A stretch of DNA of 47,932 nt from Phycisphaerales bacterium. Lineage in GTDB: Bacteria > Planctomycetota > Phycisphaerae > Phycisphaerales > UBA1924. Every line of letters starts with the position of its first letter. The first letter of the stretch is position 1. Position numbers and translations under genes: made by a program. Positions 1 through 47,932 of this stretch are shown in pieces. The stretch lies in contig RECY01000045.1 in NCBI GenBank assembly GCA_007693785.1, positions 1 to 47,932 on the forward strand, given 5' to 3'. The notes below the pieces were generated by a model that was not told where the DNA came from, did no database searches, and saw nothing but the letters and a program-made list of their open reading frames with translations.

Positions 1-617
1 GCGGGCTGAACGCGCGGACGGTGCAGATCCGCTGCCGCCCGTTCACGCTGATCGGGGCGACGACGCGGGCCGGGCTGCTCTCGGCCCCGCTGCGCAGCCG
101 CTTCGGGATCGTCCACCACCTGCGCTATTACGACACGCCGGACCTGCTGACGATCCTGCACCGCAGCGCGGAGCTGCTTCGCGTGCAGATCGCGGAGGAG
201 GCGGCGCTCTCGGCGGTCGCGGAGCGGTCGCGCGGGACGCCGCGGATCGCGAACCGGTTGCTGCGCCGCGTGCGGGACTTTGCGCAGGTCCGCGCGAACG
301 GTCGCCTGACGGCCGCGGTCGTCACCGACGCGCTCGAGCTCGAAGGCGTGGACCCTCTGGGGCTGGACGAGTTGGACCGGTCGTACCTGCGGGCGATCGC
401 GACGACCTACGCCGGGGGGCCGGTGGGGCTGGAGACGGTCGCGGCGACGATGAACGAGGACGCGGGGACGCTGGAGGACGTGGTGGAGCCGTACCTGTTG
501 CAGATCGGCTTCCTGGCGCGGACGCGTCGGGGGCGGATGCTGACGACGGCGGCGGCCGAGCACCTGGGCGTGGAGCCCCCGGCTTCGATCGGGGATCCGG
601 ACCTGTTCCCGGGGTGA
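1..617 (+). CDS. ruvB: RuvB, Holliday junction branch-migration ATPase (C-terminal part)
   Basis: The frame is open at the left edge, so the N-terminus with Walker A lies outside the window. The visible part begins inside the AAA+ domain: sensor-1 segment LIGATTRAGLL, then LRSRFG with the probable arginine finger, then the lid helix with RGTPRIANRLLRRVRDFA, and a C-terminal winged helix ending with the usual GRMLTTAAAEHLG. RuvB forms hexamers that drive branch migration of Holliday junctions together with RuvA. The length of the visible part fits the last 60% of a normal RuvB. The gene ends 34 bp before the opposite-strand PilT gene, so the two converge. Confidence 0.95.
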   Translation, partial: GLNARTVQIRCRPFTLIGATTRAGLLSAPLRSRFGIVHHLRYYDTPDLLTILHRSAELLRVQIAEEAALSAVAERSRGTPRIANRLLRRVRDFAQVRANGRLTAAVVTDALELEGVDPLGLDELDRSYLRAIATTYAGGPVGLETVAATMNEDAGTLEDVVEPYLLQIGFLARTRRGRMLTTAAAEHLGVEPPASIGDPDLFPG

Positions 618-651
618 AGCGTCGGGTCACGCCCGCCCGGGCATGAGCGGC

Positions 652-1773
652 TCAGCCCTTGATGCGGCTCACGAGTGTCTGGGCTTTGACTTCCACGCCT
701 TTGAGCAGGCTTTCCAGCGCCTCGCGGTTCGGGGCGAACTCGCGGGCGGTCTGGAGCGTGACGGCTTCGGCCTCGACCAGCTCCGCGAGCGACGTGGTGA
801 ACGACCGCATCCCCTCGCTGCGCGAGCCGTTGATGATCGCCGGGAGGTCGCGATCCTCCCCTTCGCGGATCTTCTCCCGGACCGTCGGGCTGGTGAGCAG
901 GACCTCGGTCGCGGGGACGACCTTACCCGCGAAGCCCTCGGCCGCGGGGAGCAGGCGCTGCGCGCAGATCGCTTTGAGCGTGTTCGCGAGGCTCGAGCGG
1001 ATGAAGTCGCGCTCGGTCGGGGGGAAGAACTCGAGCATCCGCGACATCGCGAGCATCACGTCCTGCGTGTGCAGCGTCGCGAAGACCAGGTGCCCGGTCT
1101 CCGCGGCCTGGATCGCCGCGAGCACCGTCTCGGCGTCGCGCATCTCGCCGATGAAGATCACGTCCGGGTCCTGTCGCACCACGAACCGCAGCGCGGTGTG
1201 AAAATCCTTGACGTCGATCCCGATCTCGCGCTGACTGATGATCGATCGCTTGGGGGTGAAGCGGTATTCGATCGGGTCCTCCACCGTGATGATGTTCTCG
1301 TCCCGGGTTTCGTTCACGTGGTCGAGCATGGCGGCGAGGGTGGAGCTCTTGCCGCTCCCGGTCACCCCCACCACCAGCACGAGGCCCTCGAACGTCCGCT
1401 CGACGAGCTTGTTGTAGATCGGGGGCAGGTGCAGGCTCTCGTAGCTCGGGATCTCGGCTTTGACGCGCCGGATCGCCGCGTGGACGTGGTTGCCCGAGCG
1501 GAACATGTTGATGCGGAAGCGGTCGCCGCTGGACAGGTACCACGCGAAGTCCAGGTTCCCGTCGGCGGTGAAGCGGGCCCGCTGGGCGTCGGTCAGGATG
1601 GGGTCGAGGATGTGGTCGGCCTCGTCCTCGCTCAGCGCCTCGGCGTCGATGGGCTTGAGATGCCCGCCGACGCGGTAGGTCGGCGGGAGGCCGACCTTCA
1701 GGTGCAGGTCCGAGGCGTCGAGTTTGCCCATCGCCCCGAGGAGGCGCTGGATGGTGAGGCTGCCCTGGATCAT
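652..1773 (-). CDS. pilT: PilT/PilU-type twitching motility ATPase
   Basis: A 373-residue secretion-type hexameric ATPase of the kind that powers pilus retraction at the inner membrane. Motifs in order: N-terminal PAS-like region, Walker A GVTGSGKSS (about residues 136-144), Asp box ITVEDPIEY (162-170), Walker B with VIFIGEMRD (205-213) and His box GHLVFATLHT (227-236). The ATG at 1773 is chosen because a GGAGG lies about 8 bp upstream and upstream residues look non-coding. No other pilus genes are nearby, so this is an orphan copy. PilT and PilU cannot be separated by eye; the symbol is the more general choice. Confidence 0.9.
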   Translation of the reverse strand: MIQGSLTIQRLLGAMGKLDASDLHLKVGLPPTYRVGGHLKPIDAEALSEDEADHILDPILTDAQRARFTADGNLDFAWYLSSGDRFRINMFRSGNHVHAAIRRVKAEIPSYESLHLPPIYNKLVERTFEGLVLVVGVTGSGKSSTLAAMLDHVNETRDENIITVEDPIEYRFTPKRSIISQREIGIDVKDFHTALRFVVRQDPDVIFIGEMRDAETVLAAIQAAETGHLVFATLHTQDVMLAMSRMLEFFPPTERDFIRSSLANTLKAICAQRLLPAAEGFAGKVVPATEVLLTSPTVREKIREGEDRDLPAIINGSRSEGMRSFTTSLAELVEAEAVTLQTAREFAPNREALESLLKGVEVKAQTLVSRIKG

Positions 1774-1958
1774 GCCGAGCCCTCCGTGGTGCGCACGCCG
1801 GGAGAGAGCGCGAGCAAAGGCGTCGCACGCGTCTGATTTTAGGGTTCGGGGCGTCCGACACCAGCGCCGCGTGTGCATCGGATCGCTGAATCGGCCGATA
1901 TCTTCGCAAGAACCGACTCGCCGCCGCCCGCGAAACGCTTTGGAAGACCCTCTCGCCC

Positions 1959-4739
1959 ATGCCGATCACGCCCCCGACCGCGTTCGAGCCCCTGGAGCTA
2001 CGCCGCCTGCTGACGACGGGGTTCGCGTCGGTCGGCTTCGAGTGGACGAGCTCCGGTGGCGCCGTGGTGGTCGTGGAGGAGGGGACGATCAGCGACGACG
2101 GGATCGTCTCGGCGGCGCGGTTCATCAACGGGCTGGTCGGGCTGCGGTCGAGCTCGCCGCCGGCGCTGAGCCGCCTGGAGTTCAGCCAGGGCGTGGTCGA
2201 CACCGCGACCGCGTTCGACGCGAGCCCGTACGGGACCGCGTTCGGGTGGGACTTCCGCACCCAGGGCAACAGCGGGCGTCAGGACCTGGGCTTCCTCGCG
2301 TATCTGCCGGGGGGCGTGAGCGCCGCGGGAGATTTCGGCGGGGTTCGGTTCTTCACCGAGACCGCCAGCGACGCGACCATCCGCGACATCACGGGCAACT
2401 GGCGGTTCAACGAGCTGCGCGGGAATGTCAACGGCGGGTTCACGGTGGAGACGGCCGGTGTGTTCTTCGTCAACGCCAGCACGCTCACGCTGACCTCCAG
2501 CACCGGGAGCGTGTACAACTCCGAGTTCCTGCCGGTGCTGAGCGGGAACCTGAACACACCCTTGCAGAACGGGCGGGCGGACTTCGGCGGGGACGTGCGG
2601 TTCTACCTCTCGGCGGATTTCAACACGATCCTCTGGGTGGACGGGCGGTACGGGCAGGGCGGCGTGCAGGACGGGGCGATCGGGATCGCGGTGCGGGCGC
2701 CGGCGACCGCGAGCCCGGATCGCGTCAGCGGCGATTTCGCCCTCGCGTTCATCGACACCCCCGGGGGGAGCTTCACGCACCCGTTCCAAACCGGCGCGGG
2801 GCAGAGCGAGCCCCCGCTGCGGGACGCGATCCTGCGCATCCGCCCGGACGGGACGTACGGGATCTTCAGCGAGGCCTTCAGCCGCGGACCGCTGGAGACG
2901 CCGGACCGGAGCGGCGCCTGGTCGCTGTCGAGCGGCGGGATCTTGACGCTGGTGGACAGCGAGACCGAGCAAGCCCTCCGACTGCTGCCCTCGGCCGACT
3001 ACGACACGCTCATCCCCGTCAGCGACATCTCGCCCACCGGGAGCGGCGGGCAGGCCCCGGCCCCGCGGTTCGGGCTGGCGCAGCGGTTTATCGGTGAACT
3101 CGGCCTCCGCCCGACCGATCCCACGGACCCAGGCGACCCGGGGGATCCGGGGGAACCCCCGCCGCCGCCGCCACCACCCCCGCCGCCGGAGCCGGAGAGT
3201 GCGCTGGAGGTCATCCTCGTCGCGGAGTCACTCGTTCCGGGCGGCGTCGTGGTCTCGGTCGGCATCGTCGAGGGCGGGGACGTCGTGCAGGTCCGCATCG
3301 CCGACCCGGCCACCGGCGCGCGCACGCTTGTCGCTTACAACATCCGCACCGGCGCCGAGCTCGCGAACGAGGCGGAGCCGTTCGACGAGGCCGCCCTGGC
3401 GGCGTTCAACGCGAACCTCCCGCTGTATCAGGCCCGCACGATCACCTTCGCCCAGGCGGTCGCCCTCGCCGAGGCCCGCTTCAGCGGGGGAGAGCTCACG
3501 GCGATCGGCATCGATCCGTTCCTCTCCACGGGCGAATTGCTGTACACGATCGCGCTGACCGGCACGGGGGCGATCACCAACACCGTCCGCGTCGACGCGA
3601 TCACCGGGCTGGTCACCGACATCAACGGGCTCCGGGTGGGGCTCACCCCGGGCGAGGGCGACGCGCGACCGGGCTACGCGTCGCTCGACGCGGGCAACCG
3701 CCCCGTCTTCTACCGCGTTCAGGACGACGGCTCGGTCACCGCGACCGACCTCTTCCAGGCGGCGAAGGTCACGATCGACCCCGCGACCGTGCGCGCGGTC
3801 CACGCGACGGTGGACGGCTCGACGGGGCGTCCGGCGGCGGTGGTCCAGACCGGCGACGGGGTGCTCTACTTCCTTCAAAACACCAGCGGCGTCTGGGTCC
3901 GTCAGGACCTGACGAGCCTCGACGCCGGCGCACGGATCGAGCGCGCCCTGACCGTCGCGACGGCCGAGAGCACCGACGCCGTCGGCGCGACCACGCTCAT
4001 CGTCGGGCTCGACTTCCGCGGCGACCTCATTCTTTACGAGCAGTTCACGATCAACACCCTCGGCAACCCGCTGTGGCAGGCCCGCAACATCGCGCGAAAC
4101 CAGCTCCGCCCGACCGGGCAAGTCATGCCCGAGCTCGTCTCGGAGCTGGTGGTCTACACCACGCCGTGGGGTGGGATCAATGTTGCGGGCCTCGACGCGG
4201 GCGGCGACCTGCACGTGCTCTGGTGGGCGCCGGGGGCGGCGAGCTGGTTCGCGAGCAATCTCAGCGCCATCACCGGCGTCGGCGACCTCGGCGGGCCGGT
4301 GACCGCGTGGGTCCAGCCCTGGGGCGGGATCAACGTCGCGGCGACCGATCCGAGCGGGAATCTCGTCGTCCACTGGTGGTCGCCCGGGAACGGCGGGGTG
4401 TGGGTCGCGAGCGACCTGACCGCGATCGCGGGCGGGCCCGCGATCGACCCCGAGGGCGACGGCGCAACCGTCATCGACGCCACCGGCAGCCCGAGCGTGG
4501 TCGTGATCGACACCGACGGCGAGGTCGTGATCTATACCTGGGACCGTCGCCTGAACGAATGGGGCGCGAGCGACGTCACCCGCGGGCGTTTCCACCTCGA
4601 CGCGCGACCCGTGAGCCAACTGGCCGCACGCATCGACACCAACGGCGCGTTCGTGATCCTCGGCGAGCAGCCCGACGGCACGCCGATCCAGCTCGCCCGC
4701 CAGCCCGACGGCTCGGACTGGGCGCTGTCCGTGCTCTAA
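1959..4739 (+). CDS. Large modular surface/secreted protein with LELRRLL N-terminus
   Basis: A 926-residue protein with no known enzyme motif. It begins MPITPPTAFEPLELRRLLTT, which carries the LEPRRLL-like motif found at the N-terminus of many planctomycete exported proteins in place of a classical signal peptide. A beta-rich N-terminal domain of about 390 residues leads to a linker rich in TDPGDP and then an 11-proline run (about 400-411). Next comes a PepSY-like stretch (ITFAQAVALAEARF to VDAITGLVTDINGL, about 490-560). The C-terminal 370 residues are built from blade-like repeats; two are nearly alike, each with PWGGINVA, a D-x-x-G-x-L turn and a WW(A/S)PG strand. The function is unknown; attachment or ligand binding at the surface is plausible. 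It is divergent from pilT. Confidence 0.85.
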   Translation: MPITPPTAFEPLELRRLLTTGFASVGFEWTSSGGAVVVVEEGTISDDGIVSAARFINGLVGLRSSSPPALSRLEFSQGVVDTATAFDASPYGTAFGWDFRTQGNSGRQDLGFLAYLPGGVSAAGDFGGVRFFTETASDATIRDITGNWRFNELRGNVNGGFTVETAGVFFVNASTLTLTSSTGSVYNSEFLPVLSGNLNTPLQNGRADFGGDVRFYLSADFNTILWVDGRYGQGGVQDGAIGIAVRAPATASPDRVSGDFALAFIDTPGGSFTHPFQTGAGQSEPPLRDAILRIRPDGTYGIFSEAFSRGPLETPDRSGAWSLSSGGILTLVDSETEQALRLLPSADYDTLIPVSDISPTGSGGQAPAPRFGLAQRFIGELGLRPTDPTDPGDPGDPGEPPPPPPPPPPPEPESALEVILVAESLVPGGVVVSVGIVEGGDVVQVRIADPATGARTLVAYNIRTGAELANEAEPFDEAALAAFNANLPLYQARTITFAQAVALAEARFSGGELTAIGIDPFLSTGELLYTIALTGTGAITNTVRVDAITGLVTDINGLRVGLTPGEGDARPGYASLDAGNRPVFYRVQDDGSVTATDLFQAAKVTIDPATVRAVHATVDGSTGRPAAVVQTGDGVLYFLQNTSGVWVRQDLTSLDAGARIERALTVATAESTDAVGATTLIVGLDFRGDLILYEQFTINTLGNPLWQARNIARNQLRPTGQVMPELVSELVVYTTPWGGINVAGLDAGGDLHVLWWAPGAASWFASNLSAITGVGDLGGPVTAWVQPWGGINVAATDPSGNLVVHWWSPGNGGVWVASDLTAIAGGPAIDPEGDGATVIDATGSPSVVVIDTDGEVVIYTWDRRLNEWGASDVTRGRFHLDARPVSQLAARIDTNGAFVILGEQPDGTPIQLARQPDGSDWALSVL

Positions 4740-4814
4740 GCCCGGGCCTGATGGCACGCGGGGGCGCGTGCACGGGATCGCTCCGCGCCTTACATTGCCG
4801 CAGGAGGTTACGTG

Positions 4815-5063
4815 ATGCCCGCCCCGACCCGTCTCCGCGTGAAAGGCATGAGTTGCGACGGCTGCGCCCGGGCCGTGACCCGGGCGGTCATGTCGGTCGA
4901 AGGCGTCGAGCGCGCCGAGGTGAGTCTCGGCGAGGGCTGGGCGTCGTACGAGGGCTCGGCCGAGCCCGAGGCGGTCGCGGACGCGATCGAGGACGTCGGC
5001 TTCGAGGCGATCCCGCCGGGCGATGAACTGGGCGATGAACTGGGCGACAAACCGGGCAACTGA
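4815..5063 (+). CDS. Heavy-metal-associated domain protein (CopZ-like)
   Basis: A small 82-residue HMA-fold protein. The metal site GMSCDGC (Cys14 and Cys17) follows the first strand, and the pattern of EGVERAEVSLGEG and then EAVADAIEDVGFEA matches copper/heavy-metal chaperones. An AGGAGG at 4802-4807 supports the ATG at 4815 rather than the GTG at 4812. The C-terminus is a short acidic repeat GDELGDELGDKPGN, written by a 12-bp tandem repeat (units at 5018-5029 and 5030-5041, then a degraded third). No copper ATPase lies beside it, so its partner is elsewhere. It converges on the lipoprotein gene 17 bp away. Confidence 0.85.
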   Translation: MPAPTRLRVKGMSCDGCARAVTRAVMSVEGVERAEVSLGEGWASYEGSAEPEAVADAIEDVGFEAIPPGDELGDELGDKPGN

Positions 5064-5080
5064 ACGATCGACGGCGAACG

Positions 5081-5599
5081 CTACTCTGCGCCGAGCGCGA
5101 CCGGCTCCATCGCGAGCATTGCGCGGAGCTGGGCGGACCAGGTTTCGCCCCCGTCGGCGTCGAGCAGTCGGAACTCGGTCATCAGCTCGGCCGTCTCCCC
5201 GCGCCCGACGCGGAACGACTCGGCGTGGAGGGTGCGCGTCGCCTCACGATCGCTGACAATCGTGATCGCGGGGTTGGACGCCGCCTCGTGCTCGACCTGG
5301 CGGACCACCACGTCGCGGAAGGTCTGATACGCCCGACGGCTGAGCGAGCGGGTCTGGTTTTCAAAGTCGCCGATCACGAACGTGAGCTCGCCCGATTGCT
5401 GAGCGTGGGCGCGGAGTCGCTGGACGAGTTGGGCCGCGACTTCTTTGCCGCAGCGTTGGGCGTCGGCGTGGGTGACGCTGACGTCGCCAAGATCCTGGGG
5501 GGTTTGAGTGGATGAACAGGCGGTCAGGGCGATCGTGGCGAGTGCGCCCGCGGCACAGGCCGCCCACCGGGTGATGTGCTGGATGGCGCGATCGCGCAT
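5081..5599 (-). CDS. Lipoprotein, possibly LpoB-like
   Basis: A 172-residue lipoprotein. After a basic start and a hydrophobic stretch, the lipobox LTAC places the lipidated Cys at residue 28. The mature part carries ADAQRCGKEVAAQLVQRL, FVIGDFENQTRSLSRRAYQ and the strand AITIVSDREATRTL, an order that recalls LpoB/CsgG-type domains (activators of penicillin-binding proteins), but the match is by eye only. The ATG at 5599 is favoured over the upstream frame because GGAGGA lies about 9 bp before it. The nearest upstream feature is tRNA-Met on the same strand. Confidence 0.6.
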   Translation of the reverse strand: MRDRAIQHITRWAACAAGALATIALTACSSTQTPQDLGDVSVTHADAQRCGKEVAAQLVQRLRAHAQQSGELTFVIGDFENQTRSLSRRAYQTFRDVVVRQVEHEAASNPAITIVSDREATRTLHAESFRVGRGETAELMTEFRLLDADGGETWSAQLRAMLAMEPVALGAE

Positions 5600-5778
5600 G
5601 GTGTTCTTCCTCCGCCGGTGCAACGCGCACGGGGCGGTGGGTGTTCCGCACCGGACGCGTATTGATTGCCCCCTTGAGACGGATACAGCCTATTCATCGG
5701 CACACCCATCTGGCCCGCGGGGTGGGACCGGTCCGCCCGTGCGGGGCGTGGATCGGGTGTGACGGACGGGAAAGGCAA

Positions 5779-5852
5779 TGGCGAGGGCGGGACTTGAACC
5801 CGCGACCTTGGGGTTATGAATCCCACGCTCTAACCAGCTGAGCTACCTCGCC
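5779..5852 (-). tRNA. tRNA-Met (CAT anticodon)
   Basis: On the minus strand the 74-nt sequence folds as a cloverleaf: acceptor GGCGAGG/CCTCGCC, D stem GCTC/GAGC, anticodon loop TTCATAA with CAT, and T arm GCGGG-TTCAAGT-CCCGC. The discriminator is A and CCA is not encoded. The anticodon stem is TGGGA/CCCCA with an A-C mismatch next to the loop, not the three consecutive G-C pairs of an initiator. It is therefore elongator Met, or possibly the lysidine-modified Ile-CAT species. Confidence 0.93.
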
Positions 5853-5975
5853 GCGTGGGCCGACCGTTGTGCTCCCGGGGCGCGGTCGGCTTGGGGTCGA
5901 AAAATCCGGGACGCCAGCATATGCCGCCGATGGGCGGTTGTCCGCGCCGGGGCGGGGCTGGGGCGGGGACGGGGG

Positions 5976-6305
5976 TCAGACGTTCTTCTGATCGCTCGTT
6001 TCGAGCTTCGAGGGGGCGACGGGAGCGGCCGAGTCGGCCGTGGTGTGAGGGAGCGTGCCGCCGGGTCGTTGCTGATCGAGCTGGGGCTGGTCCTTCTTGT
6101 CGCCCTTGTCGGCGTTGACGCCGGCCTCGATCTCGTCGTCGATCCCGCGGAGCCCGCGTTTGAACTCGACGATCGCCTTGCCGACGCCTCGCCCGACCTC
6201 GGGGAGGCGTCGCCCGAAGATCAGCAGCCCGATCACGAGGATGATGATCAGCTCGGTGGTGCCGATGTTCTGGATGAAGGCCAGGGTCTGCCCGAGAGTC
6301 TGCAT
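5976..6305 (-). CDS. tatA: Twin-arginine translocase subunit TatA/TatE
   Basis: A 109-residue Tat pore subunit. The N-terminus has the short membrane helix TELIIILVIGLLIFG (about residues 17-31), immediately followed by the hinge and amphipathic helix GRRLPEVGRGVGKAIVEFKR, which is diagnostic of TatA/TatE. The remaining 55 residues are polar and low in complexity, as in other TatA tails. No tatB or tatC is in the window. The gene lies 123 bp from tRNA-Met and 157 bp from folD, all on the minus strand. Confidence 0.92.
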   Translation of the reverse strand: MQTLGQTLAFIQNIGTTELIIILVIGLLIFGRRLPEVGRGVGKAIVEFKRGLRGIDDEIEAGVNADKGDKKDQPQLDQQRPGGTLPHTTADSAAPVAPSKLETSDQKNV

Positions 6306-6462
6306 GCACGCTCCGTCTGCGCCGCCATCGGCCGAGAGTGTGAGTCGGCGCGGAGCACCGACACTGGATTCAAGGGCACCCCGCCCCGTCGGTCAACGCC
6401 CCGCGCGGGCCGCCCATGCCCTTCCGGCACAAAAACGATGCGAACTCGGGTGTCGCCTCGGA

Positions 6463-7398
6463 TCAAGAAGGGCCCTTGGAGCCCTCCACGAACGGGCCAG
6501 CGGCTCCGGCGCGGTCCGGGGGCGGGTTTTCGCGACGGAGCGAGGCCTCGGCCGCTTCCACGACGTTGCTGTAGAGCATCGCGACGGTCATCGGCCCCAC
6601 GCCGCCGGGCACCGGGCTGATCCACCCCGCGACCCGTGCGACTTTTTCGTACACCACGTCCCCCACCGTCATCCGTTTCCCGTCCGGGCCCTCCACACGG
6701 TTGACCCCGACGTCGATGACGACCGCGCCGGGCTTGACCATGTCGGCCGTCAGGAGCCCCGGGACCCCCGCCGCCGCGACGACCACGTCGCCCGTTCGGC
6801 ACAAGTCCTCCAGCCCCCACGTGAACTTGTTGCAGCTCACGACGGTCGCGTCGCGTCGCATCAGGAGCACCGCGATCGGCTTGCCGACGACGTTGCTCGC
6901 CCCGACGACGATCACGCGCTTGCCGCGGAGCTCGACCTCGGTGTGCTCGATCATGCGCACAACCGCGAGCGCCGTGCAGGGCGCCAGGCTCGAACGCCCG
7001 TAGACGACGTTACCGATGTTCGCGGGGTTGACGCCCTCGGCGTCCTTCTCCGGGGCGATCCGGCGCTGCACGGCGTACGCGTCCACGCCCTCGGGCAGGG
7101 GCATGTGGAGCATGATCGCGCGGACGTCCTCGTCGCTGTTCAACGCCTCCACCGCCGCACGGATCGAGGCTTGGTCCGAGCCGCGGGGCAGCTCGTGCAA
7201 GCGGTACTCGATGCCCAGATCCTCGGCGGTGCGGGCCTGATTCTCGGCGTAAACGCGGGCCCCGTTGTCGCCGGAATCGACCAGCACCGCGTCGAGGCGG
7301 ACCGACGCGCCGGCGTCGCGGATCGTGCGCACGCGGGATCGCAGGTTCTGGCGAACCAGCTCCGAGAGTGCGCGGCCGTCGATGACGCGGGCGGTCAT
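6463..7398 (-). CDS. folD: FolD-family methylenetetrahydrofolate dehydrogenase/cyclohydrolase with altered active site
   Basis: A 311-residue protein of the FolD family, which converts 5,10-methylene-THF to 10-formyl-THF. The NAD(P)-binding half is typical: VIVVGASNVVGKPIAVLL, the strand VVIDVGVNR and the C-terminal PVPGGVGPMTVAML. The catalytic half is not: the YxxxK motif reads YAENQ (Tyr50, Gln54 in place of the catalytic Lys), VQLPLP reads LHMPLP (His98), KDVDG reads KDAEG (Glu121) and PCTP reads PCTA. The ATG at 7398 avoids overlap with the upstream gene. Family membership is certain; whether it is bifunctional is doubtful. Confidence 0.9.
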   Translation of the reverse strand: MTARVIDGRALSELVRQNLRSRVRTIRDAGASVRLDAVLVDSGDNGARVYAENQARTAEDLGIEYRLHELPRGSDQASIRAAVEALNSDEDVRAIMLHMPLPEGVDAYAVQRRIAPEKDAEGVNPANIGNVVYGRSSLAPCTALAVVRMIEHTEVELRGKRVIVVGASNVVGKPIAVLLMRRDATVVSCNKFTWGLEDLCRTGDVVVAAAGVPGLLTADMVKPGAVVIDVGVNRVEGPDGKRMTVGDVVYEKVARVAGWISPVPGGVGPMTVAMLYSNVVEAAEASLRRENPPPDRAGAAGPFVEGSKGPS

Positions 7399-7433
7399 AC
7401 GGCATCGTAGGGGCACGCGAGGACGCCGACGGT

Positions 7434-9053
7434 TCAGTCTGGCGACCGCATCCACCAGACCGGTCGCCACGGGAACTCGTCGATGCGCGACACCGTGACG
7501 TCGTCGCGCTCGAGCACGACGCTCTCGCCCGGGCCGGGCGCGAGGCCCTGGTTTCGCTCGTACAAGACAAAATCACCGATGCGCGGCTCGCGCACACGCC
7601 CGCCGGGCTCGGCGCCTTCGAGACCGGGTGGCTGCGCGGCCCACCAGTTTTCCCACACGTAGATGCGGGCCGCGTCGCCGGCTTCGAGCCCGCCCATAAA
7701 GAGCACGGGCCCCTCGGCTTGCGGATCGGCGGGATCGACCAGCGGGGCGTTCCGGAGCCAGGCGCGGAGGGCGGCCCACTCCGGGGCGATCGGGCGTTGG
7801 ACGCGGACGGGCAGAGCCGCGAAGACGATCGCGCCGATCACCAGCACCGCCGGGCCTTTGCGGACCATCGCCCGCTCGACGGGCCTGAGCCAGGCCCACC
7901 CCCACCGGACGAGCCAGGCGGCCGACATCCACGCGACGCCCGCGTGGACGGGGAGCATGTACCGATCTCGCTTCTCGGCGAAGAGGCTGAGCAGGACCAT
8001 CCAGGCGACGGTCCAGACGAGCCCGAGACGGATCAGCGGCTCGTGGCGGCCCGGGCTCTTGGCGCGCCAAAGCGAGACGATCGCGAGAGCCGCGAAGAGC
8101 GTCCAGGGCCAGCCGTGTGCGCCGAGTCGGTAGAGATAGAACCACCAAGGCTTGACCGACGCGCCGGTCGGATCGAGCTCCCCGGCGGCTCGGCTCGCGA
8201 TCTCGGCGCCGAAGTACTGGGCGAGGAAATCGTTGCCGTGGATCTGCCACATCGAGAGGTGCCACGGGGCGGCGATGAGCATCGCGACCGCGATCGCGCC
8301 CGCGAACGAGGCGAGCACGCGGGCACGGGAGGGGGGCACCAGCGTCCCGCCCGGAAAGATCGCCCACGCGGCGAGGATGGGAATCGCCAGCAGCCCGACG
8401 AGGGGCTTGGTCATGAGCGCGAGCCCGACGGGCAGGCCGCAGGCGATAACCCAGCGGGCCCGCCCTGTGCGCACGCCCCTCGCGACCAGCCAGGCGGCGA
8501 GCAGGAGGAACGCGGTCTGCCACATATCGAGCGAGACTTCGCGTGTGCGCCGGAAGAACTCGTAAGTGAGCACGAGGGCGGCTCCGGCGAGCAGGCCCGC
8601 GCGACGCCCGCTGAGCTCGCGGGCGACGCCGACCGCGCCGATCGCGCACAACGCGGCGGCCGCGACGGTCGGCAGACGCGCCATCGCGAGCGTCACATAC
8701 ACCCGATCGAGCACGAAGCCGTGGATCCAGAACACCAGCGGCGGCTTGTTGAAATACCGCATGCCGTCCCAGGCCCAGAGCGTCCAGAGCTCGCCCGTGC
8801 GCCAGGCCTGGACACCGATCGCGGCGTACCACGCCTGATCGCCCCGCCAGTCGCCCTGATCCAGATGCGGAAGCGTCAGGCAGGCGAGAACGAGGACCGG
8901 GAGCACCCAGACCCGCCCCGCGACGAGGCGTCGTCGCCACCAAGCCCGGACGCGGGAGCACGCGCGGGCGGGGGTGCTGGACGCGCGCACGCGCGTCTCC
9001 CGGCGGGCGGACGGTCCGTCGGTCTGCAAGGGCCCATCCCTCCGGATCGACAC
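7434..9053 (-). CDS. Membrane glycosyltransferase, GT39/ArnT-like
   Basis: A 539-residue polytopic protein of the dolichyl-phosphate-mannose/lipid-A-Ara4N transferase type, which moves a sugar from a polyprenyl-phosphate donor outside the membrane. After the first helix comes the acidic loop GDWRGDQAWYAAIG and then MRYFNKPPLVFWIHG, the usual first-loop landmarks. About ten hydrophobic segments follow, with REVSLDMWQTAFLLLAAWL and MTKPLVGLLAIP in the expected places, then a soluble C-terminus. The first possible start is GTG at 9053; a later TTG at 9029 is an alternative, since the first 45 residues are basic and poorly constrained. The acceptor is unknown. Confidence 0.8.
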   Translation of the reverse strand: MSIRRDGPLQTDGPSARRETRVRASSTPARACSRVRAWWRRRLVAGRVWVLPVLVLACLTLPHLDQGDWRGDQAWYAAIGVQAWRTGELWTLWAWDGMRYFNKPPLVFWIHGFVLDRVYVTLAMARLPTVAAAALCAIGAVGVARELSGRRAGLLAGAALVLTYEFFRRTREVSLDMWQTAFLLLAAWLVARGVRTGRARWVIACGLPVGLALMTKPLVGLLAIPILAAWAIFPGGTLVPPSRARVLASFAGAIAVAMLIAAPWHLSMWQIHGNDFLAQYFGAEIASRAAGELDPTGASVKPWWFYLYRLGAHGWPWTLFAALAIVSLWRAKSPGRHEPLIRLGLVWTVAWMVLLSLFAEKRDRYMLPVHAGVAWMSAAWLVRWGWAWLRPVERAMVRKGPAVLVIGAIVFAALPVRVQRPIAPEWAALRAWLRNAPLVDPADPQAEGPVLFMGGLEAGDAARIYVWENWWAAQPPGLEGAEPGGRVREPRIGDFVLYERNQGLAPGPGESVVLERDDVTVSRIDEFPWRPVWWMRSPD

Positions 9054-9093
9054 CCGGGGGCGGGCCGCCCGGGCGGACAGAACGAGCGTCGGG

Positions 9094-9867
9094 TTAGGAC
9101 GAGCGGCTGTTGGCCGGGCGGAGCGCGTCGGCCAATTCCTTGGGGAGGAACAGGATCACCCCGCAAGAGGGGCAGAAATTGACGGTGCCTTTGCTGAGCA
9201 CGGCGCTCATCGCCTCGACGGGCAGCTCCATCATGCACGACCCGCAGGTGTACTCGTGGCGCCGACGGTCCTGCTCCTCGATCGGGGCCATCGGGTCCTC
9301 GTCGGGGTGGCGGGCGATCCGCTTGTCGTAGTCTCGCAAGGCGTCGGCGGGGGCGAGGCCCCGGAGGCGGTCGCGGTCGGCCTCGAGTTCCTTCAGACGC
9401 CCGGCGATCTCGCCCTCACGCTCGGTGCGCTCGCCCTCGGCGACGTGGCACATCTTGCTCCGCTCGGCGATCGCCTCTTCCAGAGCCGCCAGCTCGCCCT
9501 TGAGTTCGTCGATCTGCTGGAGGTATTCCAGAGCCGAGGACTCGGCCTTGTCCTTATCGGCCTTAAAGGTGTTCACCTCGGTCAGGAAGGCTTTGTACTC
9601 GCGGGCGGTCTTGGCGAGGTTCATCTGCTCGCGGAGGGTGTTGACCTTCTCCTCGAGGCGGGCGGCCTCGCCCTCGTGCTCGCCGGCTTTCGCCTGGAGT
9701 TGGCGGAGCTGCCGATCGGCGGCTTCCTTCTTCTGCGTCAGGCTCGCAAGCTGCTGGCTCTGGGCCCCGAGGAACCGCTCGGCCTGGTTCAGCCTCGACC
9801 GCAAGCCGCGGAGTTGCTTGTCCACCTCGAAGACCTGCCGAAGCCGCTCCGTCGCCGTTTCGCTCAT
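9094..9867 (-). CDS. CdsZ-family coiled-coil zinc-ribbon protein
   Basis: A 257-residue protein: a long antiparallel coiled coil (about residues 5-175, rich in E, K, R, Q and L) followed by a C4 zinc ribbon with YTCGSC and NFCPSCG separated by about 20 residues. This is the architecture of the family formerly called DUF164, a nucleic-acid-binding group. A GGGAG about 7 bp upstream supports the ATG at 9867. The gene may be co-transcribed with the glycosyltransferase downstream, with a 40-bp gap. The cellular role of this copy cannot be read from the sequence. Confidence 0.82.
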   Translation of the reverse strand: MSETATERLRQVFEVDKQLRGLRSRLNQAERFLGAQSQQLASLTQKKEAADRQLRQLQAKAGEHEGEAARLEEKVNTLREQMNLAKTAREYKAFLTEVNTFKADKDKAESSALEYLQQIDELKGELAALEEAIAERSKMCHVAEGERTEREGEIAGRLKELEADRDRLRGLAPADALRDYDKRIARHPDEDPMAPIEEQDRRRHEYTCGSCMMELPVEAMSAVLSKGTVNFCPSCGVILFLPKELADALRPANSRSS

Positions 9868-9926
9868 CCAGCACTCCCGTCCGTTTCATCCAGCATAGCA
9901 CAACCGCCGGAGAAGGGGGGCGTCAT

Positions 9927-10829
9927 TCATGACACCAGTGTCAGCATCCAGTACGCGACCGGGGCGACCAGCAGCGGGGAATCGACCACGTCGATCACCC
10001 CGCCGAAACCCGGGAGCGTGCGGCTCGAGTCCTTCGCACCCGCGTCCCGCTTGACCATGCTCGCGACCAGGTCCCCGAGCTGCCCGACCAGCCCGAAGAC
10101 CGCCCCCATCACCGCCCCGGCCCCGATGCCGATCGGCGTCCCGAGCCACGCCCCGAGCGCCCACGCCCCCACCGCACCGAGCAGGGCGCTCGCGAGCACG
10201 CCCCCGACCAGACCCTCCCATGTCTTGCCCGGGCTGAGCCAGACGATCAGCTTGTGGCGGCCGATCGCGCGCCCGGTGAAGTAAGCGCCGATATCGCACC
10301 CCTTGGTGGTGAGCAGGATCCAGAGGATGAGCCAGGCCGAGTGCTCGCGACGGATCGCGAGCAGGAAGCCGAACGTCAGCCCGAGATAGACGAACGCGAG
10401 GAGCACGCCGCCGGTCGCGGCGACCACGCCCTCGACGGACTGGTGGCGCGAAAAATACACGACCGAGGCGAGGAGCATGACGATCGCGGCCGAGCTGACG
10501 ATCGCGACGCTGCGGACGGCATCGACTTCTTCGGGAATCAGGCAGCTCACGCCGATGCCCAGGGCCGCGCCGAACGCGCTGAGCCAGCGGCTGGAGGCCA
10601 GCCCGACGCGGGCGAGCAGACCCGCCAATTCGATCGCCGCGAGGACCGCGATCGGCGTCGCGATCAGGACGATGATCGTGCCCGGGGGAAAGGTCTCGGT
10701 CCCGATCAGGCGGGCGGCCCATCCGGGCGTCGCGACCGTGTACAGCCACTCGTCGAGCCACAGCACCCCGAGCAACGCCAGGATGAGCACGGGACCGAGG
10801 AGCAGGCGTTCGCGCAGCATGCCGGGCAT
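9927..10829 (-). CDS. cdsA: Phosphatidate cytidylyltransferase
   Basis: An integral membrane enzyme of about 300 residues that makes CDP-diacylglycerol from phosphatidate and CTP. About eight hydrophobic helices precede the C-terminal signature SMVKRDAGAKDSSRTLPGFG followed by GVIDVVDS. In the usual signature this reads PGHGG.(L/I)DR.DS, so the His and Arg positions are Phe and Val here. TTKGCDIGAYFTGR and LSPGKTWEG are further family landmarks. The start is uncertain: the frame can begin at TTG 10850, ATG 10829 or ATG 10820, none with a good ribosome site. It lies just downstream of uppS on the same strand. Confidence 0.88.
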   Translation of the reverse strand: MPGMLRERLLLGPVLILALLGVLWLDEWLYTVATPGWAARLIGTETFPPGTIIVLIATPIAVLAAIELAGLLARVGLASSRWLSAFGAALGIGVSCLIPEEVDAVRSVAIVSSAAIVMLLASVVYFSRHQSVEGVVAATGGVLLAFVYLGLTFGFLLAIRREHSAWLILWILLTTKGCDIGAYFTGRAIGRHKLIVWLSPGKTWEGLVGGVLASALLGAVGAWALGAWLGTPIGIGAGAVMGAVFGLVGQLGDLVASMVKRDAGAKDSSRTLPGFGGVIDVVDSPLLVAPVAYWMLTLVS

Positions 10830-10888
10830 CGTACCGGGCTGAGGTGCCAAAACGACCCGGGGCGCGCGGTTGGTTGTGCGCGGTTGGT

Positions 10889-11782
10889 TCAGGCGGTCGG
10901 CGTGTTGAGGCCGCCGAAGCGCCGGTCGCGGGCGGCGTAGGCCGTGATCGCCTGGCGCAACGCCGCCTCTCGAAAATCAGGCCAGTACGTCTCGGTGACG
11001 TACAGCTCGGCGTAGCTGATCTGCCACAACAGGTAGTTGCTGACGCGCAGCTCGCCGGCGGTGCGGATCAACAGGTCGGGGTCCGGCAGGTCGGGGGCGT
11101 AGAGATGGGCCGCGACGGTCGATTCGTTGACGTCCGCCGGATCGAGCTCGCCCGCGCGTACGCGTTCGGCGATGCACCGGGCGGCGTCGGCGATCTCTGA
11201 TCGCGAGCCGTAGTTGAGCGCGAGGCAGAGCGTCGCGCGAGTGCAGTCGCTGGTGAGCTCTTCGAGCATCGCGACGCCCTTGCGGACGGGCTCGGGTAGG
11301 CCCTCGCGCCGCCCGATGACGCGGAAGCGGACGCCGTTGCGGAGGAGCAGGTCGCGGTTGCCCTCCAGGTAGGCCTCGCAGAGGGCCATGAGCGCCTCGA
11401 CCTCCTCCGGCGGGCGCTTCCAGTTCTCCAGGCTGAACGAGTAGAGCGTGAGCACCTCGACGCCCATCCGTCCGGCGGCCTCGACCACCGTGCGCACAGA
11501 CGCGGCGCCGTTGCGGTGCCCGAAGATGCGCGGGAAGCCGCGCTCCTGGGCCCAGCGCCCGTTGCCGTCCATGATGATCGCGACGTGGCGCGGGACGCGG
11601 CTCGGGGGGACGCCCGGCAAGTGACGGAGCGGGTCGGCCTCGGGGTTGCGGGCCTGGATCGCGGCCAGGGCTCGGCGGTCGGTTTCACTGAGCGTGGGCG
11701 CGCCATCGCGGGCGGGCGCTGGCGAGGGCGTCGGCGTCGCGGGCGTGTTCGGCTGGATGGTGTGCAGACTGGCGTCGGTCAT
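10889..11782 (-). CDS. uppS: Isoprenyl (undecaprenyl) diphosphate synthase
   Basis: A 297-residue cis-prenyltransferase that builds the C55 lipid carrier for cell-wall sugars. The catalytic P-loop HVAIIMDGNGRWAQ contains Asp72; further landmarks are RIFGHRNGAASVR, TLYSFSLENWKRP, LALNYGSRSEI and DLLIRTAGELRVSNYLLWQ. About 65 residues rich in Pro, Thr and Ala precede the domain, longer than in most bacterial enzymes. The ATG at 11782 is chosen over a GTG 12 bp upstream. Its position directly before cdsA matches the common uppS-cdsA order, a membrane and cell-envelope operon. Confidence 0.94.
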   Translation of the reverse strand: MTDASLHTIQPNTPATPTPSPAPARDGAPTLSETDRRALAAIQARNPEADPLRHLPGVPPSRVPRHVAIIMDGNGRWAQERGFPRIFGHRNGAASVRTVVEAAGRMGVEVLTLYSFSLENWKRPPEEVEALMALCEAYLEGNRDLLLRNGVRFRVIGRREGLPEPVRKGVAMLEELTSDCTRATLCLALNYGSRSEIADAARCIAERVRAGELDPADVNESTVAAHLYAPDLPDPDLLIRTAGELRVSNYLLWQISYAELYVTETYWPDFREAALRQAITAYAARDRRFGGLNTPTA

Positions 11783-11804
11783 CCGTTCCCCCACACGCGA
11801 GCGG

Positions 11805-13157
11805 TCATCCGAGCCGCCCTTCGATCGTCTGGGCCCGGTCCGGGCCGACGCTGATCAGTTCCACCGGCACGCCGACGAAGGCGGCGATCCGCTCCACGTA
11901 CGCCCGGGCGGCGGGCGGGAGTTCGCCCGGCGTGCGCACGTGCCCGAGGTCCTCATCCCACCCCGCCATCGTCTCCCAGACGGGCTCGACGCTTTCCAGC
12001 TCGCTCGCGTCCGGCAGGAAGCGCTCGGTCACCTCGCCCGAGGGGAGGTGGTAGCCGACGCAGAGGCGGAGCTCGCCGATCCCGCTGAGCACGTCGAGCA
12101 TCGTCAGGGCGAGGCCGGTGGCGCCGTTGAGCATCGCGGCGTATCGCGTCGCGACCAGGTCGAGCCAGCCGCAGCGTCGTGGGCGGCCCGTGGTGGTGCC
12201 GTACTCGCGACCGCGTTCGCGGATGCGATCGCCGAGTTCGTCGGTGAGCTCGGTCGGGAACGGGCCCGCGCCGACGCGGGTGCAATAGGCCTTGGCGACG
12301 CCCAGCACGCGCCCGAGCCGCGTGGTCGGGACGCCGGTGCCGACGCCGATGCCCAAGGCCGAGCAACTCGAACTGGTGACGAAGGGGTACGTCCCGTGAT
12401 CGACGTCCAGCAGCGTGGCGTTGGCGCCGGTGAACAGGACGCGATCGCCGGCGGCGAGGCGGTCGTGGAGCAGATAGGTCGTGTCGGTGATGCGGGCGCG
12501 GAGCGCCTCGCCCCAAGCGAGGGCGGTCTCGAGGATCTCGCCCGCTTTCGGCTCCGGCACGCCCTCGGGCTTGAGCTCGCGGAAGAGGATGTCGCGGTAG
12601 CCGCAGCTCGCGTCGATTTTTTCGCGAAGCACGTCCGGGCGGAGCAGGTCGCCGACGCGGACGGCCATGGCGCGCTGGACCTTGTCGGCGTAGCACGGCC
12701 CGATGCCGCGTTTGGTCGTGCCGATCTGCCCGATGCGGGGCGAGCCGGTCGCGTGGAGCCCGGGCTCGGCCGCCGCGAGACGGTCGCGGAGATACGCCTC
12801 CCGAAGCTCGTCCTCGGCCTTGTGGTGCGGGAGCACGACGTGGGCCCGGTCGCTGACGAACAGGCGGCTCATGTCGATCCCGCGGGCCTCGAGCGCCCCG
12901 ATCTCGTCCAGAAGCTTCGCCGGGTCGACCACGACGCCGTTGCCGACGACCAGGAGCGTGCCGGGGTTGAGGACCCCGGTGGGGATCAGGTGGAGCGCGA
13001 AGCGTTCGCCGTTGACGACGACGGAGTTGCCGGCGTTGGCGCCGCCGTTGTAGCGGACGACAACCTCGTGCTCTCGTGCGAGCAGGTCGCAGACCTTGCC
13101 CTTGCCCTCGTCGCCCCAGTGGAGCCCGACGACCGCGTTGGCAGAACCCGTCGGCAT
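11805..13157 (-). CDS. purA: Adenylosuccinate synthetase
   Basis: A 450-residue GTP-dependent enzyme joining IMP and aspartate in AMP synthesis. The N-terminal loop reads GLHWGDEGKGKV, with catalytic Asp16; the residue before the Trp is His where most family members have Gln. Other landmarks are RYNGGANAGNSV, GNGVVVDP, IGTTKRGIGPCYADK, the SSSCSALGIGVG region and the substrate loop YGTTTGRPRRCGWLD. The ATG at 13157 has a GGGAG roughly 10 bp upstream; the longer frame adds 25 low-complexity residues. Its stop lies 22 bp from the start of uppS, so the two may share a transcript. Confidence 0.95.
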   Translation of the reverse strand: MPTGSANAVVGLHWGDEGKGKVCDLLAREHEVVVRYNGGANAGNSVVVNGERFALHLIPTGVLNPGTLLVVGNGVVVDPAKLLDEIGALEARGIDMSRLFVSDRAHVVLPHHKAEDELREAYLRDRLAAAEPGLHATGSPRIGQIGTTKRGIGPCYADKVQRAMAVRVGDLLRPDVLREKIDASCGYRDILFRELKPEGVPEPKAGEILETALAWGEALRARITDTTYLLHDRLAAGDRVLFTGANATLLDVDHGTYPFVTSSSCSALGIGVGTGVPTTRLGRVLGVAKAYCTRVGAGPFPTELTDELGDRIRERGREYGTTTGRPRRCGWLDLVATRYAAMLNGATGLALTMLDVLSGIGELRLCVGYHLPSGEVTERFLPDASELESVEPVWETMAGWDEDLGHVRTPGELPPAARAYVERIAAFVGVPVELISVGPDRAQTIEGRLG

Positions 13158-13365
13158 CGTTCGTTCACGCTCCCGTTCTCGGACCGCTGCAAGGGTAACC
13201 ACCCGCTCCGGGGGGCGGTTCGTCAGGCTCAAAGCCTAGGTCGGGCGACGTGCTCCGCCCCATCGGCACAACCGGCAGCGGATTCCCACACGGCACGGGC
13301 CCAACACCGGCGGAAGGTCAAGCTCGGGGGGCGGGGGTCCGATTCACGGGCCAGGAGACGCCGCC

Positions 13366-13548
13366 ATGTCGCAGGAAGCCATCCGGATCATGTGCCCGAA
13401 CCTCACCTGCCGCAAGGTGCTGGCGGTGCCCGTCTCCGCGCGTGGCAAGACCGTGCGGTGCCGCAACTGCGGGACGAACATCCGAGTCCCCGACAGCAAG
13501 GCCGCCGTGAAGCCGAACGACAAGAGCGAGCAGACCAACGCCGCCTGA
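13366..13548 (+). CDS. Small zinc-ribbon protein
   Basis: A 60-residue protein with two Cys pairs, MCPNLTC and RCRNCG, spaced about 16 residues apart, in the style of MJ0042/TFIIS-like zinc ribbons that sit at the N-terminus of many larger proteins; here the ribbon stands alone with a polar tail. The ATG at 13366 lies shortly after GGAGACG. The final codons and the stop form the first unit of a five-copy 16-bp tandem repeat that continues past the gene. The function is unknown. Confidence 0.72.
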   Translation: MSQEAIRIMCPNLTCRKVLAVPVSARGKTVRCRNCGTNIRVPDSKAAVKPNDKSEQTNAA

Positions 13549-13612
13549 GACCAACGCCGCGTGAGACCAACCCCGACTGAGACCGGCGCCGACTGAGACC
13601 GGCGCCGCCTGA
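13533..13612 (+). repeat. Five-unit 16-bp tandem repeat overlapping a gene end
   Basis: Five consecutive 16-bp units start at 13533, 13549, 13565, 13581 and 13597. The first is GACCAACGCCGCCTGA, the last GACCGGCGCCGCCTGA, and every unit ends with CTGA or GTGA. The first unit is the end of the zinc-ribbon gene including its stop. Because 16 is not a multiple of 3, the later TGAs fall in all three frames. The units carry the GGCGCC or CGCCGC core that could form weak hairpins. Confidence 0.9.
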
Positions 13613-13643
13613 GAACAGGTTCGGAGCGCCCGCCCGGGCGTGC

Positions 13644-14141
13644 CTACAGCGCCGGCTGATCGTTCAGGTCGTCGTCGTCCAGGTCGAAATCGAAATCCAT
13701 CAGGCTGCTGCTGTCCGGGTCCGCATCCTTCGGCTCGGGGGGGTCGTCGTCGTCCAGCAGGTCGTCGCGCGAGGGCTCGCGTTTTTCCTGCACCGTCGGG
13801 GGCAGCCCGCGGGCGAGGCTCTCGGCGACGTCCACGTTCGCCGGCTCGCCGTCCACGCGCACCACGAGCACCACCGGGCCGATCGCGATCAGGTCGCCCG
13901 GGTTCAGCTCGCGGTCGCCGGTAACCTGCTCCCGGTTGACGAACGTGCCGTTGCTGGAGCCCAGGTCGCGGACGGAGAGCGTGCCGTCGTCCATGCGCAG
14001 CTCGGCGTGCTTTCGACTGACGGCCGCGAGGGGGATGCGCAGCTCGCACCCGTCCTGTCGCCCCACCACGTACCGATCGCGGTGGAGCTCCAGCTCCTGG
14101 CTCTTGCCGTTGCTCCGGACGACCACGAGGCTCGCGTTCAA
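13644..14141 (-). CDS. FHA-domain protein with acidic tail
   Basis: A 165-residue protein with one forkhead-associated domain, a phosphothreonine-binding module. The conserved set is present: YVVGRQDGCELRI (Gly and Arg of the first loop), VSRKHAEL (Ser, Arg, Lys and His) and LGSSNGTFVN. From about residue 120 the protein is a highly acidic tail with repeated Asp clusters. The frame can only begin with TTG at 14141, preceded by an AGGAAGG-like site. It is divergent from hemW across 68 bp. The kinase partner is not in the window. Confidence 0.87.
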   Translation of the reverse strand: MNASLVVVRSNGKSQELELHRDRYVVGRQDGCELRIPLAAVSRKHAELRMDDGTLSVRDLGSSNGTFVNREQVTGDRELNPGDLIAIGPVVLVVRVDGEPANVDVAESLARGLPPTVQEKREPSRDDLLDDDDPPEPKDADPDSSSLMDFDFDLDDDDLNDQPAL

Positions 14142-14209
14142 ACCAAACCTACCCTTCCTGCAGCACCGCTCCCCGCCCGCAGCACGGGATTAGCCCTCGG
14201 GATCCAGCC

Positions 14210-15499
14210 CTGACGACGCCGAAGACTATCGCCCTGCCCACGACGCCGCAACGCCCGCCCCGGACCGCGCTCGACGTCGCCACGCCCGCCCTGGCCGATC
14301 CCGAACGCGCCCCGGCCCCCCACCTTTACATCCACGTCCCCTTCTGCTTCCACAAATGCCACTATTGCGATTTTTACTCGATCGTCGACACCCGCGGCCG
14401 CCAGCCGGCGTTTACCGCCCGCCTCGAGCGCGAGCTCGCGGCCCTTTCGCCCCTCGCCCATGACCCCCACGGCACGCCCGCCCCGCTCCGGACGGTCTTC
14501 GTCGGGGGGGGCACGCCGACGCTGCTGTCGCCGGCGCTCTGGCGGGACCTGCTCCGCACGCTGGACGAGCGCTACGACCTGTCCGCGATCCGACGGGGCG
14601 AGGCGGGCACCGAGTTCTCCGTCGAGTGCAACCCGGAGACGGCGACGCGCGAGCTGTTCGACATGCTCCGCGAGGGCGGCGTCAACCGGCTCTCCATCGG
14701 GGCGCAGTCCTTTAACCCCGCCCACCTGAAAACACTGGAACGCTGGCACAACCCGGCGAACGTCGGGCGCGCGGTCGAGATGGCAAGGCGGGCGGGGATC
14801 GAGCGGGTTTCGGCCGATCTCATCTTCGCGATCCCCGGGCAGACGATGCGCGAGTGGCTGGATGACCTGCGCTGTGCGCTCGACCTCGGCGTCGAGCACA
14901 CGTCCTGCTATGCGCTGACCTTCGAGCCCGGGACGGCGATGACCCGGCGCATGGAGCTCGGGCGCTTCGAACCGGCCGACGAGGATCTCGAATTGGAAAT
15001 GATGCGCGCCACCCGAGAAACCCTCGCGGCTCACGGGCTCCACCGCTACGAGGTCAGCAACTTTGCGCGCCCGGGGCGCGAGAGCGCGCACAATCTCGCG
15101 TACTGGCGTCAGGCCGACTGGCTGGCGGCCGGCCCGAGCGCGAGCGGGCACCTCGGAGGGCGGCGGTGGAAGAACGCGCCTCGACTGGACGACTACCTCA
15201 CGATCGACGAGGATGGCTTCGCGCCGATCACCGACCACGAGGCGCCGGAGCCGCGTCGGAACCTTGTCGAAGCGATCATGACCGGGCTGCGTCTGACGGA
15301 AGGGTTGGATGCCGGCGTGTATCTAGCCCGTGCCGAGGCGATCGATGGGGTGACCGGGGCGCGCCTGCGAGCCGCGGCGGCGTTGCAAGTCAGCGAGGGG
15401 CTGATGACCGACTGCGATGGGCACTGGACGCTCACTGAACGCGGTGTTGAGTTGACCAACCGCGTCGTGCGCGCGCTGATGGACGCTGTCGATCCCTGA
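14210..15499 (+). CDS. hemW: HemW-type radical SAM protein with non-canonical start
   Basis: A radical SAM protein of the HemW (heme chaperone, formerly HemN-like) family. The cluster motif is LYIHVPFCFHKCHYCDFYS, giving CxxxCxxC at about residues 46, 50 and 53; the glycine-rich VFVGGGTPTLL and NRLSIGAQSFN follow. No ATG, GTG or TTG lies in frame between the edge of the divergent FHA gene and this motif; the first ATG, at 14663, is well past the cluster. The best candidate is CTG at 14210, giving an N-terminus MTTPKTIAL and 429 residues; ATT at 14189 is possible. Function is sure, the start is not. Confidence 0.85.
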   Translation: MTTPKTIALPTTPQRPPRTALDVATPALADPERAPAPHLYIHVPFCFHKCHYCDFYSIVDTRGRQPAFTARLERELAALSPLAHDPHGTPAPLRTVFVGGGTPTLLSPALWRDLLRTLDERYDLSAIRRGEAGTEFSVECNPETATRELFDMLREGGVNRLSIGAQSFNPAHLKTLERWHNPANVGRAVEMARRAGIERVSADLIFAIPGQTMREWLDDLRCALDLGVEHTSCYALTFEPGTAMTRRMELGRFEPADEDLELEMMRATRETLAAHGLHRYEVSNFARPGRESAHNLAYWRQADWLAAGPSASGHLGGRRWKNAPRLDDYLTIDEDGFAPITDHEAPEPRRNLVEAIMTGLRLTEGLDAGVYLARAEAIDGVTGARLRAAAALQVSEGLMTDCDGHWTLTERGVELTNRVVRALMDAVDP

Positions 15500-15552
15500 T
15501 TTTTGATGAATCGGTAGGGCGGGCGTCTTGCGCGTCGAGGAGCGTCGGGAGA

Positions 15553-15574
15553 GACGGGCCAGAGGCTCGTCCCA
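15553..15574. repeat. Palindrome, family B copy 1
   Basis: A stem of GACGGGCC and GGCTCGTC around AGA, followed by CCACC, in the gap between hemW and the rluA-type gene. The same design (GACGGGC..., then ..GTCCCAC) recurs at 33,335. The stem has one G-T pair, which suggests either selection for structure or recent decay. It could serve as a bidirectional terminator for the two converging genes. Confidence 0.6.
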
Positions 15575-15618
15575 CCGAGCTTCAAGAGACGCCAAAATCA
15601 TCACGTGGGCGGCTCGGC

Positions 15619-16437
15619 TCAGAGTTCCGGGGCGTCGAGGTCGAGGCGGCGGAGGACCTTGCGGAGCTCTTTGGGCATCCCACTGCGGTGCTCGACGGGC
15701 TCGCCGGTGGTCGGGTGGTCGAAACGCAGGCGGCAGGCGTGCAGGCAGAGGCGGTTCGCGGCCTCGCCGATGTTCTTCGGCGCGTACAGCTCGTCCCCCA
15801 CCACCGCGGCTCCGATCGCCGCCAGGTGCAGGCGGACCTGGTGCAGGCGACCGGTCACGGGGCGGGCCTCGATGAGCGCGCCGAGGTCGGAGGCCTGAAG
15901 GACGCGGTAGGCGGTGACGGCGGCTTTGCCCGCGTCGGCGGAGCCGCGGACGACGCGCCCGGTCTTGGTCGAGGTGTAACGGTTCTTGCGTTCGACGAGC
16001 TCTTCGATCGCGAGGCGGACGACGCCCTCGGGGGCGTTGGGGGCCTTGTGGCAGATCGCCCAGTAGCGTTTTTGCACCTTGCGTTCGGCGAACTGCGCGC
16101 GCATGTGGTCGTAGGCGGACGGGGTGAGCGCGACGGCGATCAGCCCGCTCGTCTCTTTATCCAGGCGGTGGACGAGCCCGAAGTCCCGCTTGGCGCCGAG
16201 GTTCTGGAGCTGAGGGCCCCAGCGGGCGAAGAGCCCGTTGAGCAGGGTGTCGCCCTCGTGCCCGACGCCGGGCTGGGTGACGAGTCGTGCGGGCTTCTCG
16301 ACGACGAGGACGTCGTCGTCCTCGTAGCGCAGGCCGAAGGTCACGCGGTCGTTGGGCTCGATGGTCAGGGTCGCCAAGAAACGGTTCCGATCGTGGGCGT
16401 TCAGCCTCGCGGGCAGGCGTCTTCGTCGAGGTACCAT
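15619..16437 (-). CDS. RluA-family pseudouridine synthase
   Basis: A 272-residue RNA pseudouridine synthase. The catalytic motif is HRLDKETSGL with Asp93; LRYEDDDVLVVEKPARLVTQ before it and ARPVTGRLHQVRLHL after it are standard for RluA/RluC/RluD enzymes. No S4 domain is seen, so it is a short form. The ATG at 16437 makes the gene overlap the end of pgl by 37 bp; a TTG at 16377 would remove the overlap and give MATLTIEPNDR as the N-terminus. The RNA target cannot be told from sequence. Confidence 0.88.
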   Translation of the reverse strand: MVPRRRRLPARLNAHDRNRFLATLTIEPNDRVTFGLRYEDDDVLVVEKPARLVTQPGVGHEGDTLLNGLFARWGPQLQNLGAKRDFGLVHRLDKETSGLIAVALTPSAYDHMRAQFAERKVQKRYWAICHKAPNAPEGVVRLAIEELVERKNRYTSTKTGRVVRGSADAGKAAVTAYRVLQASDLGALIEARPVTGRLHQVRLHLAAIGAAVVGDELYAPKNIGEAANRLCLHACRLRFDHPTTGEPVEHRSGMPKELRKVLRRLDLDAPEL

Positions 16438-17195
16438 CGCAGCTCGCCGGCGAGCGGCTTCAGCCCGAGCACGGGCAGGTCCTGCACGCCGCCCTCACGA
16501 CGGGCAACGCGGGCGATGGTGCCGCGCTTCTTTTGGCCGGTCACGAGGACAGCGAGCGTGCGCGCCGTGTTGAGCAGGGGGAAGGTCATGGTCACGCGGT
16601 CGGGCGGGGTGACGTTCGCCCCGTCGTTGGCGACGTAGAAGCGTTCGTCCTCCCGCAGGGCGCGGCTGCGCGGAAAAAGGCTCGCGGTGTGCGCGTCGTC
16701 GCCCATGCCGAGGAGGACGAAATCGAGGCGATCATGCCCCTTCTCGCGTTCGGCGAGGGTTTCGCGGAGCTCCCGCTCGTACCGAATGTCGGCGTCCGGC
16801 TCGTGCGCGTGCGTCGGGTGGACCTGGCTCGGCGGGATGTCCGAATGCTCCACGATCAGCTCGCGGATCATGCGGAAGTTGCTGCGCTCGTCGTCCTCGG
16901 GCACGCGCCGCTCGTCGACGATCCAGAGGTGGGTCCGCTTCCAGGGGAGTTCGCGGTAGGCCGGGTCGTACATGAGGCGTTTGTAGAGGGGCTCGGGCGT
17001 GGACCCGCCGCTGAGGGCGAGGTGGAAATCGCCGAATGCTCGGACGCAGGCTTTCGCCTGGGCGAACAGGTCGGCCGCGACGGCGTCGACGAGCTCATCC
17101 ACGGTAGGGCGCACCACGACGGCCCCCGGCAGGTTCGGGGGCTGCGGCGCTGGCTCCATCTCGTACGGGGGGCGGTCTGGATCGGGCTCGAACAT
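16401..17195 (-). CDS. pgl: 6-phosphogluconolactonase
   Basis: A 264-residue DevB-type lactonase that hydrolyses 6-phosphogluconolactone, the product of G6P dehydrogenase. Landmarks are LALSGGSTPEPLYKRL, the WIVDERRVPEDDERSNFRM block, VLLGMGDDAHTASLFP and the TMTFPLLNTARTLAVLVTG strand. It is immediately downstream of zwf (8-bp gap), the usual pairing for the oxidative pentose phosphate pathway, and its 3' end overlaps the start of the pseudouridine synthase frame. Confidence 0.94.
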   Translation of the reverse strand: MFEPDPDRPPYEMEPAPQPPNLPGAVVVRPTVDELVDAVAADLFAQAKACVRAFGDFHLALSGGSTPEPLYKRLMYDPAYRELPWKRTHLWIVDERRVPEDDERSNFRMIRELIVEHSDIPPSQVHPTHAHEPDADIRYERELRETLAEREKGHDRLDFVLLGMGDDAHTASLFPRSRALREDERFYVANDGANVTPPDRVTMTFPLLNTARTLAVLVTGQKKRGTIARVARREGGVQDLPVLGLKPLAGELRWYLDEDACPRG

Positions 17196-17203
17196 GCGGG
17201 ACG

Positions 17204-18787
17204 TTACGCCGATCCCTTGCCCTCGGGGTTCCGCCAGCGGAACCCGGCCCTCTTGATCACCTCGTCGGCCTTATCCGGGCCCCAGCTCCCCGGGGCATAG
17301 GTCTGGATGCCCTGGCGGACCTCGTCGCTCTTGAGATACCCCTCCACGACGCGCCACATGCCCTCGACCTCGTCGCGGTGCTTGTAGAGGGTGCGGTCGC
17401 CGCGCATCGCGTCGAGCAGGAGCGGGGCGTACGCCTCGATGGGTTCGCCGCCGAACTGTTTTTGGTAGTCCAGATCCAGCCCGGCGGTCGCGATCTGGAG
17501 CCCGGAGCCCGGGACCTTGCCGAGCACCTCGAACGTGACGCCCTCGCTCGGGGCGATGCGGATGATCAGTCGGTTGGGGTTGAACGCCTCCACGCGGTCC
17601 GAGGCCTTCTGCATCGCGCGTCGGAAGACGTCGATCGGCGGGCGTTTGAACTCCACGACCACCTCGGTCAGCTTCTGCGCCATGCGCTTGCCGCTGCGGA
17701 CGAAGAAGGGCACGCCGGCCCATCGCCAGGTGTCGAACTCCAGCCGGGTCGCGGCGAAGGTCTCGGTGCGTTGATCAGGGTCGACGCCCTCAAGGTCGGC
17801 GTAGGCTGGCTCGTCGGAGCCGTCGGCCCCGACGCCCGCGCCGTACCGCCCGAAGGCGGCGTTCGGGGCGACGAGTTTCGGGGTGGGCTCGCGGAAGGCG
17901 CGGAAGAGCTCGATCTTTTCGCGCATGATGGACTCGGCGTCGAAGGCCGTCGGCGGCTCCATCGCGACCAGCGCCAGCACCTGCAGGAGGTGGCTCTGGA
18001 TCATGTCGCGGAGCGCGCCCGCGCCGTCGTAGAACCCGCCGGCGCGTTTGCCGACGCCGATGTCCTCGGCGGCCGTCACCTGCACGTGGCTGATGTGCTC
18101 ACGCGACCAGAGCGGCTCAAAGATCGAGTTCACGCACCGGAGCACGAGGATGTTCTGGACGAGTTCTTTGCCGAGGTAGTGGTCGATGCGGTAGATGGCG
18201 TCTTCTTCAAAGACACGCCCGAGGGTGCGGTTGAGCGTTTCGGCCGAGGCGAGGTCGGTCCCGAAGGGCTTCTCGACGATGATGCGCTGCCAGGCGGAGC
18301 CGCGGGGGTCGAGGCTGCACCAGCGCTTGCCCTCGGTGACCATGGCGCTGTCGCCGATGCGGTCGACGATCGGCTCGTACAGGTTCGGCGCGACGGAGAG
18401 ATAGAACAGGACGTTGGGCCCGCCCTCGCCGCGGTCGATGCCGGCCTCTTTGCCGACTTTACGGATGCGGTCGCGGAGCCCGTTGAACGCGCCCTGCTGG
18501 GAAGCGTCGGCCGCGTGGTAGTGCAGGCGCTTGGCGAAGGCCGCCCAGGCGTCCTCCTCGAAGCGGGTGGCGTGCTTGCGGACGCCCTCGGCGAGGGTCT
18601 CGCGGAAGCCGTCGTCGCCGAGTTCGGTGCGGCTGACGCCGAGGACGACGAGCTTCTCGGGGAGGCGCCCGAGTCGGTCGAGGTCGTAGAGGGCGGGGAT
18701 GAGCTTTCGCCGGGTGAGGTCGCCGCTGGCGCCGAAGATGACCAGCACGCAGTCCTCGGCCCGTTCGGTGGGTGGGATGATCGCCAT
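17204..18787 (-). CDS. zwf: Glucose-6-phosphate 1-dehydrogenase
   Basis: A 527-residue NAD(P)-dependent enzyme opening the oxidative pentose phosphate pathway. The Rossmann loop is IFGASGDLTRRKLIPAL (residues 18-34); the substrate site RIDHYLGKELVQN has the catalytic His203 and Lys207; VEKPFGTDLASA and the C-terminal SWGPDKADEVI are also typical. The ATG at 18787 begins MAIIPPTERAEDCVLVIFG; the reading frame is open further upstream but that part is antisense to the thiamine gene. zwf and pgl form a two-gene operon divergent from the ThiD2-ThiE gene. Confidence 0.96.
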   Translation of the reverse strand: MAIIPPTERAEDCVLVIFGASGDLTRRKLIPALYDLDRLGRLPEKLVVLGVSRTELGDDGFRETLAEGVRKHATRFEEDAWAAFAKRLHYHAADASQQGAFNGLRDRIRKVGKEAGIDRGEGGPNVLFYLSVAPNLYEPIVDRIGDSAMVTEGKRWCSLDPRGSAWQRIIVEKPFGTDLASAETLNRTLGRVFEEDAIYRIDHYLGKELVQNILVLRCVNSIFEPLWSREHISHVQVTAAEDIGVGKRAGGFYDGAGALRDMIQSHLLQVLALVAMEPPTAFDAESIMREKIELFRAFREPTPKLVAPNAAFGRYGAGVGADGSDEPAYADLEGVDPDQRTETFAATRLEFDTWRWAGVPFFVRSGKRMAQKLTEVVVEFKRPPIDVFRRAMQKASDRVEAFNPNRLIIRIAPSEGVTFEVLGKVPGSGLQIATAGLDLDYQKQFGGEPIEAYAPLLLDAMRGDRTLYKHRDEVEGMWRVVEGYLKSDEVRQGIQTYAPGSWGPDKADEVIKRAGFRWRNPEGKGSA

Positions 18788-18862
18788 AAGTACCGCATCG
18801 TATCGGTCGGCGGGGGGTCGCCCCGACAGGGTGGGGCGGGGAACGCGCCCATACCCTCGTTC

Positions 18863-19900
18863 ATGCGCCCGATCGCCCGCCTTATCGACGCCAACGCCAA
18901 CCGCTGCCGCGAGGGGCTGCGGGTGATGGAGGATCTGGCCCGGTTCGCGCTCGACGACGCGTCGCTGGGCGAGGCGTGCAAAAACGCTCGGCACGAACTG
19001 GCGGCGGCGGTGGGCGTCTTCGACGCAGGGCTGCTGCTGAGCGCCCGCGACACACCCGGGGACGTCGGGACCGAGACCACCACCGCTGGCGAGGCGGCCC
19101 GCCCGGACGCGGGGTCGGTCGCGGCGGCGGCCGGCGGTCGGGCGAGCGAGGCGCTGCGTGTGCTGGAGGAGGGCGCCAAGCTGGAGGGCGTGGCGCACGA
19201 GCCCTTCGAGCGCCTGCGGTATGCGGTCTACGAGCTCGACCGTCGCCTCCGCCTCGCGCTGGGCGCCGGGACGGGGACGCCGTGGACGCTCTGCGTGCTG
19301 ATTACGAGCGAGTTGTGCGCACACCACGCGCCGGAGCGGGTGGCGGAGCTCGCGATCGCGGGCGGGGCGGACTGCATCCAGCTCCGGGAGAAGTCGCTGA
19401 GGGATCGGGAATTGCTCGCCCGGGCCCGGGCGATGCGCGAGCTGACGCGGGGGCGGGCAGGCCTGGTGATCAACGATCGCCCGGACGTGGCGGTGCTCGC
19501 GGAGGCCGACGGGGTGCACTTTGGGCAGACGGATTTGCCCGTCGCGGAGGCTCGCCGGATTGTGGGCTTCGGGCGGCGGATCGGGGTGAGCTGCTCGACG
19601 CTCGAGCAAGCCCGGGCGGCGGCCCAGGCGGGGGCGGACGACCTGGGTCTGGGGCCGATGTTTGTCAGCGAGACCAAGCCGAAACCCGTCCTGAGCGGGG
19701 CGGAGCTGATCCGCCGGGTCGTCGCGGATCCGGTCGCGGGGCCGCGCCCGCACCTGGCGATCAGCGGTGTGGACGCCTCGAACGCGGGGGAGCTGGCCCG
19801 GGCGGGGTGCCGCGGGGTGGCGGTGTGCGGGGCGATCTGTGGTGCGGCAGACCCGGCGGCGGCGGCTCGGGCAATCCTTGAAGCCCTCGCGGCGCGGTAA
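18863..19900 (+). CDS. thiE: ThiD2-ThiE fusion, thiamine phosphate synthase
   Basis: A 345-residue two-domain protein. Residues 1-125 match the ThiD2 module (RLIDANANRCREGLRVMEDL, then GGRASEALRVLEEGAKL), reported as a hydroxymethylpyrimidine-phosphate kinase. Residues about 138-345 are ThiE: GADCIQLREKSL, LVINDRPDVAVLAEADGVHF, GQTDLPVAEAR, DDLGLGPMFVSETKPK and the C-terminal phosphate loop. Together they would phosphorylate HMP-P and join it to the thiazole phosphate. No TPP riboswitch is seen in the short divergent gap with zwf, so local control is not evident. Confidence 0.93.
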   Translation: MRPIARLIDANANRCREGLRVMEDLARFALDDASLGEACKNARHELAAAVGVFDAGLLLSARDTPGDVGTETTTAGEAARPDAGSVAAAAGGRASEALRVLEEGAKLEGVAHEPFERLRYAVYELDRRLRLALGAGTGTPWTLCVLITSELCAHHAPERVAELAIAGGADCIQLREKSLRDRELLARARAMRELTRGRAGLVINDRPDVAVLAEADGVHFGQTDLPVAEARRIVGFGRRIGVSCSTLEQARAAAQAGADDLGLGPMFVSETKPKPVLSGAELIRRVVADPVAGPRPHLAISGVDASNAGELARAGCRGVAVCGAICGAADPAAAARAILEALAAR

Positions 19901-19931
19901 GCTGCGGCTCACAACCGAATGGGGGTTTCCG

Positions 19932-20510
19932 ATGGCTGAACTGACGAGGCTGTGGCTGCCGATCCTGCTCGCGACGGTTGGGGTCTTTATCTGGAGTTTC
20001 CTCTCGTGGATGGTGCTGCAGATCCACCGCAACGACATCCGTTCGCTCCCGGCGGACGCGAATGACGCGGTGATGGGGCTGATCCGAGACAAGGGGGTCG
20101 AGCCCGGGACGTACATGTTCCCGATGGCCGAGGACCGGAAGGATTATCAGAGCGAGTGGTTCACGGAGCGGTTTAAGACCGGGCCTTGGGGCATGTTGCG
20201 GGTGCAGGGCTCGGCCCCGAACTTTGGGAAGAACCTCGCGCTGACGGCTTTGTTCTACCTCGTCGTGAGCGTGCTGGTCGGGTATGTGCTCGTCTCGGCA
20301 CGCGAGCCGGGCGCGAGCTTCGGCTCGGTCTTCCAGATCGCCGCGACCGTCGCGATCATGGCGTACGCCCTCGGCGGGATGCCCAACGCGATCTTCTTCG
20401 CGAAAGAGGGCGTCGCGTGGATGACGGACCTGCTCGACGCGGTCGTGATGGGGCTGCTGACGGGCGTGCTTTTCGCGGCGTTGTGGCCGAGTGCGGCCGC
20501 GGCGAGCTGA
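19932..20510 (+). CDS. Conserved membrane protein of unknown function
   Basis: A 192-residue protein with about four membrane helices: an N-terminal one (LPILLATVGVFIWSFLSWMV), then an extracytoplasmic or cytoplasmic domain of about 80 residues containing PGTYMFPMAEDRKDYQ and FKTGPWGMLRV, then three helices near the C-terminus including LALTALFYLVVSVLVGYVLV and DAVVMGLLTGVLFAALW. The ATG at 19932 lies 31 bp after thiE; the longer frame is antisense or shadow. No enzyme motif is visible. Confidence 0.78.
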   Translation: MAELTRLWLPILLATVGVFIWSFLSWMVLQIHRNDIRSLPADANDAVMGLIRDKGVEPGTYMFPMAEDRKDYQSEWFTERFKTGPWGMLRVQGSAPNFGKNLALTALFYLVVSVLVGYVLVSAREPGASFGSVFQIAATVAIMAYALGGMPNAIFFAKEGVAWMTDLLDAVVMGLLTGVLFAALWPSAAAAS

Positions 20511-20513
20511 CCG

Positions 20514-20526
20514 CCCCCCCCCCCCC
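20514..20526. repeat. Run of 13 cytosines
   Basis: An uninterrupted C13 tract 4 bp after the stop codon of the membrane protein gene. It is in the gap before prfA and does not affect a reading frame. Such tracts slip during replication and sequencing, so the exact length is uncertain. Confidence 0.85.
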
Positions 20527-20529
20527 GGC

Positions 20530-20552
20530 GGCATAGCTCGCCGAGCGGGGCC
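20530..20552. repeat. Degenerate palindrome, family A
   Basis: GGCATAGCTCGCCGAGC followed by GGGGCC. It agrees at 18 of 23 positions with the family A element seen after prfA, keeping the AGCTC/GAGC arms but having lost the outer pairs. It lies 38 bp before the prfA start. Confidence 0.5.
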
Positions 20553-20591
20553 TTCCGACGCTGTCTGCTCGCCCCTTCCTATTCTGACCCC

Positions 20592-21680
20592 ATGCCCCTG
20601 ACCGCCGAGGAACGCCTGTTCGCCAAACTGCGCGAACTGTGCGCACAGGACGACGCATTGGCGGCCCAGCTCGCGGACCCCGCGATCGCGGGCGATCATC
20701 GGCGAGCGACGGCTTTCGCGATCAAGCGGGCCGCGTTGGCGCCGGTGGTCGAGGGCTTCCGGGCGTACGAGGCGCTGCGAGCGGAGGCCGACGACCTGCG
20801 CACGGTCCTCGCGGGCAACGACGCCGACCTGGCGGGCCTCGCCGAGGACGAACTTCCCGAGGTCGAAGCGCGAACCGAGGCGGCGCTGGAAGCCGTCAAG
20901 GCCGCCCTTGTGCAGAGCGAGGACCGCAAGGTGGGGAGCGTGATCCTGGAGATCCGCGCCGGCACCGGCGGCGACGAGGCCGGGCTCTGGGCGCGGGATC
21001 TGCTCGACGTCTACCGCAAATATGCCGCCCGCAAGGGCTGGCAGGTCGAGGAGATGTCGCTCACTGCCGACGACGAGGTCGGCGGCGTCCGCCATGCCGT
21101 CGTCAACATCCGCGGCGAGGGCGTCTGGAGCGAGCTCTCCTTCGAAGCGGGCGTGCACTCGGTCAAGCGCGTGCCCGCGACGGAGACGCAGGGTCGGATC
21201 CACACGAGCACGTGCACCGTTGCCGTGTTGCCGGAGCCGGAGGCCGTTGATGTGCGCATCGATTGGGCGAAGGACGTCGAGGAGCACGTCACGACCGCGC
21301 AGGGCCCGGGGGGGCAGAACGTGAACAAGGTCGCGACGGCCGTGCATTTGTTGCACGTCCCGACGGGCATCGAGGTCCGGATGCAAGAGACCAAGAGCCA
21401 GCAGCAGAACCGGGAGAAGGCGCGCCGCCTGCTGCTGGCGCGGGTCTACGAGCACGAACGCGAGAAGGTCGAGGCCGAGCGGTCGGCCGAGCGGCGCGGG
21501 CAGATCGGCACCGGCGCGCGCTCGGAGAAGGTCCGCGTCTACCGGTACCAGGACGGCATTGTCGCCGACCAGCGTCTCGAAACCAAACACCAACTCCGCC
21601 CGCTCCTCGAAGGCGACCTCGCCCCCCTCATGAGCGAACTGCTCGAACAGGAAACCGCCCGCCGACTCGCCGCCTTGTGA
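20592..21680 (+). CDS. prfA: Peptide chain release factor 1
   Basis: A 362-residue release factor that recognises UAA and UAG stop codons. The tripeptide anticodon PAT sits in VKRVPATETQGRIHTS, the mark of RF1, and the peptidyl-hydrolysis loop is GPGGQNVNKVATAVH. The C-terminal QETKSQQQNREKARRLLLAR is also typical. The ATG at 20592 (MPLTAEERLFAKLRELC) fits the family N-terminus. A perfect palindrome of family A begins 9 bp after the stop and may end the transcript. No prmC methylase gene lies beside it. Confidence 0.97.
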   Translation: MPLTAEERLFAKLRELCAQDDALAAQLADPAIAGDHRRATAFAIKRAALAPVVEGFRAYEALRAEADDLRTVLAGNDADLAGLAEDELPEVEARTEAALEAVKAALVQSEDRKVGSVILEIRAGTGGDEAGLWARDLLDVYRKYAARKGWQVEEMSLTADDEVGGVRHAVVNIRGEGVWSELSFEAGVHSVKRVPATETQGRIHTSTCTVAVLPEPEAVDVRIDWAKDVEEHVTTAQGPGGQNVNKVATAVHLLHVPTGIEVRMQETKSQQQNREKARRLLLARVYEHEREKVEAERSAERRGQIGTGARSEKVRVYRYQDGIVADQRLETKHQLRPLLEGDLAPLMSELLEQETARRLAAL

Positions 21681-21689
21681 TCCCGGTGG

Positions 21690-21708
21690 CACAGCTCTCC
21701 GAGCTGTG
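21690..21708. repeat. Palindrome, family A copy 1
   Basis: An 8-bp perfect stem CACAGCTC/GAGCTGTG around TCC, preceded by GGTGG and followed by TCTCCC. The same sequence occurs twice more at 24,454-24,527. It starts 9 bp after the prfA stop, so it may double as a terminator, although no T-run follows. Confidence 0.85.
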
Positions 21709-21756
21709 TCTCCCCCGCGACCAACCCGTGCCCGCTCACGCGGGTACGCTCGCGTC

Positions 21757-22758
21757 ATGACGCGATCCGGTCTGATCTTCGCTCTGCTGCTCTTGTGCCT
21801 CGGCGTGGCGGCCTGCCGTGCGCCGGCGCCGATCCCCCCCCGAGCCGCCGCCCCTGCCGCCGAGCCCGAGCCCGTGGCCCCGCGGATCACCCCTTTCGGG
21901 CTGCAGACCCAGCACCGACGCCCGACGCTGGCAGGCGAGCCGCGGGCGAGCCGGGCCGCGTCGCGGTTTCAACGCCTTGAGAACGACGGTTTCATCGTCG
22001 GATACGCGAACGACCTCCGCGCCCCCCTCTGGGCGGCGTGGACGCTCGGGGGCACGTCCCAGACCTTCGACGCCCCGCGTCCGCAGCTCCGGCGTTGGTC
22101 GATCGACACCCGGGCCGAGGCGCGTGCGACGCAGGACGATTTTCGCGTCGCGCACGCGCCGGGCGTTGCGCGCCAGCCGCACTTTGCCCCCGGGCACCTT
22201 GCCTCGCCCGAAGCCATTGGGCGTTGGTACGGGCGCACGGCTCAGATCGAAACCTATCTCATCACCAACGCGGTCGCGATGGACGCGGGCTTTCGCGTGG
22301 GCGTGTGGCACGCGCTCGAACTGGCCGAGGACCGGCTGTTCGTCCCGCGGTTTCGACGGCTCTGGGTCATCGCGGGCCCGGTCTTCGAGCCCGACGCCCG
22401 GGGCGAGTTCTCGCGCACCGGCGACGGGGGCGTGCCCATTCCGACGGCGTTCTTCCGCGTCGTGCTCGACGTCGACGGCGACCCGGCGGACCTCTTCCGC
22501 GAGCACCCTGAGCAGCCCGTCGGCGTGCGCGCGCTCTCGTTGCTGATCCCGCACGACGCGGCTGAGGACAGCCGCCTGGGCGCGTTCATGACGACGATCG
22601 GCGAGATCGAGTCGCGGACAGGGCTCGACCTCTTGCCGAACCTGCCCGAGCCGCTGAAGTCGCGGCTTCGCGAGCAGCGCCCGGACGGCGGTTGGATGCC
22701 GAACCTGCGTCTGCGTCCTTCGGAGATCCAGCGGAACGAGGCGTACGACGGGGCGTGA
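21757..22758 (+). CDS. Lipoprotein with a divergent DNA/RNA non-specific endonuclease domain
   Basis: A 333-residue protein starting with a lipoprotein signal; the lipobox is GVAAC. The rest follows the NUC1 (beta-beta-alpha metal) fold order: FIVGYANDLRAPLWAAWTL, FRVAHAPGVARQPHFAPGHL, ITNAVAMDAGFRVGVWHALE and LWVIAGPVF. The active-site motif, normally DRGH, reads APGH: the His is kept but the Asp and Arg are lost. It may therefore be weakly active or act as a binding domain. The ATG at 21757 was chosen because the signal peptide starts there. Confidence 0.75.
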   Translation: MTRSGLIFALLLLCLGVAACRAPAPIPPRAAAPAAEPEPVAPRITPFGLQTQHRRPTLAGEPRASRAASRFQRLENDGFIVGYANDLRAPLWAAWTLGGTSQTFDAPRPQLRRWSIDTRAEARATQDDFRVAHAPGVARQPHFAPGHLASPEAIGRWYGRTAQIETYLITNAVAMDAGFRVGVWHALELAEDRLFVPRFRRLWVIAGPVFEPDARGEFSRTGDGGVPIPTAFFRVVLDVDGDPADLFREHPEQPVGVRALSLLIPHDAAEDSRLGAFMTTIGEIESRTGLDLLPNLPEPLKSRLREQRPDGGWMPNLRLRPSEIQRNEAYDGA

Positions 22759-22815
22759 TTTCGGACGCGATTGCCAGGGGTTTGTGCGGCGCTTGCGAGG
22801 AGTGGATCCGGCCCG

Positions 22816-24426
22816 ATGACCATGCTTTGTGTTCCCATCGCGGTGCGCACGCCGGAGCAGACGCTCGCCGACGCCGCCGAGGCGAAGGCGCTCGGCGCGG
22901 ACATCGTCGAGTTCCGCGTTGACGAGTTCTTCAACGGCGAGAGCGCCTCGAGCGAGAGCGAGGCGACCGCGATCGTGCGCACGATCGCGGACGCGCCGCT
23001 CCCGGTCATCCTGACCTGCCGCATCGCGGACGAGGGCGGCGCGTACGACGGCCCGGAGGACGCACGGGTCAGCTTGTTTGAGCGGGTCGCGACCGGCGGC
23101 TCGCCCCCGGCGTACTTGGACGTGGAACTGGCGGCGTACACGCGGAGCGCCAATTTCCGCCAGAAGGTCAACCTCTGCGTGTCGCACGCGAAGCAGGTCC
23201 GCGACGTGCCGACGCGCCTGATTCTGTCCTCGCACGACTTCCAGACCCGACCGGCGGACCTCTCGCGTCGTATAATGGCGATGTACGCCGAGCCGGCGTG
23301 CGCGGTGGCGAAGATCGCGTTCCGTGCGCGCAGCCTGCGCGACAACGTGGAGCTGTTCGAGCTGTTGCGCGGCGCGCCGAAGCCGACGATCGCGCTCGGC
23401 ATGGGTGAGTTCGGGCTGATGAGCCGCGTGCTCGCGCCGAAGTTCGGCGGGCTGCTCACCTTCGCCAGCCTCCGCAGGGACGCGGCGACCGCGCCGGGGC
23501 AGGCGACGATCCGCGAGATGCTCGATCTGTACAGATTCCGCTCGATCCAGGCGAACACGAAGGTCTACGGCGTTCTCGGCTGGCCCGTCGCGCACTCCAT
23601 GAGCCCGCTCGTCCACAACGCAGGGTTCGAGGCAGTCGGGCACGACGGGGTGTACCTCCCGATGCCGGTCGCCGGCGGCGAGAGCGAGGACGATGCTCGC
23701 GCGAGCTTCAAGGCGACGGTCGAGGGCGTGCTCCGCTGGGCGGCTCTGGATTTCGCGGGCGCGAGCGTGACGATCCCGTTCAAGAGTTGCCCGCGCGCGG
23801 GCGTCGGGCCGTTCGCGAGAGACAACGACGGGCTCGTCGCTGCGGCGGGGGCGGCGAACACGATCGTGGTCGCTGCAGACGGGTGGCGCCTGGCGAACAC
23901 GGATCTCGCAGGGATCGTCGGGCCGCTGCGGGAATCGCTCGGCGAGCTGGCGGGCCAGACGGTCGTGATCTGGGGCGCGGGCGGGGCGGCCCGCGCGGCG
24001 GCGCTCGGGCTGAGCCGCGAGGGGGCGGACGTGCGCATTACGAACCGCACCGTGTCCAGAAGCGAGGCGATCGCGGCGTCGATCTCCGGCGTGCGCACGA
24101 TCACATCCGAAGATGCCCGGACCTGCCGAGCGCGTGCGCACATCAACACAACACCCATCGGCATGCACGGCGGCCCCGCGCCGGAAGCGATGGCTGTGCC
24201 CATCGACGAACTCGCGCATGTCTCGGCGGAAACCGTGTTTTTTGACACGGTGTACAACCCGATCGAGACGCCGATGCTGAAGGCGGCGCGGGCGCGGGGA
24301 TGCCGCACGATCGACGGCGTACGCATGTTCGGGGCTCAGGCCGCGGCTCAGTTCGAGCTCTGGACCGGCAAGCCTGCGCCGAAGCAGCTCTTCGATCGGC
24401 TCGTCCGTGAAACGCTCGGCGGGTGA
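22816..24426 (+). CDS. aroDE: Bifunctional 3-dehydroquinate dehydratase (type I)/shikimate dehydrogenase
   Basis: A 536-residue fusion of two consecutive shikimate-pathway steps. The N-terminal type I dehydratase has EFRVDEF, the His motif SSHDFQ and the Schiff-base Lys in VAKIAF, then LLTFASLRRDAATAPGQATI. From about residue 255 the dehydrogenase follows: YGVLGWPVAHSMSPLVHNAG, SVTIPFKSCP with the catalytic Lys, GAANTIV, ANTDLAGIVG and the NADP loop VIWGAGGAARAAAL. The arrangement is the same as the plant DHD/SDH enzyme. ATG 22816 and ATG 22822 are both possible starts. Confidence 0.95.
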   Translation: MTMLCVPIAVRTPEQTLADAAEAKALGADIVEFRVDEFFNGESASSESEATAIVRTIADAPLPVILTCRIADEGGAYDGPEDARVSLFERVATGGSPPAYLDVELAAYTRSANFRQKVNLCVSHAKQVRDVPTRLILSSHDFQTRPADLSRRIMAMYAEPACAVAKIAFRARSLRDNVELFELLRGAPKPTIALGMGEFGLMSRVLAPKFGGLLTFASLRRDAATAPGQATIREMLDLYRFRSIQANTKVYGVLGWPVAHSMSPLVHNAGFEAVGHDGVYLPMPVAGGESEDDARASFKATVEGVLRWAALDFAGASVTIPFKSCPRAGVGPFARDNDGLVAAAGAANTIVVAADGWRLANTDLAGIVGPLRESLGELAGQTVVIWGAGGAARAAALGLSREGADVRITNRTVSRSEAIAASISGVRTITSEDARTCRARAHINTTPIGMHGGPAPEAMAVPIDELAHVSAETVFFDTVYNPIETPMLKAARARGCRTIDGVRMFGAQAAAQFELWTGKPAPKQLFDRLVRETLGG

Positions 24427-24449
24427 ACGCCGTGGCAGCAAAATCCCTA

Positions 24450-24528
24450 GTGGCACAGCTCTCCGAGCTGTGTCTTCGCTTGATCACAGGTAAACCAGGG
24501 AGAACACAGCTCGGAGAGCTGCGCCACC
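24450..24528. repeat. Inverted pair of family A palindromes
   Basis: Two copies of the family A element face each other. The left copy (CACAGCTC-TCC-GAGCTGTG at 24454-24472) is identical to the one after prfA; the right copy (24505-24527) is the reverse complement with one change. The whole 79 bp can fold as one long hairpin with internal side stems. It lies between two converging genes, aroDE and the dehydratase, so it may also end both transcripts. The layout recalls REP/BIME pairs. Confidence 0.85.
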
Positions 24529-25055
24529 TATGCGCTCGGCCAGTCGATGCCGCTGGTCCGCAGCAGCGTCTGGAAGCTCTCGCTGAAGACGAAGTTGTGC
24601 TCCGGAAACTGGAGCCCGGACATGTTGTGATCGACCTGGCTGAACATCAGGTCGATCGATCCGATGCGCACAAAGCCTTCACTCGCCCTCGCGTGGTCGA
24701 GCATCTCGACGACGCCTTGGGTCGCGGCGCCTTGCGCGGTCAGGCTCTGGATCGTCGCGGTGTAGCGCAGGGTCACGCCGGGCGTCGGGTCGCGATCGAG
24801 CTCGGCCTTGGCGACCTTCGCCAGCACGACCTTCTCTTGAAACCCGCTCGCGTGCCCGACGAGGATGCCGGCGGACTGGGCCATGCCCTCGACGACGAGG
24901 CTCATCGGCATAAGCGGCATCGCGTCCAGCCGGAGCTCCGCATCGGCCGCGAAGTGGTCGTGCAGATGCTCTTCAGCGAGCGAGACGTTCTTGATCGCGA
25001 CCAGACGCTCGCGTGGGACGAGTTCCAGCACGCGGTCGATCCACATCCACCGCAT
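24528..25055 (-). CDS. FabZ/FabA-like hotdog-fold dehydratase 1
   Basis: A 175-residue single hotdog-domain protein related to 3-hydroxyacyl-ACP dehydratases. The catalytic pair is His34 (LHDHFAAD) and Glu56 (LMPMSLVVEGMAQSAGIL). The C-terminal part is longer than in FabZ. The start codon lies 1 bp after the stop of the ACP gene, so the two are certainly co-transcribed, and a second hotdog gene sits just upstream. Which acyl chain it handles is unknown; a specialised lipid or fatty-acid side pathway is the likely setting. Confidence 0.85.
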   Translation of the reverse strand: MRWMWIDRVLELVPRERLVAIKNVSLAEEHLHDHFAADAELRLDAMPLMPMSLVVEGMAQSAGILVGHASGFQEKVVLAKVAKAELDRDPTPGVTLRYTATIQSLTAQGAATQGVVEMLDHARASEGFVRIGSIDLMFSQVDHNMSGLQFPEHNFVFSESFQTLLRTSGIDWPSA

Positions 25056-25056
25056 C

Positions 25057-25446
25057 TCAGGCGGCCCGCTGGAGCTTGGTCTCGCAGAAGTTCACGAGCG
25101 CGTCGACGGTGAAGATCTCGCCCACACGCGTGACCTGCGGGTCGCTCTCGAGGCGCGAGAAATCCCCGTGCGGGAGGCGGCGCTTCAGCTCGGCCATGCC
25201 CGTTTCGGTCACCCTGCCGCCCTGCACGTACTCGGGGTTCTGCGTCACGTTGTCCGGGAAGAGCTCGCCCTGCTCGATCTTGAACCCGAACGCCTGCTCG
25301 AGCTTGAAGACGATGTCGAGAAAGTCGATTGACTCGGCCCCCAGGTCGCCCGTCAGCGAGGCCTCGGGCGTCACCTCGTCCTCGTCGACCGCGAGCGCGT
25401 CGACCAGGACTTCCTGCACTTTCTGGAAGATCTCGTTGCGTTCCAT
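25057..25446 (-). CDS. Acyl carrier protein with a central insertion
   Basis: A 129-residue carrier protein. The phosphopantetheine site is LGAESIDFLDIVFKLEQAFG with Ser39. In normal ACPs (about 78 residues) the last helix follows within 20 residues of this; here about 45 residues with ELFPDN, GMAELKRRLPHG and SRLESDP stand between, and then FTVDALVNFCETKL closes the fold. The ATG at 25446 begins MERNEIFQKVQEVLV. It lies between two hotdog dehydratase genes on the same strand and overlaps neither. Confidence 0.88.
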   Translation of the reverse strand: MERNEIFQKVQEVLVDALAVDEDEVTPEASLTGDLGAESIDFLDIVFKLEQAFGFKIEQGELFPDNVTQNPEYVQGGRVTETGMAELKRRLPHGDFSRLESDPQVTRVGEIFTVDALVNFCETKLQRAA

Positions 25447-25565
25447 GCGGCTCCGTTCCCCGATATCCCTGGCGTCGATCGACCCTTGCGGGGGCCCGAA
25501 ACCCCCTTGAGCATCCATCCTATCGCGCTCACCCGGACGGGCCCACTCGGTGAAAACCCACCGCG

Positions 25566-26003
25566 TCAGTCATGAAGCGGACGGGGCGGGCGGAGGAGGA
25601 AACGTCCGCTGGCCGCGACCGGCGGTGGGCTCGCGGGGCCCGCTCCGGACGCGCCGCTCGCGAGGCGTTCGGGCGTGAGCACGAGCGCGCGGGCTTTGCA
25701 GTCGGCCTCGCCCTCGCCGGGGCGGGCGACGAGCTCGATCTCGACCCGGAGCACGTCGCCGGGCTTGACAAAGTGCCCGTACTTGAGCGCACGGACCTGT
25801 CCGAGGACGGGGCGCGGGTGTTCGGGCGTGCGGGTGAGTTCGCGGGCCGCCTGGACCATCGCTTCGAGCATGAAGACCCCGGGGAGGACGGGGAAAGTCG
25901 GGAAGTGGTCCTGGAGGTATTCCTCGGCCAACGAGACCTGCTTGATGGTCACGATCCGGTCCGCAGACCGCTCCAGCACCGCGTCGACCAGGGCGAATCG
26001 CAT
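25566..26003 (-). CDS. FabZ/FabA-like hotdog-fold dehydratase 2
   Basis: A 145-residue hotdog protein of the 3-hydroxyacyl-ACP dehydratase type. His33 is in LQDHFPTFPVLPG and Glu47 in VFMLEAMVQAAREL, matching the FabZ catalytic pair more closely than its neighbour. MRFALVDAVLERSADRIVTI resembles the start of dehydratase 1, so the two are probably paralogues. It is 119 bp upstream of the ACP gene on the same strand and divergent from recO. No ketosynthase or reductase is visible. Confidence 0.87.
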   Translation of the reverse strand: MRFALVDAVLERSADRIVTIKQVSLAEEYLQDHFPTFPVLPGVFMLEAMVQAARELTRTPEHPRPVLGQVRALKYGHFVKPGDVLRVEIELVARPGEGEADCKARALVLTPERLASGASGAGPASPPPVAASGRFLLRPPRPLHD

Positions 26004-26057
26004 GGGGGGAGGATACCCGGGTCCGCGGCGGGTGCGCGGGGGCGTACGCTCCGGGTC

Positions 26058-26843
26058 GTGCCGACGATCCGCGACGAGGCTGTGTGCGTTCGGCTCTGGG
26101 ATTGGTCGGAGACCAGCCAGACCGTGTCGCTGTTCACCCGCGAGCACGGGATGCTCCGCGGGCTGGCGAAGGGCGCCAAACGCGAGCACGCGCCGTACAG
26201 CGGGGGGTTCGAGCTGCTGACCCGGGGCGAGGTCGTGGCGATCGTGAAGAAGGAGGGTCAGCTCGCGACGCTGACCGCGTGGGACCTGAGCGACCCCTGG
26301 CGGGCGCTCCGGGGCACGCTCGACGCGTTCTACGCTGGGTGCGCCGCGGCGGACGTGGTCCACCACGCCGTGACGGATCATGACCCGCACCCGGAGTTAT
26401 ACGACGCGCTGACGGGGGCGCTGGCGTCGGCTGGCGGGGATCCGGCGGGGTCGGTGCTTCGGCTGGTCTGGGCGACGCTGGTGGAAACGGGGTATCGCCC
26501 GTCGCTGGAGAAGGCGGCCGACACGGGCGGGTCGCTGGCGGACGCCGAGACGTTCGGGTTCAGCCCGCGCCTCGGGGGGCTGGTGCCGGACCCGGCGGGG
26601 CAGGCACCCGCTTCAACGACGCAGGGGCCGGTCTGGCGGGTGCGAGGGGAGACCGTGCGGCTCTTGCGCGAGCTGGGACGAGACACACCTGTTTCGGTGG
26701 GAATCGCCGCGACGGGTGTGGGCTCGGATTGGGCGAAGCCCGCGGTGCATCGGGCGGTTCGCCTGCTGTTGGCGTATCTGTCGGAGATACTCGGACGTGA
26801 GCCGCCGGCGGTTCGGGCGTTTCTCGGGACTCTGCCCGCGTGA
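26058..26843 (+). CDS. recO: DNA repair protein RecO
   Basis: A 261-residue protein with an N-terminal OB fold (VCVRLWDWSETSQTVSLFTR, then MLRGLAKGAKRE and FELLTRGEV) and a helical C-terminal domain. RecO loads RecA onto gaps with RecF and RecR. The family zinc-finger cysteines are absent: at the expected place the sequence reads FGFSPRLGGLV, so this is a zinc-less form. The start is a GTG at 26058; the longer reading frame runs antisense through the dehydratase gene and is not used. Confidence 0.85.
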   Translation: MPTIRDEAVCVRLWDWSETSQTVSLFTREHGMLRGLAKGAKREHAPYSGGFELLTRGEVVAIVKKEGQLATLTAWDLSDPWRALRGTLDAFYAGCAAADVVHHAVTDHDPHPELYDALTGALASAGGDPAGSVLRLVWATLVETGYRPSLEKAADTGGSLADAETFGFSPRLGGLVPDPAGQAPASTTQGPVWRVRGETVRLLRELGRDTPVSVGIAATGVGSDWAKPAVHRAVRLLLAYLSEILGREPPAVRAFLGTLPA

Positions 26844-26997
26844 CCCACGCTTGGGGGGTGTGGTTGGCGACCGGGTGCGATGATGGTCCAAAGTTGGGGG
26901 GATGAGCCACCGATAGTTTTGTGTAGGTGGTTCGCCGGTGGTCCCGTGCTGTGCGCGCAGGGTGGGACGATGGGGCGGGCGCTGTGCTGAGCGACGC

Positions 26998-28440
26998 ATG
27001 AACCAGGACGCCCTCGACAAGATCCTGAGCTGCTCGAGCCTGCCCTCGCTGCCCGCGGTGGCGGTGCAGGTGATCGAGCTCACGAGCGACCCGAGCGTGA
27101 AGCTCGAGGACCTCGCACGGACGATCGAGAACGATCAGGGGCTTGCGGCGAAGATCCTGCGGACGGTGAACTCGAGCTTTTTCGGTCTGCGTCGGCGTTG
27201 CGCGACGATCGACCGTGCGTTGGTCATGCTCGGTCTGAACCCGGTCAAGAACCTGGCGCTGGGCTTCAGCCTGGTCTCGGCGATGAAGCCGCCGGCGAGC
27301 GAGGTGTTCGATCAGATCGCGTACTGGCGCCGGGGGCTGTACACGGCTGTCGGGGCGCGGTGCTTCGCGGAGGAGATCCGGCTGGACGAGCCGGACGAGG
27401 CGTTTCTTGCGGGGCTGCTGCAGGACATCGGCGTGATGGCGATGCTGATCGCGCTGGGTGATGAGTATCTCGACGTGCTCGCGAACACGGAGGGCGACCA
27501 CCGGCGGCTGGTGCGGGAGGAGCTCGACACGCTCGAGGTCCAGCACCCGGACATCGGGGCGATGCTCGCGAAGCGCTGGCGCCTGCCGGACCAGCTGGTG
27601 ATCCCGGTGAAGTACCACGAGCGTCCGACGGCCGCCCCGGCGGAGCAGGCCAAGCTGGTGCGCTGCGTTGCGCTCGGGAACCTGGTGCACGACGTGCTGA
27701 CCGACGAGCAGCCGGCGGCGGCGTTGCGGCGCCTGTATCAGAAGGCGCAGTCCTGGCTCGGGCTGAACACCGACGCGGTGGACGGGATCATGACCGAGGT
27801 CGGCAAGCACATCGGCGAGGTTGCGAAGCTGTTCAACCTGGATACGGGCTCGTACCGGGATTCGGACGAGGTGCTGGCGGAGGCGCAACGTCAGATGGTC
27901 TCGATCAACCGCGGGGGCGTGGACTCGATCCCGCTGGGGTTGAACGAGTTGCTCGCTGGGAAGACGGACACGGACCCGATGACGGGGCTGCTGAGCCGAA
28001 CGTGCTTTGACGAGGTGATGCAGCGGGCGCTGGCCGTGGTGCGGGAGGACAGCGAGACGGTGGTCCTCGTGGAGTTTGCGATCGACGGCCTTGGGCCTTT
28101 GCAGGCGACGCTGGGGCAGGAGGCGGTGGACGAGGCGGTGGTGGGCGCGGCGATCATGCTGCGCAAGCATTTCGAGCCGGCGGGTGGGATCTGCTGCCGC
28201 CTGAGCAAGAGCCTGTTCGGCGTGATCGTGCTCGGCTCGACCGAGGGCGAGGCGGAACGGATCGCTGGTGATTTGTGCGCGGACGCGGAGGCTCAGGCGT
28301 GGGCCGGGGGCTTGTCGGTCGCGACGGGGATGGCCTCGCAATCACCCGAGGGGGCGTCGGCGGCCCGGTCCGAGGACGTGGTGGCGAAGGCGGCGCGTGC
28401 GCTGCAAGCCGCACGGATCGTGGCTCGCTCGGCCGCGTGA
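26998..28440 (+). CDS. HDOD-domain regulator with degenerate GGDEF domain
   Basis: A 480-residue signalling protein. The HDOD domain occupies about residues 5-205 (LPSLPAVAVQVIELTSDPSV, ILRTVNSSFFGL, AFLAGLLQDIGVMAM). A C-terminal region (about 325-470) starts TDPMTGLLSRTCFDEVMQRA, the typical entry into a GGDEF domain, but at the GGDEF position the sequence reads CRLSKSLFGVIV, so diguanylate cyclase activity is not expected; a sensory or nucleotide-binding role is more likely. The ATG at 26998 is chosen; the upstream frame is unconvincing. Partners are not visible. Confidence 0.85.
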   Translation: MNQDALDKILSCSSLPSLPAVAVQVIELTSDPSVKLEDLARTIENDQGLAAKILRTVNSSFFGLRRRCATIDRALVMLGLNPVKNLALGFSLVSAMKPPASEVFDQIAYWRRGLYTAVGARCFAEEIRLDEPDEAFLAGLLQDIGVMAMLIALGDEYLDVLANTEGDHRRLVREELDTLEVQHPDIGAMLAKRWRLPDQLVIPVKYHERPTAAPAEQAKLVRCVALGNLVHDVLTDEQPAAALRRLYQKAQSWLGLNTDAVDGIMTEVGKHIGEVAKLFNLDTGSYRDSDEVLAEAQRQMVSINRGGVDSIPLGLNELLAGKTDTDPMTGLLSRTCFDEVMQRALAVVREDSETVVLVEFAIDGLGPLQATLGQEAVDEAVVGAAIMLRKHFEPAGGICCRLSKSLFGVIVLGSTEGEAERIAGDLCADAEAQAWAGGLSVATGMASQSPEGASAARSEDVVAKAARALQAARIVARSAA

Positions 28441-28504
28441 GGCTGCCCCCCCACCGCTGTGGCGTCTCGCCAAAATCAGTGATCCGCGGTCGCGGTTGGA
28501 TGGC

Positions 28505-29722
28505 TTACGGCGTCAGGGTCGCGACCGTGCGCGGGCGGAACGGGAACGCCTCGTGGACCGCGCGGAGGTCGTCGAGCGTGACGCGGTTGATGCGTTCGAG
28601 CTCTTCTTCAAGCGTTGTGTAGGTGTTGCGGAGCGTCCACTGTCGCCCGAGGCGTTGCATCCGGTCGGCGGGCCGCTCGCCGCCGAGGGTCACGCCGGTC
28701 GCGAGCTTGGCGCGGAGGCGTTCGAGGTCGTCCTCGGTGACGGATTCGATCAGTGTTTCGAGCTCGTGGTCGATGACGGCGCGGATCTCGGCGAGCCTGG
28801 CGGGGTCGCCCGAGGCGTAGACGAAGAACTCGCCGAGCCCGTCGTGGGCGTCGAAGCTCGCCTGGGCCTCTTCGGCGAGGCCGGTTTCGATCAGCGCCCA
28901 GTGGAGGCGGCTGTTGTCGGGCGCGCCGAGGACCTGGCTGAGCAGCGCGGCGGCGTAGCGCCGGTCGTCTTCGACCGATGGGCCGGGGGTGACCAGGATG
29001 GTGTAGCCGCGGCTGACGTTGGGATCCCGGAGTTGCAGTTCGCTGTCGGTGACGGGTGGGAGGTTGGGATCGCGCGTCGCGCCCGTGGGTCGCCAGTCGG
29101 CGCAGACCTCGGCGATCGCGTCGCAGCAGGCGTCGAAATCGATCTGCCCGGCGAGGGCGACGACGGTGTTGTCGGCGGAGTAGCGGTTGTGGAAATAGGC
29201 CCGCATCGCGTCGCTGGTGAGGTCGGTGATGGTTTGGTCGGTGCCGAGGACGCGGTGCCCGAGCGGGTGTTGGGCGTAGTGGCGTTCGAGGCAGGCCTCG
29301 TAGAGGACCCAGAAGGGGTTGTCCTTGTACATCGCGATTTCTTCGAGGATGACGCCCTTTTCGGTGTCGAAGTCTTTCTGGCGGAGCGCGGGGCGCATCA
29401 TCTCGGCGAGGAGGCGGGCGGCGTCGAGCGTGCGTTCCGGGAGGACGTGGGCATAGAAGCAGGTCATCTCGCTGCTGGTGTAGGCGTTGTTGCGCGCGCC
29501 CATGGCGTCGAAGCGTTGGTTGAGCTCGTCGGCCGAGACGTTCTCGGTGCCTTTGAACATCATGTGCTCGAGGTAGTGGCTGACGCCCATGACCTCGGGG
29601 GCTTCGTCTCGGGCGCCTGTGCGCACGAAGAAGCCCGCGGCGGCGGTGTGTGCGGCGGGATCGACCTCGGCGATGACGCGGAGGCCGTTGGGGAGCTCGC
29701 GGTGTTGGAAATCGATCGCCAT
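28505..29722 (-). CDS. M16-family zinc metallopeptidase
   Basis: A 405-residue peptidase. The inverted zinc motif HYLEH (His49, Glu52, His53) lies in VMGVSHYLEHMMFKGTENVS, and the third ligand falls in GVILEEIAMYKDNP about 75 residues later. The length corresponds to one M16 pair of domains (processing-peptidase type, PqqL/YmxG-like); no signal peptide is seen, so it probably acts in the cytoplasm. The ATG at 29722 gives MAIDFQHRELPNGLRV, the normal N-terminus. Confidence 0.93.
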   Translation of the reverse strand: MAIDFQHRELPNGLRVIAEVDPAAHTAAAGFFVRTGARDEAPEVMGVSHYLEHMMFKGTENVSADELNQRFDAMGARNNAYTSSEMTCFYAHVLPERTLDAARLLAEMMRPALRQKDFDTEKGVILEEIAMYKDNPFWVLYEACLERHYAQHPLGHRVLGTDQTITDLTSDAMRAYFHNRYSADNTVVALAGQIDFDACCDAIAEVCADWRPTGATRDPNLPPVTDSELQLRDPNVSRGYTILVTPGPSVEDDRRYAAALLSQVLGAPDNSRLHWALIETGLAEEAQASFDAHDGLGEFFVYASGDPARLAEIRAVIDHELETLIESVTEDDLERLRAKLATGVTLGGERPADRMQRLGRQWTLRNTYTTLEEELERINRVTLDDLRAVHEAFPFRPRTVATLTP

Positions 29723-29756
29723 GAGCGGAGTGTACCGGTCGAGCGCACGGGGCGGG

Positions 29757-30338
29757 TCAGCCGCCGATCTCGATCTGATTCATGTGCTCGACTTTGAAGG
29801 CTTCGGGGGCGAGGCGTCCGTTGATCATGGCGCCGCCGGGAAGGGGGGCGTAGAGCTCGATGGAGATCTGGCTGAGGGGCATAGGGCCGGGGATCCTGGG
29901 GTTCTGCGGGTCGAAGGTGATCGCGGCGATGACCATGATCGGCTGGTCGGGGTCCTCGATGTGCTGCATGGGCTGGCGGGGCTCGGCGTCGGCGTCCTGC
30001 GGGAGGGCGCCCATGAGTCGGCGGTGCATCGGGTGGTTGTACCAGCGTTCGGCGGCGGCCTTGTTCTCGAACCAGCCGATGATCGCGATCTTGCCGTTCT
30101 GAAACTGGGCGGCCTCCGCGCCGAGGCAGCCCTCGACGGAGCGGAGGGTGTCGACGAGCATCGCGCCGATGTCCGGCTGGCCGCCCTGCTGCATCTGGCG
30201 TTGATCGGCGGGCTGGGCGGCGGCTTCGGAGCCGGCGAGGGCGTGGAAGGCGCTGGAGCCGACGGTCGCGGTGAGGACGGCGCCGGCGATCGCGCCGATG
30301 GTGCAGGCGGCTGCGGTGTGGGTGTTAAACCGTGACAT
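29757..30338 (-). CDS. Membrane-anchored or secreted protein, possibly ABM-like
   Basis: A 193-residue protein with an N-terminal hydrophobic segment (CTIGAIAGAVLTATVGSSAF) that could be a signal or anchor. The following region has IAIIGWFENKAAAERWYNHP, MHRRLMGALP and IMVIAAITFDPQNP, which is reminiscent of dimeric alpha-beta barrel (ABM/DUF1330-like) domains, although I cannot confirm that by eye. The ATG at 30338 has a GGGGAGA site upstream. It is 34 bp upstream of the M16 peptidase, on the same strand, and may share its transcript. Confidence 0.6.
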   Translation of the reverse strand: MSRFNTHTAAACTIGAIAGAVLTATVGSSAFHALAGSEAAAQPADQRQMQQGGQPDIGAMLVDTLRSVEGCLGAEAAQFQNGKIAIIGWFENKAAAERWYNHPMHRRLMGALPQDADAEPRQPMQHIEDPDQPIMVIAAITFDPQNPRIPGPMPLSQISIELYAPLPGGAMINGRLAPEAFKVEHMNQIEIGG

Positions 30339-30544
30339 GGTGATGTTTTCTCCCCGTAAGTATTCGAGCGCCCAGGCCCGGTGACATTCCCGGCGTGCGG
30401 GCGGCGCGCGGTGCGGCCGCCATCCTCTCCGATCGCGCCACGCCTTGCAACCGCATCTCGCACAGGCCCAAGAACCCGATTCCCGCGTGTATGATCGCCC
30501 GCGCCGCGGGCGCACCGGTTTGGGCTTGTCGGCGGGTCGGGATG

Positions 30545-31561
30545 ATGTGGGGTGCGGCTTTGACCAATGCGATCGAGATGCGTGGTGTGCGGAAAACATT
30601 CGGGCCTAAGGTCGCGGTCGAGGGCCTCGACCTGACCGTGCCCGAGGGCTCGCTCACCGGGCTCATCGGGCCCAACGGGGCGGGGAAGACCACGACCATC
30701 CGCATGGTCATGGCGATCCACTTCCCGGATCGCGGGGAAATGTCGATCCTCGGGCGGAAGTCGGCGGTCGAGAGCAAGGACCGGATCGGGTACCTGCCGG
30801 AAGAACGCGGCGTGTACAAGAAGATGAAGGTCGGGCCGTTCCTTATGCACATGGGGCGGCTGAAGGGCCTGGATTCCGGCCCGGCGCTCAAGCAGCGGGT
30901 CGCGGACTGGCTGGAGCGGGTCGGCCTGGGCGACTGCTGGAAGAAAAAGAGCGAGGAACTCAGCAAGGGGATGCAGCAGAAGGTGCAGTTCATCTCGGCC
31001 GTCTTGCACGAGCCGGACCTGTTGATCCTGGACGAGCCGTTCAGCGGGCTGGACCCGGTGAACCAGCGTCTGCTGCGGGATCTGGTGCTGGAGCAGCACC
31101 GAGCGGGGCGGACGGTGATCTTCTCAACGCACGTGATGTTCCATGCCGAGCAGTTGTGCGACCGGGTGATCATGATCCACAACGGGCGGAAGGTGCTGGA
31201 CGGGACGATGGGCGAGATCCGCGCGGCCCACGACCGGGGCGAGGTGGTTTTCGAGCCGAGCGAGGGCGGCGCGGACGCGGGCGTGCGCACGGTTGAGACT
31301 CTGGCTGGGGTCGAGTCGGTGCGGATGGTCGATGGCGTGCCGCGGGCGATCGTGAGCAACGGGATGGACCGTCGCGCGGTGATGCGTTCGATCCTGGACG
31401 CGGTGGACTGCGAGCGGGTGTCGGTGCACCGCCCGACGCTGGAGGACGTGTTCATCGACATCGTGGAAGGGTCGGTGACCAGCGAGGATGAGCGTCAACG
31501 CCTTCGGGCGTCGCTGCGGGGGGAGAGCGGGGCGGATGAGGAAGCGGAGGTGGTGTCGTGA
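30545..31561 (+). CDS. ABC transporter ATP-binding protein (NatA-like)
   Basis: A 338-residue ATPase subunit of an ABC-2 exporter. Walker A is GPNGAGKTT (about residue 42), the Q-loop region is RIGYLPEERGVYKKM, the signature is LSKGMQQKVQ, and Walker B with D-loop is LLILDEPFSGLDP. The C-terminal extension ends with RPTLEDVFIDIV, typical of this class. ATG 30542 and ATG 30545 are equal candidates. Its stop codon overlaps the GTG of the permease gene (GTGA), so the pair is translationally coupled. Confidence 0.93.
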   Translation: MWGAALTNAIEMRGVRKTFGPKVAVEGLDLTVPEGSLTGLIGPNGAGKTTTIRMVMAIHFPDRGEMSILGRKSAVESKDRIGYLPEERGVYKKMKVGPFLMHMGRLKGLDSGPALKQRVADWLERVGLGDCWKKKSEELSKGMQQKVQFISAVLHEPDLLILDEPFSGLDPVNQRLLRDLVLEQHRAGRTVIFSTHVMFHAEQLCDRVIMIHNGRKVLDGTMGEIRAAHDRGEVVFEPSEGGADAGVRTVETLAGVESVRMVDGVPRAIVSNGMDRRAVMRSILDAVDCERVSVHRPTLEDVFIDIVEGSVTSEDERQRLRASLRGESGADEEAEVVS

Positions 31562-32925
31562 ACCGGATTTTCAGGATCGCGGCCCGGGAATTCGCGGCGA
31601 CCGCGATCACCAAGGGGTTCATCATCGGGGCGCTCGTGGTCCCGGCCGTCTTCGCGGCCTGCATCCCGCTGATCGTGCTGCTGACGATGCAGGCGCGGGC
31701 GCCGGTGGTCGAGGGGACGGTCGCGGTGATCGATCGCTCGGGGGCGGTGGGCGAGCGGGTGTCGGTGCGTCTGACGCCGGAGGGGATCGCCGAGGCGCGG
31801 GGGGAAGACCTCGCGGCGTTGATGAGCCAACTGAACCTGCCCGAGGGGGCGGGGATCGACCGGGGGCAGATGGCGGCCCAGGCGGGGCTGCCGAGCCTGA
31901 CCGTCGAGCACCTGGACCCGCAGGCTTCGGAAGACCCGGAGCGTGACAGGCTTCGAGGTGAGACCGGGGAGGGCGAGGTGCGGCGGCTGGCGCTGGCGAT
32001 CATTGCGCCGGACGCGGTGGTGAAGCCCGAAGGGCAAGAGAAATACGGCGCGTTTGAGCTCTACACGCGGACGCGACTGGACGACCGGATCGTCGCCGAC
32101 ATCCGGCGGGCGGTCTCGACGAGCGTGCGCGAGGCGCGGTACGAGGCGGCGGGGTTTGACCGGGCGGTGATCGAGGCGTTGACGAGCGTGGATGCGCCGC
32201 GGACGCGGGAGGTGACCGAGGCGGGCGTCCGCGACTCGACGACGGAGCTGAACTCGTTCCTGCCGTTCATCTTTATGTTCTTGCTGATCATGTGCGTGAT
32301 GGTGGGCGGGCAGTACCTCTTGACAACGACGATCGAGGAGAAGTCGAGCCGCGTGGTGGAGGTGCTGCTGAGCGCCGTGAGCCCGATGCAGCTCATGACG
32401 GGGAAGATCCTGGGACAGATGGCGGTCGGGCTGTGCTTGCTGGGGATTTACAACGCGCTGGGGCTCGCGGCGTTGATCGCTTTCGGGTTGACGGACGTCA
32501 TCAGCCCGATGACGATCGTGTACCTGTTCGTGTTCTTCCTGCTGGCGTACTTCATGATGGCGTCGCTGCTGGCGGCGGTGGGCTCGGCGGTAAACGACCT
32601 GCGGGAGGCGCAGTCGCTTTCGACGCCGGTGATGATCGCGGTGTTTATCCCGTACATCCTGTGGCTGCCGATCAGCCGTGATCCGAACAGCGTGCTGGCG
32701 ACGGTGCTGAGTTTGGTGCCGCCGATCAGCCCGTTTGTGATGATGATGCGTGTGACGAGCACGGAGCCGCCGCCGGTGTGGCAGATCTGGGCGGCGATCG
32801 GGATCGGTGCGTTGGGCTCGTACGTGTGCGTGTGGTTCGCGGCGAAGGTGTTCCGCGTGGGGCTGCTGATGTACGGGAAGCCGCCGAACTTTGTGACGTT
32901 GCTCAAGTGGGTCCGGATGGCCTGA
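31558..32925 (+). CDS. ABC-2 transporter permease (NatB-like)
   Basis: A 455-residue permease with one N-terminal membrane helix (GFIIGALVVPAVFAACIPLI), a large extracytoplasmic domain of about 190 residues, and five to six C-terminal helices. EEKSSRVVEVLLSAVSPMQ between helices is the coupling motif typical of NatB-type permeases. It starts with GTG inside the stop of the ATPase gene. The substrate is unknown; NatAB homologues export sodium or small molecules. Confidence 0.9.
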   Translation: MNRIFRIAAREFAATAITKGFIIGALVVPAVFAACIPLIVLLTMQARAPVVEGTVAVIDRSGAVGERVSVRLTPEGIAEARGEDLAALMSQLNLPEGAGIDRGQMAAQAGLPSLTVEHLDPQASEDPERDRLRGETGEGEVRRLALAIIAPDAVVKPEGQEKYGAFELYTRTRLDDRIVADIRRAVSTSVREARYEAAGFDRAVIEALTSVDAPRTREVTEAGVRDSTTELNSFLPFIFMFLLIMCVMVGGQYLLTTTIEEKSSRVVEVLLSAVSPMQLMTGKILGQMAVGLCLLGIYNALGLAALIAFGLTDVISPMTIVYLFVFFLLAYFMMASLLAAVGSAVNDLREAQSLSTPVMIAVFIPYILWLPISRDPNSVLATVLSLVPPISPFVMMMRVTSTEPPPVWQIWAAIGIGALGSYVCVWFAAKVFRVGLLMYGKPPNFVTLLKWVRMA

Positions 32926-32926
32926 G

Positions 32927-33310
32927 ATGGGTCGGGAGAACCGTTTCCGGGGCTTGTGGCCGGCGTCGCGTCGGGCGCGTTGCTCGGGTTGCGGGTACGA
33001 CGTGCGCGGGATCCACGTGCCGGGGCGTTGCCCGGAGTGCGGGCGTTGGAACCCGGCGTTTGTGGGCAACCCGGGGCCGCAGCATCTTGGGGCGTGGGCG
33101 GCACTGGCGGGGATTGCGGGTCTGATCGCGACGCCGATGATGTGGGCGTCGGCGTTGCTGGCGTCGGTGGCGATCGGGCTGGGCGTGTGGGCGTGCGTGG
33201 GGCCGGGGCGTCGGTTCGCGTCGGACGATGACCTGTTCGAGGCCGTGGCGGCGGTGACGCTTGGGGTGGCGCTGCTGGCGATTCACGGGGTGCGACTGGC
33301 GGCGCGGTGA
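32927..33310 (+). CDS. Zinc-ribbon membrane protein
   Basis: A 127-residue protein with an N-terminal zinc ribbon (CSGCGYDVRG, then CPECG) followed by two or three hydrophobic helices (LGAWAALAGIAGLIATPMMW and an adjacent one). The ribbon with CGYDVRG is common in planctomycete membrane proteins of unknown role. The ATG begins one base after the permease stop, so it is probably transcribed with the ABC genes. Confidence 0.78.
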   Translation: MGRENRFRGLWPASRRARCSGCGYDVRGIHVPGRCPECGRWNPAFVGNPGPQHLGAWAALAGIAGLIATPMMWASALLASVAIGLGVWACVGPGRRFASDDDLFEAVAAVTLGVALLAIHGVRLAAR

Positions 33311-33334
33311 GGCCATGAGAGAGAGAATTAGAGC

Positions 33335-33356
33335 GACGGGCGGGACGCCCGTCCCA
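33335..33356. repeat. Palindrome, family B copy 2
   Basis: An 8-bp perfect stem GACGGGCG/CGCCCGTC around GGA, followed by CCACGAGG. It sits between the zinc-ribbon membrane gene and the methyltransferase gene and is a near copy of the element at 15,553. A transcript could fold here, but there is no T-run. Confidence 0.7.
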
Positions 33357-33384
33357 CGAGGTTTGGGAGAGAACGGAGCGTGGG

Positions 33385-34236
33385 ATGACGACGATGGACG
33401 CGGGCGAGGCGGCGACGGGCGGCACCGGGCTCGATCGGCACGAGCTTTACGAGCTCTGCGTGCAGAACCCCTCGGCGCTGGTGGCGTTGCTGCGGGCGAT
33501 CCACGGCGGGGAGGCGCGGGTGCTGGGGGAGGACTTCAGCGGGACGGCGGCGTTGAGCCGTGCGTGGGTGCGCGAGGTTGAGGGGGGCTCGGCGGTCGCG
33601 GTCGATCACGACGCGGAGCCGCTGGAACGGGCGCGGGGGGTCAAGGGCGTGCGCACGATCGTGGGCGACGTGCGCACCGCGAGCGAGCCGGGGACAGATA
33701 ACGTGGACCTGATCTGGGTCGGGAACTTCTCGATCGGTGAGCTGCACACGCGGGAGGCGTTGGTGCTCTACCTGCGTCACGCGAGGCTGCGGCTGAACGC
33801 GGGCGGGGTGTTCGTTTGCGACACTTACGGCGGTGAGTCGGCGTTTCTCGTGGGCGACGTCCACCGGCATCACCCGGTGCCGACGGAGCTGGGCGATCGG
33901 CTCGGGCTCCCCCGCGGGTCGCGTGTGCGATACACGTGGCACCAGCGTCACGCGGACCCGCTGACGGGGATGGTCGAGAACGCGCTGCACTTCCGTGTCG
34001 AGTGCGCGGGGGTGGTCGAGCACGAGCTGCACGACGCGTTTGTCTACCGGTGGCGTCTGTGGTCGGTCCCGGAGCTCCGCGACGCGATGCTGGAAGCGGG
34101 GTTCGACAGGGCCGAGTGCTACGCGCAGCTCCCCGACGCGATCGACCAGGACGGGCGGGCGCACGTGCGGGCGATCGAGAGCGGTGAGAAGGAGCTGGAC
34201 GACAGCTTTATCGTGTGCGTCGCGGCGCGGGTGTAA
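33385..34236 (+). CDS. SAM-dependent methyltransferase (class I)
   Basis: A 283-residue protein. LYELCVQNPSALVALLRAIH leads into the SAM-binding loop LGEDFSGTAALSRAW, then an acidic motif AVAVDHDAEPLERA and the motif IV segment VDLIWVGNFSIGELH. The helix YLRHARLRLNAGGVFVCDTY is typical of class I methyltransferases. The N-terminus has two ATG codons (33385 and 33394), the first with an upstream GGAG. The substrate is unknown. Neighbours are not obviously linked. Confidence 0.85.
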   Translation: MTTMDAGEAATGGTGLDRHELYELCVQNPSALVALLRAIHGGEARVLGEDFSGTAALSRAWVREVEGGSAVAVDHDAEPLERARGVKGVRTIVGDVRTASEPGTDNVDLIWVGNFSIGELHTREALVLYLRHARLRLNAGGVFVCDTYGGESAFLVGDVHRHHPVPTELGDRLGLPRGSRVRYTWHQRHADPLTGMVENALHFRVECAGVVEHELHDAFVYRWRLWSVPELRDAMLEAGFDRAECYAQLPDAIDQDGRAHVRAIESGEKELDDSFIVCVAARV

Positions 34237-34244
34237 GGGCCGGC

Positions 34245-35633
34245 TCAGGCGGCGGCGATCAGTCGCCAGGCGATGCCGAGTGCGGCGCAGACGGCGATGG
34301 TCTTGAGCAGGGAGAGCTTGACGCGGAAGATCAGCACGGTGGCGACCGCCGCGATCGCGAGGGCGGCGGGGTCGAGCGTGCTGAGGACCGGGGTGTGGAC
34401 GCGCACGGGGCCGAGCGTGGTCTCGCGGACGTCGCGGAAGAGCGTGTGGATGGCGAACCAGACGGCGAGGTTGGCGATGACGCCGACGACGGCGGCGGTG
34501 ATGGTCCCGAGCGCGGCGGCGGCTTTGCGGCTGCTGCGGATTGCTTCCATGTAGGGCGCGCCGAGGAAGATCCAGAGAAAACACGGGACGAAGGTCACCC
34601 AGGTGACCAGCACCGAGGCGAGCGTGCCCGCGAGGAGTGGGTGGAGTTCGCCCGGGTCGCGGTGCGCGCCCATGAAGGCGACGAACTGGACGACCTGGAT
34701 CAGCGGGCCGGGAGTGGTCTCGGCCATCCCGAGCCCGTCGAGCATCTCTCCGGGTTCGAGCCAGTGGTAGACCTCGACGGCTTGCTGGGCGATGTAGGCG
34801 AGGACGGCGTACGCGCCGCCGAAGGTCACGAGGGCGGCTTTGCTGAAGAAGAGGCTTTGCTGCGTGAAGACGTGGTCTGGGCCGAGGAGGGCGAGCAGCG
34901 CGACGATGGGTGCGGCCCAGAGCACGCCCCATGTCGCGAGTGTGCGCACGGCTCGTGCGGCGGAAGGGCGGGCGTGCTCAGGGATGGTGTCGCCGAGGAG
35001 GTCGGGCGGCTCGGTGCCGGTGGGGTGAGGGCTTGGCGGGGGCTGGAAGATCGCGGGAGCGGCGCGGTGGGCGATCAGGCCGATCCCGGCGGCGGCGAGG
35101 ATGATCAGCGGGAAGGGGATGTTGAAGACGAAGATCGCGAGAAACGCGCCGGCGGCGACCGCGACCATCGCTCGGCTTGTGAGCACGCGCCCGCCGATGC
35201 GGGCCGCGGCTTGGGCGATGATGGCGAGGACGGCGGGTTTGATGCCGAAGAACAGGCCCTCGACGACGGGCGCGTTCTGGTAGCTGGCGTAGAGGAGGCT
35301 GAGCGCGAGGATGGCGAGAAACCCGGGGAGGATGAAGAGGACGCCGGCGATGAGCCCGCCGAGGGTTCGGTGCATGAGCCAGCCGGCGTAGGTCGCGAGT
35401 TGGGTCGCTTCCGGGCCGGGCAGGAGCATGCAGTAGTTGAGGGCGTGGAGGAACCGGGTCTGGCTGATCCAGCGTTTTTCTTCGACGAGGACGCGGTGCA
35501 TGAGGGCGATTTGCCCCGCGGGGCCGCCGAAGGACTGGAGCCCGATGCGGGCCCAGACGCGGGCGGCCTCTCGCAGCGAGACGGCGCGGGGGGACGTCGG
35601 GTGCTCGGGGTGTCGGGGGGCCTCGCCCGTCAT
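34245..35633 (-). CDS. chrA: Chromate transporter ChrA-like, two-domain form
   Basis: A 462-residue protein with duplicated CHR domains. The first half contains WARIGLQSFGGPAGQIALMH and NYCMLLPGPEATQLATYAGW; the second repeats the pattern with KAALVTFGGAYAVLAYIAQQ and GLGMAETTPGPLIQVVQFVA. About ten hydrophobic segments are visible. Proteins of this family export chromate, but homologues of other substrate range exist, so the exact role is inferred. It converges on the methyltransferase gene and is divergent from the UspA gene. Confidence 0.9.
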   Translation of the reverse strand: MTGEAPRHPEHPTSPRAVSLREAARVWARIGLQSFGGPAGQIALMHRVLVEEKRWISQTRFLHALNYCMLLPGPEATQLATYAGWLMHRTLGGLIAGVLFILPGFLAILALSLLYASYQNAPVVEGLFFGIKPAVLAIIAQAAARIGGRVLTSRAMVAVAAGAFLAIFVFNIPFPLIILAAAGIGLIAHRAAPAIFQPPPSPHPTGTEPPDLLGDTIPEHARPSAARAVRTLATWGVLWAAPIVALLALLGPDHVFTQQSLFFSKAALVTFGGAYAVLAYIAQQAVEVYHWLEPGEMLDGLGMAETTPGPLIQVVQFVAFMGAHRDPGELHPLLAGTLASVLVTWVTFVPCFLWIFLGAPYMEAIRSSRKAAAALGTITAAVVGVIANLAVWFAIHTLFRDVRETTLGPVRVHTPVLSTLDPAALAIAAVATVLIFRVKLSLLKTIAVCAALGIAWRLIAAA

Positions 35634-35737
35634 GCGGGGTGGAGCGTACGGTCGCCCGCGGCTTCTCGCGCGAGGGCGGCGTAGCCTTGGCGGGATTCGG
35701 GACGGGCCGAGCGGGTCTCGTGGCGAGGGGTTTGCCG

Positions 35738-36652
35738 ATGTCGATGGTGCTGGCGTTCATCACGGATTCGCCGAGCGCGGCTCGGGTCGCGTCGGCGACA
35801 CTGCTTATGGGGCGGGCGCTGGGGATGAGGGCTCGGTTTGTCCACTACGGCGCCGAGGGCTCGGCGGGGACGGCTCGCGTGCGGGCGGTGATCGATTCGG
35901 CGGACGCTTCCGTTGGGCGGCGTGATGTCGCGGATGATGAGGGGGCGTCGCCGGTGCTGGACGTGCGGGCGGTGGAGCCGCGGACAGACCGGGCGATCCA
36001 CGCGTGCATCGCAGAGTTGAAGCCGACGCTGGTGGTCATCGGCGCGGTGCAGCGGGAGCGGACGCTGCGGGACGTGTTCGGCTCGACGGCTCGGCGTGTG
36101 GCGCAGCGGTCGCCGTGCTCGGTGCTGCTGGTCTCGACGCGCGGGCGCGAGCCTGGGGCGTGGTCGCGCCTGCTGATGGGGGTTGAAGACGGCCCGCACG
36201 GGCGCTCGCTCGGGGGGTGGATGCTCCACTTGGCCCGGGCCTGCGGCGAGCGTTCGACGCTGTGCCTCGCGCACGAGCGGAAGGAACTGGCCCGCGGCGG
36301 GGAGGAGGCGTTGAACCCGCCGGGCGTGGTGCGCCTGGACGTGGGGCTCGACTCGGGGCAGTTGTACGGGATGGCGGCCGAGCGGCACCAGTTGGCGGAC
36401 TTTGCCGAGTCGCTGGAGACGCAGGGCGTTCGGATCGAGGCGGTGACGCTGCCCGGTCGCCCGGGGCAGGAGATCGCGCGGTACGCGGAGGACACGCGGG
36501 CGGACGTGCTGGGCCTGGTCGCGCCGGCTCGTCCGCTGGGCTTGCTGAGCCGCCTGTTGAGCCACCCGGTGCTGCTGGTGCTGGAGCACTTGCCGTGCGC
36601 GGTGCTGCTCTACCGCCCGGCGGCTTCGACTGAAAGCGGTGTCGCGTCGTGA
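35738..36652 (+). CDS. Tandem universal stress protein (UspA-like)
   Basis: A 304-residue protein with two Usp-type halves. The first ends in LVVIGAVQRERTLRDVFGST followed by VAQRSPCSVLLVS, and the second in LLSRLLSHPVLLVLEHLPCA, the classical Usp C-terminal strand pattern; the ATP-loop GxxGxG motif is not clear. The ATG at 35738 has GAGGGG about 8 bp upstream. Its stop overlaps the GTG of the antiporter gene (GTGA), so they are coupled; Usp proteins are often paired with or fused to CPA2 antiporters, which suggests a role in its regulation. Confidence 0.82.
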   Translation: MSMVLAFITDSPSAARVASATLLMGRALGMRARFVHYGAEGSAGTARVRAVIDSADASVGRRDVADDEGASPVLDVRAVEPRTDRAIHACIAELKPTLVVIGAVQRERTLRDVFGSTARRVAQRSPCSVLLVSTRGREPGAWSRLLMGVEDGPHGRSLGGWMLHLARACGERSTLCLAHERKELARGGEEALNPPGVVRLDVGLDSGQLYGMAAERHQLADFAESLETQGVRIEAVTLPGRPGQEIARYAEDTRADVLGLVAPARPLGLLSRLLSHPVLLVLEHLPCAVLLYRPAASTESGVAS

Positions 36653-38343
36653 CGGGGCTGAACCACAGCGACGTGACGGTGTTCTTTCTGGCGATCGCGG
36701 TGCTGCTGGGGGCGGCTCGGATCGCGGGAGAGATCGCGCAGCGGTTCCGCCAGCCGGCGGTGGTCGGGGAGTTGCTGGCGGGCGTGCTGCTGGGGCCGAC
36801 GGTGTTCGGGCTGTTGATGCCGGGCGCGCAGGGCTGGCTGTTCCCGAGCGAGGGGCCGGTAACGGTCGCGATGAGCGGGCTCACGACGGTCGCGATTTCA
36901 CTGTTTCTCCTGGTGGCGGGGATGGAGATCGACCTGTCGTCGGTCTGGCGCCAGGGGCGATCGGTGCTGCTGGTGGGCGCGATGGGGATCGTGGCGCCTG
37001 CGCTGATCGGCGTTGTGCCCGCGGCGATGGCGCCGGAGTGGTTCGGGGCGGCGGACGTCTCGACGACGCTGTTCGCGGCGTTCTTCGGGACGGCGATGGC
37101 GATCACGGCCCTGCCGGTCATCGCGAAGATCCTGATGGATCTGAAGCTGTTCCAGGCGGGGTTTGCGGTCACGATCATCTCAGCCGCGATCGTGAACGAT
37201 CTGATCGGGTGGATCGCGTTCGCGTTCATCCTGAGTTTGATTGGCGTGGGCGATGCGCACTTTGCGCCTCTTGTCACGGCCGGGCTGACGTTCGGGTTCA
37301 CGATTTTCATGCTGACGGTCGGTCGTTGGGCGATCAATCGGGCGCTCCCGTGGGTGCAGGCGCACACGCAGTGGCCGTCGGGCGTGCTGGCGTTTGCGCT
37401 GACGCTCGGGATGCTGTCGGCGGCGTTCACCGAGTGGATCGGGGTGCACGCGATCTTCGGCGCGTTCCTGCTCGGGATCGCGCTGGGGGACTCGGCCCAC
37501 CTCCGCCGACGCACGCGGTCGACGATCGAGCAGTTCGTGGGCTCGATCTTCGCCCCACTGTTCTTCGCGAGCATCGGTCTGAAGGCGGACTTTGCGGCTC
37601 ACTTTGACCTCGGGCTCGTGCTCGCGGTGCTGGTGATCGCGAGCATCGGCAAGATTTTCGGGTGCTGGTTCGCGGCGAAGCTGGCGGGGTTTGAGCGGCG
37701 CGAGGCGTGGGCCGTCGGGTTCGGGATGAACGCGCGCGGGGCGATGGAGATCGTGCTGGGGCTGCTGGCGCTCGAAGCGGGTGTGATCACCGAGCGGCTG
37801 TTCGTGGCGCTGGTGGTGATGGCGATCGTGACCTCGATGACCAGCGGTGTGCTTATCCAATTCTGTCTCGGCCGGAAAAAGACGGCGTCGTTTACAGACT
37901 TTGTGTCGCCGCGGGCGTTTGTGGGCAGTTTGGAGCCGACGGACCGCGTTGCGGCGGTGCGCGAGCTGGCGCTGGCGACGGCTGCGGGGGCGGGGTTCGA
38001 CCCCGACCGTCTCGCGGCTTCGGTCGTCCGGCAGGAACGGACGGTCGGGAGCGGGCTGGGCAACGGCGTCGCGATCCCGCACGCGCGGATGCCGGGGCTG
38101 GCTCGCCCGGTCGTCGGCGTGGGGATCTGCCGCCCCGGACTGGACTTCGACGCGCCGGACGGTCGCCCGGTGCGGGTCGTGCTGCTGGTGCTCAGCCCGT
38201 CCGAGGACGCGGGGACGCACCTGGCGATCCTGAAGAGCATCGCGCACACATTCCGAAACGCGGAGACGGCGCAGCAGGCGGCACAGGCCGCGACGACGCT
38301 GACCGAGTTCCGCGCGTTCCTGCGGTCGGCTTCGGAGGATTGA
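36649..38343 (+). CDS. CPA2-type Na+(K+)/H+ antiporter with C-terminal PTS EIIA domain
   Basis: A 564-residue fusion. Residues 1-400 form a CPA2 antiporter with about 12 helices; landmarks are FRQPAVVGELLAGVLLGPTV, FLLVAGMEIDL and ISAAIVNDLIGWIAFAF with the Asp of the ion-binding pair. Residues about 415-560 match a PTS EIIA type 2 domain: GLGNGVAIPHARMPGLARPV carries His478, the usual phosphorylation site, and LAILKSIAHTF follows. This suggests that ion flux is governed by the phosphorylation state of a phosphotransferase system. It starts with GTG coupled to the Usp gene. Confidence 0.92.
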   Translation: MTGLNHSDVTVFFLAIAVLLGAARIAGEIAQRFRQPAVVGELLAGVLLGPTVFGLLMPGAQGWLFPSEGPVTVAMSGLTTVAISLFLLVAGMEIDLSSVWRQGRSVLLVGAMGIVAPALIGVVPAAMAPEWFGAADVSTTLFAAFFGTAMAITALPVIAKILMDLKLFQAGFAVTIISAAIVNDLIGWIAFAFILSLIGVGDAHFAPLVTAGLTFGFTIFMLTVGRWAINRALPWVQAHTQWPSGVLAFALTLGMLSAAFTEWIGVHAIFGAFLLGIALGDSAHLRRRTRSTIEQFVGSIFAPLFFASIGLKADFAAHFDLGLVLAVLVIASIGKIFGCWFAAKLAGFERREAWAVGFGMNARGAMEIVLGLLALEAGVITERLFVALVVMAIVTSMTSGVLIQFCLGRKKTASFTDFVSPRAFVGSLEPTDRVAAVRELALATAAGAGFDPDRLAASVVRQERTVGSGLGNGVAIPHARMPGLARPVVGVGICRPGLDFDAPDGRPVRVVLLVLSPSEDAGTHLAILKSIAHTFRNAETAQQAAQAATTLTEFRAFLRSASED

Positions 38344-38366
38344 TCGAGGGCGGGTGTGATCGAACG

Positions 38367-38394
38367 AAAAAACGCCCCCCGTTGGCGAGGCGTC
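38367..38394 (-). terminator. Rho-independent terminator after rpmE
   Basis: Read on the minus strand, ACGCC and GGCGT pair across a 12-nt loop and T6 follows directly. It lies about 90 bp downstream of the rpmE stop codon and shortly after the antiporter stop on the opposite strand. Confidence 0.6.
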
Positions 38395-38483
38395 TGTCAT
38401 GATCTCTGAGTGCTGCGATTGTGTGCTCTGCCCAGATCGCAGGGCCCGGCTTGGGTGAGCTTCTAGAGCCGACCGAGAGCTGA

Positions 38484-38708
38484 TTACTTCTTTTTTTTGC
38501 CCTTGAAGTAATCGCCCTGGAACTTGCGCTGGAACTTCTCCACGCGGCCGGCGGCGTCGACGAACGCCTGCTTACCCGTGAAGAACGGGTGGGAGCCCGA
38601 CCACACCTCGACGTGAAGCTCCGGCACGGTGGCGCCGACCTCCATCACCACCTCGCCGTTGTGGTAGACCTTGCACTTCTGGTACGTGGGGTGGATATCT
38701 TTCTTCAC
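38484..38708 (-). CDS. rpmE: 50S ribosomal protein L31 (cysteine-less form)
   Basis: A 74-residue bL31: MKKDIHPTYQKCKVYHNGEV, then LHVEVWSGSHPFFTGKQ and GRVEKFQRKFQGDY with a lysine tail. The zinc ligands of the C+ form are missing; only Cys12 remains, so this is a C- type, the kind that in many bacteria replaces the zinc form when zinc is short. The start codon is GTG at 38708. A perfect 12-bp palindrome lies 107 bp upstream. Confidence 0.93.
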   Translation of the reverse strand: MKKDIHPTYQKCKVYHNGEVVMEVGATVPELHVEVWSGSHPFFTGKQAFVDAAGRVEKFQRKFQGDYFKGKKKK

Positions 38709-38814
38709 GGCTGTCTCTCACAGGGCCCGGTAAGCCGGGCGGGTGCTCACTCATCAACTTGGACCATCCGGGCGAACCCGCCCTTCGGCCTCCCCTAACC
38801 TCGTTCCGCCCCCA

Positions 38815-38826
38815 CGCCGATCGGCG
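38815..38826. promoter_or_regulatory. 12-bp perfect palindrome upstream of rpmE
   Basis: CGCCGATCGGCG is a perfect inverted repeat without spacer, 107 bp before the rpmE GTG. Because the gene encodes the cysteine-less L31 that is often zinc-controlled, an operator role is possible, but palindromes of this length occur by chance in GC-rich DNA. Confidence 0.25.
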
Positions 38827-38951
38827 ATTTCGAGAGCAGCCCACCTCGCGGCAGGACCGATTTTCGGGCCCGCCCGCCGAGCCCAAGCCCCGCGGGCGGC
38901 CCAAACTGTAGGAACACACCCACGGAAAGCCAACAGGGCAGACCAGAAGCC

Positions 38952-38979
38952 TTGACGAAGCCGCCGTCGGTGCTAGCCT
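38952..38979 (+). promoter_or_regulatory. Candidate promoter upstream of tRNA-Asn
   Basis: TTGACG at 38952-38957 agrees with the -35 consensus in five positions; TAGCCT at 38974-38979, 16 bp later, is a weak -10. Transcription would begin about 105 bp before the tRNA. No other promoter-like pair is apparent in the interval. Confidence 0.3.
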
Positions 38980-39090
38980 TGCACCGCTGCAACGCCCGAA
39001 ACCCGCCCCGGCCCAAGCCGCCGAGCCACTCGGCCCGGCAGATGAGCAAGGCACCCGGAACGGTTCCGACGCCGAGCAGCGACAACCCGA

Positions 39091-39162
39091 TCCCCGATAG
39101 CTCAATGGTAGAGCGAGCGGCTGTTAACCGCTAGGTTGTAGGTTCGAGTCCTACTCGGGGAG
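39091..39162 (+). tRNA. tRNA-Asn (GTT anticodon)
   Basis: A 72-nt cloverleaf: acceptor TCCCCGA/TCGGGGA, D stem GCTC/GAGC, anticodon stem AGCGG/CCGCT with loop CTGTTAA, T arm GTAGG-TTCGAGT-CCTAC, discriminator G. CCA is not encoded. The defence-type genes start 379 bp after its 3' end, and tRNA 3' ends are usual integration sites for genomic islands. Confidence 0.96.
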
Positions 39163-39167
39163 CTTGG

Positions 39168-39203
39168 CAGGCCCGCGTCCAAAGGATGCGGGCCTGTTTG
39201 TTT
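39168..39203 (+). terminator. Rho-independent terminator after tRNA-Asn
   Basis: CAGGCCCGC (39168-39176) pairs perfectly with GCGGGCCTG (39188-39196) over an 11-nt loop and is followed by TTTGTTT. It begins 6 bp after the tRNA end. Confidence 0.85.
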
Positions 39204-39540
39204 ACTGGGTGAGGGCCGGATCGGGCGGCTTGGGAGCGTCCGGTGCGGGGTTAAGCGCTCTCGGTTTTGGGATCGGGGTGTGGGTGGCGACCGGAACCCC
39301 CGGCTTGGCGGGCTGGCCGGGGCGAGACTCTCGCGCTCTCTGACTCTCGGTTAACGGGGGTGAGAGGAAGGGGTGCTCTTGAGAGCAGTTTCGAGAGTTC
39401 ATTGTCCAATCGCGGAGCGGCAAAGTGCCGCTTTCCCATGCTCTGCTAACTTCGCCAAGAGCAGGTACGATGGAATGTGGATGGATCGGTGAACTACGCC
39501 ACGGCTTGAGATCGCGACCGGCGTCTGCTACCGTGACTGG
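39204..39540. other. Gene-free interval with three short hairpins at the island's left edge
   Basis: No reading frame is convincing. Three inverted repeats stand in a row: TGCTCT/AGAGCA at 39374-39387, AGCGGCA/TGCCGCT around AAG at 39416-39432, followed by TTT, and TGCTCT/AGAGCA again at 39439-39463. The repeated TGCTCT/AGAGCA pair lies 78 to 167 bp before the DUF4007 gene and may be a leader or operator region. The DUF4007 family is thought to contain a winged helix, so autoregulation is conceivable; this is inference. Confidence 0.45.
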
Positions 39541-40503
39541 ATGCTTGAGGCCGCCACCATCCAGTTAGTCCGTTTCTCCGGTCATGAGAGCTTTCCGCTT
39601 CGGTTTGCATGGCTTGCCAAAGCCGTACGAGCATGCTCCGAAACCGCGCACCAAGATGTCTTTGTGCGTGACGATGCCGTCGTGACGCTCGGCGTCGGTA
39701 AGAACATGGTTCGCTCCATGAGGCATTGGGCACTCCGCTCGGGGATGATCCAACCGGCCGACGACTCGAAGCGAGGCGGCCGCTACGAACCGAGTCCGCT
39801 CGGGCAGTACCTCTTCGGCTTTGATGGGGTTGACCCATACCTAGAGGACCCAGCGACGACATGGCTGGTGCACTGGGGCCTATGCAGCGATGCGAATGAG
39901 TCTCCGACGACGTGGTTCTACCTCTTCAATCTGCTACGCGAGCAGTCGTTCACGGTGCCGGAGGCGGTGGAGTGCCTGCTCCGATTCGCCGAGCCTGCGA
40001 GCGGAAAGCGGGCGAATCGGAACACGGTCGAACGCGACATGCACTGCTTCGTGCGAACCTACAGCAGGTACGAGCCTGACCGAAAGATCTCCCGTGAGGA
40101 AACTTTTGATTCGCCGCTTTCTGAGTTGAATCTCATCCGCCAAGCACATGAATCCGACCGCATCTTGATCGAGCGAAGCGAACGTCCGACGTTGCCGCCG
40201 GCGGTCTTCGCATACGCGCTGCTTGAGTATTGGCGTCGGCAGGACACGGCAGCCCACACGCTGTCGTTCGAACAGATTGCCTATGGCCCGGGCGGGCCTG
40301 GGCAAGTCTTCAAGCTCTCGGAGAACTCGGTTGTAGACCTACTAGATGCGATTCCTGCAACGACCGGGGGTGCAGTCTCGTTCGACAGTACATCGGGCCT
40401 ACGGCAGGTGCTTCGGCACAAGTTGGTGCCAGATCAGTTGAGTGTGCTGGCGCGGCACTACGGTGATCACGCCGCAGCGGGGGTGAACAGTGCCGCGAAG
40501 TAA
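39541..40503 (+). CDS. DUF4007-family protein
   Basis: A 320-residue protein matching DUF4007 by its conserved blocks: VRFSGHESFPLRFAWLAKAV, VTLGVGKNMVRSMRHWAL and GVDPYLEDPATTWLVHWGL. The family has no settled biochemical function but is repeatedly seen near PAPS-reductase-like genes in defence islands; this link is from memory. The middle block looks like a winged-helix region. The ATG at 39541 directly follows the hairpin leader. The 3' end overlaps the ATPase gene by 14 bp (GTG at 40490), so both are made together. It is the first gene of the proposed system. Confidence 0.88.
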   Translation: MLEAATIQLVRFSGHESFPLRFAWLAKAVRACSETAHQDVFVRDDAVVTLGVGKNMVRSMRHWALRSGMIQPADDSKRGGRYEPSPLGQYLFGFDGVDPYLEDPATTWLVHWGLCSDANESPTTWFYLFNLLREQSFTVPEAVECLLRFAEPASGKRANRNTVERDMHCFVRTYSRYEPDRKISREETFDSPLSELNLIRQAHESDRILIERSERPTLPPAVFAYALLEYWRRQDTAAHTLSFEQIAYGPGGPGQVFKLSENSVVDLLDAIPATTGGAVSFDSTSGLRQVLRHKLVPDQLSVLARHYGDHAAAGVNSAAK

Positions 40504-43500
40504 GCAAACTGCCACTCGGCCTGCGAGGGTGCTGCGGTCAGTAAATGTTGAGCGAGACAGTGCGGTCAGTGACTCCGTGGCTCGCTACCTCGTCACACCA
40601 ACCGCGGTACGCTCGCTGGTGTCGATCCTCGGCGAGCTCTGTGCCGGTCGGGGTGGTGCGTGGACCTTGACGGGCCCGTTCGGCACCGGTAAGTCCGCGT
40701 TCGCGTTGTTTCTCTCTCATCTCTTGCACGCGACCGACCTGCGAGTGCGCAAGCAAGCCGCAGCATTGTTGAGCGAGTCGGAAGCGGGGAGATCACGTAA
40801 AGAGGCGTGGACGGGCCCTGCGGCGCCTCGATATATTCCTGTGCTGTATGCCGGCTCGCGGGAACCGCTAGGCGTTGGACTTATAAGATCCTTGGCGTTG
40901 GCAATTGAGGGATCCGGACACAAGCTACCATCCAAGCTCGCATCGAGCCTTCGCAGCGCCGAGCGAAATGCCAGGGCCGCGAAGGCTCTCGATTCGCAAG
41001 AATTGGTCGACCTAATTGAGAACATCGCGCTGAGCATCGCCGCGGATCGCAAGCGTTATTCCGGGCTGCTGATAGTCATGGACGAACTTGGCAAGTCGCT
41101 CGAGTTTGCCGCCGCCAAGCCGGAAGCGGCCGATGTATTCGTGCTTCAGCAGCTTGCGGAGATGTCCTCTCGCAGCGAAGGGGCAGTGGCCATCATCGGC
41201 GTGCTGCACCAGGATTTCCGCGCCTATGCCCACGGATTGCCACCGGCTGACCGGGCAGAGTGGGAGAAGATCCGCGGCCGCTTTGAGGACATCGTCTTCG
41301 AAGAGCCCGCCGAGCAGCTTCTCCGTTTCGTGGCGATGGCGTGGGCCGCAGTTCGGAGCGATCGCCGGCTGTCTTGCAGCAACAAAGCCGTTCGCGCGAC
41401 GCGTGCCGCGGCCACTCGACTGTGGGAGCACGGTCTGGCTCCACAGGGCCTGCGGATCAAGGCTGACGGCGCATTACTTGAGGCCGCTGCGCCGATGCAC
41501 CCACTGGTGGCGAGCCTTCTGGGCCCGCTCTTCAGGCGATTCGGACAGAACGAGCGTTCAGCGTTCGGCTTCCTTCAGTCGGAGGAACCATCCGGGCTAC
41601 TCACGTTCTGCCGTCGTTCCTCGTCTTGCGATCGCCTGCTCTTCGACGTGGTAGATTTGTATGAGTATCTCCGTGCTTCTCTCGGAGCCACGCTCCTTCA
41701 CACGCCCGACGCGAAGCGTTGGGCGGAAGCGTTCGAGATGGAGGCGAGACTCACATCTCTCTCGAGCGACGCGACGGTAGTTCTTCGCGCGATAGCGTTG
41801 CTTGGCATCGTGTCTCGCTGGTACCCGGCACGGGCATCGTATGAGGTGCTTGCGTTTGCACTGGCCGACCGCCTCAGCGCGTCGCGGATCGACGCTGCGC
41901 TGGAAGAGCTACAGAGGGTTCGCGCCGTCGTGCATCGCCGCTACAACGACAGTTTCGTCGTATGGGAAGGTAGCGACGTCGATGTCGCAGGCCGCTTGAC
42001 TGAAGCCCGCTCACGCCTCAGCCGAACGACAGCGGCCGCAACGCTGCTCCAGCGTCATGCCGGCCTTCGTCCACTGCTCGCTCGCCGACACTCCTACGAG
42101 AAGGGCACTCTCCGTTTCTTTAATGTGACCTTCGAATCTTGGGGTGAGGAGCTGAGCGGCGAGCCGCTCGAGCAGGATGGCCAACTGGTGGTTTTGCTCG
42201 GAGCGGGAAAGAGGGGCCGCGCTGAGCGGACAAAGCGGGGCCTACAGACTCTTTTTTGCATCCCAGGAGACGCAGGCCGACTCGATGAACTCGCTCTTGA
42301 GCTCGCCGCGATCGACTGGGTGCGCCAGAACACGCACGAACTCAACACCGACAACGCCGGTCGCCGCGAGCTGCACGCCCGCCAGCTTGAGGTTGAGCGG
42401 CTGCTCGACTTGACGCTAGATCGGGTGCTCCGCGCCGACGCCGCAGCTTCGGCGTGGTATCTCGATGGCAAGCCCGTAATTGTGTCTGGCCCGCGGGGTC
42501 TCAACGATTTGCTCTCGCGCATGAGCGACGTGGTGTTTTATGCCGCCCCCCCGATCGATTGCGAGCTATTGAACCGCAAAGAGCTGTCGAGCGCTGCAGC
42601 CAAAGCGCGTAGCTTGCTTTTGGCTGCGATGATCGACAAACCGAGAGTGGCGGAGCTTGGGCTAACCGGCGGCGATCCCCCAGAGCGGAGCATGTACCGC
42701 TCGGTTCTGAGCGATCATGGAGGGCTGGGGCTACACGTATCCAGGAAAAACGGCGAGGCAGCATTTGGCCCACCGAAAGTCGAAGCTGGGCGTCCCGTAT
42801 TCCACGCCCTCGACGCGGTGATGGATGAAGCGGGCGAAGAACGGATCGGACTTGAACGTTTGTTCAGAGTGCTCGCAGATCCCCCATTTGGGCTGCGCGA
42901 GGGCGTGGTGCCCGTGCTTGTATTCGCATATCTGCTGGCTAATGAGTCGGATTTTGCCATCTACAGCGACGGCGTATTCTGCCGTGAATGGAACTCCGCA
43001 CTTGCTGCGCAGGCAGTAAAGTCACCGATACAAATAAGCGTGCGTAGGCTACAGGTTAAGGGCGTGCGTACCCGGGTATTTGAGGAGCTCACGCGGGCGC
43101 TCTCGTTGACAGACCACCCGGACGGTGCCTCCGGGAAGGTGCTAGCGGCGGTTCGCCCGCTAATGCGGTTTGCCGCGCAGCTCTCGGACCACGCCCGCCT
43201 CACCAGCACCCTGTCCGACCGTACTCTCGCGGTGCGGGAGGCTCTGGTTAGTGCTACTGAGCCGGAAACGCTTCTGTTCGCCGAGCTCCCTCAGGCTTGC
43301 GGTCTGCAGCCGTTCAAGTCCGGCGGCCGGCGACGCGACGCCGATGTCGCTTCATTTGTAGAGGCGATGAAGGATGCCGTCTCTGAGCTCCGCAACGCAT
43401 TGCCGGGGTTGCTCGCGGAGTGTGAGAGTGCAATCAAATCTGCATTTGGACTGCCGGACGACGATTCGGCGTTTGGCGTGATGCTCGCACGAGCGGAGGC

Positions 43501-43942
43501 GGTCTCGGAGTGGGCGGTTGAGCCTGACATGAAAATGCTCGTTCAGCGTGTGATCGCAGGTGGTGGTGCTGTAAGCGAGACAACTTTCGGACTAGCTTCG
43601 CTAATGGGCGAGCGACCCGTCGATAAGTGGCGCGATGAGGACCGCTCAAAGTTTGCGGTTCGTCTAAAACAATTCGCTCGGCGGTTCGCGATGCTGGAGT
43701 CAACGGTCACCGTACCGAAACCCGGCAAGGCGAAGGAGCGGCGAGCAGTGCGGGTAGCACTCGTAGCATCGAGCGGCGCTCAGATCGACCGAACATTGTA
43801 CCTGTCCGATGCCCAGCATAAGAAAGCGATGACAATCGAGGGCAAGCTTCGGAAGTCGATCGCGAAGGAGAGCGACCCGGCAGCGGTTATGGCGGCCCTG
43901 TGCGGCCTTCTCGCTGAGTTCGACGATTCTGACTTATCCTGA
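40490..43942 (+). CDS. Large P-loop ATPase of the DUF4007 cluster
   Basis: A 1150-residue protein. Walker A is GPFGTGKSA (about 62-70) and Walker B is LLIVMDELGK (193-202); a sensor-like strand AIIGVLHQDFRAYA follows. Up to about residue 330 it looks like an AAA+/STAND-type NTPase; the remaining 800 residues are helical with no recognised domain, no helicase motifs and no nuclease motif. The layout (P-loop at the N-terminus of a very long protein in a defence operon) is like BREX BrxC or Dnd-associated ATPases, without a specific match. It begins with GTG inside the DUF4007 gene. Codon use is less GC-biased than left of the tRNA. Confidence 0.8.
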   Translation: MPRSKQTATRPARVLRSVNVERDSAVSDSVARYLVTPTAVRSLVSILGELCAGRGGAWTLTGPFGTGKSAFALFLSHLLHATDLRVRKQAAALLSESEAGRSRKEAWTGPAAPRYIPVLYAGSREPLGVGLIRSLALAIEGSGHKLPSKLASSLRSAERNARAAKALDSQELVDLIENIALSIAADRKRYSGLLIVMDELGKSLEFAAAKPEAADVFVLQQLAEMSSRSEGAVAIIGVLHQDFRAYAHGLPPADRAEWEKIRGRFEDIVFEEPAEQLLRFVAMAWAAVRSDRRLSCSNKAVRATRAAATRLWEHGLAPQGLRIKADGALLEAAAPMHPLVASLLGPLFRRFGQNERSAFGFLQSEEPSGLLTFCRRSSSCDRLLFDVVDLYEYLRASLGATLLHTPDAKRWAEAFEMEARLTSLSSDATVVLRAIALLGIVSRWYPARASYEVLAFALADRLSASRIDAALEELQRVRAVVHRRYNDSFVVWEGSDVDVAGRLTEARSRLSRTTAAATLLQRHAGLRPLLARRHSYEKGTLRFFNVTFESWGEELSGEPLEQDGQLVVLLGAGKRGRAERTKRGLQTLFCIPGDAGRLDELALELAAIDWVRQNTHELNTDNAGRRELHARQLEVERLLDLTLDRVLRADAAASAWYLDGKPVIVSGPRGLNDLLSRMSDVVFYAAPPIDCELLNRKELSSAAAKARSLLLAAMIDKPRVAELGLTGGDPPERSMYRSVLSDHGGLGLHVSRKNGEAAFGPPKVEAGRPVFHALDAVMDEAGEERIGLERLFRVLADPPFGLREGVVPVLVFAYLLANESDFAIYSDGVFCREWNSALAAQAVKSPIQISVRRLQVKGVRTRVFEELTRALSLTDHPDGASGKVLAAVRPLMRFAAQLSDHARLTSTLSDRTLAVREALVSATEPETLLFAELPQACGLQPFKSGGRRRDADVASFVEAMKDAVSELRNALPGLLAECESAIKSAFGLPDDDSAFGVMLARAEAVSEWAVEPDMKMLVQRVIAGGGAVSETTFGLASLMGERPVDKWRDEDRSKFAVRLKQFARRFAMLESTVTVPKPGKAKERRAVRVALVASSGAQIDRTLYLSDAQHKKAMTIEGKLRKSIAKESDPAAVMAALCGLLAEFDDSDLS

Positions 43943-43959
43943 AGGAATGGAGCAACGGC

Positions 43960-44763
43960 ATGAGCACAGCCCATGACGGTCACCGGCATATCGTTTCTAT
44001 CTCGGGCGGCAAGGACAGTACGGCGCTGGCGATCTACCTCCGGGATAAATTAGCAAAAGTAGAGTACGTGTTCTCCGACACCGACAAGGAACTTCCAGAA
44101 ACGTACGAGTATCTTGATAAGCTCGAGGCGTACCTTGGCCAAAGGATTGAGCGACTCCGCTCCGAGCACGGGTTTGACCACTGGCTTAAGATTTACGGCG
44201 GGTATCTGCCTTCGGCTCGCATGCGTTGGTGCACCAAAGTACTCAAGATTCGGCCCTTTGAGCAGCACATTGGTGACGACCCTGTCAAGATGTACATAGG
44301 TATCCGAGCCGACGAGAATCGTGGCGGCTATCGTCCTACAAAGCCGAATATCATACCTGTCTATCCGTTCATCGAGGCCGGGTATGGCTTGGACGATATT
44401 CACCGCATACTCGATGAGAGCGGTATTGGATTTCCTAACTACTACTCTTGGCGATCGAGGTCTGGATGCACATTCTGCTTCTACCAACAGCGGCAAGAGT
44501 GGGTCGGCTTGAAGGAAAACCATCCCAAGGCTTTTGAGGAAGCCAAAAGGTACGAGAAGATTGATCCTGATACAGGGACGCGGTACACATGGTCCGAGCG
44601 GGAATCTCTTGAGGAGCTCGAGCGGCCTGAGCGGATTGCTGAGATCAAGGCAAAGGCGGAATTGTCTCGAAATATCAATCGCATTGAATCGAAGAAGCTC
44701 CTGAATATTCTCGGCCAGGACGACGACGAGTTCGTCGAGCCCTGCTCGTTTTGTCATTTTTGA
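43960..44763 (+). CDS. PAPS-reductase-family PP-loop enzyme with cysteine clusters
   Basis: A 267-residue PP-loop (adenine-nucleotide alpha-hydrolase) protein. The nucleotide loop is SISGGKDST (about 13-21) and YVFSDTDKELPETYEY follows. Cysteines at 91 (MRWCTKVLKIRP), 170 and 173 (SGCTFCFYQQ) and 262 and 265 (EPCSFCHF) could hold an Fe-S cluster, as in DndC/SspD enzymes that pass sulfur to DNA. CysH itself has a different, single C-terminal cysteine motif. The gene lies 17 bp after the ATPase gene. Sulfur transfer to nucleic acid is the leading idea; a redox or signalling role is the alternative. Confidence 0.88.
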   Translation: MSTAHDGHRHIVSISGGKDSTALAIYLRDKLAKVEYVFSDTDKELPETYEYLDKLEAYLGQRIERLRSEHGFDHWLKIYGGYLPSARMRWCTKVLKIRPFEQHIGDDPVKMYIGIRADENRGGYRPTKPNIIPVYPFIEAGYGLDDIHRILDESGIGFPNYYSWRSRSGCTFCFYQQRQEWVGLKENHPKAFEEAKRYEKIDPDTGTRYTWSERESLEELERPERIAEIKAKAELSRNINRIESKKLLNILGQDDDEFVEPCSFCHF

Positions 44764-44766
44764 AAA

Positions 44767-45234
44767 ATGCTAATCATGAATATCTATATTGCAGCACACT
44801 CGCAATCGACCGCGAAGGAACTAAAGCACCGTCTTGAATCGACCGGCCACAGAGTGGTGGCTCGCTGGATAGAATATGACACTAAGTTTGGTCAAGGGGC
44901 GATCGCTTATACTGATGGCGAACGACGCGCTCTCGCGATTATGGATGAAGAGGACGTACGAAGAGCCGACGCCCTGGTGCTCCTTGCCGAACTTCAAGGC
45001 CAACTTGTTCCGGGTGGAAAGCACGTCGAGACTGGGATTGCGCTAGGAATTGGTATTCCCGTCTATGTTGTCGGCAGGCGGGAGAATATCTTCCATTGGC
45101 ATCCACGGGTCAAGATTCTCGAGTCTATCGATTCCCTTCTCAAGTCGCTCGACCCGCGCTTCCAATGTGCTATTGCTTCCGGTGCTGTCGTGGTAAAAAA
45201 TAGCATAAACAGCGCCAAGGACGAAGCAGAATAA
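44767..45234 (+). CDS. Nucleoside 2-deoxyribosyltransferase-like protein
   Basis: A 155-residue protein of the deoxyribosyltransferase fold: MNIYIAAHSQSTAKELKHRL, GHRVVARWIEYD, DVRRADALVLLAEL and GGKHVETGIALGIGIPVYVV, the last containing the candidate catalytic Glu. The fold is shared with nucleotide-cleaving enzymes, including NAD-acting defence effectors. It starts 3 bp after the PAPS-reductase-like gene (ATG 44767, or 44776), so it is the last member of the operon. Its final 64 codons overlap the membrane protein gene on the other strand. GC content here is the lowest of the window. Confidence 0.65.
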   Translation: MLIMNIYIAAHSQSTAKELKHRLESTGHRVVARWIEYDTKFGQGAIAYTDGERRALAIMDEEDVRRADALVLLAELQGQLVPGGKHVETGIALGIGIPVYVVGRRENIFHWHPRVKILESIDSLLKSLDPRFQCAIASGAVVVKNSINSAKDEAE

Positions 45235-45678
45235 TGCGATTCCGTAAATGATCCATCTCTGCCAAAACTTGACCTTCGCAAACCACTTCGGTCCGCGATC
45301 ACCATGATCCGGTTCGATTCGAGCTAGGCCGATCTGTCCATCCGAATCTTCGAAGCCGTCTGGGAAGTAGTGTGTTCGTTCAAGGTATTCGAGGACACGA
45401 AGGCTACGGCTCACAAACGACAGATACCGACAATCGAAAGCGATGAACGCAGCCGTTGCAGCAGCTCCGTAGATGCAGACCACCAAAGCACCAAGCCATA
45501 GATCGTTGGCGATTGACAGCACAAATGCGTTCGCGAGAATACCAGTCAATATCAAAAAGAAATTAAAAAAAGATGCCCGCCTCGATGATGCTGATTCAAA
45601 GCTTTTCCATGCATAGTCGAGGCGCTGCCCCATAAGCGAGTGATCGGAGGCACGTAACTCATCCCTGGCCATATTCAT
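45043..45678 (-). CDS. Small membrane protein with C-terminal coiled coil
   Basis: A 211-residue protein with a cytoplasmic N-terminal helix (YAWKSFESASSRRASFFNFF), two closely spaced membrane helices, a loop with two short charged blocks, a third helix (WIIYGIALFCFVLGAVYAIF) and a C-terminal coiled coil (EARVERLEKGIDRLENL). The AWKSFE...R...FF pattern recalls small membrane proteins such as RipA-like or SLATT-type, often paired with effectors. ATG 45678 is chosen; TTG 45684 and ATG 45672 are possible. Its 3' 192 bp are antisense to the deoxyribosyltransferase-like gene. Confidence 0.6.
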   Translation of the reverse strand: MNMARDELRASDHSLMGQRLDYAWKSFESASSRRASFFNFFLILTGILANAFVLSIANDLWLGALVVCIYGAAATAAFIAFDCRYLSFVSRSLRVLEYLERTHYFPDGFEDSDGQIGLARIEPDHGDRGPKWFAKVKFWQRWIIYGIALFCFVLGAVYAIFYHDSTGSNSTLEARVERLEKGIDRLENLDPWMPMEDILPPADNIDGNTNS

Positions 45679-45689
45679 ATCCAATCAAT

Positions 45690-45719
45690 ATGCCGCCACC
45701 CCTTCCAAGGCAGCGGCAT
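45690..45719. other. Hairpin between GHKL ATPase and membrane protein genes
   Basis: ATGCCGC and GCGGCAT pair over a 16-nt loop in the 56-bp gap between the two minus-strand genes. No T-run follows on either strand, so it is more likely a transcript-processing or attenuation point than a full terminator. Confidence 0.4.
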
Positions 45720-45734
45720 TCAGTATAGTCTCGA

Positions 45735-47480
45735 TCAGTTGTGTGTCTTTCGCCACTGCTGGATCAAGCCCCGCAGTTCAAGTCCCCAGTTTGTACGAAG
45801 GTCCTCGAACTCGGTCGTGTCCTCAAACTGCCCTTCGGCCTTCGCATACCCGGCGATGAGCATGTCGAAACCGAGCTTCACCACCTTACCGAGTTCCTGT
45901 AGCTCGGCATTCTCCTCCTGCTCGCACGCAGCGAGAACTTTGCCGTAGATCTCAGTGTAGAAGTCATGCGACATGTTCATCTTTACGATCGTTGTCACGC
46001 CGAGGTGCTCAACGACGAAGAGTTCACGCCCCGGCCAGTTTTCCAGGACCACGTTGTACGGCTGCGCCTTAAGCCGCTCCTTGGCCTGCTGTTTACGCCT
46101 AGGCTTCTCTTCGGGTGGAGCGTCCTTGGTCACCGCCTCGGCCGCCTGATCGATCTTTTCCTCGACCTGTTTTGCCGAGGTGTCCTTGCCAGCTCGGGGC
46201 TTGCGCGATGTGCGTTGTGAGTCCGCGACGAGCTGCTCCACATCGCTGAAGACGCCCTTCTCCTGGGCTTTCTGCTTCTCGTACTCTTTGGCGTCGTCGG
46301 TGATCTGCTTGCGGAGCGTTTTGATCGTGTTAAAGATCTTCTCGCGCAGTTGATCTCGCAGGCCCTCGATCGGCTCGGCACCCTTCTTTACGTTCCGGAC
46401 GTGGAAGTACTCGTCGAGTACGGGCTCGAACCGCAGTTCCATGCCGATGAACCGGTCGATGGGCCTCCCCTCCTGCGACGGCTGGATCTTTGGGAGGTAG
46501 CCCGCGAAGATCTCACGGTCCGCCCGGAGGATCGAGAAGCCCTCGTTCTCGTCGATCCGCCGCTCCTTCGCGAACGAGCTCCGGCCGTCACCAGGCAGCA
46601 CCCGCCTCCACTCCTTCGGGAGTAGCGTCATGGTGATGTGCACCTTGGCCGTCTGGCTTGGGTCGTTCGGAAGCTGGATCTCCACCGAGTCGTTCCACTC
46701 GTGAGGTGCGACCGGGTCGGGCTCGCTTCCTTGGTGAAAGCGGGTGGAGGTCATTAGGTACAGCGGGTCGTGGGGAAGCACCGCCATGCCGTCAAACTCG
46801 ATGGTCACGCCGCGATCGAGGAACTTACGGAATGTCCTGGCGATGTATCGAACGAGATCGGTGCGAACTGTGTCGGCACGGCGGCCGCCGCCGGTCTCGT
46901 TCTGGGCGAGGCGGTCCGCCTTCGACCACACCACCAGTGTGCCCTTGGCCCCAGGCAGGTCCTCGAGCCCCCTGGGCAGGGGCTTCGGCGCCGGGGGCGG
47001 GATTGTGACCATCTCGCCCGCCTCAATGTCATCGAGGTCAATGTGGGTGTAGAGCCACTCGGCGTCTTCGCTCTCCCGGCTCCACACCTCGACTCGCTTG
47101 CACTGGCTGATGGCGCCCATCTTCGCGCCGACGCCGAAGCGACCCATGCCCTGCCGGTTGTTATACCGGCTCGAGAACCCGAGCTTGAGGCAGTTGTGGA
47201 GCGTTTGGAGGTCCATCCCATCGCCGTCGTCACCGAAGGCGATTCGATCGACCACCTCAGTGGTCTTCTTGTTGTTGCCGATCTTCTTCTTAATGGTGTC
47301 CACGCGGCACCGGATGGTGTTCGCGTTGGCTTGCAGGCTGTTATCGATGACCTCGCCGACCGCGCTGGTGTAGTCGTGGCCGGACGAACGTAGCGAGAGC
47401 AGGGCCTTGTCCGCAGCAATCAGGGGGACCGACTCCATGTTGGGGGCGGCTGAGTTCTTCCGAATGGAAACCGTCGTCAT
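45735..47480 (-). CDS. GHKL (HSP90/MutL/MORC-type) ATPase
   Basis: A 581-residue protein with all Bergerat-fold motifs near the N-terminus: N box GEVIDNSLQA (Glu43, Asp46, Asn47), G1 GDDGDGMD, G2 GRFGVGAKMG and then GTLVVWSK. MutL/MORC-like ATPases of this shape are known from prokaryotic restriction and conflict loci. Residues about 375-470 are charged, with KQITDDAKEYEKQKAQEKG and a Lys-rich segment KPRRKQQAKERLK; no nuclease motif is seen. AAGGAG 8 bp upstream fixes the ATG at 47480. The gene faces the DUF4007 operon and is 56 bp upstream of the membrane protein gene. Confidence 0.85.
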   Translation of the reverse strand: MTTVSIRKNSAAPNMESVPLIAADKALLSLRSSGHDYTSAVGEVIDNSLQANANTIRCRVDTIKKKIGNNKKTTEVVDRIAFGDDGDGMDLQTLHNCLKLGFSSRYNNRQGMGRFGVGAKMGAISQCKRVEVWSRESEDAEWLYTHIDLDDIEAGEMVTIPPPAPKPLPRGLEDLPGAKGTLVVWSKADRLAQNETGGGRRADTVRTDLVRYIARTFRKFLDRGVTIEFDGMAVLPHDPLYLMTSTRFHQGSEPDPVAPHEWNDSVEIQLPNDPSQTAKVHITMTLLPKEWRRVLPGDGRSSFAKERRIDENEGFSILRADREIFAGYLPKIQPSQEGRPIDRFIGMELRFEPVLDEYFHVRNVKKGAEPIEGLRDQLREKIFNTIKTLRKQITDDAKEYEKQKAQEKGVFSDVEQLVADSQRTSRKPRAGKDTSAKQVEEKIDQAAEAVTKDAPPEEKPRRKQQAKERLKAQPYNVVLENWPGRELFVVEHLGVTTIVKMNMSHDFYTEIYGKVLAACEQEENAELQELGKVVKLGFDMLIAGYAKAEGQFEDTTEFEDLRTNWGLELRGLIQQWRKTHN

Positions 47481-47834
47481 CAGAAACTCCTTTTCCCCGG
47501 CTCGTTTGGCCGGAGGGATACCGACGCGCACTGGATGCCGCCCGACCGCGTTCGTGCGCGGAAACAGCGACCGGGACTACCGGTGAGCCTGAACTTCTTC
47601 AGTTGTCGGATCGGAGCCCTGGCGGGAGGGCAAACTACCGGCTCGACCCGACTTGTCCCAGTCGCCAAATATGGTCAACCGAGGACGAGGAACCGATCCA
47701 ACAAGCAGAGTAGCCGCCAACAACATGGAATGCAAGCCGAAGATGCTCACCTGCGACACATTTTCCCCTTGCTGCAGATATAGAGGATGCACGCCCCGCT
47801 GGTAAGCAGCCGCCGGGGCCCGGAGGCATCCTCT
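47481..47834. other. Gene-free interval at the right end
   Basis: A 354-bp stretch with only short, unconvincing frames. Its right end holds a long inverted repeat (47780-47836). Promoters for the minus-strand GHKL gene must lie here, but no clear -35/-10 pair stands out. Confidence 0.5.
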
Positions 47835-47836
47835 AT
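47780..47836. repeat. 11-bp inverted repeat with inner stem, overlapping a start codon
   Basis: ATAGAGGATGC (47780-47790) and GCATCCTCTAT (47826-47836) are perfect complements. Inside, GCCCCG (47793-47798) and CGGGGC (47814-47819) pair again, leaving a 15-nt apical loop. The right arm ends within the ATG of the next frame. It could be a regulatory RNA hairpin, a recombination site or an operator. Confidence 0.75.
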
Positions 47837-47932
47837 GGACGGACGGACCGCACGGAAGGCGGGGCGGCGATCGCGTACGCCGCGGGCGATTGATCCCCCT
47901 GAGCGGCGTCGGCGGGAGCTCGTCGACCTCCT
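47835..47932 (+). CDS. Possible start of a further gene (partial)
   Basis: From ATG 47835 the frame is open for 32 codons to the window edge and encodes a basic segment MDGRTARKAGRRSRTPRAID, then PPERRRRELVDL. The start lies in the right arm of the inverted repeat. Basic N-termini of this type are seen in small DNA-binding or recombinase-associated proteins, but nothing can be identified from 32 residues. Confidence 0.35.
   Translation, partial: MDGRTARKAGRRSRTPRAIDPPERRRRELVDL

Follow-up and report, generated by a model that had tools for sequence, protein, structure and literature searches.

The question raised by this locus is whether a FolD protein that departs from its family at four active-site landmarks still carries both FolD activities, dehydrogenase and cyclohydrolase, or whether the second is left to another protein. 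The window, i.e. the whole stretch of DNA that was analysed (47,932 nucleotides), holds the gene and the codons concerned as follows:

6463-7398, minus strand (7398 to 6463): folD, 311 aa from ATG, predicted monofunctional methylene-THF dehydrogenase of the Gln54/Glu121 type
7249-7251, minus strand: Tyr50 codon, retained, folate stacking residue by homology
7237-7239, minus strand: Gln54 codon, replacing the cyclohydrolase Lys
7105-7107, minus strand: His98 codon, replacing Gln
7036-7038, minus strand: Glu121 codon, replacing Asp
6970-6972, minus strand: Ala143 codon (PCTA), replacing Pro

The FolD protein of the window

The four replacements had been noted from the sequence alone in the preliminary description, and were confirmed by alignment to FolDs of known structure, which places them in the motifs Y50-A-E-N-Q54, MLHMPLP (H98), DAEGVNP (E121) and PCTA (A143). 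Solved FolD structures align over almost its whole length (best E 2.3e-67), and the protein belongs to the FolD family, with PF00763 (84.6 bits) and PF02882 (199.6 bits) both over their Pfam cut-offs. The cofactor half is intact, in agreement with the preliminary description. The motif of bifunctional FolDs (YxxxK with Lys54, and Gln98) is absent, Gln54 and His98 being found instead. The best-matching NCBIfam models carry the name bifunctional, a label that probably misnames this protein and those of many related genomes; the protein falls below the curated cut-off of each of the 25 models listed, out of 31 matched.

The gene lies in a same-strand run (5976-11794, minus) comprising a uppS-like gene (PF01255), a cdsA-like gene (PF01148), a gene for a zinc-ribbon/coiled-coil protein that reaches no Pfam cut-off, a PMT_2 glycosyltransferase, folD and a TatA-like gene, with 36 bases between the end of the glycosyltransferase gene and the folD start codon. 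Two other frames were recorded nearby: a frame of 180 aa that begins like a lipoprotein and matches no Pfam family (5081-5623, minus), and an 83-aa copper-chaperone-like protein with a heavy-metal-associated (HMA) domain (4812-5063, plus).

In the genome of the window (G000; 3.06 Mb, 95.5% complete), the PF00763 search returned the FolD of the window as its one match, and no second FolD was found. Gln54, His98 and Glu121 were present in each of the 46 genomes of its family covered by both search and typing, which rules out a chance change or a damaged copy; position 143 was Ala in 44 of these genomes and Gly in 2. The four substitutions are shared across a clade and do not mark a single aberrant copy. 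The closest relatives found in named genomes (65-66% identity) come from a MAG named 'Phycisphaerales bacterium' and from two MAGs labelled Planctomycetia and Planctomycetaceae.

Two FolD types and their association with FTCD_C genes

FolD typing covered 277 copies from 265 genomes, with identical motifs in one genome counted once; these 265 are a part of the searched genomes with FolD of the class, probably Phycisphaerae. Two genomes in which residue 54 could not be typed (G058, G082) and two whose sequence was not retrieved (G267, G312) are outside this set, as are two genomes with an FTCD_C domain and no FolD match (G161, G230). The copies were distributed as 182 with Gln54 and Glu121, 93 with Lys54 and Asp121, one with Arg54 and Glu121 (G141) and one with Glu54 and Asp121 (G176), so that Glu121 goes with Gln (182) or Arg (1), and Asp121 with Lys in 93 of 94 copies. 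Tyr50 was retained in 181/182 Gln54/Glu121 copies and in 93/93 Lys54 copies, and the latter all had Gln98 and Pro143. Among the 182 Gln54/Glu121 copies, position 98 was His in 131, Gln in 32, Asn in 13, Leu in 3, and Phe, Met or Ser in one each; position 143 was Ala in 173, Pro in 6, Gly in 2 and Ser in 1. Of the four positions that the preliminary description proposed to align in planctomycete relatives, 54 and 121 separate the types fully; among Gln54 copies, 98 varies and 143 is mostly Ala. His98 as the defining change was rejected, since six other residues stand there alongside Gln54.

A scan of all positions covered 185 Gln54-type and 128 Lys54-type sequences, 313 in total, after exclusion of repeats and fragments (hand-made list) and of identical sequences. 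Columns 54, 65, 111 and 121 showed no overlap between the types, columns 37, 143 and 145 nearly separated them, and Tyr50, Lys118, Asp119 and the GGVG block were common to both. Across 151 genomes of the order, the FolD of the window shares 56-74% identity with the copies of families f1, f4, f5 and f26, versus 33-41% with those of f2 and f3 among the matches listed. A FastTree tree was built from 312 FolDs, including 41 named-genome loci less two fragments, and excluding repeat loci, fragments and sequences shorter than 250 aa. All 184 Gln54-type sequences formed one group (184/184, support 99), and the state of residue 54 (Lys or not) changed twice, one change being the Glu54 copy. The Gln54 FolD thus looks like a single lineage in this sample; the tree is unrooted and does not give the direction of change.

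The FolDs of three own-family genomes matched in two pieces within one open frame, the break falling near residues 155-166, which suggests an insertion where the cofactor domain begins:

G256, contig C3, 255769-256689: two-piece FolD L164
G277, contig C31, 27821-28744: two-piece FolD L163
G280, contig C103, 38364-39323: two-piece FolD L165

The preliminary description had foreseen that a dehydrogenase-only FolD would need a separate cyclohydrolase, and a candidate, carrying the FTCD_C domain (PF04961), was found on another contig of the same genome:

G000, contig C8, 196833-197342 (contig other than that of folD): FchA-type gene (FTCD_C), 213-aa frame

Its sole NCBIfam match is FchA, at 85 bits against a cut-off of 275, i.e. 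as a divergent member. Its best PDB matches are the methenyl-THF cyclohydrolase 7vg4 (E 3e-16), then 1o5h, and the motif PTPGGG occurs in all three. With a Gln54 FolD and an FTCD_C gene that is not fused to FTCD, the genome has the genes expected of a system of monofunctional FolD plus FchA.

Of the 151 genomes of the order, 98 carried the domain (97 over cut-off): 98/98 of f1, f4, f5 and f26 and 0/53 of f2 and f3, of which 48/53 were typed, all as Lys54. In the class sample the domain was present in 146/198 genomes. Over the 265 typed genomes, FTCD_C accompanied a non-Lys54 FolD in 178/183 genomes, counting as present one match below cut-off (G286; strict count 177/183), versus 1/82 genomes with Lys54 only. 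The former divide into 168/173 genomes with a non-Lys54 FolD alone and 10/10 with both types. Fisher's test gave p 7e-61, a value that ignores shared descent, so that the count statistics are inflated.

The non-Lys54 genomes lacking a match are G163, G162, G178 and G092 (58, 67, 53 and 79% complete) and G117 (93%). In the sole Lys54-only genome with the domain (G142), it shares a 574-codon open frame with the FTCD formiminotransferase domain, so no separate FchA is shown there. G176 runs counter to the rule, with Gln54 and Glu54 FolDs and FTCD_C solely as an FTCD fusion, and the FTCD_C match of G277 is cut at a contig end. The stand-alone state of FTCD_C was read directly in G000 and G146, in f1 from the absence of PF02971, and in most other genomes from the size of the open frame. 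PF02971 (FTCD formiminotransferase) was found in 15 of the 65 genomes tested, including G142, G176, G198 and G200, a test that covered few families and not f4. It had no match in the 46/46 own-family genomes searched, and an assignment of FTCD_C to the FTCD of histidine breakdown was therefore rejected for this family.

Apparent swaps of FolD type together with FTCD_C were found within families and even within one genus, and weigh more than the p value. In f22, Lys54 without FTCD_C is the state of seven typed genomes, among them G158, which belongs to the same genus as G146. The single FolD of G146 (Gln54/Met98/Glu121/Ala143) directly follows a 239-codon FTCD_C frame, with no PF02971 match in this genome. 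Conversely, 23/24 typed genomes of f10 have Gln54, 21 of these 23 with FTCD_C, and the remaining genome (G086) has Lys54, no FTCD_C and a FolD whose nearest neighbours are the f2 and f3 copies. The families f2 and f3 versus f1, f4, f5 and f26 form a further contrast in both features. Among the genomes with both FolD types, PF02971 was present in 9/10 (all except G065). In G198 and G200, with one FolD of each type apiece, the Lys54 copy adjoins the FTCD fusion gene (L063 and L062, respectively), and in G089 it lies within about 0.9 kb of FTCD; these positions suggest that such a copy serves methenyl-THF from histidine breakdown.

Outside the class, 38 of 41 named-genome FolD loci have Lys54 with Gln98. 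In the 30 of these loci's genomes that were searched, FTCD_C was present in 3/3 with a Gln54 FolD and in 3/27 with Lys54 (two Blastococcus and one acidobacterium); given the latter, the tight rule holds as a finding for this class.

A probable route to 10-formyl-THF and alternative explanations

The genome of the window encodes PurH and carries two Formyl_trans_N genes; the enzymes of both kinds draw on 10-formyl-THF. Searches of this genome for formate-THF ligase (FTHFS, PF01268), for the FTCD formiminotransferase domain (PF02971) and, through Mch (PF02289), for a methanopterin-linked C1 pathway gave no match. FolD followed by FchA would thus be the only enzymatic route to 10-formyl-THF found there. 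The genome check proposed at the outset returned an FchA-type gene and neither a second FolD nor the ligase. Across the order, the ligase was over cut-off in 13/151 genomes, four of them with FTCD_C (G280, G298, G125, G269); the pairing can therefore coexist with the ligase. Mch itself was found in 12/151 genomes of the order, all in f3.

The FolD of the window is very probably a monofunctional methylene-THF dehydrogenase, hydrolysis being carried out by the FchA-type protein, as predicted from gene content and aligned residues. The dehydrogenase-only option of the preliminary description is thereby supported, through the FchA-type gene of this genome and the tracking of non-Lys54 FolD by FTCD_C across 265 genomes. 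In this reading, Tyr50 and Glu121 would hold the folate and the unchanged Rossmann half the NAD(P), and the enzyme would oxidise 5,10-methylene-THF to 5,10-methenyl-THF. The change of Lys54 to Gln would abolish methenyl-THF hydrolysis at a useful rate, by analogy with published E. coli mutants, and the protein encoded on contig C8 would hydrolyse methenyl-THF, supplying PurH and the formyl-transfer enzymes with 10-formyl-THF.

Human K56Q variants lose cyclohydrolase activity. For E. coli FolD, PMC5688156 gives K54N as without detectable cyclohydrolase and with about 19% dehydrogenase, and Q98H as with about 1% cyclohydrolase and about 8% dehydrogenase. The second mutant counts against the main reading: as Q98H alone leaves 8% dehydrogenase, His98 must be tolerated differently in the FolD of the window. 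It is very unlikely that the FolD is still bifunctional, with another residue, e.g. His98, standing in for Lys54 and FchA as an extra. The presence of His98 in 131/182 Gln54/Glu121 copies and throughout the own family is consistent with such a substitute, as are simulations (PMC9173628) that could neither exclude nor settle a catalytic role of the lysine; the variety of residues at 98 in other Gln54 copies, the loss of activity in K54N, and a gain and loss of FTCD_C in step with Lys54, which this explanation does not lead one to expect, argue against it.

A combination of a FolD lacking cyclohydrolase, an FchA-like protein with some other function and spontaneous hydrolysis of methenyl-THF is highly improbable. 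The divergence of the FchA of this genome would fit, and spontaneous hydrolysis is invoked, in PMC5688156, for the viability of the E. coli mutants, but an unrelated protein leaves unexplained why FTCD_C follows FolD type, down to the gene adjoining folD in G146. The least probable explanation is that the enzyme acts on another pterin or has a new role, both of which the preliminary description had put forward. The four active-site changes and the type-specific residues 65 and 111 could be read in this way. Against it, Tyr50, Lys118, Asp119 and the GGVG block are kept in both types, this is the sole FolD found in a genome with PurH and two Formyl_trans_N genes, and Mch is without a match; the suggestions of another folate or pterin and of a new role are consequently unsupported.

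Significance and comparison with known systems

Beyond the dehydrogenase reading, 10-formyl-THF synthesis across the class may be organised in two interchangeable modules (a bifunctional Lys54 FolD versus an ancient Gln54/Glu121 FolD plus FchA) that swap as units, perhaps by transfer of adjacent pairs, mostly without formate-THF ligase, the split having been favoured by immunity to natural inhibitors such as carolacton through loss of Lys54, with FchA restoring hydrolysis. Taken as a whole this is unlikely; the genomes lend good support to the modules, and the inhibitor origin of the split is a guess. Natural insensitivity to carolacton is predicted for the FolD of the window, because the dehydrogenase of E. 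coli K54N is insensitive to this FolD inhibitor (PMC5688156). Gln54 with Glu121 would let FolD activity be read from sequence. The FchA pairing, through its apparent swaps within families and even one genus, offers a natural experiment in the splitting and rejoining of a two-activity enzyme. Among the titles listed by searches whose coverage leaves out most subscription journals, no paper on this pairing was found; PMC12213060 names fchA and folD among the Wood-Ljungdahl genes of a consortium that includes a Phycisphaerales-related genome.

With the bifunctional FolDs (E. coli FolD, human MTHFD1 DC domain), the protein shares the two-domain fold, the length, Tyr50, Lys118-Asp119 and the PVPGGVGPMT block; it differs in Gln54 (Lys), His98 (Gln), Glu121 (Asp) and PCTA (PCTP), and in the separate FchA-type gene of its genome. 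PMC6443876 outlines the YxxxK motif and what Gln100 and Asp125 do in human MTHFD1. Yeast NAD-dependent Mtd1 (PDB 1edz) is likewise a FolD relative without cyclohydrolase, as judged from titles cited in PMC6443876 and PMC11064299, but is far more distant (E 5.6e-14, partial match). The FTCD_C protein of the genome has FchA as its best curated and structural match (7vg4), and the FTCD cyclodeaminase domain (1o5h, 1tt9) is also among the closest known systems; the protein is divergent, and the genome has no FTCD formiminotransferase domain.

A parallel in function would be Clostridium perfringens, whose FolD is said, in work by Aluri et al. in 2016, to be monofunctional, the second step being carried out by FchA. 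The likeness lies in a dehydrogenase-only FolD and an FchA cyclohydrolase, reported for Clostridium and predicted here. C. perfringens also uses formate-THF ligase (Fhs), whereas the genome of the window has no Fhs match, and Fhs is over cut-off in 4/98 FTCD_C-bearing genomes of the order. A monofunctional FolD with FchA is therefore a known principle; the widespread Gln54/Glu121 subfamily, its pairing with FchA and its apparent swaps with the bifunctional form within the class represent a new form of it.
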